Under the pieces are notes generated by a model. That model did not search any database. It was not told the DNA's origin and saw only the letters and a list, made by a program, of their open reading frames with translations. Below are positions 1-64,000 of a stretch of 64,000 nucleotides of DNA, in pieces (position 1 is the first letter of the stretch; each line of letters begins with the position of its first letter). The translations under genes and the position numbers were made by a program. Source of the DNA: Serratia plymuthica (GTDB lineage Bacteria; Pseudomonadota; Gammaproteobacteria; Enterobacterales; Enterobacteriaceae); the NCBI RefSeq assembly GCF_018336935.1, contig NZ_CP068771.1, forward strand, positions 3,782,001 to 3,846,000, read 5' to 3'.

Positions 1-589
1 GATCGGCTGTTCCGAGCAGAGCAAGAGCATTCAGGGCACCAGCAAAGGGGTGTTCGAAGAGAAGCCGTATTTCAGCGACGAAGAGTGGCAGCGGGTGGCG
101 GATGGCTACAATGCGCTGGCGAAAATTGCCGCCGAAAAGGGGATGCAGGTTTGCCTGCACCACCATATGGGCACCGGCATCCAGACTACCGCAGAGATTG
201 ACCGCTACATGAGCATGGTGAACGACGACGTCTATCTGCTGTTTGATACCGGCCACGCTTACTACTCGGAAGGCAGCCAGCAGGCGATGATGGCGATACT
301 GGAAAAGTATCTGCCGCGCATTAACCATGTGCATTTGAAAGACGTGCGTGACGAAGTGGTCGCGGAAGTGAAAGCCAATAAGCTGAGCTTCCTGGATGGC
401 GTGAAGAAGGGCACCTTCACCGTGCCGGGTGATGGTGTGATCGACTTCCGTCCGGTGTTTAAACTGCTGGATGAGCGGGGTTACAAGGGTTGGATGGTGG
501 TGGAGGCCGAACAGGATCCGGCGCTGGCCAACCCGTTTGAATATGCGGTGAAGGCGCGCCGTTATATCAAGGAGACCGCCGGTATTTAA
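1..589 (+). CDS. iolE: Inosose (2-keto-myo-inositol) dehydratase, 3' part
   Basis: Only the C-terminal ~195 residues are present; the reading frame is open from base 2 through the left edge, so the true start lies outside the window. IolE dehydrates 2-keto-myo-inositol in the myo-inositol catabolic pathway. The visible part has the metal-dependent sugar isomerase/AP-endonuclease-2 TIM-barrel signatures: [17 protein letters not shown], the NHVHLKDVR strand and the VEAEQDPA end. These supply the acidic and histidine metal ligands of the fold. An internal GTG at 50 is not a plausible start because the homology continues upstream. Other iol genes presumably lie to the left. Identification is by recognition of the family; another sugar-isomerase-like member is the alternative. 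Confidence 0.85.
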
Positions 590-603
590 TCGGGCCGGGC
601 AAG

Positions 604-728
<125 letters not shown>

Positions 729-732
729 AAAA

Positions 733-765
733 AAAGGTGTCTGAGTGATCAAGGCACCTTTTTTA
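733..765. terminator. Probable two-way terminator between iolE and the P1 peptidase gene
   Basis: An inverted repeat AAAAGGTG(T)C...AAGGCACCTTTTTT has an A-run on one side and a T-run on the other, so it can work on both strands. It lies between two convergent genes. Confidence 0.6.
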
Positions 766-775
766 TTTGCCGGGA

Positions 776-1954
776 TCAGGCGAGAGTTTTCCAGGTGGTG
801 ACCTGGCTGCCGGGCCATGGGGTGGCGGCGTAAACGCCACGGGCGATCGCCCGCGCCAGCGTGTCTGCCGCCAGGGCGCCAATTTGCAGCACCGCCAGCT
901 CGCGGCTGCCCTGAACCTCGCGCTTGCCGGTGGACAAGGCAAACACCACGTCGCCGTCGAACGGGCTGTGCAATGGGCGGATGGCGCGCGCCATGCCGTC
1001 CTGCGCCATGATCGCCACGCGTTTCAACTCCACCCGGGTCAGCGCCAGATCGGTGGCGATGCAGGCCAGGGTGGTGTTTTTTCTGCCGCCTGTCGGCTCG
1101 GTGGGCATCCAGTCTTCGCCCTGGCCATGCAACTGCGCCAGCGCCGCCGCGCCGCCGTTGCCGAATTCGCCGTTGACTTCATAAGGCGTGGCCCAGAAGG
1201 CTCGGGTGCCGGGAGCGACCACCGAACCCAGGCTGTTGACCGCCACCAGCGCGCCGACGGTTGCGCCGTTAGCCGCCACGATGGAAGCCGAGCCGAGGCC
1301 GCCTTTCAGCTTGCCCATGCCGGTCATGGCGCCATAGCCTGCACCCACGGTGCCGAGCGGGAAGTCGTGGCCCGCTTTGCCGGCCGCTTCTATCCCCAGT
1401 TGGCGGTAAGGCGGATCAAGCTGCCAGTTTTTATCGCCCGCGTTGTTCAGATCATACAGGCAGGCGGTAGGTACTATCGGGGAAACCGGCACGCCGGGAG
1501 CCGGCCGCAGGGCGTAGCCGCGGCCTTGTTGCCCCAGCCAGGCCGCGACGCCGTCCGCCGCCGCCAACCCGTATACCGAGCCGCCGCTCAGCACCAGCGC
1601 ATCGACGGTTTGCACCAGGTTATCTTCCCCCAGTGCGTCGGTTTCACGGGTTGCCGGGCCACCGCCACGGACGTCGACGGCGGCGACCGCCGGGCTATCC
1701 GGCAGGATCACCGTGGTGCCGGTGCGTACCTGGCTGCTCTGGGCGACGCCGACCTGCAGGCCGGGTACGTCGGTAATCAGGTTGCGGGCGCCGGTCCGCA
1801 CGGCGGGAGAGGTTGGCATGGCGGCCCCCAGGAAGGTGGTGGGAGAAAGGATGCCGATGGCACCCGTTACGCAGGCCAGCGTCTGCACAAAAGCGCGGCG
1901 GCTGACGGTTAAGGGCCGGTTAACCGGCCCTGATTCACTTTCGCTATCACTCAT
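776..1954 (-). CDS. P1-family (S58, DmpA-like) peptidase with Tat signal
   Basis: 392 aa. Residues ~18-24 read SRRAFVQ followed by a hydrophobic stretch, a twin-arginine export signal, so the enzyme probably acts in the periplasm. The body matches the P1/DmpA family: VRGGGPATRETD, LSGGSVYGLAAADGV, GTVGAGYGA and NTTLACIATD. In DmpA the chain self-cleaves before a Ser/Thr nucleophile at the last motif, so one of the Thr residues of NTT is the expected nucleophile. The family contains aminopeptidases acting on small peptides, D-amino-acid or beta-peptide amides; the substrate here is unknown. Its start overlaps the 3' end of yhhY by 8 bp and no strong ribosome site is visible, which suggests translational coupling. 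Confidence 0.8.
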   Translation of the reverse strand: MSDSESESGPVNRPLTVSRRAFVQTLACVTGAIGILSPTTFLGAAMPTSPAVRTGARNLITDVPGLQVGVAQSSQVRTGTTVILPDSPAVAAVDVRGGGPATRETDALGEDNLVQTVDALVLSGGSVYGLAAADGVAAWLGQQGRGYALRPAPGVPVSPIVPTACLYDLNNAGDKNWQLDPPYRQLGIEAAGKAGHDFPLGTVGAGYGAMTGMGKLKGGLGSASIVAANGATVGALVAVNSLGSVVAPGTRAFWATPYEVNGEFGNGGAAALAQLHGQGEDWMPTEPTGGRKNTTLACIATDLALTRVELKRVAIMAQDGMARAIRPLHSPFDGDVVFALSTGKREVQGSRELAVLQIGALAADTLARAIARGVYAATPWPGSQVTTWKTLA

Positions 1955-2468
1955 GATGCGCTTTTACCCGCTGCTCGCTGCGAAAGCGCGCCATATGATG
2001 AGAATCCACCAGCTCGCCATCGCGCATGGCATAAGCGCGGCTGGTACCTTCAATTTCAAAGCCGAACTTGCGGTAGAGCGCAATGGCGGCCTGATTGTCG
2101 GTAAACACCGTCAGTTCGATGCGTTCGATGGCTGCCCAGTTGTCGCAAAGATCGATCATCGCCTTCATCAGGCTGCTGCCCACGCCTTTGCCGTGGTAGC
2201 GCGCATCGACGCCAATGCCGAAGGTCGCCACATGACGGCGGCGCACTCGCTGGTTCAACATCACGCTCAACTGACCGACGACCTGCCCATCGATACAGGC
2301 CACCAGATTATGGGTGCCCGGTTCGAGGTTGGCGAGCCGCTTGTGCCATAGTTCGACGGAAGGTAGTGGAAGATGTAGCGTGTCACGGTAAGCCTTCGGC
2401 TGAGAATAAAGTTGATGCAGGGCCTGTGCATCTGCCGTTTCTACGTGACGAACTACGATTTCACCCAT
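1947..2468 (-). CDS. yhhY: GNAT-family N-acetyltransferase YhhY
   Basis: 173 aa from the ATG at 2468, which has a good ribosome site (AAGGAG, 8 nt upstream); an upstream in-frame ATG would add 23 residues without support. GNAT fold: the acetyl-CoA pyrophosphate loop is ARYHGKGVGSSLM, followed by the strand IERIELTVFTDNQAAIALYRKFGFEIEG split by the usual turn. Close to E. coli YhhY, for which N-acetylation of amino acids has been reported. In E. coli the order is yhhW-yhhX-ryhB-yhhY; here ryhB and yhhW follow but yhhX is absent. Confidence 0.85.
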   Translation of the reverse strand: MGEIVVRHVETADAQALHQLYSQPKAYRDTLHLPLPSVELWHKRLANLEPGTHNLVACIDGQVVGQLSVMLNQRVRRRHVATFGIGVDARYHGKGVGSSLMKAMIDLCDNWAAIERIELTVFTDNQAAIALYRKFGFEIEGTSRAYAMRDGELVDSHHMARFRSEQRVKAHHE

Positions 2469-2562
2469 TACGCTGCTCCTTTGGCTTACCGGTTGAATAA
2501 CCTTTGAATTTATCCGTTTATCCTGATGAGTCAACATTATTTCGGATGGGGCAAAATAACGC

Positions 2563-2592
2563 TTTACAGGTGCGAATGATAATGATTATTAT
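2563..2592 (+). promoter_or_regulatory. ryhB promoter with Fur box
   Basis: A 7-1-7 inverted repeat TGATAAT-G-ATTATTA at 2577-2591 fits the Fur box with one mismatch. It overlaps the likely -10 element (TATTAT, 2587-2592), with TTTACA at 2563-2568 as -35 (18-bp spacing). Iron-loaded Fur bound here would block the small RNA downstream. Confidence 0.8.
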
Positions 2593-2593
2593 T

Positions 2594-2706
2594 GCGATGC
2601 GTTCCGGGGAGAGCATCGCCTTTTTGATATTTTCCCTGCGAAGGCACGACATTGCTCACATTGCTTCCAGTGTTACTTAGCCAGCTCGGGTGCTGGCTTT
2701 TTTTTT
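2594..2706 (+). ncRNA. ryhB: RyhB iron-stress small RNA
   Basis: The diagnostic RyhB core, GCACGACATTGCTCACATTG, occurs at 2644-2663 and runs on into TTCCAGT, TTACTTAGCCAG and a GCTGGC-T(8) terminator, as in E. coli RyhB. RyhB pairs, with Hfq, to mRNAs of iron-using proteins (for example sodB and sdh) to spare iron. A Fur box directly upstream and the yhhY/yhhW context confirm the identity. The 5' end is uncertain (2594-2600). A GCGATGC...GCATCGC stem at 2594-2619 replaces the shorter 5' arm known in E. coli, making the RNA about 107-113 nt rather than ~90. Confidence 0.92.
2679..2706 (+). terminator. Intrinsic terminator of ryhB
   Basis: Stem AGCCAG (2679-2684) / CTGGCT (2693-2698) followed by eight further T residues. 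Confidence 0.9.
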
Positions 2707-2858
2707 GCCTGTTTTTACCCCCCTTCACGCCTTCAACAACTCCGCTGAAAATGACCTCGCGACTCCATCTAATTTTTTGAACAGAGGGGTGAGTTTTTTG
2801 CGCTTTCTTATTCTGCTGCCGGGACTAGACTGTAAAAAAACGTTGAGGAGAGTTGAAT

Positions 2859-3554
2859 ATGATTTATTTACGTAAAGCAGAAGATCGCGGTCATGCCAAT
2901 CACGGTTGGCTGGATAGCTGGCACACGTTCTCATTTGCCAACTACTACGATGCCGATTTTATGGGGTTCTCGGCGCTGCGGGTGATCAACGAAGACATGA
3001 TCGACGCGGGGCAGGGTTTTGGCACTCACCCGCATAAAGATATGGAAATCCTGACCTACGTGCTGAGCGGCACGGTAGAACATCAGGACAGCATGGGCAA
3101 CAAAGAGCAGATCCAGGCCGGTGAGTTCCAGATCATGAGTGCGGGCACCGGGGTGCGCCACTCTGAATACAACGGCAATAAGGATCGCCCGCTGCACCTG
3201 TATCAGATTTGGATTATTCCCGATCAGGTCGGGCTGGAGCCGCGTTATGAGCAACGTATGTTCGATGCGCCGCAAGGCCGCCAGTTAGTGCTGTCGCCGG
3301 ATGCGCGCGAGGGTTCGCTGAAGGTGTTCCAGGATATGACTTTGTCACGCTGGGCGTTGAACAAAGGCGAGCAGTCGGCGTATCAGATTGAGGCCCAGCG
3401 CCGCGTTTGGATCCAGGTAGTCCGCGGCAACGTGGTTATCAACGGTCAACAGGCCGGCACCAGCGATGCTTTTGCGGTGTGGGATGAAGCCGAGTTGTCG
3501 ATTCAGGCGGATGAAGACAGTGAAATCCTGTTGTTTGACCTGCCGCCGGTGTGA
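2859..3554 (+). CDS. yhhW: Pirin-family quercetin 2,3-dioxygenase YhhW
   Basis: 231 aa. The ATG at 2859 is preceded by GAGGAGAG at good spacing, and MIYLRKAEDRGHANHGW matches the family start; the in-frame ATG two codons upstream lacks support. Bicupin (pirin) fold with the metal-binding HPHKDMEILTYVLSG and GTGVRHSEYN motifs in the N-terminal cupin. E. coli YhhW oxidises quercetin in vitro; the physiological role is unclear. It stands alone between ryhB and gntR with its own terminator. Confidence 0.93.
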   Translation: MIYLRKAEDRGHANHGWLDSWHTFSFANYYDADFMGFSALRVINEDMIDAGQGFGTHPHKDMEILTYVLSGTVEHQDSMGNKEQIQAGEFQIMSAGTGVRHSEYNGNKDRPLHLYQIWIIPDQVGLEPRYEQRMFDAPQGRQLVLSPDAREGSLKVFQDMTLSRWALNKGEQSAYQIEAQRRVWIQVVRGNVVINGQQAGTSDAFAVWDEAELSIQADEDSEILLFDLPPV

Positions 3555-3571
3555 TTAAGCGGTAAATATCA

Positions 3572-3597
3572 AGGGCTCACGCGGTGAGCCCTTTTTG
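3572..3597 (+). terminator. Terminator of yhhW
   Basis: Stem AGGGCTCAC / GTGAGCCCT with a 3-nt loop and a T5 tract, 18 bp after the yhhW stop codon. Confidence 0.85.
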
Positions 3598-3685
3598 CAT
3601 TCGGCCATCCGGCAACCAACAATATCGGCCCCGGTTTTTTTTTGCTAAAATGAACGCCCTTTCACGGTTAGCCAGTTCATTGATA

Positions 3686-4681
3686 ATGAAGAAAAAACGG
3701 CCGGTACTTCAAGATGTTGCAGACAAGGTTGGCGTGACCAAGATGACGGTGAGCCGTTATCTGCGTAATCCCGATCAGGTTTCTGTCGCCTTGCAGCAAA
3801 AAATTGCCGTCGCGCTTGATGAGCTGGGCTACATTCCCAACCGTGCGCCGGATATCCTTTCCAACTCGACCAGCCGCGCCATTGGCGTACTGCTGCCGTC
3901 GTTAACCAACCAGGTATTTGCCGAAGTCTTGCGCGGTATCGAGAGCGTGACCGACGCGCACAACTACCAGACCATGCTGGCGCACTACGGTTATTTGCCG
4001 GAGCGTGAAGAGCAGCGCCTGACTTCGCTGCTGTCTTACAATATCGACGGCTTGATCCTGTCCGAACGCCACCATACTCCGCGTACCCTGAAGATGATCG
4101 AGGTGGCGGGCATCCCTGTGGTGGAGCTGATGGACTGCGTGTCGCCGTGCATTGATCTGGCGGTGGGCTTCAATAACTTCGAAGCCGCGCGCCAGATGAC
4201 CCAGCAAATCATCGCTCGCGGCCACCGTCACGTGGTGTATTTCGGCGCACGTCAGGATGAGCGCACCATTATCAAACAGCAGGGCTATGAGCAGGCAATG
4301 CGCGAGTCCGGTCTGGAGCCGTACAGCGTCATGACCGCGCGTTCGTCGTCCTATTCCGCCGGCGGCGAACTGCTGCGTCAGGCGCAACGCGACTATCCGC
4401 AGATTGACAGTATCTTTTGCACCAACGATGACCTGGCGATTGGCGCCACCTTTGAGTGTCAGCGTCAGGGGCTGTCGATTCCCGATCAGATGGCGATTGC
4501 CGGTTTCCACGGCCACGATATCGGTCAGGTGATGGTGCCGAAACTGGCGAGCGTGCTGACGCCGCGTGAAAGGATGGGGCAAATCGGCGCCGAGCGTCTG
4601 CTGGCGCGGTTGCGGGGCGAAACCCTCTGCCCGCGCATGGTGGACGTTGGTTTTACCGTCATCCCCGGCGGCAGTATTTGA
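3686..4681 (+). CDS. gntR: LacI-family gluconate repressor GntR
   Basis: 331 aa from the ATG at 3686 (MKKKRPVLQDVADKVG...). LacI-type helix-turn-helix VTKMTVSRYLRNPDQVS at residues ~17-33, then the periplasmic-binding-protein-like effector domain ending in GERLLARL-type residues. GntR represses the gluconate genes and is released by gluconate. Start choice follows the E. coli protein. The upstream region has only a weak ribosome site; an in-frame ATG at 3650 would add 12 residues and cannot be excluded. The target operators are visible before gntT. A weak GCGCC/GGCGC hairpin follows at 4711-4724. Confidence 0.95.
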   Translation: MKKKRPVLQDVADKVGVTKMTVSRYLRNPDQVSVALQQKIAVALDELGYIPNRAPDILSNSTSRAIGVLLPSLTNQVFAEVLRGIESVTDAHNYQTMLAHYGYLPEREEQRLTSLLSYNIDGLILSERHHTPRTLKMIEVAGIPVVELMDCVSPCIDLAVGFNNFEAARQMTQQIIARGHRHVVYFGARQDERTIIKQQGYEQAMRESGLEPYSVMTARSSSYSAGGELLRQAQRDYPQIDSIFCTNDDLAIGATFECQRQGLSIPDQMAIAGFHGHDIGQVMVPKLASVLTPRERMGQIGAERLLARLRGETLCPRMVDVGFTVIPGGSI

Positions 4682-4825
4682 CCGTTTCCAACTGATCCCA
4701 TTTTGAACCCGCGCCGTCCGGCGCGTTTCACCTCCTGTCTGTGCGCTTGCCGTTTATTGCTGCCGTAAGTTTGATCTCTATCCCAGAACGCGAATTTTAG
4801 TCGTTTACCCGATTCCGGTCTTCGT

Positions 4826-4857
4826 GTTGTTACCGGTATCATGATACCGGTAACAAC
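4826..4857. promoter_or_regulatory. Double GntR operator, perfect 32-bp palindrome
   Basis: The 32 bp are their own reverse complement. Each half contains TACCGGTA (4831-4838 and 4845-4852), the core of GntR boxes, so two boxes lie 14 bp apart around a TCATGA centre. Position between gntR and gntT fits repression of gluconate uptake by GntR. Confidence 0.8.
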
Positions 4858-4874
4858 GAGGTCAATGACCGTGC

Positions 4875-4911
4875 AGGGGCGCAGCATGCCGCAGCCGCAC
4901 GGAGCGGGGCG
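4875..4911 (+). repeat. Dispersed GC-rich repeat, copy 1
   Basis: AGGGGCGCAGCATGC (4875-4889) and AGCGGGGCG (4903-4911) recur at 16751-16765 and 16779-16787 with exactly the same 28-bp offset. Intergenic in both places. Confidence 0.6.
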
Positions 4912-5025
4912 AGTCAATCGCCCTCTACAAGCAGGGACAGAACCTTTGACTCAGTACCACCTACAGCTCGCCTTCTGACACCGGGGAAGAGCCTGAAAAT
5001 ACAACAAGCGCATGCTTTACGGTCT

Positions 5026-5130
5026 ATACCCTTCATACTTGAAGCTGCATCTGTGTTGGCTGCAAGCGTAAGCACCGTTCAACAAAACCCTTGGTTTTGT
5101 TGTGATGCCACTCCGATTATTTTGGGTCTA
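5026..5130. repeat. ERIC-like element with replaced centre
   Basis: Both ends are ERIC (ATACCCTTCATACTTGAAGC ... ATTATTTTGGGT) but the middle is a different hairpin, CAACAAAACC / GGTTTTGTTG. About 105 bp, in the gntT leader. Confidence 0.75.
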
Positions 5131-5171
5131 GGGTTAAAGAGAGTCGCGATAAAAAGGGTTGGAGAAAAATT

Positions 5172-6488
5172 ATGCCATTAGTGATTGTTGCAGGCGGCGT
5201 AGCGTTGCTACTGCTGCTGATGATTCGCTTTAAGCTGAACGGCTTTATCTCTCTGGTTTTGGTAGCGCTGGCGGTGGGTATCGCACAGGGCATGCCGGTG
5301 GATAAAGTTATCGGCTCCATCAAGGCCGGCGTTGGCGGCACGCTGGGCAGCCTGGCGTTGATCATGGGCTTTGGCGCCATGCTCGGCAAGTTGCTGGCGG
5401 ACTGCGGCGGCGCTCAGCGCATCGCCACTACGCTGATCGACAAGTTCGGTAAAAAACACATTCAATGGGCGGTGGTGCTGACCGGTTTTACCGTCGGTTT
5501 CGCTCTGTTCTATGAGGTCGGCTTCGTGCTGCTGCTGCCGTTGGTATTCAGCATCGCCGCCTCCGCGCGCGTTCCGCTGCTGTACGTTGGCGTGCCGATG
5601 GCGGCTGCGTTGTCGGTGACCCACGGTTTCCTGCCGCCGCACCCGGGCCCAACGGCGATCGCCACCATCTTCCATGCCGACATGGGGAAAACCCTGCTGT
5701 ACGGCACGTTGCTGGCCATTCCGACGGTGATCCTGGCCGGCCCGGTCTACGCCCGCTTCCTGAAAGGCATCGACAAGCCGGTGCCGGAAGGCCTGTATAA
5801 CCCGAAAATCTTCACCGAAGAAGAAATGCCAAGTTTTGGCATCAGCGTTGCCACTTCTCTGGTGCCGGTGATCCTGATGGCACTGCGCGCAGTGGCCGAA
5901 ATGGTGCTGCCGAAGGGCCATACGCTGCTGCGCTTTGCCGAGTTCTTCGGCGATCCGGTGATGGCGACGCTGATTGCGGTGCTGATCGCTATCTTCACCT
6001 TTGGTCTTAACCGTGGCCGCACCATGGATGAAGTGATGGGCACCATCACAGATTCAATCAAAATTATCGCCATGATGCTGTTGATCATCGGCGGTGGCGG
6101 CGCGTTCAAGCAGGTGCTGGTCGACAGCGGCGTAGAAAAATACATCGCCGGTTTGATGGAAGGCAGCAACGTATCGCCAATTCTGATGGCGTGGTCCATC
6201 GCCGCGGCGCTGCGTCTGGCGCTGGGTTCCGCTACCGTGGCGGCGATCACTGCCGGCGGTATCGTCGCCCCGCTGATTGCCACCACCGGCGTCAGCCCGG
6301 AGCTGATGGTGATCGCGGTCGGTTCGGGCAGCGTGATTTTCTCTCACGTCAACGATCCGGGTTTCTGGCTGTTCAAGGAGTATTTCAACCTGAGCATCAT
6401 GGAGACCCTCAAATCCTGGTCGGTGCTGGAAACCATCATCTCGGTCTGCGGGCTGGTGGGCTGTCTGCTGTTGGCAACGGTCGTATAA
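5172..6488 (+). CDS. gntT: Gluconate:H+ symporter of the high-affinity GntT type
   Basis: 438 aa, the length of GntT (GntU is 446). An integral inner-membrane GntP-family permease with about a dozen hydrophobic segments; family signatures include IKAGVGGTLGSLALIMGFG, VGFALFYEVGFVLLLPLVF, VTHGFLPPHPGPTAIA and GSVIFSHVNDPGFW. Sequence is closer to E. coli GntT than to GntU although it occupies the gntRKU place. Start ATG has GGAG-type spacing (GTTGGAGAAAAATT). It brings in gluconate for GntK next door and is probably under GntR control through the upstream palindrome. Confidence 0.92.
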   Translation: MPLVIVAGGVALLLLLMIRFKLNGFISLVLVALAVGIAQGMPVDKVIGSIKAGVGGTLGSLALIMGFGAMLGKLLADCGGAQRIATTLIDKFGKKHIQWAVVLTGFTVGFALFYEVGFVLLLPLVFSIAASARVPLLYVGVPMAAALSVTHGFLPPHPGPTAIATIFHADMGKTLLYGTLLAIPTVILAGPVYARFLKGIDKPVPEGLYNPKIFTEEEMPSFGISVATSLVPVILMALRAVAEMVLPKGHTLLRFAEFFGDPVMATLIAVLIAIFTFGLNRGRTMDEVMGTITDSIKIIAMMLLIIGGGGAFKQVLVDSGVEKYIAGLMEGSNVSPILMAWSIAAALRLALGSATVAAITAGGIVAPLIATTGVSPELMVIAVGSGSVIFSHVNDPGFWLFKEYFNLSIMETLKSWSVLETIISVCGLVGCLLLATVV

Positions 6489-6497
6489 TTTATCCGG

Positions 6498-6545
6498 CGC
6501 CTTTCAAGCTGCGGCATGGTTGGCCGCAGCTTGAAATTCATAGGA
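6498..6545. repeat. Short ERIC-related palindrome after gntT
   Basis: A perfect 10-bp stem (AAGCTGCGGC 6506-6515 / GCCGCAGCTT 6523-6532) flanked by GCGCCTTTC and GAAATTCATAGG. The same ends border the larger element at 22748-22863. It has no T-run, so it may mark the gntT mRNA 3' end or be only a repeat. Confidence 0.6.
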
Positions 6546-6659
6546 TATTTCGAGGCTATCGGGTGCCGCGCGGCACCGGGCATCATTTCGAGTTTGGGGC
6601 GCATTGAGCGTGCAATCTACCGGACAAACCTGCGTGAGTCCCCATAAGGGCATGAAATT

Positions 6660-7190
6660 ATGAGCAATCCGCAACACCACGTATTTATTTTGATGGGCGT
6701 TTCAGGCAGCGGTAAATCCGCCGTCGCCAGCGACGTTGCCTACCAGGCCCACGCCGCGATGCTGGACGGCGACTACCTGCACCCACGCGCCAATATCAAC
6801 AAAATGGCGTCCGGGCATGCGCTGGACGACAACGATCGCGCCCCGTGGCTGACGGCACTGAACGACGCCATTTTCGCCATGCAGCGTACCAATGACGTGT
6901 CGCTGCTGGTGTGTTCGGCGCTGAAAAAAAGCTACCGCGACCGGCTGCGCGAAGGTAACAGCAACCTGCATTTTATCTATCTGAAAGGGGATAAGGCGGT
7001 GATTGAAGAGCGCTTGAAACAGCGCAAGGGGCATTTCTTCAAGCCGCAGATGCTGGTTTCTCAGTTCGCGACGCTTGAAGAGCCGGGCGAGCAGGAGCAG
7101 GACGTGCGGGCGATTGACATCAACCAGCCGCTGGACGGCGTGATCGCCGATACCTTGGCTTACATTCGCAGCGTCGCAACCCCGCAATAA
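6660..7190 (+). CDS. gntK: Gluconokinase
   Basis: 176 aa. Phosphorylates gluconate to 6-phosphogluconate, feeding the pentose-phosphate and Entner-Doudoroff routes. P-loop GVSGSGKS at residues 14-21, substrate segment DGDYLHP, and the CSALKKSYRDRLR region typical of the GntK family in the P-loop kinase fold. Follows gntT by 171 bp, with the palindromic repeat in between; ribosome site is weak (TAAGGG). GntK rather than the idonate-linked IdnK is inferred from the gntR-gntT neighbourhood. Confidence 0.93.
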   Translation: MSNPQHHVFILMGVSGSGKSAVASDVAYQAHAAMLDGDYLHPRANINKMASGHALDDNDRAPWLTALNDAIFAMQRTNDVSLLVCSALKKSYRDRLREGNSNLHFIYLKGDKAVIEERLKQRKGHFFKPQMLVSQFATLEEPGEQEQDVRAIDINQPLDGVIADTLAYIRSVATPQ

Positions 7191-7235
7191 CCGGCTGCGC
7201 CATGATACCGGCGCCGCCAGGCGCCAGTATGTTCA

Positions 7236-7829
7236 CTACAACTTCATGTAAGCCCGCACGCCGTCCAGGAACATCTGGGTCGACAACATCACCAGAATCA
7301 ACCCCATCAGCCTTTCCAGCGCGCTGACCCCTTTGCTGCCCAGCAGGCGCAGGAACAGATTCGACATCAGCAATATCGCGGCGGAAATGCCCCAGGCAAT
7401 CAGCAGGGCCACCACCAGATGCGAAATCTGGTTCGGATACTGGTGCGAGAGCAGCATCAGCGCCGCCAAAATCGACGGCCCTGCCACCAATGGGATCGCC
7501 AGCGGCACCAGGAAAGGTTCTTCACCGGCGGAAAGCCCGCTGCTGTTGCCCTCCTGCGAAGGGAAAATCATCTTGATGGCGATCAGGAACAGGATAATCC
7601 CGCCGGAAATGGACACGGTCTCGGTACGCAGGTTGAGGAACGCCAGGATTTTCTCGCCGGCGAACAGGAAAATCAGCATCAGCAGCAGGGCGATCAGCAG
7701 CTCGCGAATCAACACCATCCGCCGGCGGCGCGGCTCCAGATGCTTGAGCACCGACATGAAAATCGGCAGGTTGCCCAGCGGATCCATGATTAAAAACAGC
7801 AATACCGTGACTGAAATCATCTCTGTCAT
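7236..7829 (-). CDS. yhgN: MarC-family inner-membrane protein YhgN
   Basis: 197 aa from the ATG at 7829, preceded by GAGGT. Six hydrophobic segments and the family motifs LFLIMDPLGNLPIFM near the start and PLAIPLVAGPSILA in the middle. Function of the MarC/YhgN family is not firmly known; transport has been proposed. Convergent with gntK and divergent from asd, as in E. coli. Confidence 0.9.
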   Translation of the reverse strand: MTEMISVTVLLFLIMDPLGNLPIFMSVLKHLEPRRRRMVLIRELLIALLLMLIFLFAGEKILAFLNLRTETVSISGGIILFLIAIKMIFPSQEGNSSGLSAGEEPFLVPLAIPLVAGPSILAALMLLSHQYPNQISHLVVALLIAWGISAAILLMSNLFLRLLGSKGVSALERLMGLILVMLSTQMFLDGVRAYMKL

Positions 7830-7885
7830 TATTACCTCAGAATTAAAAAAACACGCCGCCCATCCCGACGGTGCACAGGCCATAG

Positions 7886-7940
7886 CCGAGGGCTTTCAAG
7901 TGCCGGTAACCACGCTGCGGCTTGAAAGACTGCGGGTATA
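7886..7940. repeat. Degenerate ERIC-related end sequences
   Basis: CTTTCAAGTGCCGG...CTGCGGCTTGAAAG with GGGTATA at the right end resembles the flanks of the elements at 6498 and 22748. It lies in the yhgN-asd divergent gap. Confidence 0.4.
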
Positions 7941-8068
7941 TAAGAAGGATTGCTGAGAATCGCTCACCCATCGAATAAATTCACTTTGCGCCCGCGCCGA
8001 CATTTTGTAAGGTGGAGAGATATTGCACACAACTCTAAGTAGTCATCCTCCAAAGCAGGGCAGTTATT

Positions 8069-9172
8069 ATGAAAAACGTTGGTTTCATCGGTTGGCGCGG
8101 AATGGTCGGCTCCGTACTCATGCAACGCATGACGGAAGAGCGCGATTTCGACGCCATTCGCCCGGTCTTTTTCTCCACTTCGCAGCACGGTTCTGCGGCG
8201 CCGGCATTCGGCGGCCAGCAGGGCACGCTGCAAGATGCTTACGATGTTGACGCGCTGAGCGCGCTCGACATCATTATTACCTGCCAGGGCGGCGATTATA
8301 CCAATGAAATCTACCCTAAGCTGCGTGAAAGCGGCTGGCAGGGGTACTGGATTGACGCAGCATCTTCTCTGCGCATGGGGGATGACGCGATTATCATCCT
8401 GGATCCGGTCAACCATGCGGTGATTCAGCAGGGCCTGGATAAAGGCATCAAGACCTTTGTTGGCGGTAACTGCACCGTCAGCCTGATGCTGATGTCGCTC
8501 GGCGGCCTGTTTGCCAACGATCTGGTTGAGTGGGCTTCGGTATCCACCTATCAGGCGGCTTCCGGCGGCGGCGCGCGCCACATGCGCGAACTGCTGACCC
8601 AAATGGGCATGCTGCATGCCGACGTGGCGAAAGAGCTGCAGGACCCGGCTTCGGCCATTTTGGATATCGAACGTAAAGTTACCGCGGCCACCCGCAGCGG
8701 TAAACTGCCGACCGATAACTTCGGCGTGCCGCTGGCCGGCAGCCTGATCCCGTGGATCGACAAACAGCTCGATAACGGCCAGAGCCGCGAAGAGTGGAAA
8801 GGCCAGGCGGAAACCAACAAGATTCTGAACACTTCCAGCGTGATCCCGGTTGACGGTCTGTGCGTGCGTGTCGGCGCACTGCGCTGCCATAGCCAGGCGT
8901 TCACCCTGAAGCTGAAAAAAGACGTTTCGCTGCCGGAAATCGAACAGATGCTGGCGACCCACAATGACTGGGTGCGGGTGATCCCGAACGACCGCGAGCT
9001 GACCATGCGTGAGTTGACGCCGGCTGCGGTAACCGGGACGCTGAACACGCCGGTCGGTCGCTTGCGCAAGCTGAATATGGGGCCGGAATACCTGTCCGCG
9101 TTCACCGTGGGTGACCAACTGCTGTGGGGCGCGGCAGAGCCGCTGCGCCGTATGCTGCGTATCCTGCTGTAA
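8069..9172 (+). CDS. asd: Aspartate-semialdehyde dehydrogenase
   Basis: 367 aa, full length. NADPH-dependent conversion of aspartyl phosphate to aspartate semialdehyde, the branch point to lysine/diaminopimelate, threonine and methionine. N-terminal nucleotide loop [11 protein letters not shown], catalytic Cys135 in GGNCTVSL, and the substrate-binding RVGALRCHS segment. The 123 bp before it after the repeat are too short for a lysine riboswitch and I see none. A GGGGGCTG/CAGCCCCC hairpin (9191-9214) follows. Confidence 0.97.
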
Positions 9173-9190
9173 ACCTGAACTGAACTTCCC

Positions 9191-9214
9191 GGGGGCTGGC
9201 CTCTTTCAGCCCCC
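9191..9214 (+). terminator. Hairpin after asd, possible terminator
   Basis: 8-bp stem GGGGGCTG / CAGCCCCC with an 8-nt loop, 18 bp after the asd stop. The T-rich tract starts several bases later, so termination is only likely. Confidence 0.55.
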
Positions 9215-9681
9215 CAAAGCCTTATTTTCCGCTTTTACCCCGTTTTGGCGCGCTATGGACGAAGTCGCTGCCAGGGGAAAGGCGCGCACCGATAACCGTC
9301 CTTCCTCCCGGCAAGCACTAGCGCAACGGCGCTGCGGGCTGGCAGTTTTCTTAATGAATGATTTTCCATGCTAATACGGCACTGCTTTTGACAGACATTG
9401 GCTATGCTTAAAGCGTTGGCGACTGAATTTTCACCAACGCTGAAAAGACGACTAAAAATAAGCATAAAGAGCGGAAATTCAGGTCGGCAAGCTGAAGATT
9501 GATCAATAACCGACCGCAATCACGCTTTAGATACCGAATGAATTGCATGATAACCAAAACGGCTATGGATTAATCATTTACCCAATGGATGTCAACTCGC
9601 GGCCTGCAAGGCGGCGGTCTGGACGGTGATGGGTAGACGCAGCCTCTTATAAATCATGCTCTTAATCTAAGGAAGAAGTCT
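9215..9681 (+). promoter_or_regulatory. Upstream region of the glycogen operon
   Basis: 467 bp without a convincing gene. It must carry the glgB promoter. A TTGACA hexamer (9388-9393) has no well-spaced -10. AT-rich sequence from 9360 and a good ribosome site (AAGGAAG, 9670-9676) before glgB are visible. No repeat or RNA structure recognised. Confidence 0.5.
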
Positions 9682-11868
9682 ATGCCTGTACTTCCCGATC
9701 GTGACGTGATTGATCAGCTTTTCTCCGGCAATTTTGCCGATCCCTTTTCTCTGCTGGGTATGCATGCGGTCGATAATGGCCTGCAAGTGCGTGCGCTGTT
9801 GCCTGACGCCAGCGAAGTCTGGTTGCTGGAGCAGCAAACCGGCAAGCGGGTGGTACAACTGGCCTGCGACGATGCCCGTGGCTTTTTCAGCGCTACCGTT
9901 CCGCGCCGGAAAACCCCGTTTCGTTATCAACTGGAGGTCCGCTGGCAAGATCACCAGCAGATCGTCGACGATCCCTACCGTTTTGGCACCTTGTTGCAGG
10001 ATATCGACGGCTGGCTGCTGGCGGAGGGTACCCATCTGCGGCCCTATGAGCGGCTGGGGGCGCATCTCGCTACGCTTGACGGGGTAGAAGGCGTCAGCTT
10101 TGCCGTCTGGGCGCCCAATGCCCAGCGCGTTTCGGTGGTGGGAGAGTTCAACTTCTGGGACGGTCGCCGCCATCCAATGCGCCTGCGCCGTGAAAACGGT
10201 ATCTGGGAGCTGTTCCTGCCAGGGGTGAAAGCCGGTCAGCTGTACAAATACGAAATCATCGACTGCTATGGCAACACCCAACTGAAGGCCGACCCTTACG
10301 CTTTTGAAGCGCAGATGCGGCCGGATACGGCATCTCTGGTGACGCCGCTGCCGGAGGTGGTGGCAAGTACCCCGGAACGCCAACGTGCCAACGATTTTGA
10401 TCGGCCGATCTCCATCTACGAAGTGCATCTGGGGTCGTGGCGACGTCATACCGACAACAACTTCTGGCTTAGCTACGGCGAGCTGGCGGAGCAATTAATC
10501 AATTACGTCAAAGATATGGGGTTCACCCATATTGAACTGCTGCCGATTAACGAGCACCCCTTCGACGGCAGTTGGGGTTATCAGCCGCTGGGGCTCTACG
10601 CCCCGACCCGGCGTTTCGGCACGCCCGCCGATTTCAAAGCCTTTGTGGCGGCGGCGCACCGGGCCGGCATCAATGTGATCCTGGACTGGGTGCCGGGGCA
10701 TTTCCCCAGCGACGCCTACGGTTTGGCGAATTTCGACGGCACTGCGCTGTATGAATACGCCGACCCGCGCGAGGGCTTCCACCAGGACTGGAACACCCTG
10801 ATTTACAACTATGGCCGCAATGAGGTGCGCAACTATCTGGCGGGCAATGCCCTTTACTGGATGGAACGTTACGGCATCGACGCTCTGCGCGTCGATGCCG
10901 TGGCCTCGATGATCTACCGTGATTACAGCCGCGCCGAAGGCGAGTGGGTGCCGAATTATTACGGCGGCAACGAGAACCTGGAAGCCATCGCCTTCCTGCG
11001 CTACACCAACCAGACCGTCGGCAAGGAGCGGCCCGGCGCGGTGACGCTGGCGGAGGAATCCACCGATTACCCGGGGGTCACGCTACCGCCGGACGCCAAT
11101 GGGTTGGGGTTCCACTACAAATGGAACCTGGGCTGGATGCACGACACGCTCAATTACATGCAGTGCGATCCGGTCCACCGCAAATATCATCACAATCAGA
11201 TGACCTTCGGCATGCTGTACGCCTACACCGAGAATTTCGTGTTGCCGATTTCTCATGACGAAGTGGTACACGGCAAAAAATCGATTCTCGATCGCATGCC
11301 CGGCGACGCCTGGCAGAAGTTCGCCAACCTGCGGGCTTATTACGGTTTTATGTGGGCGCACCCCGGCAAAAAACTGCTGTTCATGGGCTGTGAGTTTGCT
11401 CAGGGGCGCGAATGGAATTTCGATACCAGCCTCGACTGGCATCTGCTGGAAGGTCTGGACGGTTGGCATCACGGCGTGCAGCGGCTGGTGCGCGATCTCA
11501 ACCACTGCTATCAGCAGCAGGCGCCGTTGTATGAGCGTGACTACCGCCCGGACGGTTTCGAATGGCTGGTGGTGGATGACCACGACAACTCGGTGTTTGC
11601 CTTTGCCCGTTACGATTCACAGGGCAACGAGCTGATCGCCGTCAGCAACTTTACCCCGGTGCCGCGCCACCACTACCGCATCGGTATCTCCCGCCCCGGC
11701 GAGTATCGGGAAATCCTTAATACCGACTCGCACCATTATCACGGCAGCAATACCGGCAACCAGGGGCGCGTGGTGTCGGAACCGATCGGCAACCACGGCC
11801 GCGAGCATTCGATTAGCGTGACCGTACCGCCGCTGGCGACGATCTACCTGCTGCGGGAGGCGCAATGA
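9682..11868 (+). CDS. glgB: 1,4-alpha-glucan (glycogen) branching enzyme
   Basis: 728 aa, as in E. coli. Makes the alpha-1,6 branches of glycogen. N-terminal carbohydrate-binding domains, then a GH13 barrel with the nucleophile Asp405 in [10 protein letters not shown], the acid/base Glu in LAEESTDYP and the third acid in PISHDEVVH. First gene of the glgBXCAP operon; its stop codon overlaps the glgX start (ATGA at 11865). Confidence 0.97.
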
Positions 11869-13847
11869 CTGAGCTGACGCCCGGCATCGCCGCGCCGCTC
11901 GGGGCGCATTATGACGGTAACGGCATCAACTTTACCCTGTATTCCGCCCACGCCACCGGCGTGGAGCTGTGCCTGTTCGACGGGCAACAGCGCGAGGTGC
12001 GTCTGCCGCTGCCGGCGCGCAGCGGTGATATCTGGCACGGCTATCTGCCGGGCGGCAAACTGGGCCAGCGCTACGGTTACCGGGTGCACGGCCCGTTTGA
12101 TCCCGCGCAAGGGCTGCGGTTTAACCCCAACAAGCTGCTGCTGGATCCCGCCGCCCGTGCGGTCGAGGGGCCGGTGGCGGACGATCTGGAGCTGCATGGC
12201 GGCTACGACCGACCGGACCCGCAAGACAGCGCAGAGGTGATGCCGAAGTGCGTGGTCATCGACGAAGCCTACGATTGGCAGGGGGATCGCCCGCCGGCCA
12301 CACCGTGGGGCAAAACGGTGATTTACGAAGCGCACGTGCGCGGCCTCACTTTGCTGCACCCGGATATCCCGCCGGTGCTGCGCGGCAGTTTCGCAGCACT
12401 CGGCCATCCGGTGATGATTGCCCATTTCAAGCGCCTCGGCATCACGGCGCTGGAACTGCTGCCGGTACAGCAGCATAGCTCGGAGCCGCGTCTGCAGCGT
12501 CTCGGGCTGATTAACTACTGGGGATATAACGTGCTGGCGCCTTATGCGCCGGATAACCGTTATTGCAGCCTGCGCACCGACATGACGCCGCTGCGCGAAT
12601 TCCGCGATGCGGTGAAGGCGCTGCATAAGGCCGGGATCGAGGTGATCCTCGATGTGGTGTTCAATCACAGCGCCGAGCTGGATATGGACGGGCCGACACT
12701 GTCGCTGCGCGGCATCGATAACCCGGAGTATTACTGGCTGACTCCTGGCGGGGGATACGTGAACGACACCGGCTGCGGCAACACGCTGCGGTTGGATAAA
12801 CCGCAGGGCGTGGCCTGGGTGATGGAGTGCCTGCGTTTCTGGGTGAGCGAATGCCATGTCGACGGCTTTCGCTTCGATCTGGGCAGCGTGCTGGGCCGCA
12901 CCCCGGCGTTCGATCGCGATGCGCCGCTGTTCCAGGCGATGCTGGCGGACGATCTGCTGTCGCGCTGCAAGCTGATCGCCGAGCCGTGGGACATTGGCCC
13001 CGGCGGTTATCAGGTGGGCGCTTTTCCGGGGCGCTTTGCCGAGTGGAATGATCATTACCGGGATGATATGCGCCGCTTTTGGCTGCAGGGCGATTTGCCG
13101 CTTGGCCAGTTTGCCAGACGCTTTGCCGGCTCCAGCGATTTGTTCAACCAACGCGGGCGTGCGCCGTACGCCAGCATCAACATGCTGACCGCTCATGACG
13201 GGTTTACCCTGCAGGATCTGGTCAGTTTTAACCGTAAGCACAACCAGCTTAACGGTGAAGGCAACCGTGACGGCAGCGACCATAATTTCAGCTATAACCA
13301 CGGTGTCGAAGGCCCGATTGCCGACGACGCCATTGTGCAACGCCGCAGGGCCAGCCGACAGGCGCTGCTTGCCACGTTGTTGCTGTCCCAGGGGACGCCG
13401 ATGCTGCTGGCCGGCGATGAGCATGGACACAGCCAGCAGGGGAACAACAATGCCTATTGCCAGGATAACGCCATCACCTGGCTTGACTGGGCCAAGGCGG
13501 ATGATTCGTTCACCGTTTATACCGCAGCGCTGATCCACCTGCGCCGGCAGATCCCCGCCCTGCAGCAAGACCGCTGGTGGCAGGAGGGTGACGGCAACGT
13601 GCAGTGGCTGAACGCGCAAGGGCATCCGCCCGCGGCGCAGGAATGGGAGCAGGGAAACTTGCAATTGCAGATCCGCCTGTCGCAGCGCTGGCTGGTGGTG
13701 GTTAACGCCACGCCGCAGGCGGCGGAGATGACGTTGCCTGCGGGTGATTGGCAGGTTGTCGCCCCCTTTACTCAGGAAGGACCGCAGGCGGTTTTACCCG
13801 CCTGGAACCAGGCTGCGCACTCGATTTGCGTGCTGGTACAGAAATAA
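11865..13847 (+). CDS. glgX: Glycogen debranching enzyme GlgX
   Basis: 660 aa. Hydrolyses alpha-1,6 branches of limit dextrin left by phosphorylase. N-terminal CBM48 region, then a GH13 barrel: [23 protein letters not shown] (nucleophile), [14 protein letters not shown] (acid/base Glu) and [12 protein letters not shown]. Translationally coupled to glgB by a 4-bp overlap and followed after 15 bp by glgC. Confidence 0.96.
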
Positions 13848-13862
13848 TAAAAGGAGTCAGCT

Positions 13863-15140
13863 ATGGTTAGGTTTGAAAATAAAGACCCCCTGATGTTGGC
13901 GCGCCAACTGCCGATTAAGTCCGTTGCTCTGATTCTGGCCGGCGGCCGCGGTTCGCGCTTGAAAGATTTAACCTCAACCCGCGCCAAACCTGCCGTCCAT
14001 TTTGGCGGCAAGTTCCGCATCATTGATTTTGCCCTGTCGAACTGCCTGAACTCGGGTATCCGCCGCATCGGCGTGATCACCCAGTATCAGTCCCATACCC
14101 TGGTGCAGCATATTCAGCGTGGCTGGTCGTTCCTCAATGAAGAGATGAACGAATTCGTCGATCTGCTCCCGGCCCAGCAACGTCTCAGTACCGAGCACTG
14201 GTACAAGGGCACGGCGGACGCGGTGTACCAGAACCTGGATATTATCCGCCGCTACGATGCCGAGTACGTGGTGATCCTGGCGGGCGATCACATCTACAAG
14301 ATGGATTACTCGCGCATGCTGATCGACCACGTCGAAAAGGGCGCGCAATGCACGGTGGCCTGCTTGCCGGTGCCGCGCGATGAGGCCAGCGAGTTCGGCG
14401 TGATGGAAGTCGATGAGAACGATCTGATCCTCGAGTTCCTGGAAAAACCGAGCAATCCGCCGCCCATGCCGGGTAACCCGGAAATGTCGCTGGCGAGCAT
14501 GGGGATCTACATCTTTAACGCCGACTATCTGTTCCAACTGCTGGAAGAGGATATGTCGACCCCCGGCTCCACCCACGATTTCGGCAAGGATCTGATCCCG
14601 AAAATCACCGCTCAGAAAGCGGCGTGGGCGCACCCGTTCACGCTCTCTTGCGTCACCTCCAACCCCGATCTGCCGCCGTATTGGCGCGACGTGGGTACGC
14701 TGGAGGCCTACTGGCGCGCCAACCTCGATCTGGCCTCGGTGACGCCGGAGCTGGACATGTATGACCGCGCCTGGCCGATTCGTACCCATATGGAACCGCT
14801 GCCGCCGGCCAAGTTCGTGCAGGACCGCTCCGGCAGCCACGGCATGACCATGAATTCGCTGGTGTCCGGCGGTTGCATCGTCTCCGGTTCGGTGGTGGTG
14901 CATTCGGTGCTGTTCCCGCGGGTGCGGGTGAACTCGTTTTGCACCATCGACTCTACCGTATTGCTGCCGGACGTAAACGTCGGCCGCTCCTGCCGCCTGC
15001 GGCGCTGCATCATTGACCGCGCCTGCCATATTCCCGAGGGCATGGTGATTGGCGAAAACGCCGATGAGGACAGCAAACGCTTTTATCGCTCGGAAGGCGG
15101 CATTGTGCTGGTGACGCGCGAAATGCTGTCAAAGTTGTGA
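13863..15140 (+). CDS. glgC: Glucose-1-phosphate adenylyltransferase (ADP-glucose pyrophosphorylase)
   Basis: 425 aa. Makes ADP-glucose, the committed step of glycogen synthesis, controlled allosterically by fructose-1,6-bisphosphate and AMP in enterics. Nucleotidyltransferase signature [26 protein letters not shown] activator/substrate region, [10 protein letters not shown] metal site, EFLEKP sugar-phosphate Lys, and a C-terminal left-handed beta-helix. Ribosome site AAGGAG. The 117-bp gap to glgA holds a GGCGG/CCGCC hairpin. Confidence 0.97.
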
Positions 15141-15257
15141 GTTAAGGTTGTCGGCGGAACGATGATACCGCCGCCATTGTGAATGGACTGATGGCTTGCA
15201 AAACGCGGAATTTACAACAGCGGCAAGCCTGCTTCTTTGCCGACTTCAGGAGTGATA

Positions 15258-16691
15258 ATGCAGGTTTTACACGTATGTTCTGAAATGTTCCCTCTGCTGA
15301 AAACCGGGGGGCTCGCAGACGTGGTTGGCGCATTACCGGCGGCTCAAATTGCCGAGGGCGGCGACGTTCGGGTGCTATTGCCCGCTTTTCCTGACGTGCG
15401 TAATGGTATACCGGACTCCGTTCTGGTGGCGGAGATCGATTCGTTCGCCGGCCGGGTCGGCCTGCGCTACGGTACCTATCATGGCGTGGGCATCTACCTG
15501 ATCGACGCCCCCTGGCTGTATGACCGGCCGGGCAGCCCCTATCACGACCAGTCGATGAATGCCTATGCCGACAACCATCGGCGTTTCGCCCTGCTGGGCT
15601 GGATTGCCTGTGAGTTGGCCAAGGGGCTGGACCGCTACTGGCGGCCGCAGGTGGTGCACGCCCATGACTGGCACGCCGGCCTGGCCTGCGCCTATCTGGC
15701 GGCCAACGGCCACCCGGCGCGTTCGATTTTCACCGTGCATAACCTGGCCTATCAGGGGCTGTTCTCCGCCCATCACGTGGCGGAACTGTGGCTGCCGCCC
15801 TCGTTTTACAACGTATACGGCCTGGAATTTTACGGCCAGATGTCGTTCCTGAAAGCCGGGCTGTATTACGCCGACCATATCACCGCCGTCAGTCCGACCT
15901 ACGCGCGGGAAATCACCCGGCCGGAGTTTGGCTACGGCATGGAAGGGTTGCTGCAGGAACGCCAGCGGCAGGGGCGGCTGAGCGGCATTCTCAACGGCGT
16001 GGATGAGAAGATTTGGGATCCGTCCCACGATCCGCGCTTGACCGCTCGCTACGATGCCGAGGATCTGAAGAACAAGACCAAGAACAAGCTGCACCTGCAA
16101 AAAGCGATGGGCCTGAAGGTGGACGAGTCGCTGCCGGTGTTTGCGGTGGTGAGCCGCCTGACCAGCCAGAAAGGCCTGGATTTGGTCTTGGAAGCGCTGC
16201 CGGCGTTGCTGGAGCAGGGCGGCCAACTGGCGCTGTTAGGGGCCGGCGATGCGGTGTTGCAGCAGGCGTTTCTGGCGGCTGCCGCGGATTACCCGGAACA
16301 GGTTGGCGTACAGATTGGCTACCACGAGGCATTCTCGCACCGGATTATCGGCGGGGCAGATGTGATCATGGTGCCGAGCCGCTTCGAACCTTGCGGGCTG
16401 ACCCAACTCTACGGCCTGAAATACGGCACGCTGCCGTTGGTACGCCGCACCGGCGGGCTGGCGGACACGGTGGTGGACTGCGCGCTGGAGAATCTGGCCG
16501 ACGGCACCGCCAGCGGATTTGTATTTGATGATTGTGATGCCGCCGCGCTGGGCAACGCCATCCGGCGCGCCATGGTGCTGTGGAGCAGGCCAAAGCATTG
16601 GCGTCACGTACAGCGCCATGCCATGAGCGTGGATTTTGGCTGGCAGATAGCGGCCAAGGCTTATCTGTCGCTTTATCAACGGTTGTTATAG
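15258..16691 (+). CDS. glgA: Glycogen synthase
   Basis: 477 aa, E. coli length, from the ATG at 15258 with AGGAG upstream; an in-frame ATG 21 bp earlier is not supported. Transfers glucose from ADP-glucose to the non-reducing ends of glycogen. GT5 GT-B fold: [13 protein letters not shown] (residues 15-27, ADP-glucose site), [11 protein letters not shown], and the C-terminal [20 protein letters not shown] motif. Confidence 0.97.
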
Positions 16692-16834
16692 GCGTAATGC
16701 GGGTGTCTGGTTAGCGTGCATGGCAGCAAGCATCCGTAATTGTAGGTTGTAGGGGCGCAGCATGCTGTGCCTATATTCAGCGGGGCGCCGATATTCCGAA
16801 GAATATGACGCTCCCTTCAGGGGATAGAAAAGCT
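16692..16834 (+). other. glgA-glgP spacer with second copy of the 37-bp repeat
   Basis: 143 bp. Carries AGGGGCGCAGCATGC (16751-16765) and AGCGGGGCG (16779-16787), the same pair at the same offset as at 4875-4911. No promoter recognised; the glgP ribosome site is AGGGGAT. Confidence 0.6.
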
Positions 16835-19282
16835 ATGACTTCACCGATTAGTTACACCTCACCCACGGTCAGTGTTGAAGCGCTGAAACATTCCATCGCC
16901 TATAAGCTGATGTTTATTGTCGGCAAGGATCCGGCTATCGCCAACCAGCATGACTGGCTGAACGCCGTGCTGTTTGCGGTGCGTGACCGCATGGTGGAAC
17001 GCTGGCTGCGCTCCAATCGCGCCCAGCTTTCCCAGGACGTGCGGCAGGTCTATTACCTGTCGATGGAGTTCCTGCTCGGGCGCACGCTCTCCAACGCGCT
17101 GTTGTCGATGGGGATTTACCAGGATATCGACGACGCGTTGAATGAAATGGGGCTGAGCCTCGGTGAATTGCTGGAAGAAGAAAACGACCCAGGGCTGGGC
17201 AACGGCGGCCTGGGGCGGCTGGCGGCCTGTTTCCTCGACTCGCTGGCGACGCTGGCGCTGCCGGGGCGCGGTTACGGTATCCGCTACGAATACGGCATGT
17301 TCAAGCAGAACATCGTTAACGGCCAGCAAATGGAGTCCCCGGACTACTGGCTGGAATACGGCAATCCGTGGGAGTTCCCGCGCCACAACACCCGTTATAA
17401 GGTGCGCTTCGGCGGGCGAATTCAGCAAGAAGGCGCCAAGGCGCGCTGGCTGGAAACCGAAGAGGTGGTCGCCATCGCTTACGATCAGGTGATCCCCGGT
17501 TTTGATACCGACGCCACCAACACGCTGCGGCTGTGGAGCGCTCAGGCCAGTAACGAAATCAACCTCGGTAAATTCAATCAGGGCGATTATTTCGCGGCGG
17601 TTGAGGATAAAAACCACTCGGAGAACGTATCGCGCGTGCTGTACCCGGACGACTCCACCTATTCCGGGCGCGAACTTCGGCTGCGGCAGGAGTATTTCCT
17701 GGTGTCGGCCACGGTGCAGGATATCCTCAACCGCCACTGGACGATGCATAAAACTTTCGACAATCTGGCGGACAAGATTGCCATTCACCTCAATGACACC
17801 CACCCGGTGTTGTCTATCCCCGAACTGATGCATCGCTTGATCGACGATCACAAATTCAGTTGGCTCGACGCCTGGGCCGTAGTGGAGCAGGTATTCTCCT
17901 ACACCAACCACACGCTGATGAGCGAAGCGCTGGAAACCTGGCCGTTGGACATGATCGGCCGGATCCTGCCGCGTCACTTGCAGTTGATCTTCGAGATCAA
18001 CGATCACTTCCTCAAGCATGTGCAGGAAGTGGTGCCGGGCGACAACGAGCTGCTGGCGCGGGTGTCGATCATTGACGAGACCAATGGCCGTCGGGTGCGC
18101 ATGGCGTGGCTGGCGGTGGTGGCCAGCCATAAGGTCAACGGGGTTTCCGCATTGCATTCCGAGCTGATGGTGCAGTCGCTGTTTGCCGACTTTGCGCGCA
18201 TTTTCCCCGATCGTTTCTGCAACAAAACCAACGGCGTCACGCCGCGCCGCTGGCTGGGGCTGGCCAACCGGCCGCTTTCCGCCGTGCTGGATGACAGCAT
18301 CGGGCAGACCTGGCGCACCGATCTCAGCCAACTGAGCGAGATCAAAGCCAATATCGATTTCCCCAGCTTCCTGCAGGCGGTTCAGGCCGCCAAACGGCAG
18401 AACAAGGAGCGGTTGGCGAAGTACATCGCCAAAACCCTGAATGTGGTGGTCAACCCGGATGCGTTGTTCGATGTGCAGATCAAACGCATTCATGAATACA
18501 AACGGCAACTGCTCAACGTCCTGCACGTGATCACGCTATATAACCGCCTGTTGCAGGATCCGGAAACCGAACGCGTGCCGAGGGTGGTGATCTTCGCCGG
18601 CAAGGCGGCCTCGGCCTACTATGCGGCGAAGCAGATCATCCGGCTGATTAACGACGTGGCGAAGGTGATCAACAACGATCCGCGCGTGCACACTCAGTTG
18701 AAGGTGGTGTTTATCCCGAACTACAGCGTCAGTCTGGCGCAGATGATCATTCCGGCGGCGGATCTTTCCGAGCAGATCTCGCTGGCGGGCACCGAGGCGT
18801 CGGGCACCAGCAACATGAAATTTGCGCTTAACGGCGCGCTGACCATCGGCACGCTGGACGGCGCCAACGTAGAGATGCTGGAGCACGTGGGTGAAGAGAA
18901 CATCTTTATCTTCGGCAATACCGCCGAGCAGGTGGAAGAGTTGCGTCGCAACGGTTACAACCCGCATCTGTACTACGAGCAGGATCCCGAACTGCATCAG
19001 GCGCTGACCCAGATCGCCACCGGCGTATTCAGCCCGGAGGAGCCAAAGCGCTACAGCAACCTGTTTGATTCGCTGGTGAATTTGGGCGATCACTACCAGC
19101 TGCTGGCCGATTACCGCAGCTATGTGGATACGCAAGATAAGGTGGATGAGGTGTACCGCAATCAGGATGACTGGACGCGGCGGGCGGTGCTGAACATCGC
19201 CAATATGGGCTACTTCTCTTCTGACCGTACCATTCAGGAATACGCGGACGAAATCTGGCACATCAAACCGATCAAGCTGTAA
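16835..19282 (+). CDS. glgP: Glycogen phosphorylase
   Basis: 815 aa, identical in length to E. coli GlgP, from the ATG at 16835 (an ATG 30 bp upstream is in frame but outside the homology). Releases glucose-1-phosphate from glycogen. GT35 family: [14 protein letters not shown] near the start and the pyridoxal-phosphate Lys in [19 protein letters not shown]. Last gene of the operon, so breakdown and synthesis enzymes are cotranscribed. A paralogue, malP, lies at 30894. Confidence 0.97.
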
Positions 19283-19286
19283 TGCA

Positions 19287-19311
19287 AAAGGGCCGGATAT
19301 CCGGCCCTTTT
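19287..19311. terminator. Two-way terminator between glgP and glpD
   Basis: AAAGGGCCGGATATCCGGCCCTTT is a near-perfect palindrome with T-runs on both strands, between convergent genes. Confidence 0.9.
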
Positions 19312-19324
19312 CACGTTCAATGGC

Positions 19325-20833
19325 TCAGGAAGCCAGAGAGAGCGTTTTCGCTTTCGTGTGTTGCGCCAGCCAGGCTTTCACCCGCGCCTGCTGTGCATCA
19401 TTCAGCCACATACCCAGCTTGGTGCGGCGCCAGATGGCGTCTTCCAGCTCGACCACCCACTCTTTCTCTACCAGATAGCGCAGTTCGGCTTCATACAGAC
19501 CGTGGCCAAACTCTTCGCCCAAATCGCCAAGGCCGTTGGCATTCGCCAGGATCAGCTCGCTGTGGCTGCCGTAGGTGCGGGCGTAGCGGCGCGCCAGGGA
19601 TTCCGGCAACCAGCCGTGCTCGCGGCGCAGTTTGGCGGCGTAGCTGTCGCGATCGCCACCGATGTCGCCGCCGGGCAGCGAACCGTTTTTGGTCCACGCC
19701 GGGCCGCAGCCAGGGTAGTAGTGCGCCAGTTTTTCCATCGCATGCTCAGCCAGCTTGCGGTAGGTGGTCAGTTTACCGCCGAACACCGACAGCAGTGGCG
19801 CTTTGCCCTGTTCGTCATGCACGTCCAGCGTGTAGTCGCGAGTCACCGCCTGTGGCGAATCAGATTCGTCATCGCACAGCGGACGCACACCGGAGTAGGT
19901 CCAGACGATGTCGTCACGGCCCAACTGCTTCTTGAAGTGGTCGTTGTACACTTTCAGCAGGTAGTCGATCTCGTTGTCGTCGATTTTCACGTCTTTCGGA
20001 TCGCCGTGGTATTCCACGTCGGTGGTGCCGATGATCGAGAATTCGTCATTCCACGGGATCACGAATACGATGCGGTGGTCTTCGTTTTGCAGAATATAGG
20101 ACTGCGGCTGGTTGTGAGCGCGCGGCACCACGATGTGGCTGCCTTTGATCAGGCGGATGCCGTACGGGGATTTCAGCTTCAGGCCGTCGTCGAAGAAGTG
20201 TTTCACCCAAGGGCCGGTGGCGTTGACCAGGCCCTTGGCGCGCCAGGTAAAGGTTTTACCGCTGTCGACGTCAACCGCTTCCACCATCCACAGGCCGTTT
20301 TCACGCCATGCGCGGGTCACTTTGGTGCGGGTGCGCACTTCGCCGCCGCGTTTTTCCACTTCCTGCGCGTTCAGCACCACCAGGCGGGCATCGTCCACCC
20401 AGCAGTCGGAATATTCGAAACCGCGCTTCAATTCGGGTTTCAGTACCGATTCTGGTCCAAAGCGCAAACTCTTGCTGCCCGGCAGGCTGGTGCGCTTACC
20501 CAGGTGATCGTACAGGAACAGGCCGATGCGGATCATCCAGGCCGGGCGCAGATGCGGCTGGTGCGGCAGGCGGAAACGCATGGGGAACGCGATGTGCGGC
20601 GCCAGCTTCAGCAGCACTTCACGCTCGGCCAGCGCTTCGCTCACTAGGCGGAATTCGTAGTGTTCCAGGTAGCGCAGGCCGCCGTGGATCAGTTTGGAAC
20701 TGGCGGAAGACGTAGCGCAGGCCAAGTCTTGCGCTTCCAGTAGCAGTACGGACAGCCCGCGCCCGGCAGCATCCGCCGCGATGCCGGCACCGTTGATGCC
20801 GCCACCGATAACGATCAAGTCTTTGGTTTCCAC
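19325..20833 (-). CDS. glpD: Aerobic glycerol-3-phosphate dehydrogenase
   Basis: 502 aa. FAD-dependent membrane-associated oxidation of glycerol-3-phosphate to dihydroxyacetone phosphate with electrons passed to quinone. N-terminal Rossmann motif VIGGGINGAGIA, then LLEAQDLACATSSASSKLIHGG-type residues of the family, C-terminal helical domain. Ribosome site GGAGGAAG. GlpR-like operators lie immediately upstream. Confidence 0.96.
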   Translation of the reverse strand: METKDLIVIGGGINGAGIAADAAGRGLSVLLLEAQDLACATSSASSKLIHGGLRYLEHYEFRLVSEALAEREVLLKLAPHIAFPMRFRLPHQPHLRPAWMIRIGLFLYDHLGKRTSLPGSKSLRFGPESVLKPELKRGFEYSDCWVDDARLVVLNAQEVEKRGGEVRTRTKVTRAWRENGLWMVEAVDVDSGKTFTWRAKGLVNATGPWVKHFFDDGLKLKSPYGIRLIKGSHIVVPRAHNQPQSYILQNEDHRIVFVIPWNDEFSIIGTTDVEYHGDPKDVKIDDNEIDYLLKVYNDHFKKQLGRDDIVWTYSGVRPLCDDESDSPQAVTRDYTLDVHDEQGKAPLLSVFGGKLTTYRKLAEHAMEKLAHYYPGCGPAWTKNGSLPGGDIGGDRDSYAAKLRREHGWLPESLARRYARTYGSHSELILANANGLGDLGEEFGHGLYEAELRYLVEKEWVVELEDAIWRRTKLGMWLNDAQQARVKAWLAQHTKAKTLSLAS

Positions 20834-20848
20834 GTCAACTTCCTCCAG

Positions 20849-20886
20849 ATGTTCGAAATAGCTCTTTCATGTTCGTTTTCGCTCAT
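20849..20886 (-). promoter_or_regulatory. GlpR-like operators upstream of glpD
   Basis: Two tandem matches to the GlpR operator: ATGTTCGTTTTCGCTCAT (20869-20886), near the full consensus, and ATGTTCGAAATAGCTCTT (20849-20866), a weaker copy. They fall 16-53 bp upstream of the glpD start. GlpR is encoded next door. Confidence 0.75.
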
Positions 20887-21099
20887 TATTGTAATCAAAA
20901 ACCAACAAACAAGCCAAGACTTAACCAAACAAAAACATTTAGGCGTGATAGAGGTAACAGTTTGGTGATAGTAGTTATACAAAGAAAAGGGATATTTCAG
21001 GCAGGCAATGCCGGGCTCAGCAGGCTGAACCCGGGTAAAAACGGCAGGGATGGCGGCGCGGCAGGCTGCGCCCCTTGGATTAGACGAGAAGGGCGGGGA

Positions 21100-21858
21100 T
21101 CAGCACAGCTCCAGCTGCACGTCGTACTGTTCGATGATTTTCATCACGCTCGGCGGCGGTAACTGGTCGGTAAACAGGTAGTCGATCAGGTTCATATTGC
21201 CGAGATTGACCATCGCATTGCGGCCGAATTTGGAATGGTCGGTCACCAGCATCACGCAGCGCGAGTTTTCGATAATTGCGCGTTTGGTGCGCACTTCATG
21301 GTAGTCGAATTCGAGCAGCGAGCCGTCCATGTCGATGCCGCTGATGCCGAGAATGCCGTAATCGAGCCGGAACTGGGAGATAAAGTCCAGCGTGGCCTCG
21401 CCCATGATGCCGCCGTCGCGGGTGCGCACTTCGCCGCCGGCCAGGATCAGGCGGAAATCTTCCTTGGCGGTCAGCAGGGTGGCGACGTTCAGGTTATTGG
21501 TCACCACGCGCAGGTTTTTATGGTTCATCAGCGCGTGAGCGACCGCTTCCGGTGTGGTGCCGATGTCGATAAACAGCGTGGCGCCGTCGGGGATCTGGCT
21601 GGCGACGCGCTGGGCGATACGCGCTTTCTCTTCCGACCACATCACTTTACGATCGTTGTAGGCGGCGTTGACCGAGCTGGAAGGCAACGCAGCACCGCCG
21701 TGGTGGCGCTGAATTTTGTTCTGATCGGCAAGGTCATTCAAATCACGGCGAATCGTTTGCGGGCTGACGTCAAAATGTTCGACCAGTTCTTCCGTACTGA
21801 CATAACCCTGCAGACGCACCAGCTCGATAATTGCGTCATGACGCTGTGTTTGCTTCAC
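21100..21858 (-). CDS. glpR: DeoR-family glycerol-3-phosphate regulon repressor GlpR
   Basis: 252 aa. N-terminal DeoR-type helix-turn-helix (VSTEELVEHFDVSPQTIRRD, residues ~20-39) and a C-terminal sugar-phosphate sensing domain (DIGTTPEAVAHAL; GGEVRTRDGG). Glycerol-3-phosphate releases it from DNA. Follows glpG on the same strand after 36 bp; the two probably share a transcript. Confidence 0.95.
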   Translation of the reverse strand: MKQTQRHDAIIELVRLQGYVSTEELVEHFDVSPQTIRRDLNDLADQNKIQRHHGGAALPSSSVNAAYNDRKVMWSEEKARIAQRVASQIPDGATLFIDIGTTPEAVAHALMNHKNLRVVTNNLNVATLLTAKEDFRLILAGGEVRTRDGGIMGEATLDFISQFRLDYGILGISGIDMDGSLLEFDYHEVRTKRAIIENSRCVMLVTDHSKFGRNAMVNLGNMNLIDYLFTDQLPPPSVMKIIEQYDVQLELC

Positions 21859-21894
21859 GATAATCCCCTAAAACGCCCGGCTTGTACCTGGCTG

Positions 21895-22731
21895 TTATTG
21901 TTCGTTGTGCGCGCGATGACGCGTGTCCCAAAATGCCATCAATAACCCTAACACTAAACCGGCCACGTGTGCCGCGTTAGCGATCGACATTCCTAAAATA
22001 TCGAAATACCCGGCCACCAACCACAGCACTGAAAATACCATCAGGCCGCGCGGCAGCATCAGGCCGCGTTCCGGCGCCCGTTCGCCGCTGAGCCAGCTGT
22101 AGCCCATCAGCGCATAGACCACGCCGGACAGGCCGCCGAACAACGCGCCGCTGAACAGCGACTGCGCCCAACCGCTGAAGAAGGCCGATACTACCGCCAG
22201 CACGAACAGCTTGCCGGTGCCGAGGCGTTTTTCCAGCGGGCCGCCGAGATACCACCACCACAGCAGGTTAAAGGTGATGTGCAGCAGCGAAAAGTGCAAA
22301 AACGCGTGGCTGACCCAGCGCCACAGCTGCGGGTATTGGCTGTTGTCCTGTGGCCAGGAGAGCCAGTACATCAGAGTATCATCGCCCATTACCTGCATCA
22401 GGATATACACTGCAATGCACAGCGCCATCACGCCCAGCGTCAGCGGCCCGGCCTTGCTGCGCAGGGTGTGCAGATAGGAGTAGCCTGGGTAGTGCAGATC
22501 GGCGCCGGTGTTGCCGGTTTCCCAACTGGCGGCCTGATAGCGGCGGTTGAGCGGATCGACCAGGAACTGCTGCAACTCGTGCTGTACCTGCTCCAGATGG
22601 CTGTCGTCAGCCAGCCAGATTTCCGCCGCCTCGCCGGTGTTGTGCACGCTGAGTTCAATGCCCTGCGTCGCCATATAGTCGACAAAGGCCTGAGCCAGGC
22701 GGGGGTTGGATACGGCGATTACTCGAACCAT
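21895..22731 (-). CDS. glpG: Rhomboid intramembrane serine protease GlpG
   Basis: 278 aa. Cytoplasmic N-terminal domain (~90 residues) then six transmembrane segments. Catalytic dyad visible: Ser202 in [13 protein letters not shown] and His255 in [11 protein letters not shown]; the [14 protein letters not shown] segment supplies the conserved His/Asn. Cleaves transmembrane substrates in the inner membrane. glpE, normally just upstream, is displaced by the 23.1-27.2 kb block. Confidence 0.96.
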
Positions 22732-23135
22732 AGATATTCCGTTTCATATACCCGTCGCCTTTCAAGCCGCGGCGTTGTTGGCCGCATGTGCGCACCCCGG
22801 TCACTGCCCTGAGTGCGCTGCGGGGGATTGATACCCTTGTCGCCGCTTGAAATTCATAGGTAAAGATAAGTTGAACCGTCGGTTTGCCGCCGACGGCGTT
22901 GACGGCTGATTATACCGTTGAAATCTTGAACGCAGGCAAAGGATCTGCAAAAAACCAGTAAAAACACCCACTAACGGCCCCGTAGCGGCCAATGAATCCT
23001 GCGGTTTTCCCGCCATGGGCCGGCGAATATTGCAGCGATTTTTGTTTACTTCCGTTTAGCCCTGCAACATATGATCACAGTCACTTTTTAACCACTGGGG
23101 GTCCCTTACTCTCAAAAACAGGTGCTGAGGTGACT
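22732..23135. other. 404-bp gap between glpG and the accessory sugar cluster
   Basis: Divergent region. Contains the ERIC-like element at 22748-22863, so the glpG promoter must lie within or beyond a repeat or depend on upstream transcription. AT-rich sequence at 23040-23090 is the likely promoter area of the HTH-kinase gene. No specific operator recognised. Confidence 0.5.
22748..22863. repeat. ERIC-like element upstream of glpG
   Basis: ATACCCGTCGCCTTTCAAGC on the left, GCTTGAAATTCATAGGTA on the right and a centre with GTTGTTGGCCGCATGTGCGCACCCCGG...GGGGATTG split by the usual turn. ERIC-type landmarks with altered ends; about 116 bp. Confidence 0.6.
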
Positions 23136-24341
23136 ATGTTTCTTGAAGAACGACGCAATAACATTCTGGATTATCTGGATAAATATGAACGCGTTAGCGT
23201 GGCGTACCTGGCCACGTCTTTTGCGGTGACCAAAGAAACCATCCGCAGCGATTTAAACGTGCTGGCGCAGTTGGGCCTGGTGCAGCGCTGCCACGGTGGC
23301 GCGATCGTCATCCGCCGCAGCCTGCAGGCCAAATTGATTACCGAAACCGACGGCACGTTCGAAGTGCTGTTAAGACGCCTGGAAAGCCAGAAAAGAAAGG
23401 CACCGGAGAGAGGAAAAAACATGCGAGGCAAGGTCTGTATTCTGGGGTCATTCAATGTCGATATCGTCGCCAGGGTGGCGCGCTTTCCCAAAGGCGGCGA
23501 ATCGCTGCTGGCGCTCGGCAGTACGCTCGGCCCCGGCGGCAAGGGGGCCAATCAGGCGATGGCCGCCAGCCGGGCCGGCGCTCAGGTGCATTTCGTGTCC
23601 AAAGTCGGCAAGGATCAGTTCAGCCAGTTCGCTTTCGACCATCTCTCTGCGTCGGAAATCCACTCGTTCACCTTATACCAGTCGGAAACCGAGCCGACCG
23701 GCAACGCCATCATTTATGTTTCGCAGCAGGATGGCGAAAACATGATCGCCATTTATTCCGGCGCCAATAAAACCATCACCGACGAAGAAGTGGCTGCAAT
23801 CGCCCCGGAACTGGCCGGCGCAGAGGTTCTGCTGGTGCAGCTGGAGAATAACTTTAACGCCACGCTGAACGCCATGAAGCTGGCCAATGCGTTGGGGATC
23901 CGGGTGATCCTCAATCCTGCGCCTTACTCCGCCGACGCGCTGCAATGTCTGGAATATGTCGATGTGATCACCCCGAATGAAACCGAGGCCTCGCTGCTGT
24001 CCGGCGTGGAGGTGACGGATTTGAACAGCGCCAAAGAGGCGGCGCAGCGTATCGCCGGGCTGGGCGCCCGACGAGTCATCATCACCATGGGCGCGCGCGG
24101 AGCGATGATCCTCGAAGGTTCGCAGTTCCAGCACATTCCCGCTTTCCCGGCGTTGAGCGTCGATACCACCGGTGCGGGGGATGCGTTCAACGGCGCCTTC
24201 GCCGCGGCTATCGCCACCGGGCAAACGATTGCCCAGGCGGCAACCTATGCCGCCGCCTTCGCGTCACTGGCGGTGGAAAGAGAAGGGGCGTCCAACATGC
24301 CGCAACATCAACAGGTGCTGGCTCGTCTGAGCCAGCGCTGA
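23136..24341 (+). CDS. DeoR-type HTH fused to PfkB-family sugar kinase
   Basis: 401 aa from the ATG at 23136 (GAGGTGACT upstream); earlier in-frame codons lack homology. Residues ~1-60 form a DeoR-like winged helix (VSVAYLATSFAVTKETIRSD, then LVQRCHGGAIV). Residues ~95-401 are a ribokinase-like PfkB kinase: GSFNVDIVARV, GPGGKGANQA (substrate/nucleotide site), VQLENN, and the anion-hole motif DTTGAGDAFNGAF with catalytic Asp349. DeoR proteins normally carry a sugar-phosphate sensor domain; here a kinase takes its place, so it may be a sugar kinase that also regulates its own cluster. Substrate unknown; ribose or a keto-deoxy sugar are possible. First gene of a four-gene plus-strand cluster. 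Confidence 0.88.
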   Translation: MFLEERRNNILDYLDKYERVSVAYLATSFAVTKETIRSDLNVLAQLGLVQRCHGGAIVIRRSLQAKLITETDGTFEVLLRRLESQKRKAPERGKNMRGKVCILGSFNVDIVARVARFPKGGESLLALGSTLGPGGKGANQAMAASRAGAQVHFVSKVGKDQFSQFAFDHLSASEIHSFTLYQSETEPTGNAIIYVSQQDGENMIAIYSGANKTITDEEVAAIAPELAGAEVLLVQLENNFNATLNAMKLANALGIRVILNPAPYSADALQCLEYVDVITPNETEASLLSGVEVTDLNSAKEAAQRIAGLGARRVIITMGARGAMILEGSQFQHIPAFPALSVDTTGAGDAFNGAFAAAIATGQTIAQAATYAAAFASLAVEREGASNMPQHQQVLARLSQR

Positions 24342-24396
24342 TCCCTAACCAAACAACACTACTGCCTGCCGCGTCAGCGCGGTGTGAGGAGCAAAA

Positions 24397-25320
24397 ATGA
24401 AGAACATCGAGGGCATTGTGCCGGTCATGCTAACGCCGTTTACCGCTCGCAACGAGATTGACTATCCCGGCCTGGCGCGCCTGATCGACTGGTATTTGCA
24501 GCGCGGCGTCGATGCGTTGTTCGCCGTCTGTCAGTCCAGCGAGATGCAGTTCCTCAGCCTGGCGGAACGGGTCGAGCTGGCGCGTTTCGTGGTGCAGCGG
24601 GTAGACGGCCGGGTGCCGGTTATCGCTTCCGGCCATATCAGCGACGCGCTGGAGCAGCAAATTGAAGAGCTGCAGGCGATGGCGCAAACCGGTATCGACG
24701 CGCTGGTGCTGGTGACCAACCATCTTGACGCGCAACGCCAGGGCAGCGCGGCGTTTTTCGCCACGCTGGACAGCCTGCTGGCGGCGTTGCCGGTTAGCAT
24801 GCCGCTTGGCCTGTACGAATGCCCGGCGCCTTACCGCCGTTTGCTGAGCGATGAAGAGCTGAGCTATTGCGCCAACAGCGGCCGCTTTGTCGTGCTGAAG
24901 GACGTCAGTTGCGATCTGCCGACTGTGACGCGCCGGGTGGCATTGACCGCAGGGACGCCGCTGAACGTCATCAATGCCAACGCCGCTATCGCTTGGCCGG
25001 CGATGCAGGCCGGATCCAAAGGGTTCAGCGGGGTGTTCACCAATTTCCACCCGGAGCTGTACCACTGGTTGTATCACCACGGCGCGCAGCGGCCTGAGCT
25101 GGCGCAGGAACTGGCGACCTTCCTGTCGCTGGCGGCGGTCACGGAGACGCTGGGTTACCCGAAAAACGCCAAAATCTATCACCAGCGTTTGGGCACTTTC
25201 GACAGCGAGCTGTGCCGGGTAAATCAAGACGACGTGCTGGAGAAATTCTGGGGGCTGGGCGTGCTGTTGGATCAAATCCGCAGCGGCACCGGGTTCTACC
25301 GGCAAAAAATTGCCGGTTAA
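24397..25320 (+). CDS. DHDPS/N-acetylneuraminate lyase superfamily aldolase, substrate unknown
   Basis: 307 aa TIM barrel of the class I (Schiff-base) DapA/NanA/KDG-aldolase superfamily. Schiff-base Lys168 (GRFVVLKDVS) and catalytic Tyr140 (LGLYECP) are in place. The carboxylate-binding loop, usually GTTGE or GSTGE, reads CQSSEM (residues 45-50), so the acid group or its binding differs. It is not the biosynthetic DapA. Ribosome site GAGGAG. The cluster, with a kinase, an anomerase-like protein and a transporter, suggests retro-aldol cleavage of an acidic sugar to pyruvate plus an aldehyde; that is inference. Confidence 0.82.
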   Translation: MKNIEGIVPVMLTPFTARNEIDYPGLARLIDWYLQRGVDALFAVCQSSEMQFLSLAERVELARFVVQRVDGRVPVIASGHISDALEQQIEELQAMAQTGIDALVLVTNHLDAQRQGSAAFFATLDSLLAALPVSMPLGLYECPAPYRRLLSDEELSYCANSGRFVVLKDVSCDLPTVTRRVALTAGTPLNVINANAAIAWPAMQAGSKGFSGVFTNFHPELYHWLYHHGAQRPELAQELATFLSLAAVTETLGYPKNAKIYHQRLGTFDSELCRVNQDDVLEKFWGLGVLLDQIRSGTGFYRQKIAG

Positions 25321-25416
25321 GGCCGGGCGGGAAGATGGCGACATCCTCCCGCCATGCAACAACACCGCTGTACCTACTACACCCGCTAAAACTATCACTA
25401 CACGGGGAACACCATC

Positions 25417-25899
25417 ATGATGCTTTGCGATTTGCAGGACTGGGCGCGGGAAAAACACGCGTTTCATCCGATTATCCACCAGGCTATCGCGTTTATCGAA
25501 CGCACCGACTTTGCCGCGCTGCAACCCGGTAAAATCGACATTATTCCCGGCAAGATGTTTTGCCTGCTGCAGGAAATGAGCACCGTGCCGGCGCCGCAAA
25601 TGCGCCCTGAGTCGCACTTTGACTACGTTGACGTGCAGTATCTGTTGCAGGGGGAAGAAACCATCGGCGTGGCGCGCCGCCGGGGCGATGAACCCGTGGC
25701 GGAAGAGCGGCGCCACCACGACATCGTGTTTTACCAACGGGTGCAAAATGAAATGGCGGTCCCGCTGCTGCCCGGCACCTTTGCGGTATTTTTCCCGCAC
25801 GATCTGCATCGCCCTTGCTGCCAAACCCACGGCGAGTCCTTTATCCGCAAAGCCGTGATTAAAATTCACCTCAGTCTGTTTACGGAGCCGCAATCATGA
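25417..25899 (+). CDS. YhcH/YjgK/YiaL (DUF386) family protein, NanQ-like
   Basis: 160 aa single cupin-like beta-barrel. Family motifs: the HFDYVDVQYLLQGEE strand with a metal-ligand His near residue 68, and PGTFAVFFPHDLHRPCC near the end. E. coli NanQ (YhcH) of this family speeds anomer interconversion of N-acetylneuraminate; other members sit in sugar-acid operons (yiaL, yjgK). Here it lies between the lyase and the transporter; its stop overlaps the transporter start (ATGA at 25896). The start may be either of two adjacent ATG codons (25417 or 25420). Confidence 0.85.
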   Translation: MMLCDLQDWAREKHAFHPIIHQAIAFIERTDFAALQPGKIDIIPGKMFCLLQEMSTVPAPQMRPESHFDYVDVQYLLQGEETIGVARRRGDEPVAEERRHHDIVFYQRVQNEMAVPLLPGTFAVFFPHDLHRPCCQTHGESFIRKAVIKIHLSLFTEPQS

Positions 25900-27191
25900 A
25901 AGAGGCGACTTCTGCGTTGCATGCATCGGCCGCCGCACCGGCGGCACCGATCTCCCGTTTGCGCTGGGGCATTATCCTGATCCTGTTGATTGCCGCGGTG
26001 GTGAATTATCTCGATCGCGCCAACCTGAGCATCGCCAATACCACTATCGCCCGGGAGTTTGGCTTTTCCTCTACCGAAATGGGCCTGCTGCTGTCGGCGT
26101 TTTTGTGGCCTTACGCGCTCGCCAACCTGCCCGCCGGCTGGCTGGTGGACAAACTGGGGCCGAAGAAAATGTTTTCCTGGGCGCTGGGATTGTGGTCGAC
26201 ATTTACCGTGATGGCCGCGTTCGTCAACGGCTACTCGATGTTCTATGGCCTGCGGATGCTGCTGGGCGTATCGGAATCCCCGTTTTTCACCTCGGGGATC
26301 AAGATCACCCATCGCTGGTTCTCGGAGAAAGAGCGTGGCCTGCCTACTTCGATCATCAACACCGGTTCGCAGATTGCCAACGCCATCGCTCCGCCGATCC
26401 TCACCGTGCTGCTGCTGACGCTCGGCTGGCGCGGCATGTTTATCGCCATTGGTCTGGCGGGCATTCCGCTGATGCTGGCCTGGCTGAAGTTTTACCGTGA
26501 TCCGACGGCACGGGAAGAGGCGATGATCCACGCCGAAAAACGCGCGGCGGCAAAAGCCGTCAGCCAGGAGCAGGGCGGGAGCTGGGGTTCGCTGTTCCGC
26601 CATAAAACCACCTGGTTCATGATTTTGGGCAACTTTTCCATCATGTTCACCATCTGGGTTTACCTGACCTGGCTGCCGAGCTATCTGGAGAATTCGCTGG
26701 GCTTTAGCCTGAAGCAGACCGGTTGGATCGCGTCGATCCCGTTCTTTGCCGGCATTCTGGGGGTATTGTGCGGCGGGGCGATTTCCGATCGTTTGATCCG
26801 CCGCGGGGTGAAAGCGATCACCGCTCGCAAAATCCCGATCGTTTGCGGTGCCGCGCTGGCGGCCTGCTGCGTGGCGCCGATCGCCTTTGTCGACAGTACG
26901 CCGCTGTGCATTTTATTGCTGTCGCTGGGGTATTTCTTCTCGCAGCTGCCTTCCGGCGTGATCTGGACGCTGGCGACGGATATCGCACCGAAACAGCAGG
27001 TGGCTTCGCTGGGGGCGATCCAGAACTTTGGCGGTTTCCTCGGTGCGGCGATGGCGCCGATTGTCACCGGGGTGATCCTCGATCTGACCGGGCAGTTCAC
27101 CAACGTATTCTTGCTTGGCGCGGGTTTGCTGATGCTGGGGGCCTTGAGCTACGGTCTGTTTGTCAAACGGCCGATGGTGGCGGCGGAGTAG
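25896..27191 (+). CDS. MFS transporter of the anion:cation symporter (ACS) family
   Basis: 431 aa with 12 predicted membrane segments. Motifs: NYLDRANLSIANTTI in the first segment (the D-R-x-N-L signature of ACS hexuronate/glucarate/phthalate carriers), GWLVDKLGPKKMF in the first cytoplasmic loop, GVSESPFFTSG, and GAIQNFGGFLGAAMAPIVTG in the second half. ACS members carry organic anions with H+, in keeping with an acidic sugar substrate. Coupled to the DUF386 gene by a 4-bp overlap. Ends at a terminator shared with glpE. Confidence 0.88.
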   Translation: MKEATSALHASAAAPAAPISRLRWGIILILLIAAVVNYLDRANLSIANTTIAREFGFSSTEMGLLLSAFLWPYALANLPAGWLVDKLGPKKMFSWALGLWSTFTVMAAFVNGYSMFYGLRMLLGVSESPFFTSGIKITHRWFSEKERGLPTSIINTGSQIANAIAPPILTVLLLTLGWRGMFIAIGLAGIPLMLAWLKFYRDPTAREEAMIHAEKRAAAKAVSQEQGGSWGSLFRHKTTWFMILGNFSIMFTIWVYLTWLPSYLENSLGFSLKQTGWIASIPFFAGILGVLCGGAISDRLIRRGVKAITARKIPIVCGAALAACCVAPIAFVDSTPLCILLLSLGYFFSQLPSGVIWTLATDIAPKQQVASLGAIQNFGGFLGAAMAPIVTGVILDLTGQFTNVFLLGAGLLMLGALSYGLFVKRPMVAAE

Positions 27192-27200
27192 CAAAGGAAG

Positions 27201-27228
27201 AGGGCGCAGGATGCGCCCTGATTTTTTA
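27201..27228. terminator. Terminator between the transporter gene and glpE
   Basis: Stem AGGGCGCA (27201-27208) / TGCGCCCT (27212-27219) with a T6 run on the plus strand. It slightly overlaps the glpE stop codon, so it serves mainly the plus-strand cluster. Confidence 0.8.
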
Positions 27229-27552
27229 CGCTGAAGTTTCAACGTCCTGCGGGTACTGACGTGCCCAGGCTTCAAAGCCGCCATCAATGCTGTACACCGC
27301 ATCAAACCCCTGATTCAGCAGGTATTGTGCTGCACTGCGGCTGCTGTTGCCGTGGTAGCACATCACCATCACCGGCCGGTCAAAATCGTTGTGCTGCATG
27401 AATGCTTGCAGGCTGGCGTTGGTGAGGTGAAATGCGCCCGGCGTGTGCCCGGCTTCAAAACTCTGCGGATCGCGGATGTCGACCAGAGCGGCACTGCCTT
27501 CTTTCCAGCGCGCATAGGCCTGTTCAACGTTGATCGCTTCAAACTGTTCCAT
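27226..27552 (-). CDS. glpE: Thiosulfate sulfurtransferase GlpE (single-domain rhodanese)
   Basis: 108 aa from the ATG at 27552 ([13 protein letters not shown]); the longer open frame has no homology upstream. Rhodanese active-site loop CYHGNSSR (Cys ~65) and [12 protein letters not shown]. Transfers sulfane sulfur from thiosulfate to thiol or cyanide acceptors. In E. coli it begins glpEGR; here 4.5 kb of opposite-strand genes lie between it and glpG, so it is likely transcribed alone. Confidence 0.94.
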
Positions 27553-27635
27553 GACTTCAGACTGCCTTGTAATGAGAATATGCCGCCATTGTAACCAACT
27601 CTGCGGCAATTAAGACCAGAGCAATATTGTGGTTT

Positions 27636-30350
27636 TTAGGCGCCATACCCCATCATCTTCAGCAGTTGCTGCGCCTGCTGCACCGCTTCCTGACGGTGGG
27701 CCACGCCCAGCTTCTGATACAGGTTGCGGATATGGGTTTTGATGGTGGTGGCCGCCACGTCTAACTCGCCGGCGATCTGGTCATTGCTGTAACCGGAATA
27801 AATCAGCCCCAGCACCTGCCATTCGCGCTGCGTCAGCGGGCTGGTGCGGATCAGTTCCGGCACCTGCGGGTGCGTTAGCAGCTTATCGACGAAGTTCTCG
27901 TCGAAATGCGCGAATTTATGCCGATGATGCTGGTTGATGTCGCGCAGAATGCGCTGAGCGCGATGGTGCTCCAGCTCCGGCAGCGTATTGAGCTGAATCA
28001 GCTGACGCAGCTGCTGCGCCATCACTTCGCCCTCGATGACGAAGTGGCTGATAAATCCGGTGCGGCTGGCCAGTGACAGCGCCTCCATCAGTACCCTTTG
28101 CGCATCGCCTTTACGCTCCATCTGCCAGTAAAGCTGGTTGCTGAGCAGCAGGTTGCGGTTCAGATCGCTCACCAGCCGCAGGCGGCGGGCGTTTTCGTTC
28201 AGTTCATCCAGCACCACTTCGGCTTCTTCATACTGGCCGAGCATGATTTGCACCCGGGCGATATTACGCCACTGGCCCTGCATAAAGTGGTTATCCGCCA
28301 TGCCGGGTTTTTCGGTTTGGCGCAGCCATTGAGCCGCAGCGGCGGTGTCGCCGGTCATTTGCCAGTGGATCACCCGCGGTTTGTCGGCGTTGGTCAGCCA
28401 GTCGCGATGATACTGAGAGCCGTGCAACAGCGCTTCGCAACGCTGCAGATGCGCATGGGCGTTATCCAGATCGCCGCGCGCCAGCGAGCATTTGGCCAGC
28501 ATGGCAATGCACTGGAGCTGCTGCTGAGGCTGGAAGTTGGCCAGAATTTTCAGCCCCTGGCGCGCCGCGTCTTCCGCTTCGTCCAGCCGTGACCAGGACC
28601 ACAATATCTGCGAACGGATACGCAGCAGGAACTCATGCATCGGCAGTTGTTCCAGATGCTGTTCGCGCACCAGTTCAAACGCCTTGTCCTGCGTCTCATA
28701 GGCGGCCTGCAGGAAACCCTGGGCAATCAGAATTTCGCTCTGCTGCAACAGCGCCCACAGCGCGTAGTGATAGGCCTGATGGCGTCGCGCCATCTGCTCG
28801 GTTTGCTGCATCATCGGCAACGCGCGGGCCAGCTCGCCCTTGCAGTGATGTACTTCGCCGGTCACCGAGGTGGCGACGATGCGGCTGTAATAACTGGAAA
28901 GCGGCAGAAACTTCAGCGCTTCGGTGGCCAGGCGCTCGGCCTCTTCCGGCTTGCCGGCGTTGATCGCCACCTGTGCGCGCAGGGCGTCGAATTCGGCATG
29001 CAGAGTCCGATCGACGTCGATTTTTTGATCGCGCATCGCCTGTTCGGCGCGTTCCAACAGGGTGTTCACTTCGATGTAACGGTGTTGGCTCTGCGCCAGC
29101 CAGGCCTGCAACAGCGCCAGCTTGGGACTTTGGATCAGCCGTTCATACGGCAATGCGTTCAGGCACTCTTCCAGCAGGGCCAGCTCGCTGTGATGGAACA
29201 GCGACCAGGCGTGTTGCAGCAGGATATCGCGCAGCATGCTGACGTCGCTGGCCGCCAGCGCATGGTGAATCGCCTCCGCCGGGTAACCCAATGCCAGCCA
29301 GCCTTCGGCGGCGGCGCGGTGCAGCCCCGGCAGCTCCAGCGCCAGCTCCCATTGGCAGCGTTGGCGCAGGAAGGTGGCGAACAACGGATGGAAGCAGAAC
29401 CATTCGCCGGTGTCGTCCATGCGATGGATAAACAGCCCCTGGCGCTCCAGCTCTTCCAGCCGCTGTTGGCCGTTATCTTCGCCGGTCAGGCGTACGATCA
29501 GCGCATCGTTCATTGAGCGCAGCACAGAGCAACGCAGCAGGAAGGCGCGCGCCCCGGCATCGACGTGATCCAGCACTTCGTCCACCAGATAATCGGACAG
29601 GTGGCTGGCGTTCAGGCCTGCCAGGCGCTTGGCGGATTGCTGTGCAGAAGAGGTGGATTGCCGGGCAGACAGCGCAATCAGCTGCAACGCGGTGGCCCAA
29701 CCTTCGACTTCGTCGCACAGGCGGCTACTGTCATGCTGCTCCATCGGTGCGGCCAGGCGGCAGTCGAAGAATTGTTTGGCTTCCTGATGGGTAAACGCCA
29801 ACTGCTGCGTGCCCATCTCCAGCAGTTGATCGCGTACGCGCAGGTTGGCGATGCCCAGCGGCGGCAGGGTGCGGGACAGCAGGATCAGCGTCAGGTTTTC
29901 CGGTTGGTGGCGCAGGAAGAAGCGCATGGCCTCATGGATGACGTCATTGGTGATCAGATGGTAGTCGTCAATCACCAGGTACAGCGGCTGATGCCAGTCG
30001 GAAAGCTCAATGAACAGCTGGGCGAACAGCGCCGACAGGCTGGCGTACTGATGTTTTTGGCTCAGGGCTTCGCTCTTTACACAGTGGCCGCCGCTGGCAT
30101 GTTGCAAGGCGGCGATCAGGTAGCTGGCAAAGCGCTCGGGTTGGTTGTCGCTTTCATCCAGCGAGTACCAGCCCAAATCTGATTTGCCGGCTGCCCATTG
30201 TGCGACCAGCGTCGTTTTTCCGTATCCCGCAGGGCAATTAACCAATGTCAGGCGATAGTTTGCCGTGCCGGCTAATTTGGCCAGCAGGCGATCGCGGATC
30301 ACGGTATTTTGCAGCCGTACCGGACGGCTCAGTTTTGATGGGATCAGCAT
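27636..30350 (-). CDS. malT: Maltose regulon activator MalT
   Basis: 904 aa, close to the E. coli 901. STAND-class ATPase: Walker [16 protein letters not shown] near residue 38, VIDDYHLI Walker B region, a long superhelical TPR-like sensor region, and a C-terminal LuxR-type helix-turn-helix ([20 protein letters not shown]...). Activated by maltotriose plus ATP. Divergent from malPQ across a 543-bp gap. Confidence 0.97.
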
Positions 30351-30707
30351 AGTATTCCAGAGTGAAAATCGCGGCTCCCGTAGCCGTTGGCCTGCCCGAA
30401 GGGGTTCATTTCATCGCGACTCCTGCCGGGATCGGAGTAAAACTAATTATTTTATGGCTCGTAATTAATCACCCTCCTAACTTCTGACAACGTTAAACGT
30501 ATTGCAACAAGGTTCATCTTTGGCTTGGAGTTAAATTGCTATTGATCACACTTTTTTACGTTTGCAGGCAAATCATTGCGCAATTGCGGCGTTGTGGTGC
30601 GGTTTGGTCGCGCGGTTGAGGGAAAGCATGTCGATGCATGTACAAAACTTCATCAGCTGCATTAACTATGCTAATTTCATTGTGGGGATTTTCTGCTTAT
30701 TCTCAGT

Positions 30708-30735
30708 GCTCGCGCGTTCGTCGGCGGGCTTTTTT
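30708..30735 (+). terminator. Orphan intrinsic terminator in the malT-malP gap
   Basis: GCTCGCGCG-TTCG-TCGGCGGGC, with some G-T pairs and one mismatch, followed by TTTTTT. No gene upstream ends here, so it could close a small RNA or act as a block before malP. Confidence 0.5.
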
Positions 30736-30791
30736 GCATCGTGCAAGGGAGTCAAAAAGTGCCTGAGATCACAATTTTAGCTACGCCCCAA

Positions 30792-30825
30792 TCCTCCTCC
30801 CCAGCTAATCCCCAGGCGGGATGAT
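30792..30825 (+). promoter_or_regulatory. MalT boxes upstream of malP
   Basis: Three GGGGA(T/G)GA-like sites: TCCTCCTCCCC (30792-30802, reverse orientation GGGGAGGA), AATCCCC (30807-30813, reverse) and GGGATGA (30818-30824, direct). This matches the MalT site arrangement at mal promoters. They lie about 70-100 bp before malP. Confidence 0.75.
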
Positions 30826-30893
30826 GCCTTCAACCTTTCTCCCCGGCACGATAGCGGTAATTTGACCCACTTACTGGATAGAGAGTTTTCCTT

Positions 30894-33299
30894 ATGTCAC
30901 AGCCTATGCTTAAAAAGGATGCTTTTCTGGCGGCACTGACCCGTCAGTGGCAACGGTTTGGCCTTAGTTCTGCACAACAGATGACCCAACACCAATGGTG
31001 GGAGGCGGTCAGCCGAGCGCTGGCCGAGCAACTGGCCGCACAACCGGCACCGCGTAAAAGCACCAAGCCGCTGCGCCACGTGAACTACATTTCGATGGAG
31101 TTTCTGATTGGCCGCCTGACGGCGAACAACCTGATTAATCTGGGCTGGTACGACACCGTCGAACAGGCGCTGGCGGAGCAGGATATCAAGCTGGCGGATC
31201 TGCTGGAGCAGGAAACCGATCCGGCGCTGGGCAACGGCGGGCTGGGGCGTCTGGCGGCCTGTTTCCTGGATTCGATGGCGACGGTGGAGCAACCGGCCAC
31301 CGGCTATGGGCTCAATTACCAATACGGGCTGTTCCGCCAGTCGTTCAGCGAAGGTCAGCAGCAAGAGGCGCCGGATAACTGGCAGCGCGAAAGCTACCCT
31401 TGGTTCCAGCACAATGCCGCGCTGTCGGTGGATGTAGGGATTGGCGGGAAACTGGAGAAACTGGCCGATGGCCGCGAACTGTGGCACCCGGAATTTACCC
31501 TGCGCGGCGAAGCCTGGGATTTGCCGGTGCTGGGTTTCCGCAATGGCGTGACCCAACCGCTGCGCCTGTGGCAGGCGACCCATCAGCACCCGTTCGATCT
31601 GGGGGATTTCAACGACGGCAAATTCCTGCAGGCGGAGAAGCAGGGCGTACAAGCCGCCAAGCTGACCAAGGTACTGTATCCGAACGATAACCACCAGGCG
31701 GGCAAGCGCCTGCGCCTGATGCAGCAATATTTCCAGTGCGCCTGTTCGGTGGCGGATATCCTGCGCAAACACCATCAGGCCGGCCGCAAGATTGAAGACC
31801 TGCCTAAGTACGAAGTGATTCAACTCAACGACACTCACCCCACCATCGCCATCCCGGAAATGCTGCGCATTCTGCTGGATGAGCATCAGTTGGAATGGGA
31901 TGCGGCCTGGGCGATCACCAGCAACACCTTCGCCTACACCAACCACACCCTGATGCCCGAGGCGCTGGAGTGCTGGGATGAGAAGCTGGTGCGCAGCCTG
32001 CTGCCGCGTCATTTCTCGATCATCAAGCAGATCAACGCCAACTTCAAAAAGCTGGTGGATAAACGCTGGCCGGGCGACAAGGCGGTGTGGGCCAAGCTGG
32101 CGGTACACCATGACAAGCAGGTGCGCATGGCCAATCTGTGCGTGGTCAGCGGCTTTGCGGTCAACGGCGTAGCACAGCTGCACTCCGATCTGGTGGTGAA
32201 AGACCTGTTCCCGGAATATCACCAGCTGTGGCCGAACAAATTCCACAACGTCACCAACGGCATCACGCCGCGTCGCTGGCTGAAACAGTGTAACCCGGCG
32301 TTGTCGGGGCTGATTGACGAGACGCTGAAGGTTGAGTGGGCCAACGACCTCGACGCGCTGAAAGGGCTGGAAAAATACGCCGATGACGCGGCATTCCGCC
32401 AGCGTTATCAGCAAATCAAACGCGATAACAAAGTCGCATTGGCAAACTATGTGCACGGCGTGATGGGGCTGACGTTGAACCCGGACGCCATTTTCGACGT
32501 GCAGATCAAGCGCCTGCACGAATACAAACGCCAGCATTTGAACCTGTTGCACATTCTGTCGCTGTATCGCCAACTGCGCGACAACCCGAATCTGGACATC
32601 GTGCCTCGGGTGTTCCTGTTCGGGGCCAAAGCGGCTCCGGGCTACTACCTGGCGAAGAACATCATTTATGCGATCAATCAGGCGGCTTCGGTGATCAATA
32701 ACGATCCGCTGGTGAAGGATCGGCTGAAAGTGGCGTTTATTCCCGACTACCGCGTTTCCGTCGCTGAACTGATGATCCCGGCGGCGGATATCTCCGAGCA
32801 GATCTCCACCGCCGGCAAAGAGGCGTCCGGCACCGGCAACATGAAGCTGGCGCTGAACGGCGCGCTGACCGTCGGTACGCTGGACGGCGCCAATGTGGAA
32901 ATTGCCGAGCAGGTGGGCGAAGACAATATCTTTATCTTCGGCAATACCGTCGATCAGGTGAAGGCGCTGTTGGCGAAAGGCTACGACCCGCTCAGCTACC
33001 GCAAGAAGGACAAACACCTGAAGGCGATCCTCGACGAGTTGGCGAGCGGCGCATTCAGCCATGGCGACAAGCATGCTTTCGACATGATGCTGCACAGCCT
33101 GCTGGAAGGCGGTGACCCTTATCTGGTGCTGGCCGACTTCGCTTCGTACTGCCAGGCTCAACGGCAGGTAGACGAGTTGTATCGTGACCAGGACGAGTGG
33201 ACGCGCCGCACTATTCTTAACACCGCGCGGGTCGGTATGTTCAGTTCGGATCGTTCGATCCGCGACTACCAGCAGCGTATTTGGCAAGCCAAGCGTTAA
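30894..33299 (+). CDS. malP: Maltodextrin phosphorylase
   Basis: 801 aa. GT35 phosphorylase releasing glucose-1-phosphate from maltodextrins. [16 protein letters not shown] near residue 110 and the pyridoxal-phosphate Lys in [19 protein letters not shown]. Distinguished from glgP by length, MalT boxes and coupling to malQ 9 bp downstream. Ribosome site is weak (AGAGAGTTTTCCTT). Confidence 0.97.
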
Positions 33300-33308
33300 G
33301 GAGAGCGA

Positions 33309-35399
33309 ATGGATCGCAAGCGCATCGATCAGGCGGCCGCTCAGGCGGGTATTGCCGCTGATTATATTAACGCCCACGGGAAACAGCAGGCGATCGCGGA
33401 AGATACCAAGCGCAAGCTGCTGGATGCCATGGGGCGGACTGCCGCACCGCTGGAGGCTGCGGTAACGCCGCTGCCGGCGGTCAAGGTGTTCTATCAGGGC
33501 GCGCCGGTGGCGTTGCCGCTTGCGGGCAGCGGCGAGTATCTCTGGACGCTGCTGCGTGAAGACGGTGGCCGGCAACAGGGGCGCGCCAGCGCGCGTAAAA
33601 CCTTTACCTTGCCGAGCGAGTTGCCGGCGGGTTATCACCAATTGACGCTGACCCAGGGCGAACAGCAGTGGCAGTGCCGGTTGATTGTTGCGCCCAAACG
33701 CTGCTTCGAGCCGGATGCGCTGCTGACCGGGCAAAAGCTGTGGGGCGCTTGCGTCCAGCTTTACACTCTGCGCTCCGATCGTAACTGGGGAATCGGCGAT
33801 TTTGGCGATTTGCGGCAAATGGTGGAGCAGGTCGGTGAACGGGGCGGCGCTTTTGTCGGGCTGAACCCGATCCACGCGCTGTATCCGGCGAACCCGGAAA
33901 GCGCCAGCCCGTACAGCCCGTCGTCGCGACGCTGGCTGAACGTGGTGTATATCGATGTGAACGCGGTGGAAGAGTTCCAGCGTAGCGATGCGGCGCAGAA
34001 ATGGTGGCTGAAGCCGGCAACGCAAAAACAGCTGGCCAAAGCGCGCAGCAGCGAACTGGTGGATTACAGCGCGGTGACGCAGCTCAAGCTGGCGGCGCTG
34101 AAGCTGGCGTTCCCGTTGTTCCAGGGGCGTAAAGCCGGTGACGAACGGCGTCAGGCGTTCGAGCAGTTTGTTGCCGACGGTGGCGACAGCCTGTATCAAC
34201 AGGCGGCGTTTGACGCATTGCATGCTCACCTTGCCGCCGTTGACGGCAGCCTGTGGGGGTGGCCTGCCTGGCCGGAGCAATATCGGCAGGGCGACAGCGC
34301 TGCAGTGAAGCAGTTTTGCCGGCAGCAGCAGGATTCGGTGACTTTCTATCTGTGGTTGCAGTGGTTGGCCGCCAGCCAGTTCGCCGACTGTTTCCGCCAG
34401 AGCCAGCAACAGCAAATGCCGATTGGCCTCTACCGCGATTTGGCGGTGGGCGTGGCGGAGGGCGGTTCGGAAACCTGGTGCGAGCCGGATCTTTATTGCC
34501 TGAAAGCGTCGGTTGGCGCACCGCCGGACATTCTGGGTCCGTTGGGGCAAAACTGGGGGCTGCCGCCGATGGATCCGCACGTGATGGCGGCGCGGGGCTA
34601 CCAGCCGTTTATCGACCTGTTGCGCGCCAATATGACCAGTTGCGGCGCGCTGCGCATTGACCACGTAATGGCGTTGCTGCGCCTGTGGTGGATCCCTTAC
34701 GGAGAAACCGCCGATCATGGCGCTTACGTGAAATACCCGGTGGATGACCTGTTGGCGGTGTTGGCGCTGGAGAGTCAGCGCCATCGCTGTATGGTGATCG
34801 GCGAAGACCTTGGCACCGTGCCGGTCGAGATCGTCGCCAAGCTGCGCGACAGCGGCGTCTATTCTTATAAGGTGCTGTATTTCGAGCGTGACGGCGAGAA
34901 CCACTTCCGCGCGCCGCAGGCCTACCCGGTGCAGGCGATGGCGACCATCACCACGCACGACTTGCCGACGCTGCGCGGTTATTGGCAGGGCGGCGATCTG
35001 CAACTTGGCAACAAGCTGGGCCTGTATCCGGATGCGGAGATCCTGAAAGAATTGTTTGCCGATCGTGAGCGCGCCAAACAGGGATTGCTGGACGGATTGC
35101 ATCATTATGGCTGCGTGCCGCAGAAGGTGGGCAAGAAGGCGGCGTTGCTGAACATGAGCCCGTTGCTGAACCGGGGTTTACAGCGCTATGTCGCCGACAG
35201 CGCCAGCGCACTGCTGGGCCTGCAGCCGGAAGACTGGCTGGACATGGCCGAACCGGTCAATATTCCCGGCACCAGCGATCAGTACCCGAACTGGCGGCGT
35301 AAACTGAACAAAACGCTGGAGGAGATGTTTGCCGATCAGCAGGTTAACCGGTTGCTGAAAGATTTGGACAAGCGCCGGCGAACGGTATCGGTAGGGTAA
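33309..35399 (+). CDS. malQ: 4-alpha-glucanotransferase (amylomaltase)
   Basis: 696 aa. GH77 enzyme disproportionating maltodextrins, making chains long enough for MalP. Motifs: the LYTLRSDRNWGIGDFGDL entrance region, LRIDHVMALLRLWWIP with the nucleophile Asp, and IGEDLGTVP with the catalytic Glu. Preceded by AAGGAGAG, and cotranscribed with malP. Confidence 0.97.
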   Translation: MDRKRIDQAAAQAGIAADYINAHGKQQAIAEDTKRKLLDAMGRTAAPLEAAVTPLPAVKVFYQGAPVALPLAGSGEYLWTLLREDGGRQQGRASARKTFTLPSELPAGYHQLTLTQGEQQWQCRLIVAPKRCFEPDALLTGQKLWGACVQLYTLRSDRNWGIGDFGDLRQMVEQVGERGGAFVGLNPIHALYPANPESASPYSPSSRRWLNVVYIDVNAVEEFQRSDAAQKWWLKPATQKQLAKARSSELVDYSAVTQLKLAALKLAFPLFQGRKAGDERRQAFEQFVADGGDSLYQQAAFDALHAHLAAVDGSLWGWPAWPEQYRQGDSAAVKQFCRQQQDSVTFYLWLQWLAASQFADCFRQSQQQQMPIGLYRDLAVGVAEGGSETWCEPDLYCLKASVGAPPDILGPLGQNWGLPPMDPHVMAARGYQPFIDLLRANMTSCGALRIDHVMALLRLWWIPYGETADHGAYVKYPVDDLLAVLALESQRHRCMVIGEDLGTVPVEIVAKLRDSGVYSYKVLYFERDGENHFRAPQAYPVQAMATITTHDLPTLRGYWQGGDLQLGNKLGLYPDAEILKELFADRERAKQGLLDGLHHYGCVPQKVGKKAALLNMSPLLNRGLQRYVADSASALLGLQPEDWLDMAEPVNIPGTSDQYPNWRRKLNKTLEEMFADQQVNRLLKDLDKRRRTVSVG

Positions 35400-35464
35400 T
35401 CAGGGATCTGAGATTGCATTAAAGATGAAATCTGAAAACTATGATTCTTATCCTTAATGTATGG

Positions 35465-35589
35465 ATACCCAAATTAATTGGAGTTGCAGCCAGGCGGCAA
35501 GTGCGTAAATCCCCAGGAGCTTACTTGCGTAAGTGACTGGGGTACGCGCGCGCAGCCAACAACGCTGCAACTTCAAGCAAGAAGGGTAT
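35465..35589. repeat. ERIC element after malQ
   Basis: Closest match here to the textbook ERIC: GTAAATCCCCAGGAGCTTAC and AAGTGACTGGGGTACGCGCG centre, ATACCC / GGGTAT ends, ~125 bp. It abuts the nfuA stop codon. Confidence 0.92.
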
Positions 35590-36164
35590 CAGTAATAAGA
35601 GTGCTCGCCGCGCTGATGCTCGGTCAGATCGCGCACGCCTTTCAGTTCTGGGAACTTCTGCAGCAGTTCTTTCTCGATCCCTTCCTTCAGCGTTACGTCG
35701 ACCATTGAACAACCGTTACAGCCGCCGCCGAACTGCAGGATCGCCAAACTGTCTTCGGTAATTTCCATCAGCGTTACGCGGCCGCCGTGGCCTGCCAGCT
35801 GCGGGTTGATCTGCGATTGCAGCACGTATTCAACGCGCTCCATCAGCGGGGCGTTGTCGTCCACCTTGCGCATTTTGGCATTTGGCGCTTTAAGCGTCAG
35901 CTGCGAACCCAACTGGTCGGTGACGAAGTCGATTTCGGCGTCTTCCAGATAGGGTTTGCTTATTTCGTCGATATAGGCGGACAGCTTTTCGAACTTCAGC
36001 TCGGTGTCTGTCGCTTCCACGGCGTCCGGCGGGCAATAAGAGACACCGCATTCGGCCGTAGGCGTACCCGGGTTGATCACGAATACGCGGATTTGGGTGC
36101 CTTCTTCTTGATTTGCCAGCAGTTTGGCAAAGTGTTCCTGTGCGGTATCTGTTATACGAATCAT
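35589..36164 (-). CDS. nfuA: Fe/S biogenesis protein NfuA
   Basis: 191 aa. N-terminal degenerate A-type carrier domain and C-terminal NifU-like domain with the cluster-binding CxxC in [12 protein letters not shown] (Cys ~149/152). Supplies or repairs [4Fe-4S] clusters under stress. Next to gntX as in E. coli. Confidence 0.96.
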
Positions 36165-36222
36165 AGCATTAGCTCAGTAGTTGACTTCTATTGTCGGTTA
36201 TAATACGCCCATTGCCGTGGCA

Positions 36223-36906
36223 CTACAATGTGCGGCAAACGCACCAGATTTGTATCGATGCGGCACCCTGTCGCAGCAAGAGCCGGGTGATTTCCGCCAC
36301 CGTACTGCCGGTCGTCACCACATCATCCAACAGGGCAACGTGTCGGCCCGCCAGCGGCTCATGGCAACGAAAGGCGCCACGCAGGTTGCGCCTGCGCATA
36401 CGGGCAGGCAGCCGCTGCTGCGGGGCCGTTTTTCGTACCCGCCTCAGGGCGGCGGGGCGATAATCGCAACCCAGCCAGTGCGCCAGCGGCCGCGCCAGCA
36501 GATCGCTCTGGTTATAGCCGCGTCGCCAGCAGCGTTTAGCCTGCAAGGGTACCGCTAAAATCACATCGGGTCTGTTCAGATACTGCTCTCTGTGCGCCCG
36601 TTGCCAGTTTAGCAATATCAACCGTGCCAGCAGCGGCGCCAGTTCCGGCGCGTGTTGAAACTTGAATTTTTTGATCAGTTGGCGAAGCGGCGCGACGTAG
36701 TCGCCGACGAACACCAGCGCCTGCCAGGGTGGCGGCCGTTGCAGGCAGCGGCCGCAGGGGTGCGCGGCGTCGCCGGCGGGCAGGCCGCAGCAGGGGCAAC
36801 ACAGCGGTTTGGCCGGCAGGTGGCGCAGGCAGTAACTACAGATGCCGTGGCGGCTAAGGCATAATGGCTGCCGGCATAGCCAACAGCGGCTGTGGATTGA
36901 TAGCAT
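36223..36906 (-). CDS. gntX: ComF-family phosphoribosyltransferase-like protein GntX
   Basis: 227 aa from the ATG at 36906 (strong GGGAGGA site); the longer open frame starts inside bioH on the other strand. N-terminal cysteine cluster (CWLCRQPLC, CSYC, CCPCCGLP, CGRC) like a zinc-binding ComF domain, then a type I phosphoribosyltransferase motif LLDDVVTTGSTVAE. Role in E. coli is poorly defined; homologues (ComF) work in DNA uptake, of interest with the hof operon in this window. Divergent from bioH (42 bp). Confidence 0.92.
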   Translation of the reverse strand: MLSIHSRCWLCRQPLCLSRHGICSYCLRHLPAKPLCCPCCGLPAGDAAHPCGRCLQRPPPWQALVFVGDYVAPLRQLIKKFKFQHAPELAPLLARLILLNWQRAHREQYLNRPDVILAVPLQAKRCWRRGYNQSDLLARPLAHWLGCDYRPAALRRVRKTAPQQRLPARMRRRNLRGAFRCHEPLAGRHVALLDDVVTTGSTVAEITRLLLRQGAASIQIWCVCRTL

Positions 36907-36948
36907 AGCCGTCCTCCCTGACGGATGAGAATGAAAGGACAATAACTG

Positions 36949-37743
36949 ATGACCGCGCTGTACTGGCAAACAATAGGTGAAGGCGAACGCGATCTTGTGC
37001 TGCTGCACGGATGGGGACTGAATGCGGAGGTGTGGGGTTGCACGCTTGAGCGGCTGACGCCGCATTTTCGCCTGCATCTGGTCGATCTGCCGGGCTATGG
37101 CCGCAGTCAGGGGTTTGGCGGCATGTCGCTTGCGCAGATGGCGGAGATTGTGCTGGCCGCCGCACCGCCGCAGGCCTGGTGGCTGGGCTGGTCACTCGGC
37201 GGGCTGGTGGCCGGCCAGATTGCGCTGACGCAGCCTCAACGGGTACGCGGGCTGATCACCGTGGCGTCCTCGCCGTGCTTTGCCGCGCAGGACGACTGGC
37301 CGGGGATCCGCCCAGAGGTGCTGAGCGGTTTTCAGCATCAGTTGAGTCAGGACTTCCAGCGCACCGTAGAACGCTTTCTGGCATTACAAACCCTGGGTAC
37401 GGCAAGCGCGCGGCAGGACGCCCGCCTGCTGAAATCGGTGGTGTTGAATCAGCCGATGCCGAGCGTCGAGGTGCTGAACGGCGGTCTGGAGATGCTGCGC
37501 ACCGCGGATTTACGCTTGCCGATGGCGGAACTGACTCTGCCGCTGCTGCGTATATACGGTTATCTGGATGGGGTGGTGCCGCGCAAGGTTGCCGCGCTGC
37601 TCGATGCCAGTTGGCCGCATTCGCCGTCGATCGTCATGGCGAAAGCGGCGCATGCGCCCTTCATTTCTCACCCTGATGAATTTGCCGAAATTATTCGCAC
37701 CTTTGTGACCGAAGGTGGCATTCCGCGTGAAAACGCACAATAA
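36949..37743 (+). CDS. bioH: Pimeloyl-[acyl-carrier protein] methyl ester esterase BioH
   Basis: 264 aa alpha/beta hydrolase. Nucleophile Ser82 in LGWSLGGL, Asp and His in GYLDGVVP and [16 protein letters not shown] segments. Removes the methyl group from pimeloyl-ACP methyl ester in biotin synthesis. Ribosome site AAGGACAA. Confidence 0.95.
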
Positions 37744-37990
37744 AGCGCTAAAGAAACGGCCGCTCGGTGGATAAAAAAGAAACCTGTTCGATACTCAGTG
37801 GGGTAGATGCGCTGGCTGAAAACTGAAAAACCGTTCGCGGATTTTTTCACTTTGGCGTTTCGTCTCTGGGAAAAGGGCTCTCGTCAGGGAAAGCAGCGAG
37901 GCCTGAAGATGTCACGGCAGCCGGTGTTATTGCGCATGTACCCTTGGACGGCTTTCATAACAAATAAATATTCCTTTGAGAGGTATGGTA

Positions 37991-38272
37991 ATGAAATCTT
38001 TGAAAATGATTATTGCAGCGTTGGTCGTCGGTTCCGTGTCTTTCAGCTCTTTGGCGGCAACCTTGCTGACCAAAGAAGATCTGGACAAGAATCCGGGTAA
38101 ATACGAGAAGATCGGTACGGTAACCACCACCGCGGAAACCACTTCGCCGATGGATGCTAAAGAAGAGCTGTCCAAACTGGCGGATGAAAAAGGCGGTCAG
38201 TATTACGTGATCATCGCCGGCCGCGAACACGGTAAATTCAGCGCGATAGCCGACGTGTATAAAGACAAGTAA
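37991..38272 (+). CDS. Small secreted DUF1471 (YdgH/BhsA/McbA) family protein
   Basis: 93 aa from the ATG at 37991 (GAGAGG upstream); ATG codons at 37976 and 37985 are also in frame. N-terminal signal peptide (MKSLKMIIAALVVG...SLAA, cleavage near residue 22). The remaining ~70 residues match the YhcN/BhsA fold: YEKIGTVTTTAETTSPMDA, ELSKLADEKGGQYYVIIAG. Members respond to stress and affect biofilm or surface properties; the exact role here is unknown. It is not at this place in E. coli. A GGGGCGC/GCGCCCC hairpin follows. Confidence 0.85.
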   Translation: MKSLKMIIAALVVGSVSFSSLAATLLTKEDLDKNPGKYEKIGTVTTTAETTSPMDAKEELSKLADEKGGQYYVIIAGREHGKFSAIADVYKDK

Positions 38273-38290
38273 TCATTCTTGATTAACAAA

Positions 38291-38311
38291 GGGGCGCATA
38301 ATGCGCGCCCC
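38291..38311. terminator. Terminator between the DUF1471 gene and feoC
   Basis: 7-bp stem GGGGCGC / GCGCCCC, followed on the minus strand by TTTGTT. Located between convergent genes, so most likely ends the feo operon and perhaps both. Confidence 0.65.
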
Positions 38312-38319
38312 TGCTCCGA

Positions 38320-38556
38320 TTATTTCAGCCGATACACCACCGTACCGCAACCCTTGCCCTCCGGGCAGCTTTTGCAACTGCCGGTCAGGCAAGCGCCGTT
38401 ATCCTGTTCAATCCGCTCCACTTTACCCATCGCCGTTAAACGTTCCAGCATCGCCAGCACCAGCGGCAGCGGGGTCTCCAACTGGCGGCTGAGCTGTTGC
38501 GCCTGAGCGCTGCCGTGCAGCGCCAGCGCATCGCGGAGCTGCAGCAGGCCGGCCAT
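38320..38556 (-). CDS. feoC: Ferrous iron transport protein FeoC
   Basis: 78 aa. Winged-helix fold (LLQLRDALALHGSAQAQQLS) with a cysteine loop CLTGSCKSCPEGKGC that can bind an Fe-S cluster. Regulates or stabilises FeoB in enterics. Start overlaps the feoB stop by one base (ATGA). Confidence 0.92.
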   Translation of the reverse strand: MAGLLQLRDALALHGSAQAQQLSRQLETPLPLVLAMLERLTAMGKVERIEQDNGACLTGSCKSCPEGKGCGTVVYRLK

Positions 38557-40871
38557 CAGTGGCAGTTACCCTGAGCACCCTGGCAACAGGCTGCAGGCGT
38601 AGCTTTGCCCAGACGCACCGTCACCCGGCTGCGCGCCCGGCGCAGGCCGAATAAAATCAACAGATTGACCAGCACCACGATCGCGATGGCCGTCAGGCTG
38701 TATCCCGGATGCTGGCCGAAGGTGGCAACCTGATAAAACAGCGTAGCCAAGGAGTAGGCGAGGTTCAGACCCCAGAGAATGGAAAAGGCCATCCAGCCGC
38801 GGCTGGATTCACGGGCGATAGCGCCCATCACCGATACGCAGGGCACGTACAGCAGCACAAAGATCAGGTAGCTGTAGGCAGAGACGCCGGAGCCGAATTT
38901 GCTGCTCATCATGCCCATTGAGCTGACGCCCATTTCGCCGTCGCCCTTGCTGGCCTCGATGGGGTTGGACAATACGCTCAGGCTGAAGGTGTCTTTCAGC
39001 CCCTGCCAGGTGGTTCCCACCGCGCCGCTCAGTTCGTTCAGCAGATTAAAGTTGGCGGCATCAAACTCGGCGTTATTGATATGTTCGGCGGTGTACAGGG
39101 TGTTCAATGTGCCGACCACCACTTCTTTCGCCATGGCCCCGGTCACCAGCCCGACGGTGGCCTGCCAGTTATCGTTATGTACGCCCATCGGCTGCAGCAG
39201 CGGCGTCAGGATCTTGGACACCGACGCCAACGCGGAATCATTGAGGTTATCGACCGGCTTGCCGCTGAACGTAAAGCTGTTCAGGCCGCCGATGAAGATG
39301 CTGGCGATCACGATCACTTTCCCGGCGCGCAGCACAAAGCCTTTCAGCCGCTGCCAGGTTTGCAGCAGCAGGCTTTTCAGGTGCGGCACATGATAAACCG
39401 GCAATTCCATGACGAACGGCGAAGCTTCGCCGCGCATGATGGTGTACTTCAGCACCAGTCCGGTGAGGATCGCCACCACGATGCCGAGCATATACAGCGA
39501 GAACACCACGCCGGCGCCGTCCTGGCCGAAGAAGGCGGCGGCAAACACCGCAAAAATCGCCAGCCGGGCGCCGCAGGACATGAACGGCGCCATCATGATG
39601 GTAATCAAGCGTTCACGCGGGGCATCCAGCGTGCGTGCACCCATGATGGACGGCACGTTGCAGCCGAAGCCGACAATCAGCGGCACGAAGGATTTACCGG
39701 GCAGCCCAAGAGCTTGCATCAGGCGGTCCATGACAAACGCCGCACGCGCCATGTAGCCGGAGTCTTCGAGGAAGGACAGAAACAGATACATCATGCCGAT
39801 TTGCGGCACCAGCGGCAGCACGGTGTTGATGCCCCCGCCGATGCCCTGCGCTAGGAAAATCGTCAGCCATTCAGGAAAGTGCAGGCTGTAGCCCAGCCAT
39901 TGGATGCCCTGGATAAAGATTGCCGCCGAACCGATATCAAAGATCGGCTGCAGCGCGCCGCCGAGGTTGATCGCCAGCAAGAACATCAGGTACATCACCA
40001 GCAAAAAGATGGGCACCCCCAGCCAGCGGTTGAGGATCACTTTGTCCAGCGCTTCGGTCAGGCGGTTTGGCATCGCCTGCTGCGAGTTGCTGACCGCATC
40101 GCTCAGGGTGGCTATCGACTGATAGCGCGCATCGGCAATCACCAATGCAGGATCTTCCTGTTGCTGTTGTTGCAGCGCCAGCCTGGCGGCAGGCAGCAGG
40201 GCGGTGGCGTTGCCGGCCAATTGATGGCTGTAGATGTCGCCTTCCAGCATTTGCAGCGCCAGCCAGCGGCGTTGCTCCGTTGGCATAGCCGCCGGCATGG
40301 CGTCGCTCAGGGTGGCCATTTCCTTCAGCAGCGCCGGCGGATAGTTCACCAGCGCTTTCAGATCGTTAAACCGGTGGTTGTCGATTATCTGCTTCAACAT
40401 GCCGATGCCGTCGGCCTTGGTGGAGACCAAAGGCACCACCGGGCAGCCGAGACGCGCCGACAGCGCTGCGATATCAATCTCGATTTGCTGGCTTCTGGCG
40501 ATATCCAGCATGTTCAGCGCAACGATGCAGGGGATGCCCAGTTCCAGCAGTTGCAGCGTCAGGTACAGGTTGCGCTCAAGGTTGGAGGCGTCGACGACGT
40601 TGATCAGCAGATCGGCATCGCCGCTCAGGATGTAATGGCAGGCGATCTGTTCGTCGAGCGAGGTTTGTTCCGAGATGGTGGTCAGCGAATAGGTGCCGGG
40701 CAGATCGACCAGGTTGACCTGGGATTGCGGCGTAGTGAACTGGCCTTCTTTACGCTCTACCGTCACGCCGGCCCAGTTGCCGACCCGCTGGCGAGCTCCG
40801 GTCAACTGGTTGAACAGCGTAGTTTTACCGGAATTGGGGTTGCCTATTAAGCCAATCGTGAGTTTTTTCAT
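38556..40871 (-). CDS. feoB: Ferrous iron transporter FeoB
   Basis: 771 aa from the ATG at 40871 (MKKLTIGLIGNPNSGK); a TTG at 40892 would add seven residues. N-terminal G-protein domain: GNPNSGKTTLFN (G1), DLPGTYSL (G3), NMLD (G4); then a helical spacer and polytopic membrane domain with GFGCNVPS and the MAPFMSCGARL gate motif. C-terminus is Cys-rich (ACCQGAQGNCH). Transports Fe2+ inward. Confidence 0.96.
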   Translation of the reverse strand: MKKLTIGLIGNPNSGKTTLFNQLTGARQRVGNWAGVTVERKEGQFTTPQSQVNLVDLPGTYSLTTISEQTSLDEQIACHYILSGDADLLINVVDASNLERNLYLTLQLLELGIPCIVALNMLDIARSQQIEIDIAALSARLGCPVVPLVSTKADGIGMLKQIIDNHRFNDLKALVNYPPALLKEMATLSDAMPAAMPTEQRRWLALQMLEGDIYSHQLAGNATALLPAARLALQQQQQEDPALVIADARYQSIATLSDAVSNSQQAMPNRLTEALDKVILNRWLGVPIFLLVMYLMFLLAINLGGALQPIFDIGSAAIFIQGIQWLGYSLHFPEWLTIFLAQGIGGGINTVLPLVPQIGMMYLFLSFLEDSGYMARAAFVMDRLMQALGLPGKSFVPLIVGFGCNVPSIMGARTLDAPRERLITIMMAPFMSCGARLAIFAVFAAAFFGQDGAGVVFSLYMLGIVVAILTGLVLKYTIMRGEASPFVMELPVYHVPHLKSLLLQTWQRLKGFVLRAGKVIVIASIFIGGLNSFTFSGKPVDNLNDSALASVSKILTPLLQPMGVHNDNWQATVGLVTGAMAKEVVVGTLNTLYTAEHINNAEFDAANFNLLNELSGAVGTTWQGLKDTFSLSVLSNPIEASKGDGEMGVSSMGMMSSKFGSGVSAYSYLIFVLLYVPCVSVMGAIARESSRGWMAFSILWGLNLAYSLATLFYQVATFGQHPGYSLTAIAIVVLVNLLILFGLRRARSRVTVRLGKATPAACCQGAQGNCH

Positions 40872-40941
40872 TTTTCGCGTGATATCAGTCAATGGACATT
40901 GAGCCGGGCGATGGGCGCGGCCAGAGCGAGACGGCGCAGAG

Positions 40942-41166
40942 TCAGGATTGGCCGTCGAGCAGGATTAGGGCCAGGTCTTTCCTGCGCAGCACCAGGCTGA
41001 CGCGGCGGGTTTTTATTTCTATCGGATCACCCAGCGGTGCGACGCGCACCACTTCAAACGAAGAGCCGGGCAGCATGCCTAGCGATAACAGTTTCTGGCG
41101 ATAGGCCGGGCCGATGTCACTGGAAAAACCGGCAATCTTATAAGAGCGTTTAGGCTGAAGATGCAT
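40942..41166 (-). CDS. feoA: Ferrous iron transport protein FeoA
   Basis: 74 aa SH3-like domain ([39 protein letters not shown]... pattern, split here), the small cytosolic partner of FeoB. First gene of feoABC; 70 bp separate it from feoB. Confidence 0.95.
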
Positions 41167-41804
41167 ATAACCTTCTCAGAGCCCCTGTTATTGGGCCGAT
41201 GACGATAAAAGAACGTTCCAGACCAAGCGCCGCGATGAAGATCGCAGGCTGCCGACGTTTTCAATTCATGAGGTAATGCAGTGAACACGCAACGCAATAA
41301 TAGTGAGAATAGTTATCGTATTCAATACAAAAAGTAGGGGTATTGGTAACCAAAGGTTATGGCATCGGCACTTAACGATCGGATTGCCTGATGCCCCTAT
41401 TTTTATCACCTGGCCTGTGGGGGATCAAATGCGAATGGCGAGTTAAATCAGTTACGTAATTGCAGTGATTTTTTCCGATTTGCAAAAATTAGCGACAAAT
41501 TGAGTGGCGTTTAGAGGGGATGGCGGCGAGCCGGCGTTTATTCGGTAACATCTTGCCGGCGGAATACGAGCGGTAACCATTTGTGTTTCACCGGGAAAGG
41601 ACGAAATGAAAACCTGATGTTAAAAACGGTGTTAATGAACGGGGATTCGGCGTTATTTTCAGGCTGAAAAACCGGGGATTGTCGCTCGGGAAAAATAAGC
41701 GGGTTTATTGAGGCGGGTCAAAAAATAGCGACGCTTTTTTTGAGAAAGGGCGGAGCCGGCTCCGCCCTGTGTACCTTGAGTCTTTCAGCTAGGCAGCACT
41801 GCCC
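41167..41804. promoter_or_regulatory. feoA upstream region and tex 3' region
   Basis: 638 bp, AT-rich, without a credible gene. A Fur-box-like GAGAATAGTTATCGTATTC (41305-41323) fits iron repression of feo. A TTGAT half-site on the minus strand (41428-41432) could be an FNR half-site. At 41747-41768 a perfect AGGGCGGAGCC/GGCTCCGCCCT palindrome follows tex and may terminate it. The middle (41450-41740) shows nothing I recognise. Confidence 0.55.
41747..41768 (-). terminator. Palindromic hairpin after tex
   Basis: 22-bp perfect palindrome 37 bp beyond the tex stop codon region on the minus strand, followed by TTCTC rather than a clean T-run; termination is probable, not certain. Confidence 0.5.
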
Positions 41805-44126
41805 CTACGATTTCTTACCGAATGCCGCAGCCAGCGCGTCGCCCATGGCGCTGTTGCCTGCCGTCGAGCTGCTGCGCGGTTTGGCCTTATTGGCCGGCGC
41901 GCGGGAAGGGCTGTCCTTCGCCGGGGCGCCGCCGCGACGTGGCGAACCTTCACCCGGTTGCTCGTCCAGACGCATGCTCAGCGCGATGCGTTTGCGTTGC
42001 AGATCCACTTCCATCACCTTCACTTTGACGATGTCGCCGGCTTTCACCACGGTATGCGGATCTTCGACGAACTTGTCCGCCAGCGAGGAGATATGCACCA
42101 GGCCGTCCTGATGTACGCCGATATCCACAAAGGCGCCGAAGTTGGTGACGTTGGTGACCGAGCCTTCCAAAATCATGCCCGGCTGCAGATCGTTGAGGGT
42201 TTCCACGCCCTCGGCAAAGGTGGCGGTTTTGAATTCCGGACGCGGATCGCGGCCCGGTTTCTCCAGCTCTTTCAGGATGTCGGTGACCGTCGGCACACCA
42301 AATTTGTCGTCGGTGAAGTCGCTGGCCTTCAGGCTACGCACCGCCGCCGGGTTGCCCATCAGATCCTGCAGCGCCTGCCGGGTGGCGGCCAGAATACGTT
42401 CGACCACCGGGTAGGTTTCCGGGTGAACGGTAGAGGCATCCAGCGGGTTATCGCCGTGGTTGATGCGCAGGAAGCCGGCGCACTGTTCAAAGGCTTTTGG
42501 CCCCAGACGGCTGACTTTCAGCAGTTGTTCGCGGTTGCTGAAGCGACCGTTCTCATCACGCCAGGTAACGATGTTCTGCGCCATCATGCGGGTCAGGCCG
42601 GCCACGCGGGTCAGCAACGGCACTGAGGCGGTGTTCAGATCCACACCGACGGCGTTTACGCAGTCTTCCACCACCGAGTCCAGCTTTTTCGCCAGCTGGC
42701 TTTGGCTGACATCGTGCTGGTACTGGCCGACGCCGATGGATTTCGGGTCGATTTTGACCAGTTCGGCCAACGGATCCTGCAAACGGCGGGCGATGGAGAC
42801 GGCGCCACGCAGCGAAACGTCGAGGTTCGGGAATTCCAGCGCCGCCAGTTCGGAGGCGGAATATACCGAGGCGCCCGCTTCGCTGACGATCACCTTCTGC
42901 GCTTTGACTTCGCTGAACTGCTGCTGCAATTCAAGGTAAAAACGCTCGGTCTCACGCGATGCGGTGCCGTTGCCGATAGCGACCAGCTCTACTTTGTGTT
43001 TGATGCACAGGGCGGCGACGATGGCAGCGGCTTTCGCAGCCTGGCCGGTGTGCGGGTAGACGGTATCGGTAGCGACCAGCTTGCCGGTGGCATCCACCAC
43101 CGCCACTTTTACCCCGGTGCGCAGACCGGGGTCCAGGCCCATGGTGGCGCGCATGCCGGCCGGTGCGGCCATCAGCAGATCCTGCATGTTACGGGCGAAA
43201 ACGTTGATGGCTTCGTCTTCCGCGCGTTCGCGCACCGTCCCCATCAGTTCGGTTTCCAGATGCAACAGCACCTTGATGCGCCAGGTCCAGTTGACCACCG
43301 CTTTGCGCCAGGCATCGGCCGGGGCGTTATTCAGGCGCAGGTCGAGGTGGCTGATGATGATTTGCTCCGCCTGGCTTTCGCGCGGGGCTTCTTCAAACTG
43401 CGGATCGGCGTTCAGCGCCAACTGCAGCACGCCTTCGTTGCGGCCACGGAACATCGCCAATGCACGGTGTGAAGGCACCTGGGCAATAGGCTCATGGTGA
43501 TCAAAGTAGTCGCGGAACTTGGCGCCGTCTTCTTCTTTGCCTTCCACCACTTTGGACACCAGGTGAGCATGCTTCCACAGGTAGTTACGTACCTTGGCCA
43601 GCAGCGCGGCGTCTTCGGCGAAGCGCTCCATCAGGATGTAACGCGCGCCGTCGAGGGCGGCTTTGACATCCGCCACGCCCTTGTCGGCGTCAACGTAGCC
43701 TTCGGCCAGCTGTTCCGGCTGTTGCTGCGGATCCTGCCACAGGGTGTCGGCCAATGGCTCCAGACCTGCTTCGATAGCGATTTGGCCACGGGTACGACGT
43801 TTGGGTTTGTACGGCAGGTAGAGGTCTTCGAGCTCGGTTTTGCTTTGCGTGGCGTTGATCGCCCCCGCCAGCTGTTCGGTCAGTTTGCCCTGCTCGTCGA
43901 TCGATTTGAGGATGGTCTGACGGCGGTCTTCCAGTTCACGCAGATAACCCAGGCGGGTTTCCAGCTGGCGCAGTTGAGTGTCGTCCAGGCCCCCGGTGAC
44001 TTCCTTACGATAGCGTGCGATAAAAGGCACGGTATTACCTTCATCCAGCAGACGGATGGCGGAGTCAACTTGCTCCGGCCGGGCCTGCAGTTCTGTTGCA
44101 ATAATGCGGCTCAGTGGGTCATTCAT
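41805..44126 (-). CDS. tex: Tex-family RNA-binding transcription accessory protein (YhgF)
   Basis: 773 aa. Tex N-terminal domain, YqgF/RNase H-like domain ([14 protein letters not shown]), helix-hairpin-helix repeats ([19 protein letters not shown]) and a C-terminal S1 RNA-binding domain ([33 protein letters not shown], read across its length). Ends in a basic, Ser/Pro-rich tail. Acts in transcription or RNA metabolism; details are uncertain. Between feoA and greB, as in E. coli. Confidence 0.94.
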
Positions 44127-44305
44127 AAGTCTGGTATCTGTTGAGAACGGTTAGGAAACAGGGGGACAGTTATACGGATTGATCGGCAAAAATGCCAGTG
44201 GCGCTGCCCGTCTTTGCCCGATGCGCCGAGGTTGTGCGGGTGGCTGCTGCCGCAAGCTCCGCGGGACAGCGGCCACCCGCGAGGCCGCTCGGAAAAAACC
44301 GAATC

Positions 44306-44779
44306 TTACTTCACGTACTCGATCTCATTCACATACCACAGCGCATCACCCACCGGGGTGTTGACGGTGGCGGCATCCCCCACCTCTTTTTTAAGCAGGG
44401 CGCGGGCCATCGGCGAATCGATGGAAATGTAGTCCCGACGGCCAAAAATTTCGTCGTAGCCCACAATGCGAAAGCGTTTGATCTCGCCATTCTCATTTTC
44501 CACTTCCACCCAGGCGCCGAAGAACACCTTGCCTTCCTGTTGCGGCGAATAGTCGACAATCTTCAACTGCTCGAGACATTTGGTCAGGTAGCGGACGCGG
44601 CGATCGATTTCCCGCAATCGCTTTTTGTTGTACTGGTAATCGGCATTTTCACTTCTGTCGCCGAGGCTGGCGGCCCAGGTCACTTTTTTGGTGACTTCCG
44701 GTCGTTCTTCACGCCAGAGAAAGTCCAGCTCCTGTTTGAGCTTGTCGTAACCTTCGCGGGTTATCAGCTGCGTTCTCAT
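44306..44779 (-). CDS. greB: Transcript cleavage factor GreB
   Basis: 157 aa. N-terminal coiled coil with the acidic tip (GDRSENADYQYNKKRLREIDRR) and C-terminal FKBP-like domain. Inserts into the RNA polymerase secondary channel to rescue backtracked complexes. Divergent from ompR. Confidence 0.96.
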   Translation of the reverse strand: MRTQLITREGYDKLKQELDFLWREERPEVTKKVTWAASLGDRSENADYQYNKKRLREIDRRVRYLTKCLEQLKIVDYSPQQEGKVFFGAWVEVENENGEIKRFRIVGYDEIFGRRDYISIDSPMARALLKKEVGDAATVNTPVGDALWYVNEIEYVK

Positions 44780-45186
44780 TGTTTTCTGCCTTTATGGGAT
44801 ATCAAAGGTTGCATGACGGTGCTTTGGCTTGGCGTTGCCGGATGCAATAAGCGCTCAATAAAGCGTCGGCTCGCAAAATTGCCGATCGCTGACGTTTTTT
44901 ATCGCCTCGCCTGAGTTACACTGCCGAACCAGCCGCCCGGCTGCAACTCGAAATTCATGGGTGTATCGCCCTTGGTCGAATGACGGAGTTATCCCAAATT
45001 TAATCTAAAAATATCGGGATTTTGACGAACCGTCGCCGGCATTTTGATGAAAATTGTTGATAAATGGGCAAAAGAATAAGCTTTGTAACAATTTCGTCTA
45101 GAATATATACCATTAAATGCTGTCCGAAATGACAGGGTTTTTTAACAATATTCACGTCAGGCAATAAAGCCTTTGGGAGTAATACA
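44780..45186. promoter_or_regulatory. greB-ompR divergent region
   Basis: 407 bp. A degenerate ERIC-type end (CAACTCGAAATTCATGGGTGTA, 44943-44964 with flanks) lies near greB. AT-rich sequence follows. The likely ompR promoter is around TTGTAA (45083-45088) and TATATA/TATACC (45104-45111), in a stretch like the E. coli ompB promoter (GTAACAATTTCGTCTAGAAT). Confidence 0.5.
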
Positions 45187-47273
<2,087 letters not shown>

Positions 47274-47309
47274 CGCCTGCTGACAGAGGGCCGCCTCGCT
47301 GCGGCTCCG

Positions 47310-47789
47310 TCAGGGTTTTCTGCTCATCACATAGTATTCCGCCGCTTCTTCGTGCAGACGCCGAGCGGTGTTGGCTTGCCAAGGATCGATTAACTCAATC
47401 CCGCAATGGATAAAGTCTTTGGTATTACGCGTGGCTAATGTGGCGCCGTAATGCAGGCAGGTGGCGGCGATTTGGGTGTCTGGAAAGCTGACGCCGATGC
47501 CTCGGCGGCGGTTAGCGCCCATGAGTTCAGCATGCTGCAGAGCGCAGCCAGTATCAAAGGGCAAAATTCTTTCCGAAAACTCCTCTTGCAGCATTACACC
47601 CAGATTGGTTTGCAACTCGAACTGCCTTTTGCCGGAGGGCATACAGGCTATGCCGGTGTACAGCTCCGCGACCACGACAGCGCTCAGATAGAATTGATAG
47701 GTATCTTGTTGGTCCAGCCACCTTAAGACATGGTAATGAGGCGCTGGACGCAACAATTCTAAAACGACATTGGTATCGAGAATAATCAT
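47310..47789 (-). CDS. PIN-domain toxin (VapC/FitB type)
   Basis: 159 aa. PIN-domain ribonuclease with the expected acidic residues: Asp5 (MIILDTNVV), Glu42 (VVVAELYTG), Asp104 (SFPDTQIAA) and Asp125 (RNTKDF). Such toxins cleave RNA in a Mg2+-dependent way and are held inactive by the antitoxin. Its ATG overlaps the antitoxin stop by 4 bp. Inserted between envZ and pckA, which adjoin in E. coli. Confidence 0.9.
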   Translation of the reverse strand: MIILDTNVVLELLRPAPHYHVLRWLDQQDTYQFYLSAVVVAELYTGIACMPSGKRQFELQTNLGVMLQEEFSERILPFDTGCALQHAELMGANRRRGIGVSFPDTQIAATCLHYGATLATRNTKDFIHCGIELIDPWQANTARRLHEEAAEYYVMSRKP

Positions 47790-48049
47790 ACTTGGTCATC
47801 GTCGTCGTCAAAGGTGGCAATCCGCGGGGGTGTTTTATCGCGCGGCGGGATCTCCAATTCAACGCCGCCCAGCTCGGCAAAGTGCTGATGCATACGTGTT
47901 CCTAAACCATAGCGCGGCGGTTTTTTCACTAATGCCTGTTTCAAAATCATTCGAGCTTCCTCCTCCATGGAATGGCCGTTTTTCGCTGCCGAGACGCGCA
48001 GCAATTCTTTTACTTCGTCGTCCAGATTTCTGACGGTTATGGTAGCCAT
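47786..48049 (-). CDS. Ribbon-helix-helix antitoxin (FitA type)
   Basis: 87 aa from the ATG at 48049 with a strong AAGGAGG site; an upstream in-frame ATG at 48079 precedes that site. N-terminal MATITVRNLDDEVKELLRVS ribbon-helix-helix DNA-binding segment, and a GGVELEIPPR segment like gonococcal FitA, which enters the toxin active site. Acidic tail (FDDDDDQV). Probably represses its own operon. Confidence 0.9.
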   Translation of the reverse strand: MATITVRNLDDEVKELLRVSAAKNGHSMEEEARMILKQALVKKPPRYGLGTRMHQHFAELGGVELEIPPRDKTPPRIATFDDDDDQV

Positions 48050-48121
48050 TGTAACCTCCTTTGCTATCAATGATTGCACTGCATTATTATCTCTTTGTAT
48101 AGGCTAAAAAACAATCAATAA

Positions 48122-48151
48122 AAATAAAAAAAGGCGTGGAATCCACGCCTT
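48122..48151 (-). terminator. Terminator of pckA
   Basis: Stem AAGGCGTGGA / TCCACGCCTT with a T-run (TTTTTTTATTTT) on the minus strand, 25 bp beyond the pckA stop. Confidence 0.9.
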
Positions 48152-48175
48152 AGCTGAAGCTGTAAAAAGAGAGGG

Positions 48176-49795
48176 TTACAGTTTTGGACCGGCGCTGACC
48201 AGCGCGGCGCCCGCAGGCGTGTCGGTATATTTGTCGAAGTTGGTGATAAAACGCTCGGCCAGATCCTGCGCTTTTTCCTGCCACTGCTCAAGGCTGGCGT
48301 AGGTAGCGCGTGGATCCAGGATAGCCGGGTTGACGCCCGGCAGTGAGGTCGGCATCGCCAGATCGAAGATTGGCAGAGTGATGGTTTCCGCCTTGTCGAT
48401 TTCACCGTTGAGGATCGCGTCAATAATGCCGCGGGTATCCTTGATGGAGATGCGTTTGCCGGTGCCGTTCCAGCCGGTGTTCACCAGGTAGGCTTGCGCG
48501 CCGGCGGCCAGCATGCGTTTTACCAGCACTTCAGCATACTGCGTTGGGTGCAGCGTCAGGAAAGCTGCGCCGAAGCAGGAGGAGAAGGTCGGGGTTGGCT
48601 CGGTCACGCCGCGTTCGGTACCGGCCAGCTTGGCGGTAAAACCGGACAGGAAGTGATACTGAGTCTGGTTCGCGGTCAGGCGGGATACCGGCGGCAGTAC
48701 GCCGAAGGCGTCTGCGGTCAGGAAGATCACCTTGGTGGCATGACCCGCTTTGGAAACCGGCTTGACGATGTTTTGGATGTGGTAGATCGGGTAGGAAACG
48801 CGGGTGTTCTCGGTTTTTGAGCCGTCGTTGAAGTCTATGGTGCCGTCCGCCAGCACGGCAACGTTTTCCAGCAACGCATCGCGCTTGATGGCGTGATAGA
48901 TTTCCGGCTCGGCTTCTTCAGACAGCTTGATGGTTTTGGCGTAGCAGCCACCTTCGAAGTTAAATACGCCGTCGTCATCCCAGCCGTGTTCATCATCGCC
49001 AATCAACTGGCGTTTTGGATCGGTGGACAGGGTGGTTTTGCCGGTGCCGGACAGGCCGAAGAACACGGCCACGTCGCCTTTCTCGCCCACGTTGGCCGAG
49101 CAGTGCATGGAGGCGATGCCCTTCAGCGGCAGCAGGTAGTTCATTATCGAGAACATACCCTTTTTCATTTCGCCGCCGTACCAGGTGCCGCCAATCAGCT
49201 GCATGCGTTCAGTCAGGTTGAAAGCGACGAAGTTTTCCGAGTTCAGGCCCTGCTGCTGCCAGTTCGGGTTGGTGCACTTGGCGCCGTTCATCACCACGAA
49301 GTCCGGCTCGAAATCCTGCAACTCTTCATCAGACGGGCGGATGAACATGTTTTTCACGAAGTGCGCCTGCCAGGCCACTTCAGTGATAAAGCGTACTTTC
49401 AGGCGGGAGTCGGCGTTGGCGCCGCAGAAAGTATCTACTACGAACAGACGTTTGCCGGAGAGTTGCGTGGTGACCAGCTGTTTCAGGTCTGCCCAGACTT
49501 CTGGGCTGAGGGGTTTGTTGTCGTTTTTGCCTTTACCCTGATCGGCCCACCAGACGGTGTCGCGGGTGATGTCGTCACGGACGATGTATTTATCTTTCGG
49601 GGAACGGCCGGTAAAAATACCGGTGTCGACGGATACGGCACCCAGCTTGGTCACGACCCCACGTTCAAAACCCTCCAGAGACGGGTCGGTTTCTTCCTTG
49701 AACAGCAGTTCATAACTTGGGTTGTGAACGATTTCGCCGACGTTATGAATGCCATAAGCGGCCAGTTCCTGAGGGGTTATACCTTTAACACGCAT
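48176..49795 (-). CDS. pckA: Phosphoenolpyruvate carboxykinase (ATP)
   Basis: 539 aa. Converts oxaloacetate and ATP to phosphoenolpyruvate, first step of gluconeogenesis. P-loop [12 protein letters not shown], metal-binding [21 protein letters not shown] region, RVSYPIYHI adenine side. Ribosome site AAGGAG. In the E. coli order it is next to envZ; a toxin-antitoxin pair intervenes here. Confidence 0.98.
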
Positions 49796-49991
49796 GTCAC
49801 TACTCCTTGGTCACAGAATTTCTGGCGCCAATTGTAGGGATCCGGCAGCGCGTAACCGCGATAGGTATCAAATATTTAACGTTTTAAGCGGTTTTTCGTT
49901 ACGATCTGAGAGATAGTCCACGGAAAAAAGCAAACGTGCAAACGGGGCAAATCGGCAGGTGCAGGGTGCACCCGCCGAGGCGGGGTGTTGC

Positions 49992-50870
49992 TTAGTGCAA
50001 CTGTTCGCTTTCGCCGGTGTTACCGGTGTACAGCGCCGCAACATCCACGGCGTCAAAGACATAGTGATTGCCGCAGTAGTCACAGTGCATATCGATATTG
50101 CCGTCCTGCTCCAGCATGTGTGCCACTTCTTCGGCTGGCAGCGTGATCAGGGCGTCAGCGCAGCGCTGGCGTGAACAGGTGCAACGGAAGATCACGTCCT
50201 GCGGTTCGTAGAGGGTGACTTCTTCCTGATGGTACAGGCGATACAGCACCTCATTGGCCGGCAGGCCGAACAGCTCTTCACTTTTCACCGTGTTGGTCAA
50301 TTGCACCAGATGATCGAAATCATCGGCATTGCCGTCTTGCGCCGGCAGCACCTGCAGCAGCATGCCGCCCGCTGCCGGTTTGCCTTCCGACTCGCCGGTG
50401 CGAATGAACAGACGGGTTGGCAACTGTTCTGACTGACGGAAATAGGCCTCAAGGCACTCGGCCAGGGTTTCGCCTTCCAGCGCGACCACGCCCTGATAGC
50501 GTTCGCCTTCGGTAGGCGCGATGGTGATCACCATGACGCCGTTGCCAATCATCTGATGCAGCGTGCTGTCGTCGGCGATGTCGCTCTGTACGCGCGCCAC
50601 GCCCCGCATTTCCTGACGGTTGTTGCCGTTAATCACCGCCAGCTTCAGCGGACCGTCGCCCTGCAATTGCACGGTGATGTCGCCGTCGAACTTCAGGGTT
50701 GCCGTCAGCAGGCTGGTGGCGACCAGCAGTTCACCCAACAGCTTTTGTACCGGCGCCGGGTAGTCGTGATTGTTCAGAACCTGCTGATAGGTTTCGCTGA
50801 CGGTAACCAGCTCACCGCGCACCGCGTAGTTTTCAAACAGGTAACGGTGCAATTGGTCATGGTTAGACAT
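49992..50870 (-). CDS. hslO: Redox-regulated holdase chaperone Hsp33
   Basis: 292 aa. C-terminal zinc/redox switch CxC ([10 protein letters not shown]) and CxxC (CDYCGNHY), which form disulfides under oxidative stress to switch on the chaperone. Starts [20 protein letters not shown]. First of two heat-shock-type genes with hslR 25 bp upstream on the same strand. Confidence 0.97.
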
Positions 50871-50895
50871 AGTTTTCTCTCATTGCGGTGAGGGC

Positions 50896-51303
50896 TTATT
50901 CCTGCTCACCAAATTTAAATTTAATCAGATCGCGCCGCTCTTTCTTGTCCGGACGGCGGTCCGGGTGCGGCATGGTCAGCGCATTCATCTTGCGCGCGAT
51001 CGCCATTTTCTCTCGGTTGACGATACTGGCCTCGGTTTCCTGATACATTTGCTGCGCCTCGTCGGCGCCGCGCCGTTGGCCGGTGAGGGCCAGCACGATC
51101 ACCGTGCGTTCTTCATTGCCCTGACGCAGTTTGATCTCGGCATTGATCTCGACAATTTTGCTCGGCTTGCCGCGTTGTCCGTTGTAGTGCACCTTGCCGC
51201 CGTCGATCATCTCCCGCGCCAGTGCGCGGGTCTTATAGAAACGCGCTGCCCACAGCCATTTGTCCAGCCGGACCGCATCGTCCCGCGTTGCTTTTTCTTT
51301 CAT
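50896..51303 (-). CDS. hslR: Ribosome-associated heat-shock protein Hsp15
   Basis: 135 aa. S4 RNA-binding domain (VRLDKWLWAARFYKTRALAR) and a basic tail. Binds stalled 50S subunits carrying nascent chains. Start overlaps the yrfG stop by 4 bp (ATGA), so yrfG-hslR-hslO form an operon. Confidence 0.95.
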   Translation of the reverse strand: MKEKATRDDAVRLDKWLWAARFYKTRALAREMIDGGKVHYNGQRGKPSKIVEINAEIKLRQGNEERTVIVLALTGQRRGADEAQQMYQETEASIVNREKMAIARKMNALTMPHPDRRPDKKERRDLIKFKFGEQE

Positions 51304-51980
51304 CGTTCGCCCTTTTCCAGCGCCGGTATCAACAGGCGGTAGTCGCGCATCGACGGATAGTGCCGGAAGGTTTTCTCCGCCATGCTGGAGTCCGGGTTCT
51401 GCACGCCCAGACAGTAGCGAATACCAAAACTGCGGGCGGCGTCCAAAATAGGTTCGCCGTCATCGACAAACAGCGTGCGCTGCGGATCAAAACCGGTGTG
51501 CTGCTGAACGGCCTGCCACAAACGCTGATCTTCCTTCGGATAACCAAATGTGTGGGTGGAAAGCAATAAATCAAGGTGCCGATCCAAACCGGTATGCTCA
51601 ATTTTTACCGCCAGGCTGTGCGGATGGGCGTTGGTCAGCAAAATAGTCTGATGGCCGGCCGCGCGCAAGGCCTGTAAAAACGGCTCGGTATCCTCGCGCA
51701 GACGGGCGCGGCTGCCCACTTCGCTGGTCATGCGATAAATGTCCAGATCGAGCCGTTCGCTCCAGTAATCGAAGCAATACCAGTTCATGGTGTGCTGCAC
51801 CGCCAAATATTCCTGATGAATAATCTGGCGCGCTTCATCGAGCGGGATCGCGCGTTGCTCGCTCACTGCCTGCGGCACCAGGCGCAGCCAAAAATGGCTG
51901 TCGAACTCCAGATCGAGCAAGGTGCCGTCCATATCCAGCAGCACGGTGTCGATCTCATGCCAGTCAAACTCGGGAACCAT
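51300..51980 (-). CDS. yrfG: HAD-family GMP/IMP nucleotidase YrfG
   Basis: 226 aa. HAD motifs: I DMDGTLLDLEF, II LLTNAHPH, III Lys in GYPKEDQRLW and IV FVDDGEPILDAA. E. coli YrfG dephosphorylates GMP and IMP. Heads yrfG-hslR-hslO. Confidence 0.92.
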   Translation of the reverse strand: MVPEFDWHEIDTVLLDMDGTLLDLEFDSHFWLRLVPQAVSEQRAIPLDEARQIIHQEYLAVQHTMNWYCFDYWSERLDLDIYRMTSEVGSRARLREDTEPFLQALRAAGHQTILLTNAHPHSLAVKIEHTGLDRHLDLLLSTHTFGYPKEDQRLWQAVQQHTGFDPQRTLFVDDGEPILDAARSFGIRYCLGVQNPDSSMAEKTFRHYPSMRDYRLLIPALEKGER

Positions 51981-52076
51981 GAAAACTCCATAGGCGAACC
52001 GTCGGCGGTCCGCAGGATAAGGATAATAGCGTTAGCGTAGCATAAGCAGATGACAGGGCCGAAATCGGCGAATGAC

Positions 52077-54212
52077 TCAGGCCATCGGCCGCAACGACAT
52101 CGGGGTGAGCTGCGGGTTAAAGCAGCTTTCGTAGTAGCGTTGGATATCGGCGATGCGACGCCGGTTGAGGCGATGGCGCTGCACCAGCCGCCAGGCGTTG
52201 TAACCCAGAATGACGGTGACCGCCAGCAACAGCAGGCTGGTGCCCAGATAACGCCATAAGGTGATCATATCCGGTTCGCTATGCAGCGCTATGTGGCGGG
52301 TGCCGTTGGCATCGACGCTGATACTGGTGATGACTCCCTGGGCTTCGAACGGCGTATGCAGCAACATGCCGGCAAGGCGTTGCAGTTCATTCCATTGCTC
52401 GAGCGCATTGTATTCGTTTAACGGCACTGCCGGCTGCGGGTGATTCACCAGCTGTTTGCCTTCATCGCTGCTGATCAGGACACCGCCCGGAGGCGGGCTG
52501 TTAAGCGCCGCTGCGGCCTGCCGGGTTTCGTTGTACACGAACGAGGAGGCGGCAACTTTGGTCAGGCTTTCCAGCGATTCTGCGCTCACCGGGCGCAGCA
52601 ATACGTTTATCCCTTGCAGCGAGCCTGATTTGGCGCGTTTCACCAGGGTGTTCCAGTTTTTGACGTTACCCAGATTCACCAGCGCGTTCTTGAGCCGGAC
52701 GCAGTCATTTTCCCCCTGACACAAATCCTGCGTTTTCAGCACGATATCGGAAAAATCATCCAGCAGTATCATGCCGGATTTTTCAATCGCGCTGGCCAGT
52801 TGCGGGTTGAGCTTTTGTTCGGCACCTTCAGGATGCAACTGGGTATTTACCGTTGCCAGCAACGCCGAGGCCTTGTCGATGACTTCCGATTCCGGCTGTG
52901 GCAGCGGCGCTGCGGTGTTCCAGTAAATCCCCGAGCAGTCGAAAGGCATAAAGTTGGAGGTGTTGGTACCGTTGGCCAGCGGCGGAACATAACACATCCC
53001 GTTACCCCGAGCCTTCAATTGGTCCCCAATGCGCAAGGTCGCGCCTTCCAGCGCCTGCACATTGGTCACCTCGATTTTTTGCGCACCTTGCAGCCAGGCC
53101 ATGCTTAGCTTCAGTGGCAGGCTCAGCGGGATATAGGTCAGCAGCAGCACCAGCACCAGCAACGAACTGGCCATCAACACCGCGTTTTTGCCCCATTGCT
53201 GCAGCGGGAAGTTTTTCACCTCATCGTGCAACGAAAGGAACCGCCCCTGACGCACCACCTGACGGTTAAGATAGATATCCACGTCGGTGGTTTTCCCCAG
53301 ATCCTGGGTAATGTAAGGCTGCCAGTGCGGCGGGTAAATCAGATCGATGATGCCGAGCGAGATGTTGCTTATCTGCCCCTGATTGGATTCGCCAAACAGC
53401 CCCCAGCGTTTTGGGGTGCCTCGCAGGCAGTGCACTTCCTTCAGTTCACGCGTGGCGGGCCGGCGGAACAGGTTCCAACAACCCCAGGCGATGGTCAGCA
53501 CGGCGACGAAAATCATCCAGGGGATGACCAGTACCGGGCTTATCAGGCTGAAAAACAGCAACAGCAGGGCGGCAGAGATGATGCCGGCGTCCTTGAGGCC
53601 GTTCGGGCGATTCAGCGCATGCTCTTCGGGGGTTTCCTTGCGGATGTTCACCAACTCGACGTGCTCGCTCTCTTCCTTGCGGATAGAGGCGTTTTTGGTT
53701 GGTGCAGCCGTCACTACCGGCGGTTGCGGCCGATCGTGGATATGATCTTTCAGCGAATGCCCATTGAGTGAAATGACCAGCGGCAGCGTCTGGGTTTTTA
53801 TCACTTCAACATGGTTATCGGCGCTGATGTATTGTTCCCAAAACGGCGGCAGATGCACTTCTTCGGCATCAAGATAGTAGCGCCATTTATTGGGTTCATC
53901 GCTGGCCAGCCCGTAGCGGGTAATGGCGTGGGTCACAGGATAAACGTTGTCGCTGTGCGGGGTCAGCGCCAGCTTGACGGTAGGCAGCGACGCGCTGCTG
54001 CCAGGCAGCAATTTGTTGCTTAGCTTGTTTTGCAGGTTGAGGTAGTGCTCAACGGCCGCGCGTTCTTCGCCGGACAGTTTGCGATGTGTAGGTTTGAGAA
54101 AGGGCAGGGCACGCGTCAGCATCGGCCGATTGCGGGCTTTAAACCAAAGATACAGGCCGGCGGCAATCAGGCAGGCAAGGACCAAGGCCAATATCAACAC
54201 TATTGTGCTCAT
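52077..54212 (-). CDS. igaA: Rcs phosphorelay inhibitor IgaA
   Basis: 711 aa from the ATG at 54212, the E. coli length; an in-frame ATG six codons earlier is outside the family start. Inner-membrane protein with an N-terminal membrane segment, two cytoplasmic regions, a paired segment near 205-250, a segment near 340-360, a large periplasmic domain with conserved Cys pairs (LPFDCS-type, DLCQGENDC) and a last segment near 655. Restrains Rcs signalling through RcsD. Confidence 0.95.
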   Translation of the reverse strand: MSTIVLILALVLACLIAAGLYLWFKARNRPMLTRALPFLKPTHRKLSGEERAAVEHYLNLQNKLSNKLLPGSSASLPTVKLALTPHSDNVYPVTHAITRYGLASDEPNKWRYYLDAEEVHLPPFWEQYISADNHVEVIKTQTLPLVISLNGHSLKDHIHDRPQPPVVTAAPTKNASIRKEESEHVELVNIRKETPEEHALNRPNGLKDAGIISAALLLLFFSLISPVLVIPWMIFVAVLTIAWGCWNLFRRPATRELKEVHCLRGTPKRWGLFGESNQGQISNISLGIIDLIYPPHWQPYITQDLGKTTDVDIYLNRQVVRQGRFLSLHDEVKNFPLQQWGKNAVLMASSLLVLVLLLTYIPLSLPLKLSMAWLQGAQKIEVTNVQALEGATLRIGDQLKARGNGMCYVPPLANGTNTSNFMPFDCSGIYWNTAAPLPQPESEVIDKASALLATVNTQLHPEGAEQKLNPQLASAIEKSGMILLDDFSDIVLKTQDLCQGENDCVRLKNALVNLGNVKNWNTLVKRAKSGSLQGINVLLRPVSAESLESLTKVAASSFVYNETRQAAAALNSPPPGGVLISSDEGKQLVNHPQPAVPLNEYNALEQWNELQRLAGMLLHTPFEAQGVITSISVDANGTRHIALHSEPDMITLWRYLGTSLLLLAVTVILGYNAWRLVQRHRLNRRRIADIQRYYESCFNPQLTPMSLRPMA

Positions 54213-54666
54213 GCTATCCCCATCTTGCACCCGTGAACCTCACCAACTTGATGAAACGTTGAATATTATACGGAGTAAACGGCTCACAGGCACTCAGAAC
54301 AATGAGGGAGGGAACAGATTTTCCGTCGCGGCCTCATTTTCATGAAATATCTCTGCGCAGTTGCCGTGCCTACTCTACGCGATAATAGCAACCGCGGAGG
54401 GGGGTCGATATCGGCATTATCCTATTTTAATGCTCTCTTTTTGCTGAATGGGTACAGAAAATCGGCGGGTGCTGGCTACGCTTGTTAAAAAAAAGTAAAT
54501 TACTGCTTGTGCTCGTTGCGACAAAGGTTCTCATTAACGCACAATGTGATCAAGATCGAATTTGGTCAGCGTTTGAGCGCATACGCCACGCCAATCATTA
54601 TTCTGGTTATCCGCGTCATCACCCCGATGCTGTGGCGCACCGACGGATAACTCATTTGAGGCAATC
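54213..54666. other. igaA-nudE divergent region, 454 bp
   Basis: Moderately AT-rich; carries the promoters for both genes but none stands out. An A8 run near 54487 and a TGTGATCAAGATCG half-CRP-like site (54544-54557) are visible. No repeat, RNA or gene recognised. Confidence 0.4.
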
Positions 54667-55221
54667 ATGGATAAACACCTGCAAAAACCCAAAATTCTGA
54701 AAGTGGAAACGGTCGCTCGTTCGCGTTTATTTAACGTTGAGTCGGTCGATCTGGAGTTCAGTAACGGTGTACGGCGGGTGTACGAGCGGATGCGGCCCTC
54801 AGACAGGGAGGCGGTGATGATTGTCCCGGTGATTGGCGACGACTTGCTGCTGATCCGCGAATATGCGGTGGGCACCGAATCTTACGAGTTGGGTTTCCCC
54901 AAAGGATTGATCGATCCAGGTGAAGGCGTGCTGGAGGCGGCTAACCGCGAACTGATGGAAGAGGTGGGGTTTGGCGCCAAACGTTTCGATTTTCTCAGCA
55001 AGCTGACCATGGCGCCTTCCTATTTCTCCAGCAAAATGAACATTGTGCTGGCGCACGATCTCTATCCGCAAAGCCTGGAGGGCGACGAACCCGAACCCTT
55101 GCCGCAGGTGCGTTGGCCGATAGCCGACATGATGGCATTGCTGGCGGAGCCGGATTTCCGCGAGGCGCGCAACGTCAGCGCGCTGTTTCTCACCGAAGCC
55201 TTTCTGCGCGGCTCGCGCTAG
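54667..55221 (+). CDS. nudE: ADP compounds hydrolase NudE
   Basis: 184 aa. Nudix box GFPKGLIDPGEGVLEAANREL-MEEVGFGA (GX5EX7REUXEEXGU pattern fits). Hydrolyses ADP-ribose, NADH and related ADP compounds. Starts MDKHLQKPKIL with GAGGCAATC upstream. Convergent with mrcA across a structured 210-bp spacer. Confidence 0.95.
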   Translation: MDKHLQKPKILKVETVARSRLFNVESVDLEFSNGVRRVYERMRPSDREAVMIVPVIGDDLLLIREYAVGTESYELGFPKGLIDPGEGVLEAANRELMEEVGFGAKRFDFLSKLTMAPSYFSSKMNIVLAHDLYPQSLEGDEPEPLPQVRWPIADMMALLAEPDFREARNVSALFLTEAFLRGSR

Positions 55222-55245
55222 GCATAAATCCCCTATTTCCGTCGA

Positions 55246-55274
55246 TAAAAAAAGGGCCAGATTTCTCTGGCCCT
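55246..55274 (-). terminator. mrcA-strand terminator (hairpin copy 1)
   Basis: Stem AGGGCCAG (55253-55260) / CTGGCCCT (55267-55274), loop ATTTCT. The T7 run lies on the minus strand, so it ends transcripts coming from mrcA, about 160 nt after its stop codon. Confidence 0.75.
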
Positions 55275-55404
55275 CAGACTGCTGACAAAACCCGTTATTA
55301 GGGAGAGCGTGGCGAAGGGGTCGTAGCGGCTTGCCCGCCGGAGCGCCCCTCGGTGCGCTAGGCCCGGGTATCTCGGGCTCAAAGACCACTTTGTCATCAA
55401 CCTA
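55275..55404. other. Structured spacer between the paired hairpins
   Basis: 130 bp, GC-rich, with further inverted repeats (AGCGCCCCTCGGTGCGCT and GCCCGGGTATCTCGGGC). Not coding in any convincing frame. Flanked by two copies of GGCCAGATTTCTCTGGCC. Possibly a repeat element or a structured RNA; I cannot tell which. Confidence 0.5.
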
Positions 55405-55433
55405 ATGGCCAGATTTCTCTGGCCATTTTCTAT
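55405..55433 (+). terminator. nudE-strand terminator (hairpin copy 2)
   Basis: Stem ATGGCCAG / CTGGCCAT with the same ATTTCT loop; the T-rich tract (TTTTCTATT) is on the plus strand, so it ends transcripts from nudE immediately before the mrcA stop codon. Confidence 0.7.
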
Positions 55434-57991
55434 TAGAACAGCTCGTGGCTTTCGCCGCCGGGGTCCGTCAACGTAGTGCCGGTATCCCGGGTCGGGTAGT
55501 CCGTTGGCTGAGTTCCTTCGATAAAGTATTCAGAACGGCTGCCGCCGCCGCCGCCGGAAAGCTTGCCGCTGCTTTTGTCGATGGTGACGCTGATAATGCC
55601 CGGCGGTGGGGTGACTTTCTGCTCAGGAATGCCTTCCAGTGCGACCTTCATAAAATCATCCCATGCCGGTTGGGCGCTCTTCGCACCGCCTTCACCGCCG
55701 GAGATCTGATCTTCGATGGCACCGGAAGCCGTTGCGCGGCCGAGGTCGCGACGATGATCATCGAAGCCAATCCATACCGAAGTGACGGTATCCGGGCCAT
55801 AGCCGGAGAACCAGGCGTCTTTTGAACTGTTGGTGGTACCGGTTTTGCCGCCGATATCATGCCGCTTCAAATCGCGCCCTGCGCGCCACGCGGTGCCCAT
55901 CCAACCCGGTTCGCCAAAGATGTTGCTGTTCAATGCATCGTGCATCAGGAACGCCAACTGGGTACTGATCACATGCGGCGCATATTGCAGATCGCCATCC
56001 TGCTGCACCTGAGCCGGCGTGACCTGTTCCAGTTGCGGCATCGGCACGTTACCGTTACCGCCTTCCTGCGAGGTCGCGACGTTTTCGACGTTGTCGTCGG
56101 AAAGCACGGCGGAACGGTGGGTATCGCCATAAATCACCGGCAGATTGCAGCTGTCGCAGACCACTTTGGGTTTGGTTTCAAACACGGTATTGCCGGTTTC
56201 ATCTTCGATTTTGGTGATGAAATACGGGTCGACCAGATAACCGCCGTTTGCCAGCACCGCATAGCCGCGCACCAGTTGCATCGGGGTGAACGAAGCTGAA
56301 CCCAGCGCCAGAGATTCCGTGTGCACGATGTTTTGCGCCGGGAAGCCGAAACGCTGCAGATATTCCGCCGCGTAATCGACGCCCATTGCACGCATGGCGC
56401 GCACCATCACGACGTTCTTCGATTGCCCCAGACCCTGACGCAGGCGAATAGGGCCGTCGTAGGTCGGCGGCGAGTTCTTCGGTCGCCAGTCAGTACCGGC
56501 ACCTGCATCCCAGCGGGTGACCGGCAGATCGTTCAGGATAGTGGCCAAAGTCAGGCCTTTATCCATCGCTGCGGTGTACAGGAACGGCTTGATATTGGAG
56601 CCGACCTGGCGCAGCGCCTGGGTAACGCGGTTGAACTTGCTCTGGTTGAAGTCGAACCCGCCGACCAGCGCTTTAACGGCGCCATCGTTCGGGTTGATCG
56701 ACACCAACGCCGAGTTGACGTCCGGCACCTGCGACAGCCACCAACTTTCATCCACCTTGCGTACCCACACCTGCTGGCCGGCCTGCACCACGTCGGTCAC
56801 GCGTTTTGGCGTTGGGCCCTGTTGCGTGTCGGATTTGTATGGCCGTGCCCAGCGCATGCCGGCCATTGGCAGAGCGACATTGCTGCCGTCGGCCAGCATG
56901 GCCGTTGCTTCTTCGGCGGTCGCCCGGGTAATCACCGCAGGCGCCAGCGGGCCATAATTCGGCAAGTTTTTCAGTGAGTCGACGATCTGTTTTTGATCCC
57001 AGGCCGCTTCACCCACTTTCCACAGCACGTTGGACGGGCCGCGGTAGCCGTGACGCATGTCATACGCCAGCACGTTGTTGTGTACCGACTCCTGAGCCGC
57101 CAACTGCAACTTTTTGGTGATGGTGGTATAGACCTTGTAACCGTCGGTATAGGCATTTTCACCGTAACGCTTGATCATCTCCTGACGCACCATTTCGGAG
57201 AGATAGGGTGCAGAGAAGTTAATCTCCGGCGCATGGTAGTTAGCCACCAGATCTTCGCCACGGGCCTGATCGTACTGGGCCTGAGTGATGTAATGCTCGT
57301 CCAGCATGCGCGACAGCACCACATTACGGCGAGCCACGGCGCGATCGTGCGAGTAAAGCGGGTTGAAGGTTGACGGCGCTTTAGGCAAGCCGGCGATGGT
57401 CGCCATTTCGCTCAAGGTCAGTTGGCTGACGTCTTTGCCGAAATACACCTGCGCTGCAGCGCCCACGCCGTAGGCGCGGTAACCCAGGTAGATTTTGTTC
57501 AGATACAGCTCGAGGATTTCGTCTTTGGACAGCATCTGTTCGATGCGCACCGCCAGGAAGGCTTCCTTGATTTTGCGCATCAGGGTGCGTTCCGGGCTTA
57601 AAAAGAAGTTTCTCGCTAGCTGTTGGGTAATGGTACTCGCCCCCTGTGACGCATGGCCGGAGACCAGTGCAATAGAGGCGGCACGGAAGATACCGACCGG
57701 ATCGACGCCGTGATGCTCATAGAAACGGCTGTCTTCGGTGGCGATAAACGCATGCACCATGACCGGCGGAATTTGATTCAGCTTCAGCGGAATACGACGT
57801 TTTTCACCGTATTGGGCGATCAGTTCGCCATCGGCGCTGTAAACCTGCATCGGTATTTGCAGCCGCACGTCTTTCAGCGTTGCAACGTCAGGCAGCTGTG
57901 GCTCGACATATTTGTACAAGCCAAAAATCGAGGCTGCCCCCAACACGATGCAACACACTGCAAGGATTAGTAAATACTTTACGAACTTCAC
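55433..57991 (-). CDS. mrcA: Penicillin-binding protein 1A
   Basis: 852 aa bifunctional class A PBP. Signal-anchor (MKFVKYLLILAVCCIV...), GT51 glycosyltransferase domain with EDSRFYEHHGVDPVG, QQLARNFFLS and KEAFLAVRIEQ motifs, an OB-like domain, then the transpeptidase domain with SNIKPFLYTAAMD (SxxK nucleophile), SKN and KTGTTN. Polymerises and cross-links peptidoglycan. C-terminal Gly/Ser-rich tail. Confidence 0.97.
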   Translation of the reverse strand: MKFVKYLLILAVCCIVLGAASIFGLYKYVEPQLPDVATLKDVRLQIPMQVYSADGELIAQYGEKRRIPLKLNQIPPVMVHAFIATEDSRFYEHHGVDPVGIFRAASIALVSGHASQGASTITQQLARNFFLSPERTLMRKIKEAFLAVRIEQMLSKDEILELYLNKIYLGYRAYGVGAAAQVYFGKDVSQLTLSEMATIAGLPKAPSTFNPLYSHDRAVARRNVVLSRMLDEHYITQAQYDQARGEDLVANYHAPEINFSAPYLSEMVRQEMIKRYGENAYTDGYKVYTTITKKLQLAAQESVHNNVLAYDMRHGYRGPSNVLWKVGEAAWDQKQIVDSLKNLPNYGPLAPAVITRATAEEATAMLADGSNVALPMAGMRWARPYKSDTQQGPTPKRVTDVVQAGQQVWVRKVDESWWLSQVPDVNSALVSINPNDGAVKALVGGFDFNQSKFNRVTQALRQVGSNIKPFLYTAAMDKGLTLATILNDLPVTRWDAGAGTDWRPKNSPPTYDGPIRLRQGLGQSKNVVMVRAMRAMGVDYAAEYLQRFGFPAQNIVHTESLALGSASFTPMQLVRGYAVLANGGYLVDPYFITKIEDETGNTVFETKPKVVCDSCNLPVIYGDTHRSAVLSDDNVENVATSQEGGNGNVPMPQLEQVTPAQVQQDGDLQYAPHVISTQLAFLMHDALNSNIFGEPGWMGTAWRAGRDLKRHDIGGKTGTTNSSKDAWFSGYGPDTVTSVWIGFDDHRRDLGRATASGAIEDQISGGEGGAKSAQPAWDDFMKVALEGIPEQKVTPPPGIISVTIDKSSGKLSGGGGGSRSEYFIEGTQPTDYPTRDTGTTLTDPGGESHELF

Positions 57992-58113
57992 CTGAGATTT
58001 CCCATTTTCATGTCATTTGGGCAGTTTATAAACAACCGCGCGGTAGTATAAAGGCAAGCCTGCAACATGGATATGTTCTTTTATCATCTGACGATATGGA
58101 GGTCGGGCGAAAT

Positions 58114-58956
58114 ATGTTCTCTCAAGCATGGCAGGTGGGGCTGGATATACAAAGTAACCGCCTCTGCGCCCTGGCGGCACAGCGCCGGCGCAACGGTTGG
58201 CAACTGCGTCATTGGTGGCAGCAAACGCTGCCGCAAGCGGTGCTGCGCGAAGGTTGCATCGAGCAACCCGAGGTGCTGGTTCGCGCGCTGCGGCAATGGC
58301 GGGTCCAGTTGCCAAGACATATTTGCTTACGCATTGCTTTGCCTGCCCAACGGGTTTTGCAGCATCTGATGCCGATGCCGGATGCGCGGCTGAAAGAGCC
58401 GGCGCGCGACGATTATATCACCAGCCAGGGCCTGAAGCAGTTCCCGCTGGACAGCCAGACACTGGCGCTGGACTACCGGCAATCTCCGCCTGACTCTGCC
58501 GCTTTGTTGCTCACCGCCGCACGCCAGCAAGAGTTGCAGCAGTGGCTGCATTGTTTACGCCAGGCCAATTTACGGCCGCAGGTGGTCGACATCACTCCCT
58601 GTGCCTTGCACATGATGGCGTTTGCCGCGGGCGTACCGGCCGACGCGGGCTTGCTGCACCGCCTTGAACGGGAGTGGCTGTGGGCAGCCCCACGCCGCGC
58701 GGCCTTTGCCTACGGCATTTTGCCGGAGGGCGAAGCTGGCGGGGCAAGCCAGGCGCTGGCGGCGATGCATGCAGCCTGCCCCTCAATCGGTGACCGTCAG
58801 GTCTATTACAGCAGCGTGCTGGATGAGCCGCCTCCGCCAGGGTGTTTGCCATGGTCGCCGTTCAGCGCATTCAACCAACTGCGCCCCCCGTTACCCCGAT
58901 TGCCGGGGGCATTTGTGTTGGCCGGTGGGCTGGCGCTGCGCAGTGGGGACCACTGA
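58114..58956 (+). CDS. hofM: PilM-like DNA-uptake/pilus assembly protein HofM
   Basis: 280 aa from the ATG at 58114 with GGAGGT upstream; an ATG at 58096 is in frame but lies on that site. N-terminal FSQAWQVGLDIQSNRLCAL is typical of the actin-like PilM/ComA family. Divergent from mrcA. First gene of hofMNOPQ; E. coli needs these genes to use DNA as a nutrient. Low sequence conservation, so recognition rests on position as well. Confidence 0.85.
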   Translation: MFSQAWQVGLDIQSNRLCALAAQRRRNGWQLRHWWQQTLPQAVLREGCIEQPEVLVRALRQWRVQLPRHICLRIALPAQRVLQHLMPMPDARLKEPARDDYITSQGLKQFPLDSQTLALDYRQSPPDSAALLLTAARQQELQQWLHCLRQANLRPQVVDITPCALHMMAFAAGVPADAGLLHRLEREWLWAAPRRAAFAYGILPEGEAGGASQALAAMHAACPSIGDRQVYYSSVLDEPPPPGCLPWSPFSAFNQLRPPLPRLPGAFVLAGGLALRSGDH

Positions 58957-59492
58957 TGTATCAAGTTAACCTTCTGCCCTGGCGTAGGCAGGCCCAGCGT
59001 CGCCGCCGTACCTTCTGGTTACGCCTTTTCGGGTTGCAACTGGCGCTGATGCTGGCAGCGATGGCGGCTGTTTTTGGCCTGATGAATCACCAACAGATGC
59101 AACGGCATGAGGTCCTGTTGACGCTGTCCCGGCAGCAGGCCGGGTTGGCCGAGCGCTACCGACAAACCCAGCAGGCGATGGCGCGTTTGGCGCGCTTGAC
59201 CGAACTGGCGGATCGGCAGGAGAAGAACCAGGCGCATAACCGGCGTTATCTGCAGCTGTTACAACAGTTCTCAGCCATTCTTCCCGCGCCGCTGTGGCTT
59301 ACCGTACTGGAAAGCGACGCACAAAAAATTACGCTGCGGGGCCTCAGCCGCCGTTATGGGGCGGTCATCCGGTTTGAGCGGCAGTTGGCGGCCCTGCCGC
59401 TATTGCAGCGTTGTCGGCTGGCTGAGGTGGTACAGCGCAAAGATGGCCTGTTTTCATTCACGCTGATGGCGCAATGGGGGCCGAATGAATAA
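58956..59492 (+). CDS. hofN: PilN-like protein HofN
   Basis: 178 aa. ATG shares a base with the hofM stop (TGATG). Short cytoplasmic start with the PilN motif MYQVNLLPWRRQAQRRR, one transmembrane segment (~22-42), then a coiled-coil-prone periplasmic region. Partner of HofO in an inner-membrane platform. Confidence 0.88.
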   Translation: MYQVNLLPWRRQAQRRRRTFWLRLFGLQLALMLAAMAAVFGLMNHQQMQRHEVLLTLSRQQAGLAERYRQTQQAMARLARLTELADRQEKNQAHNRRYLQLLQQFSAILPAPLWLTVLESDAQKITLRGLSRRYGAVIRFERQLAALPLLQRCRLAEVVQRKDGLFSFTLMAQWGPNE

Positions 59493-60006
59493 GCCGTTGC
59501 CACTCTGGACAAGGCGTTGGTTGGATTTGCCGGGTTGGAAGGCGCTGGCCGCGCAGTGGTTGGCGCTGGGCGGCCTGGCTTTGTTGTGCGGCATGCTGCT
59601 GTTGCACGGTAAATGGCAACAGCGGGAGCAGACGCTGGCGGAGCAACGGCGTCTGATTCAGCAGATTGAGCCGTTAAAACGGCAACTCGCCCAGATGCCA
59701 ACGTTGGACGAGATTAATCTTCGTCTGCAGCAGAACGCGTCCAGACCTGCGGTTCATGATGACTTGACGCAGGTGCTGCAACGGGCGGGCGCCGCATTGC
59801 AACGCTGGCAGCAGCAGGAGAAACCGCAGCGTCAAAACCTGAGCCTGAATATTCATTACGGCGGTTTATTGCGGCTGCTGGAGGCGTTGCCTTCCGCATT
59901 GCGCATCGATCAAATAACCCTTGAAGCACAGGCTGAAGAGCTGGTGGCGCACTTCGTTTTATACGACGCGCCGCCAGACGCCGCTCAGGTAAATGCGGAT
60001 GAATAA
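59485..60006 (+). CDS. hofO: PilO-like protein HofO
   Basis: 173 aa, overlapping hofN by 8 bp. One transmembrane segment near 23-43, a coiled coil (residues ~45-70) and a PilO-like periplasmic domain. Assigned by position and layout; the sequence itself is weakly conserved. Confidence 0.8.
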   Translation: MNKPLPLWTRRWLDLPGWKALAAQWLALGGLALLCGMLLLHGKWQQREQTLAEQRRLIQQIEPLKRQLAQMPTLDEINLRLQQNASRPAVHDDLTQVLQRAGAALQRWQQQEKPQRQNLSLNIHYGGLLRLLEALPSALRIDQITLEAQAEELVAHFVLYDAPPDAAQVNADE

Positions 60007-60358
60007 AGGTTATGGGGTTTGGTGGCTGTTGCTGCCGTGCGTATTGATGGCGCAACCGCGCAATCCCTTTATGCCGCCGGCCGTGACCGATTGCCCGCCG
60101 CAGAGGGAATCGCCGGCAAACTGGCTTTTGAAGGGTACCCTCGGGCAGGCGACGTCGCGCCATGCCTGGGTGGTCACGCCCACAGGGCAGTGGTTGCGTT
60201 TAGAGGCGCGGCAAAGCCTGCTGGGCGGGCGCTGGCAGGTGGAACAGGTGCTTGAGAGGCGGCTGGTATTGAAAGCGGGCCCGGAAGATCCGGCTTGTCC
60301 GGAGGCTGACAATGCGGTGGTGCTGACGTTGGGAAACCATAAGGAAGAAAAAACGTGA
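59999..60358 (+). CDS. hofP: HofP, PilP-like pilot protein
   Basis: 119 aa; the ATG at 59999 has AGGT at proper spacing, whereas the ATG at 59993 is too close to it. Signal sequence (YGVWWLLLPCVLMA), then RNPFMPP, the start of PilP-type proteins, and a small beta domain. Expected to link the HofN/O platform with the HofQ secretin. Confidence 0.8.
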   Translation: MNKGYGVWWLLLPCVLMAQPRNPFMPPAVTDCPPQRESPANWLLKGTLGQATSRHAWVVTPTGQWLRLEARQSLLGGRWQVEQVLERRLVLKAGPEDPACPEADNAVVLTLGNHKEEKT

Positions 60359-61599
60359 AAGGATGCATTTGGCTGGGTGTTGTGTTGTGGGGCATTGCCG
60401 CCACCGGTATTGCGGCACAGGACAAGGAACCGATATCGCTGGCGTTTCAGGACGCCCCGGTCACCCTGGTATTACAGGCGCTGGCGGATTATCAACAGCT
60501 TAATGTGGTTACCGCGGCTGGTGTGGGCGGCAATCTGACATTACGGTTGGATAACGTGCCCTGGCAGCAAGCGCTGGCGGTGATCTTGCGTATGGGGAAA
60601 CTGTCGATGACGCTGGAAGGCAACGTCATGATGGTGTTCCCCGAGCCGGATGAGCAGGAGAAACAGCGGCAACGGTTGGCTTTGGCGCAAAAGCAGCCGC
60701 TGGAAAGCGTGACGCTGACGTTAAATCATGCCGATGCGGTTGAGATTGCCGAAAATCTGAATGCTCAGGGCAGCATTTTGCTGAGCGAACGCGGCAGCGT
60801 GGTGGCGGATAAGCGCACCAATGCATTGCTGATCCGCGATACCGCCTCGGTCGTGGCGTTATTAACCCGGCGCATCGCGGAAATGGATGCGCCGTTGGCG
60901 CAGGTGCAACTGGCGGCGCATATTGTCACCATCAACAGCGAAAGTTTGCGCGAGCTCGGCGTGCGCTGGGGTTTGGCCCCAGATGAAGGCGCAGCAAAGC
61001 CATGGCGGATGGGCGGCTTTAACGTGAGCCTGCCGCTGGAGCGTAGCGCGGTCAACGCCGGTTTCCACTTGGCGCGCATCGGCGGGCGGCTGCTGGATCT
61101 GGAGTTAATGGCGCTGGAGCAGGAGAACCGGGTAGAAATCATCGCCAGCCCGCGCTTGCTGACCGCACATCAGCAAACCGCCAGCATTAAACAGGGCACG
61201 GAAATTCCCTATGAGGTGAGTAGCGGCAGCAGCGGGGCGACATCGATGGAGTTTAAGGAGGCGGTGCTGGGCATGGAGGTTACGCCGAAAATTTTGCCGA
61301 ACGGCCGCATTACGCTGACGCTGCAAATCAGCCAGAACATGCCCGGGCGCTCCATCACCCGGGCAGCCGGCGAGGCGCTGGCTATCGATAAGCAGGAGAT
61401 AAAAACCCAGGTGACGGTAAAAGACGGTGAAACCATTGTGTTGGGCGGCGTATTTCAGCGTCAGAGCGCCCAGGGAGCGGACAAGGTACCGGGCCTCGGG
61501 GATGTTCCACTGCTGGGTTCCTTGTTCAAACAGAGCACCAAACAGCATAAACGACGCGAGCTGGTGATATTCATTACTCCAACATTGATTAAGGCATGA
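60355..61599 (+). CDS. hofQ: Secretin HofQ (DNA-uptake outer-membrane channel)
   Basis: 414 aa with a GTG start overlapping the hofP stop by 4 bp. Signal peptide, N-terminal AMIN/STN-like domain (DAPVTLVLQALADYQQLNVV), an N-domain with LLIRDTASVVALLTRRIAEMD, and the secretin C-domain (IIASPRLLTAHQQTASIKQGTEIPY..., then VPGLGDVPLLGSLFK). Homologue of Haemophilus ComE and PilQ. Confidence 0.92.
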   Translation: MKGCIWLGVVLWGIAATGIAAQDKEPISLAFQDAPVTLVLQALADYQQLNVVTAAGVGGNLTLRLDNVPWQQALAVILRMGKLSMTLEGNVMMVFPEPDEQEKQRQRLALAQKQPLESVTLTLNHADAVEIAENLNAQGSILLSERGSVVADKRTNALLIRDTASVVALLTRRIAEMDAPLAQVQLAAHIVTINSESLRELGVRWGLAPDEGAAKPWRMGGFNVSLPLERSAVNAGFHLARIGGRLLDLELMALEQENRVEIIASPRLLTAHQQTASIKQGTEIPYEVSSGSSGATSMEFKEAVLGMEVTPKILPNGRITLTLQISQNMPGRSITRAAGEALAIDKQEIKTQVTVKDGETIVLGGVFQRQSAQGADKVPGLGDVPLLGSLFKQSTKQHKRRELVIFITPTLIKA

Positions 61600-61948
61600 G
61601 CAGCAGGCTGTCAGGTTCGGTGGAAATCGCCTAAAGTTGATGAGCAGATGCACTTTTTTCTCACCTTGGGGGCATCTGCGTTTGACGCTGCGGCCGATTT
61701 AGCTTACAAGGGTTACCGAATTGAGCACCGAGGTTTTTTTGTTAACGCCAAGACGCCGTTAAAAACGTATGGTTTCCCTCCTGCGGCGTGGATTGCGATT
61801 TATTCGGTTGCCAAACTACCAAGAGTGTTGAGATAATTTTCCGTCTGATCTCGCACTATCGCTCATGAGGTTTCAGTTTAGGTCCCGCCGCTGATTTGAT
61901 TGGCGGGGCGGGTTAACATTAACGAATAGTCTTAGTAATACCAAAAAC
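61600..61948 (+). promoter_or_regulatory. hofQ-aroK gap with aroK leader
   Basis: 349 bp. A 62-codon frame at 61648-61836 shows no family resemblance and is not called. A CCCGCC (61884-61889) / GGCGGG (61902-61907) hairpin lies ~45 bp upstream of aroK with no T-run. A promoter is expected here but I cannot fix it. Confidence 0.4.
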
Positions 61949-62470
61949 ATGGCAGAGAAACGCAATATCTTTCTGGTTGGGCCTATGGGTGCCGGCAAAA
62001 GCACTATTGGCCGTCAGTTAGCTCAGCAACTCAATATGGAGTTCTTCGACTCTGATCAAGAAATTGAGCGACGTACCGGAGCTGACGTGGGCTGGGTATT
62101 CGACGTGGAAGGTGAAGAAGGTTTCCGCGATCGTGAAGAAAAAGTCATTAATGAACTGACGGAAAAGCAAGGGATCGTGCTGGCTACCGGTGGTGGTTCG
62201 GTTAAATCGCGTGAAACGCGTAACCGTCTGTCGGCGCGTGGTGTCGTGGTTTATTTGGAAACCACCATCGAGAAGCAGTTGGCCCGCACTCAGCGCGACA
62301 AAAAGCGTCCGTTGCTGCAGGTTGATTCTCCTCCGCGCGAAGTGCTGGAAGCGCTGGCGAAAGAGCGCAATCCGTTATACGAAGAAATTGCGGATGTCAC
62401 CATCCGCACCGACGATCAAAGCGCTAAAGTGGTTGCCAACCAGATTATCAATATGCTGGAAAGTAACTAA
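61949..62470 (+). CDS. aroK: Shikimate kinase I
   Basis: 173 aa. Phosphorylates shikimate. P-loop [11 protein letters not shown], shikimate-binding [11 protein letters not shown] and [14 protein letters not shown] region with [10 protein letters not shown]. Followed by aroB after 95 bp. Confidence 0.97.
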
Positions 62471-62514
62471 TTGCGGTTTCCGTGTTCGCCACGGCAAATG
62501 CGGAAAGACTGATT

Positions 62515-62543
62515 GTGTTCCCCGCAGCAGCGGGGATAAACCA
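62515..62543 (+). repeat. Solitary type I-E CRISPR-repeat-like sequence
   Basis: GTGTTCCCCGC-AGC-AGCGGGGATAAACC: the 28 bp match the enterobacterial type I-E repeat except for two bases in the loop. The stem CCCCGC/GCGGGG is perfect. There is only one copy and no cas gene in the window, so it is not an array. Confidence 0.6.
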
Positions 62544-62565
62544 CACATTGAGAACTGAGCGCGAC

Positions 62566-63663
62566 ATGGAGAGAATTACCGTAACGCTTGGGGAGCGCAG
62601 CTACCCGATTACCATAGCCGCCGGATTGTTTAACGATCCGGCTTCTTTTATGCCGCTAAAGGCGGGTGAACAGGTCATGCTGGTCACCAACCAAACCCTG
62701 GCGCCGCTCTATTTGGACCGGGTCCGGAAGGTGCTTGAGCAGGCTGGCGTAATGGTGGATCAGGTGATTCTACCTGATGGCGAACAGTATAAATCCCTTG
62801 CCGTGCTTGAGCAGGTGTTCTCGGCGCTGCTGCAAAAGCCCCACGGTCGCGATACCACATTGATCGCGCTCGGCGGCGGCGTGGTGGGCGATCTTACCGG
62901 TTTTGCCGCGGCTTGCTATCAGCGCGGTGTCCGCTTTATTCAGGTTCCTACCACATTGCTTTCGCAGGTGGACTCTTCCGTTGGCGGTAAAACCGCCGTC
63001 AATCATCCGCTCGGTAAAAACATGATCGGCGCATTCTATCAGCCTGCTTCAGTGGTGGTTGATCTGGATTGCCTGAAAACCTTACCGGCGCGTGAGCTCT
63101 CCTCCGGTCTGGCCGAAGTGATCAAGTACGGGATTATTCTCGATCGTGATTTCTTCGTCTGGCTGGAAAACAATATCGATGCATTGGTTGCGCTGGATAT
63201 GAATGCCCTGGGCTACTGTATCCGCCGTTGCTGCGAGCTGAAGGCCGAAGTGGTTGCCGCTGATGAACGCGAAAGCGGCCTGCGCGCGCTGCTGAATCTG
63301 GGCCATACTTACGGCCATGCGATCGAAGCGGAAATGGGCTATGGTGTATGGTTGCACGGCGAAGCTGTGGCAGCCGGCATGATGATGGCTGCGCAAACCG
63401 CGCATCGTCTCGGTCAGTTCTCCACCGACGATATTGAACGCATTAGAACACTGTTGTTACGCGCTGGTTTACCGGTGTGCGGGCCGCAGGAAATGGTGCC
63501 GGAATCTTATTTGCCGCACATGATGCGCGACAAGAAAGTGTTGGCCGGCGAACTGCGTCTGGTACTGCCGACGGCCATCGGCCAGGCGGAAGTGCGTAGC
63601 GGAGTCGGGCATGATTTGGTGCTTGCTTCTATCGCAGCTTGCCTTCCTGAACGGCATGCCTGA
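62566..63663 (+). CDS. aroB: 3-dehydroquinate synthase
   Basis: 365 aa from the ATG at 62566 ([15 protein letters not shown], the family start); the longer frame would begin upstream of the CRISPR-like hairpin and encodes nothing recognisable. NAD-dependent second step of the shikimate pathway. Motifs: [32 protein letters not shown], zinc-binding Glu/His in [23 protein letters not shown] and [10 protein letters not shown]. Ribosome site is weak (GAG). Confidence 0.97.
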
Positions 63664-63763
63664 GTAAATCGGACGAAGTAACAGTGGCTTAGCTGCCGTT
63701 TACATCTATTATTAATGATGTGCAAAGCATGACTGATGTCGCTTTGTCATCATCGGGTTAATC

Positions 63764-63802
63764 TGCCCGTGCCACGGTAGGTCTACGGTGGTGGGCTTTT
63801 GC
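63764..63802 (+). terminator. Possible terminator or attenuator between aroB and damX
   Basis: Imperfect stem GCCCGTGCCAC / GTGGTGGGC with a T4 tract, between aroB and damX. Confidence 0.45.
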
Positions 63803-63822
63803 CTCTAGTTGGAGGGTTTCAG

Positions 63823-64000
63823 ATGGATGAGTTTAAACCGGAAGACGATCTCAGACCTGATAGCAGCGATCGTCGTCCTGCACGTTCGCGTAAACCGGCT
63901 CCGGGACCACGCTTTGCCGTCTCACGTCAGCACTTAATGATTGGTATCGGTATTCTGGTGTTGCTGCTGCTGATTATCGGCATCGGCTCGGCGCTGAAGG
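63823..64000 (+). CDS. damX: Cell-division protein DamX, 5' part
   Basis: 59 residues visible before the right edge. [18 protein letters not shown] is the DamX start; a transmembrane segment begins near residue 38 ([19 protein letters not shown]). In E. coli about 100 residues precede this segment, so the cytoplasmic acidic region is much shorter here. The SPOR domain would lie beyond the window. Ribosome site GGAGGG. Confidence 0.92.

Follow-up and report, generated by a model that had tools for sequence, protein, structure and literature searches.

A gene cluster for an HTH-fused ribokinase-type kinase and a Schiff-base-type lyase in Serratia plymuthica, probably serving the breakdown of a C8 sugar acid

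Gene order and upstream elements

The window, a stretch of 64,000 nucleotides of Serratia plymuthica DNA, contains four open reading frames on the plus strand (positions 23136-27191), which are situated between glpG and glpE. The features of the locus are as follows:

23039..23058, plus strand: conserved T-rich element, TTTTTGTTTACTTCCGTTTA, found by motif search in upstream regions; proposed binding site of the kinase HTH domain
23070..23085, plus strand: CRP-like site, TATGA-N6-TCACT, from similarity to the CRP consensus
23106..23111, plus strand: putative -10 element, TTACTC, from sequence reading and a conserved block in the information profile
23136..24341, plus strand: fusion of a DeoR-type HTH domain (PF08220, residues 6-60) with a ribokinase-type PfkB kinase (PF00294, residues 99-388), 401 aa
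24397..25320, plus strand: Schiff-base-type lyase of the DHDPS/NAL superfamily (PF00701), clade A, 307 aa
25417..25899, plus strand: DUF386 (YhcH/NanQ-like) protein (PF04074, 127.5 bits), proposed ulosonate anomerase, 160 aa
25896..27191, plus strand: ACS-type MFS carrier (MFS_1; best NCBIfam model TIGR00893, below cut-off), 431 aa
27201..27219, plus strand: predicted intrinsic terminator stem-loop between the convergent mfs and glpE genes, an 8-pair stem followed by GATTTTTT (T-run)

The frames of the DUF386 protein and the carrier share four bases (25896-25899). Both flanking genes, glpG (21895-22731) and glpE (27226-27552), lie on the minus strand and score over their NCBIfam equivalog cut-offs. 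The first-pass annotation had described four plus-strand genes, two of them overlapping, that end at one terminator and split glpE from glpG, which is borne out by reading frames, family assignments and hairpin. The terminator stem is also listed on the minus strand, and since terminator-like sites in the region (6) do not exceed the shuffle mean (6.3), the call relies on the quality of this site and not on the count. Within the genus, glpE is present in 29 of 30 genomes (E 1e-20); 25 of the 29 glpE stretches display an empty site with glpG 51-178 bp from glpE, three have the cluster's MFS gene in its place, and the fetched stretch of the last one holds neither.

De novo, the top 10-mer of the T-rich element (one mismatch allowed) was found in 35 of 44 upstream regions compared with 4 of 44 shuffled ones. 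The consensus, derived from the very regions scored, reaches at least 15 of 20 in 52 of 54 regions and in 15 of 1080 mononucleotide shuffles. Its exact 19-mer occurs once in the genome of the window, which is the only one among 394 genomes of the order to contain it, and a search of the same genome for a second regulon site gave 3 extra matches with three mismatches as against 8 for the reversed-pattern control, so that no further site is proposed. At a fixed offset from the T-rich element, GA-N6-TCA is present in 50 of 52 regions (29 of 52 for the strict form TGA-N6-TCA); by its resemblance to the CRP consensus, this is a putative site for CRP. The placement of the -10 element would put the CRP-like site near -41, a putative class II spacing; a sigma-70 consensus promoter was not found at this region. 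At one related locus (L061) the kinase frame lacks the HTH domain, and the T-rich element is absent too.

Families and pocket residues of the encoded proteins

The kinase domain passes the ribokinase model TIGR02152 (305.8, cut-off 299.65) and, like RbsK, keeps all seven ribose contacts (N14, D16, G42, K43, N46, E143, D255), the catalytic Asp255 being present in 57 of 57 kinase rows. It differs from RbsK in the fused DeoR-type HTH domain and stays below the RbsK equivalog cut-off (PRK11142, 274.1 of 341); a separate RbsK is encoded in the same genome (368.8 bits). An assignment as KDG kinase was rejected at 43-64 bits versus cut-offs of 400-440. The lid residues Ala98, Ile100 and Ile110 are conserved in 56 of 57 rows, which are not independent of each other, and gapped in the remaining one, so the lid is of ribose type and not of arabinose type. 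For the wild-type ribokinase of E. coli, D-arabinose is a very poor substrate, and the exchange A98G increases the arabinose activity of this enzyme (PMC9604405). A lid opened at Ala98, as would suit a D-arabinose kinase, was not found in the kinase family, which could use a different solution.

The lyase belongs to the DHDPS/NAL superfamily (87.5 bits, gathering threshold 22.1) and retains the equivalents of the Schiff-base residues K165 and Y137. Because the best sequence match in the PDB was a remote one (69 bits), the predicted fold (pLDDT 94.5) was used, and its structural matches are NAL, DHDPS and aldolases. N-acetylneuraminate lyase (NF003164, 39.2 of 281; TIGR00683, 33.3 of 382), DapA (81.8 of 206.15) and KdgD (44.6 of 373.95) were ruled out. 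At positions T167, D191, E192, S208 and Y110, which we take to be the sugar-binding positions of NAL, the enzyme reads V, A, A, V and L in a pocket alignment from which the rows for the genome's own dapA and for L126 were left out. The genome encodes four members of the DHDPS family, and no NAL over cut-off is found among the three scored with NCBIfam.

The DUF386 protein reaches its family model and remains below the NanQ equivalog (NF040884, 106.8 of 160). The carrier scores 312.5 of 395 on TIGR00893, the D-galactonate transporter subfamily, and has a D-galactonate transporter as best PDB sequence relative (211.9 bits).

Recurrence of the gene set and a second group of lyase loci

Related loci were divided by lyase identity into close (at least 65%, n=51) and distant ones (below 65%, n=16). 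The HTH-kinase adjoins the lyase at 50 of the 51 close loci, the exception being a contig edge. The DUF386 gene is present at 27 and absent at 24, and the complete four-gene set likewise occurs at 27; the carrier is of ACS-MFS type at 43, TctCBA at 6 and another MFS protein accompanied by a 2-hydroxyacid dehydrogenase at 2. Kinase and lyase are the constant core, the DUF386 protein is optional and the carrier exchangeable. A co-occurrence survey had been named beforehand as a possible refutation of the cluster; with four genes together at 27 of 51 close loci, it did not refute the claim. The acid-sugar pathway proposed earlier is partly supported: lyase, DUF386 protein, kinase and carboxylate-type carrier do recur as a set, with the restriction that DUF386 protein and carrier are not constant. 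The glp site is one of several, glpE being nearby at 18 and glpG at 16 of the 51 loci.

Of 5426 complete E. coli genomes, 574 contain the lyase gene, and many plant-associated Enterobacterales have it as well. The E. coli relatives surfaced only when the lyase gene was searched for at higher sensitivity, a megablast with the entire cluster having given no match in this species. At the distant loci, a ribokinase-type neighbour is seen in only 2 of 16 cases. In Agrobacterium fabrum and Rhizobium relatives no kinase is listed beside the lyase, and sugar-type ABC genes adjoin. Lineages with HTH-free ribokinases next to the lyase exist as well.

A further set of related lyases, group B, is often accompanied by a FucI/AraA-fold isomerase and a kinase of the D-ribulokinase family. 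The isomerase-like protein had no PDB sequence relative at E 0.1, and the predicted fold was used instead (pLDDT 80.4; whole-chain TM-scores 0.36-0.46; sub-threshold Pfam match). A search of the Serratia genome, run without positive control, did not find it. The lyase tree has long reference branches, and only two of its groupings were relied on, clade A as a unit and the five enterobacterial rows of group B. Group B is not one clade on it (two changes needed; one-change trees in 0% of 200 bootstraps), and its lyases depart from those of group A at positions 167, 191 and 192 of the NAL pocket; the two groups therefore need not share a substrate. A sialidase-like protein, whose PDB matches to sialidases are weak (1.2e-7 at best), could be a glycosidase or a NanM-like anomerase.

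Proposed pathway and competing explanations

The operon probably imports a C8 sugar acid and cleaves it to pyruvate and a five-carbon sugar, both of which enter metabolism. The ribokinase-type kinase, in combination with the isomerase and kinase of group B, suggests that cleavage yields an aldopentose, in which case the substrate would be a C8 3-deoxy-2-ulosonate, most naturally Kdo (3-deoxy-D-manno-oct-2-ulosonate), a constituent of plant pectin and of bacterial envelopes; we give Kdo a probability of about 0.4. The acid would enter through the ACS-type MFS carrier, its pyranose ring would be opened by the DUF386 protein, where present, and the lyase would release pyruvate and the aldopentose (D-arabinose if the substrate is Kdo). 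The ribokinase-type domain may then phosphorylate O5 of the pentose (giving D-arabinose 5-phosphate from Kdo), which a housekeeping KdsD/GutQ isomerase could convert to ribulose 5-phosphate; two KpsF/KdsD-type isomerases are present in the genome. Expression might be set by binding of the kinase's own HTH domain to the T-rich element, together with CRP. What the analysis itself establishes is gene content, protein families, a predicted fold, sequence conservation, the cis elements and the two isomerase genes; from these we infer the substrate, each of the reactions, the contact with DNA and the sign of regulation.

The first-pass annotation had left two alternatives side by side. Between phosphorylation of the substrate or of the product, the latter is more likely, since the kinase appears suited to a pentose; for the same reason an ulosonic acid with eight carbons is preferred over KDG-like C6 acids and over sialic acids. 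To our knowledge, Kdo aldolase (EC 4.1.2.23), which would catalyze the reaction proposed for the lyase, is an activity without an assigned gene. The open-access titles and abstract openings searched named no Kdo catabolic operon, and the pathway appears uncharacterised so far. Kdo occurs in the lipopolysaccharide of Gram-negative bacteria and in the cell walls of plants (PMC13220900, PMC6353982).

Several observations count against Kdo: the ribose-type lid in view of the poor use of D-arabinose by E. coli ribokinase, the gene content of the distant, Agrobacterium and Rhizobium loci, the pocket differences between the lyase groups together with the split of group B, the low TM-scores behind the isomerase assignment, the lack of a glycosidase within the operon, and 2-hydroxyacid or shikimate-type dehydrogenases in some relatives, which are superfluous to Kdo breakdown. 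Moreover, NanA acting on Kdo requires no mutarotase (PMC13220900), and 24 of the 51 close loci lack the DUF386 gene.

Tentatively, the two lyase groups could mark two Kdo-catabolic operons. The window type, with its HTH-fused ribokinase paralogue, would lead to D-arabinose 5-phosphate, recycled via the envelope enzyme KdsD; group B, with FucI-fold isomerase and D-ribulokinase and often next to a sialidase-fold protein, would lead to D-ribulose 5-phosphate. The D-arabinose and D-ribulose routes (DarK, RblK), as described in PMC12307932, likewise bring a pentose into the pentose phosphate pathway, and group B clusters resemble them in combining a TIGR01315 kinase with the FucI-fold isomerase-like protein. 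The Rbl route is described as importing the free sugar, whereas in the present case an acid would have to be cleaved to release the pentose. Two such operons would assign genes to Kdo breakdown in plant-associated bacteria and, through the first lyase type, in about one tenth of complete E. coli genomes too. If Kdo is the substrate, the E. coli gene and its many counterparts in plant-associated Enterobacterales gain a function, a lyase clade whose present annotation goes no further than 'dihydrodipicolinate synthase family protein' gains a name, and a catabolic kinase is seen to carry its own regulator-like domain, for which a DNA site is predicted. Should the C8 acid be one other than Kdo, the prediction of pyruvate plus pentose would still be testable.

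Among the other explanations, the best one, itself unlikely, is that another C8 3-deoxy-ulosonate or a pyruvate- or lactate-linked pentose acid yields D-ribose and the kinase is a true ribokinase, a 2-hydroxyacid dehydrogenase first making the 2-keto acid in some lineages. Consistent with this, such dehydrogenases are encoded at loci L061, L070, L075, L089, L102 and L132, and the ribose contacts with Ala98 and Ile110 are kept in window-type kinases and in seven ribokinase rows of unlinked lineages, as is Ile100 except for Val in Azospirillum. At 351.7, the Burkholderia partner kinase clears the ribokinase cut-off of 299.65; however, other partners fall below it (E. coli 298.8, L132 292.5, Marinomonas 285.9, Sinorhizobium 240.4, Azospirillum 237.6), and Serratia already owns its RbsK. 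A common natural acid with the configuration that would yield D-ribose is not known to us, and FucI/AraA-type isomerases are not known as ribose enzymes.

It is rather improbable that a C6 (or C5) 2-keto-3-deoxy-aldonate is used, a KDG-like acid being cleaved to pyruvate and glyceraldehyde or glycolaldehyde and the kinase acting on acid or aldehyde: the kinase passes the ribokinase model while failing those for KDG kinase, its pentose-type pocket is conserved, and an anomerase would be idle on KDG and KDX, both largely open-chain (PMC13220900). Slightly less probable still, the HTH-kinase might serve mainly as a sugar-sensing regulator with the lyase product handled elsewhere, so that its specificity would say little about the substrate. 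The fused DNA-binding domain, the dedicated operator-like element and the joint absence of both at L061 would fit such a role, but catalytic Asp255 and ribose contacts are conserved, and HTH-free ribokinases pair with the lyase in other lineages.

The E. coli nan operon (nanATEK-nanQ) likewise unites an NAL-fold lyase, a DUF386 protein, an MFS carrier and a sugar kinase. In the window, by contrast, the first three are below the nan model cut-offs, the ROK kinase NanK is replaced by the HTH-fused ribokinase-type PfkB protein, and NanE is not found: PF04131 has no match in the genome, whereas it matches in 8 of 14 control genomes, in 6 of them over cut-off. The absence of NanE noted earlier thus extends to the whole genome, that of NanK being seen for the cluster. 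A divergent nan operon for Neu5Ac or KDN, compatible with lyase fold, NanQ family membership and carrier, is highly improbable given the low NAL and NanQ scores, the lack of all five NAL sugar residues, the missing NanE and the lack of an NAL over cut-off among the three of four DHDPS-family members scored. In one distant case, which was not used as evidence, the neighbour of a lyase with 37% identity, from Haladaptatus, is a GH78 gene.

Layout and genomic site of the operon

Between glpG and glpE the window carries a four-gene cluster on the plus strand, followed by a terminator-like hairpin, just as the first-pass annotation had described it from the sequence:

23136-24341, +, HTH(DeoR)-ribokinase-type PfkB kinase
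24397-25320, +, DHDPS/NAL-superfamily lyase
25417-25899, +, DUF386 (NanQ-like) protein
25896-27191, +, ACS-type MFS carrier
27201-27219, terminator-like hairpin after the MFS carrier gene

The operon is real, conserved, catabolic and apparently uncharacterised; no description of such an operon was found among the titles and abstract openings listed by searches of an open-access library lacking most subscription papers. It follows the plan of the nan system as a variant, yet is not a member of that system. The Serratia-like genome holding it is one contig of 5,455,815 bases, and the closest named loci by lyase identity belong to S. plymuthica (99%) and S. inhibens (98%). Among 30 Serratia genomes, glpE was found in 29 and the lyase in three (E 1e-35). 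In 25 of the 29 glpE stretches glpG lies 51-178 bp from glpE, three contain the cluster as an insert, and in one of the stretches fetched neither neighbour was seen.

This genome has one further DUF386 match (L134:6455-7123), which has a neighbour weakly resembling FGGY kinases, and its surroundings are read as a yia-type operon rather than a nan operon. In a record labelled Serratia marcescens (L063) the genes diverge from those of the window to the same extent as the Symbiopectobacterium genes of L064 do (about 61-62% for glpG), and the upstream region matches L048; the record is likely mislabelled. The window also holds the small RNA RyhB (2640-2705, 87.1 bits).

Occurrence among relatives

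A pattern-based scan, sensitive enough for close relatives only, was run over 84,980 species genomes and yielded 67 loci; the 51 whose lyase shows 65% or more tblastn identity were counted, and the 16 below 65% were excluded from the counts. The kinase adjoins the lyase in 50 of the 51 close loci, the exception (L082) being a contig edge, whereas DUF386 occurs in 27, always together with the kinase and the ACS-type carrier. The carrier is of the ACS-MFS type in 43 loci, TctCBA in six (Brenneria, Pectobacterium) and another MFS protein in two, both of which also have a 2-hydroxyacid dehydrogenase; glpE is near in 18 loci and glpG in 16. By these counts, kinase and lyase form the core in Enterobacterales; the DUF386 gene can be absent, carriers of different types replace one another, and the cluster occupies other sites besides the one at glp. 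Recurrence of the whole four-gene set, as first envisaged, thus holds for 27 of the 51 loci, but only kinase plus lyase is constant.

Beyond Enterobacterales the pairing is loose. Single tblastn probes found a ribokinase-type gene in two of the 16 more distant loci and TRAP genes in eight, and no kinase was seen beside the lyase in the relatives from Agrobacterium fabrum, Rhizobium sp. NXC14 and Peteryoungia. Eight of 398 evenly drawn Pseudomonadota genomes match at E 1e-35 or better, counting our own and one group B genome (see below). A lyase relative is present in 574 of 5426 complete E. coli genomes, with 66.9% DNA identity among the matches listed; two records were inspected, and both run from araC through kinase, lyase and tct genes to a yabI/DedA gene, whereas araC and yabI adjoin in K-12. 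One such TctCBA-type cluster (L098:7743-12915) is inserted between araC and yabI and lacks the CRP-like site described below.

Conserved upstream elements

From 54 regions upstream of the kinase gene, all related by descent, 44 remained once regions sharing 75% or more of their positions had been dropped; the best 10-mer (one mismatch) occurs in 35 of these 44, versus 4 of 44 shuffled regions. The T-rich consensus TTTTTGTTTRCTTCCGTTTT, built from the same regions, scores at least 15 of 20 in 52 of the 54 (shuffled control: 15 of 1080 reach 15, maximum 16). At one fixed offset after it, GA-N6-TCA follows in 50 of 52 regions, 29 of them with the strict form TGA-N6-TCA. In the window these elements are:

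23039-23058, T-rich element
23070-23085, CRP-like site
23106-23111, putative -10, which sets the CRP-like centre near -41

An exact 19-mer of the T-rich element occurs once in the own genome, the only one of 394 genomes of the order to contain it. The element is absent from L061, where the kinase ORF has no HTH domain, and from L073, where the extracted stretch is coding; the two regions without the CRP-like site both represent the E. coli locus. T-rich sites are known for DeoR-type regulators, and the predicted sites suggest that the HTH-kinase would control its own operon, under catabolite control. L073 comes from a record that bears an endosymbiont's name, and its MFS gene (8990-10067) appears to be broken into three pieces, a sign of decay.

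Enzymes and proposed substrate

The lyase is a PF00701 member that stays below the cut-off of every curated model matched: DapA (81.8 vs 206.15), NAL (39.2 vs 281 and 33.3 vs 382 in two models) and KdgD (44.6 vs 373.95). Structures of NAL, DHDPS and aldolases match its predicted fold (pLDDT 94.5) to a similar degree. The alignment shows that the lyase retains the Schiff-base lysine and the catalytic tyrosine and lacks the NAL sugar residues. A tree of 36 rows comprised 19 window-type lyases (clade A), 10 of the related group B, 2 unassigned and 5 references (E. coli NanA, YagE and DapA, a second own DapA, and an own paralogue beside hydroxyproline-type genes). Clade A lies on one side of a branch with support of 100/99, and the 31 non-reference rows separate from the references at 100/100, with a warning of long branches. 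Group B is not a single clade; its five enterobacterial rows form one (100/99), placed next to clade A at only 93/87.

These two related lyase groups are accompanied by two different pentose-handling enzyme sets, which makes an aldopentose the probable product of cleavage. Group B lyases often stand beside a FucI/AraA-fold isomerase and an FGGY kinase, as in a second widespread cluster (L104:5698-12429; also L108, L109, L110, L111, L113 and L144) with an FGGY kinase, a FucI-fold isomerase-like protein annotated as 'signal transduction protein', a TctCBA or shikimate-type carrier and, in most cases, a sialidase-like protein, none being seen in L111. A Pseudovibrio locus (L093:3-8975) holds both lyase types: the clade A gene lies with TRAP genes, and close by on the opposite strand a group B lyase is accompanied by an isomerase-like gene and an FGGY kinase. 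Two PLSDB 'plasmid' records, L107 (CP054241.1; polB-araBADC region) and L144 (NZ_OL790811.1; 4.08 Mb Proteus), resemble chromosome pieces.

The window kinase domain exceeds the cut-off of ribokinase model TIGR02152 (305.8 against 299.65) and falls below that of the RbsK model (274.1 vs 341); Serratia has a separate RbsK (368.8). All seven ribose contacts named in PMC9604405 are retained in the window kinase. Across the 57 rows of the family, which are not independent, each contact is present in 56 or in all 57; the exceptions are one gap and one His for Asn14. Among the scored partners from other lineages, Burkholderia alone exceeds the cut-off (351.7; rbsK beside MFS and lyase), followed by L132 (292.5), Marinomonas (285.9), Sinorhizobium (240.4) and Azospirillum (237.6); the E. 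coli kinase lies just under it (298.8), and an Agrobacterium sp. partner is assigned by annotation only. The kinase tree gave no settled branching order among these ribokinase-type lineages.

With a PF00701-type fold the lyase would release pyruvate as second product, and pyruvate plus an aldopentose would therefore make the substrate a C8 3-deoxy-2-ulosonate. That the operon converts an imported ulosonate to pyruvate and a pentose is our main reading (probability about 0.6). Kdo is the common natural acid of this kind, and we name it tentatively, at somewhat less than even odds. Its cleavage would yield D-arabinose, which once phosphorylated is a KdsD/GutQ substrate; the own genome has two TIGR00393 (KdsD/GutQ) matches over cut-off. 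NAL-fold enzymes act on Kdo according to PMC4016182 and PMC13220900. In PMC8141875, the DUF386 protein YhcH accelerated cleavage of cyclic Neu5Ac and KDN and gave no speed-up for the largely open 2-keto-3-deoxyxylonate, so a C8 or C9 acid fits better than a C5 or C6 acid.

However, several observations speak against the pathway as proposed. The lid residues Ala98, Ile100 and Ile110, tied in PMC9604405 to a preference for ribose over arabinose, are retained in these kinases too, and such a ribose-type lid is a serious obstacle to the idea that D-arabinose is the product. The loose pairing outside Enterobacterales, the three pocket positions at which clade A and group B lyases differ, and the sugar-type ABC genes, not acid carriers, beside some relatives also count against it, as does the finding, reported in PMC13220900, that NanA had no need of a mutarotase on Kdo. 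Dehydrogenases found in some relatives would be superfluous to this route.

A D-2-hydroxyacid dehydrogenase gene adjoins the lyase in several loci (L061:10231-11295, L070:10232-11296, L075:6994-7995 and L102:7979-8932). The enzyme may generate the 2-keto substrate or, if the acid is a 3-hydroxylated analogue such as Ko, may reduce the hydroxypyruvate that results. Rhizobial relatives (L138:7321-9918, L103:5264-10894 and L139:4444-10960) carry shikimate-dehydrogenase-like and sugar-isomerase/epimerase genes alongside, hinting that the substrate has diverged there.
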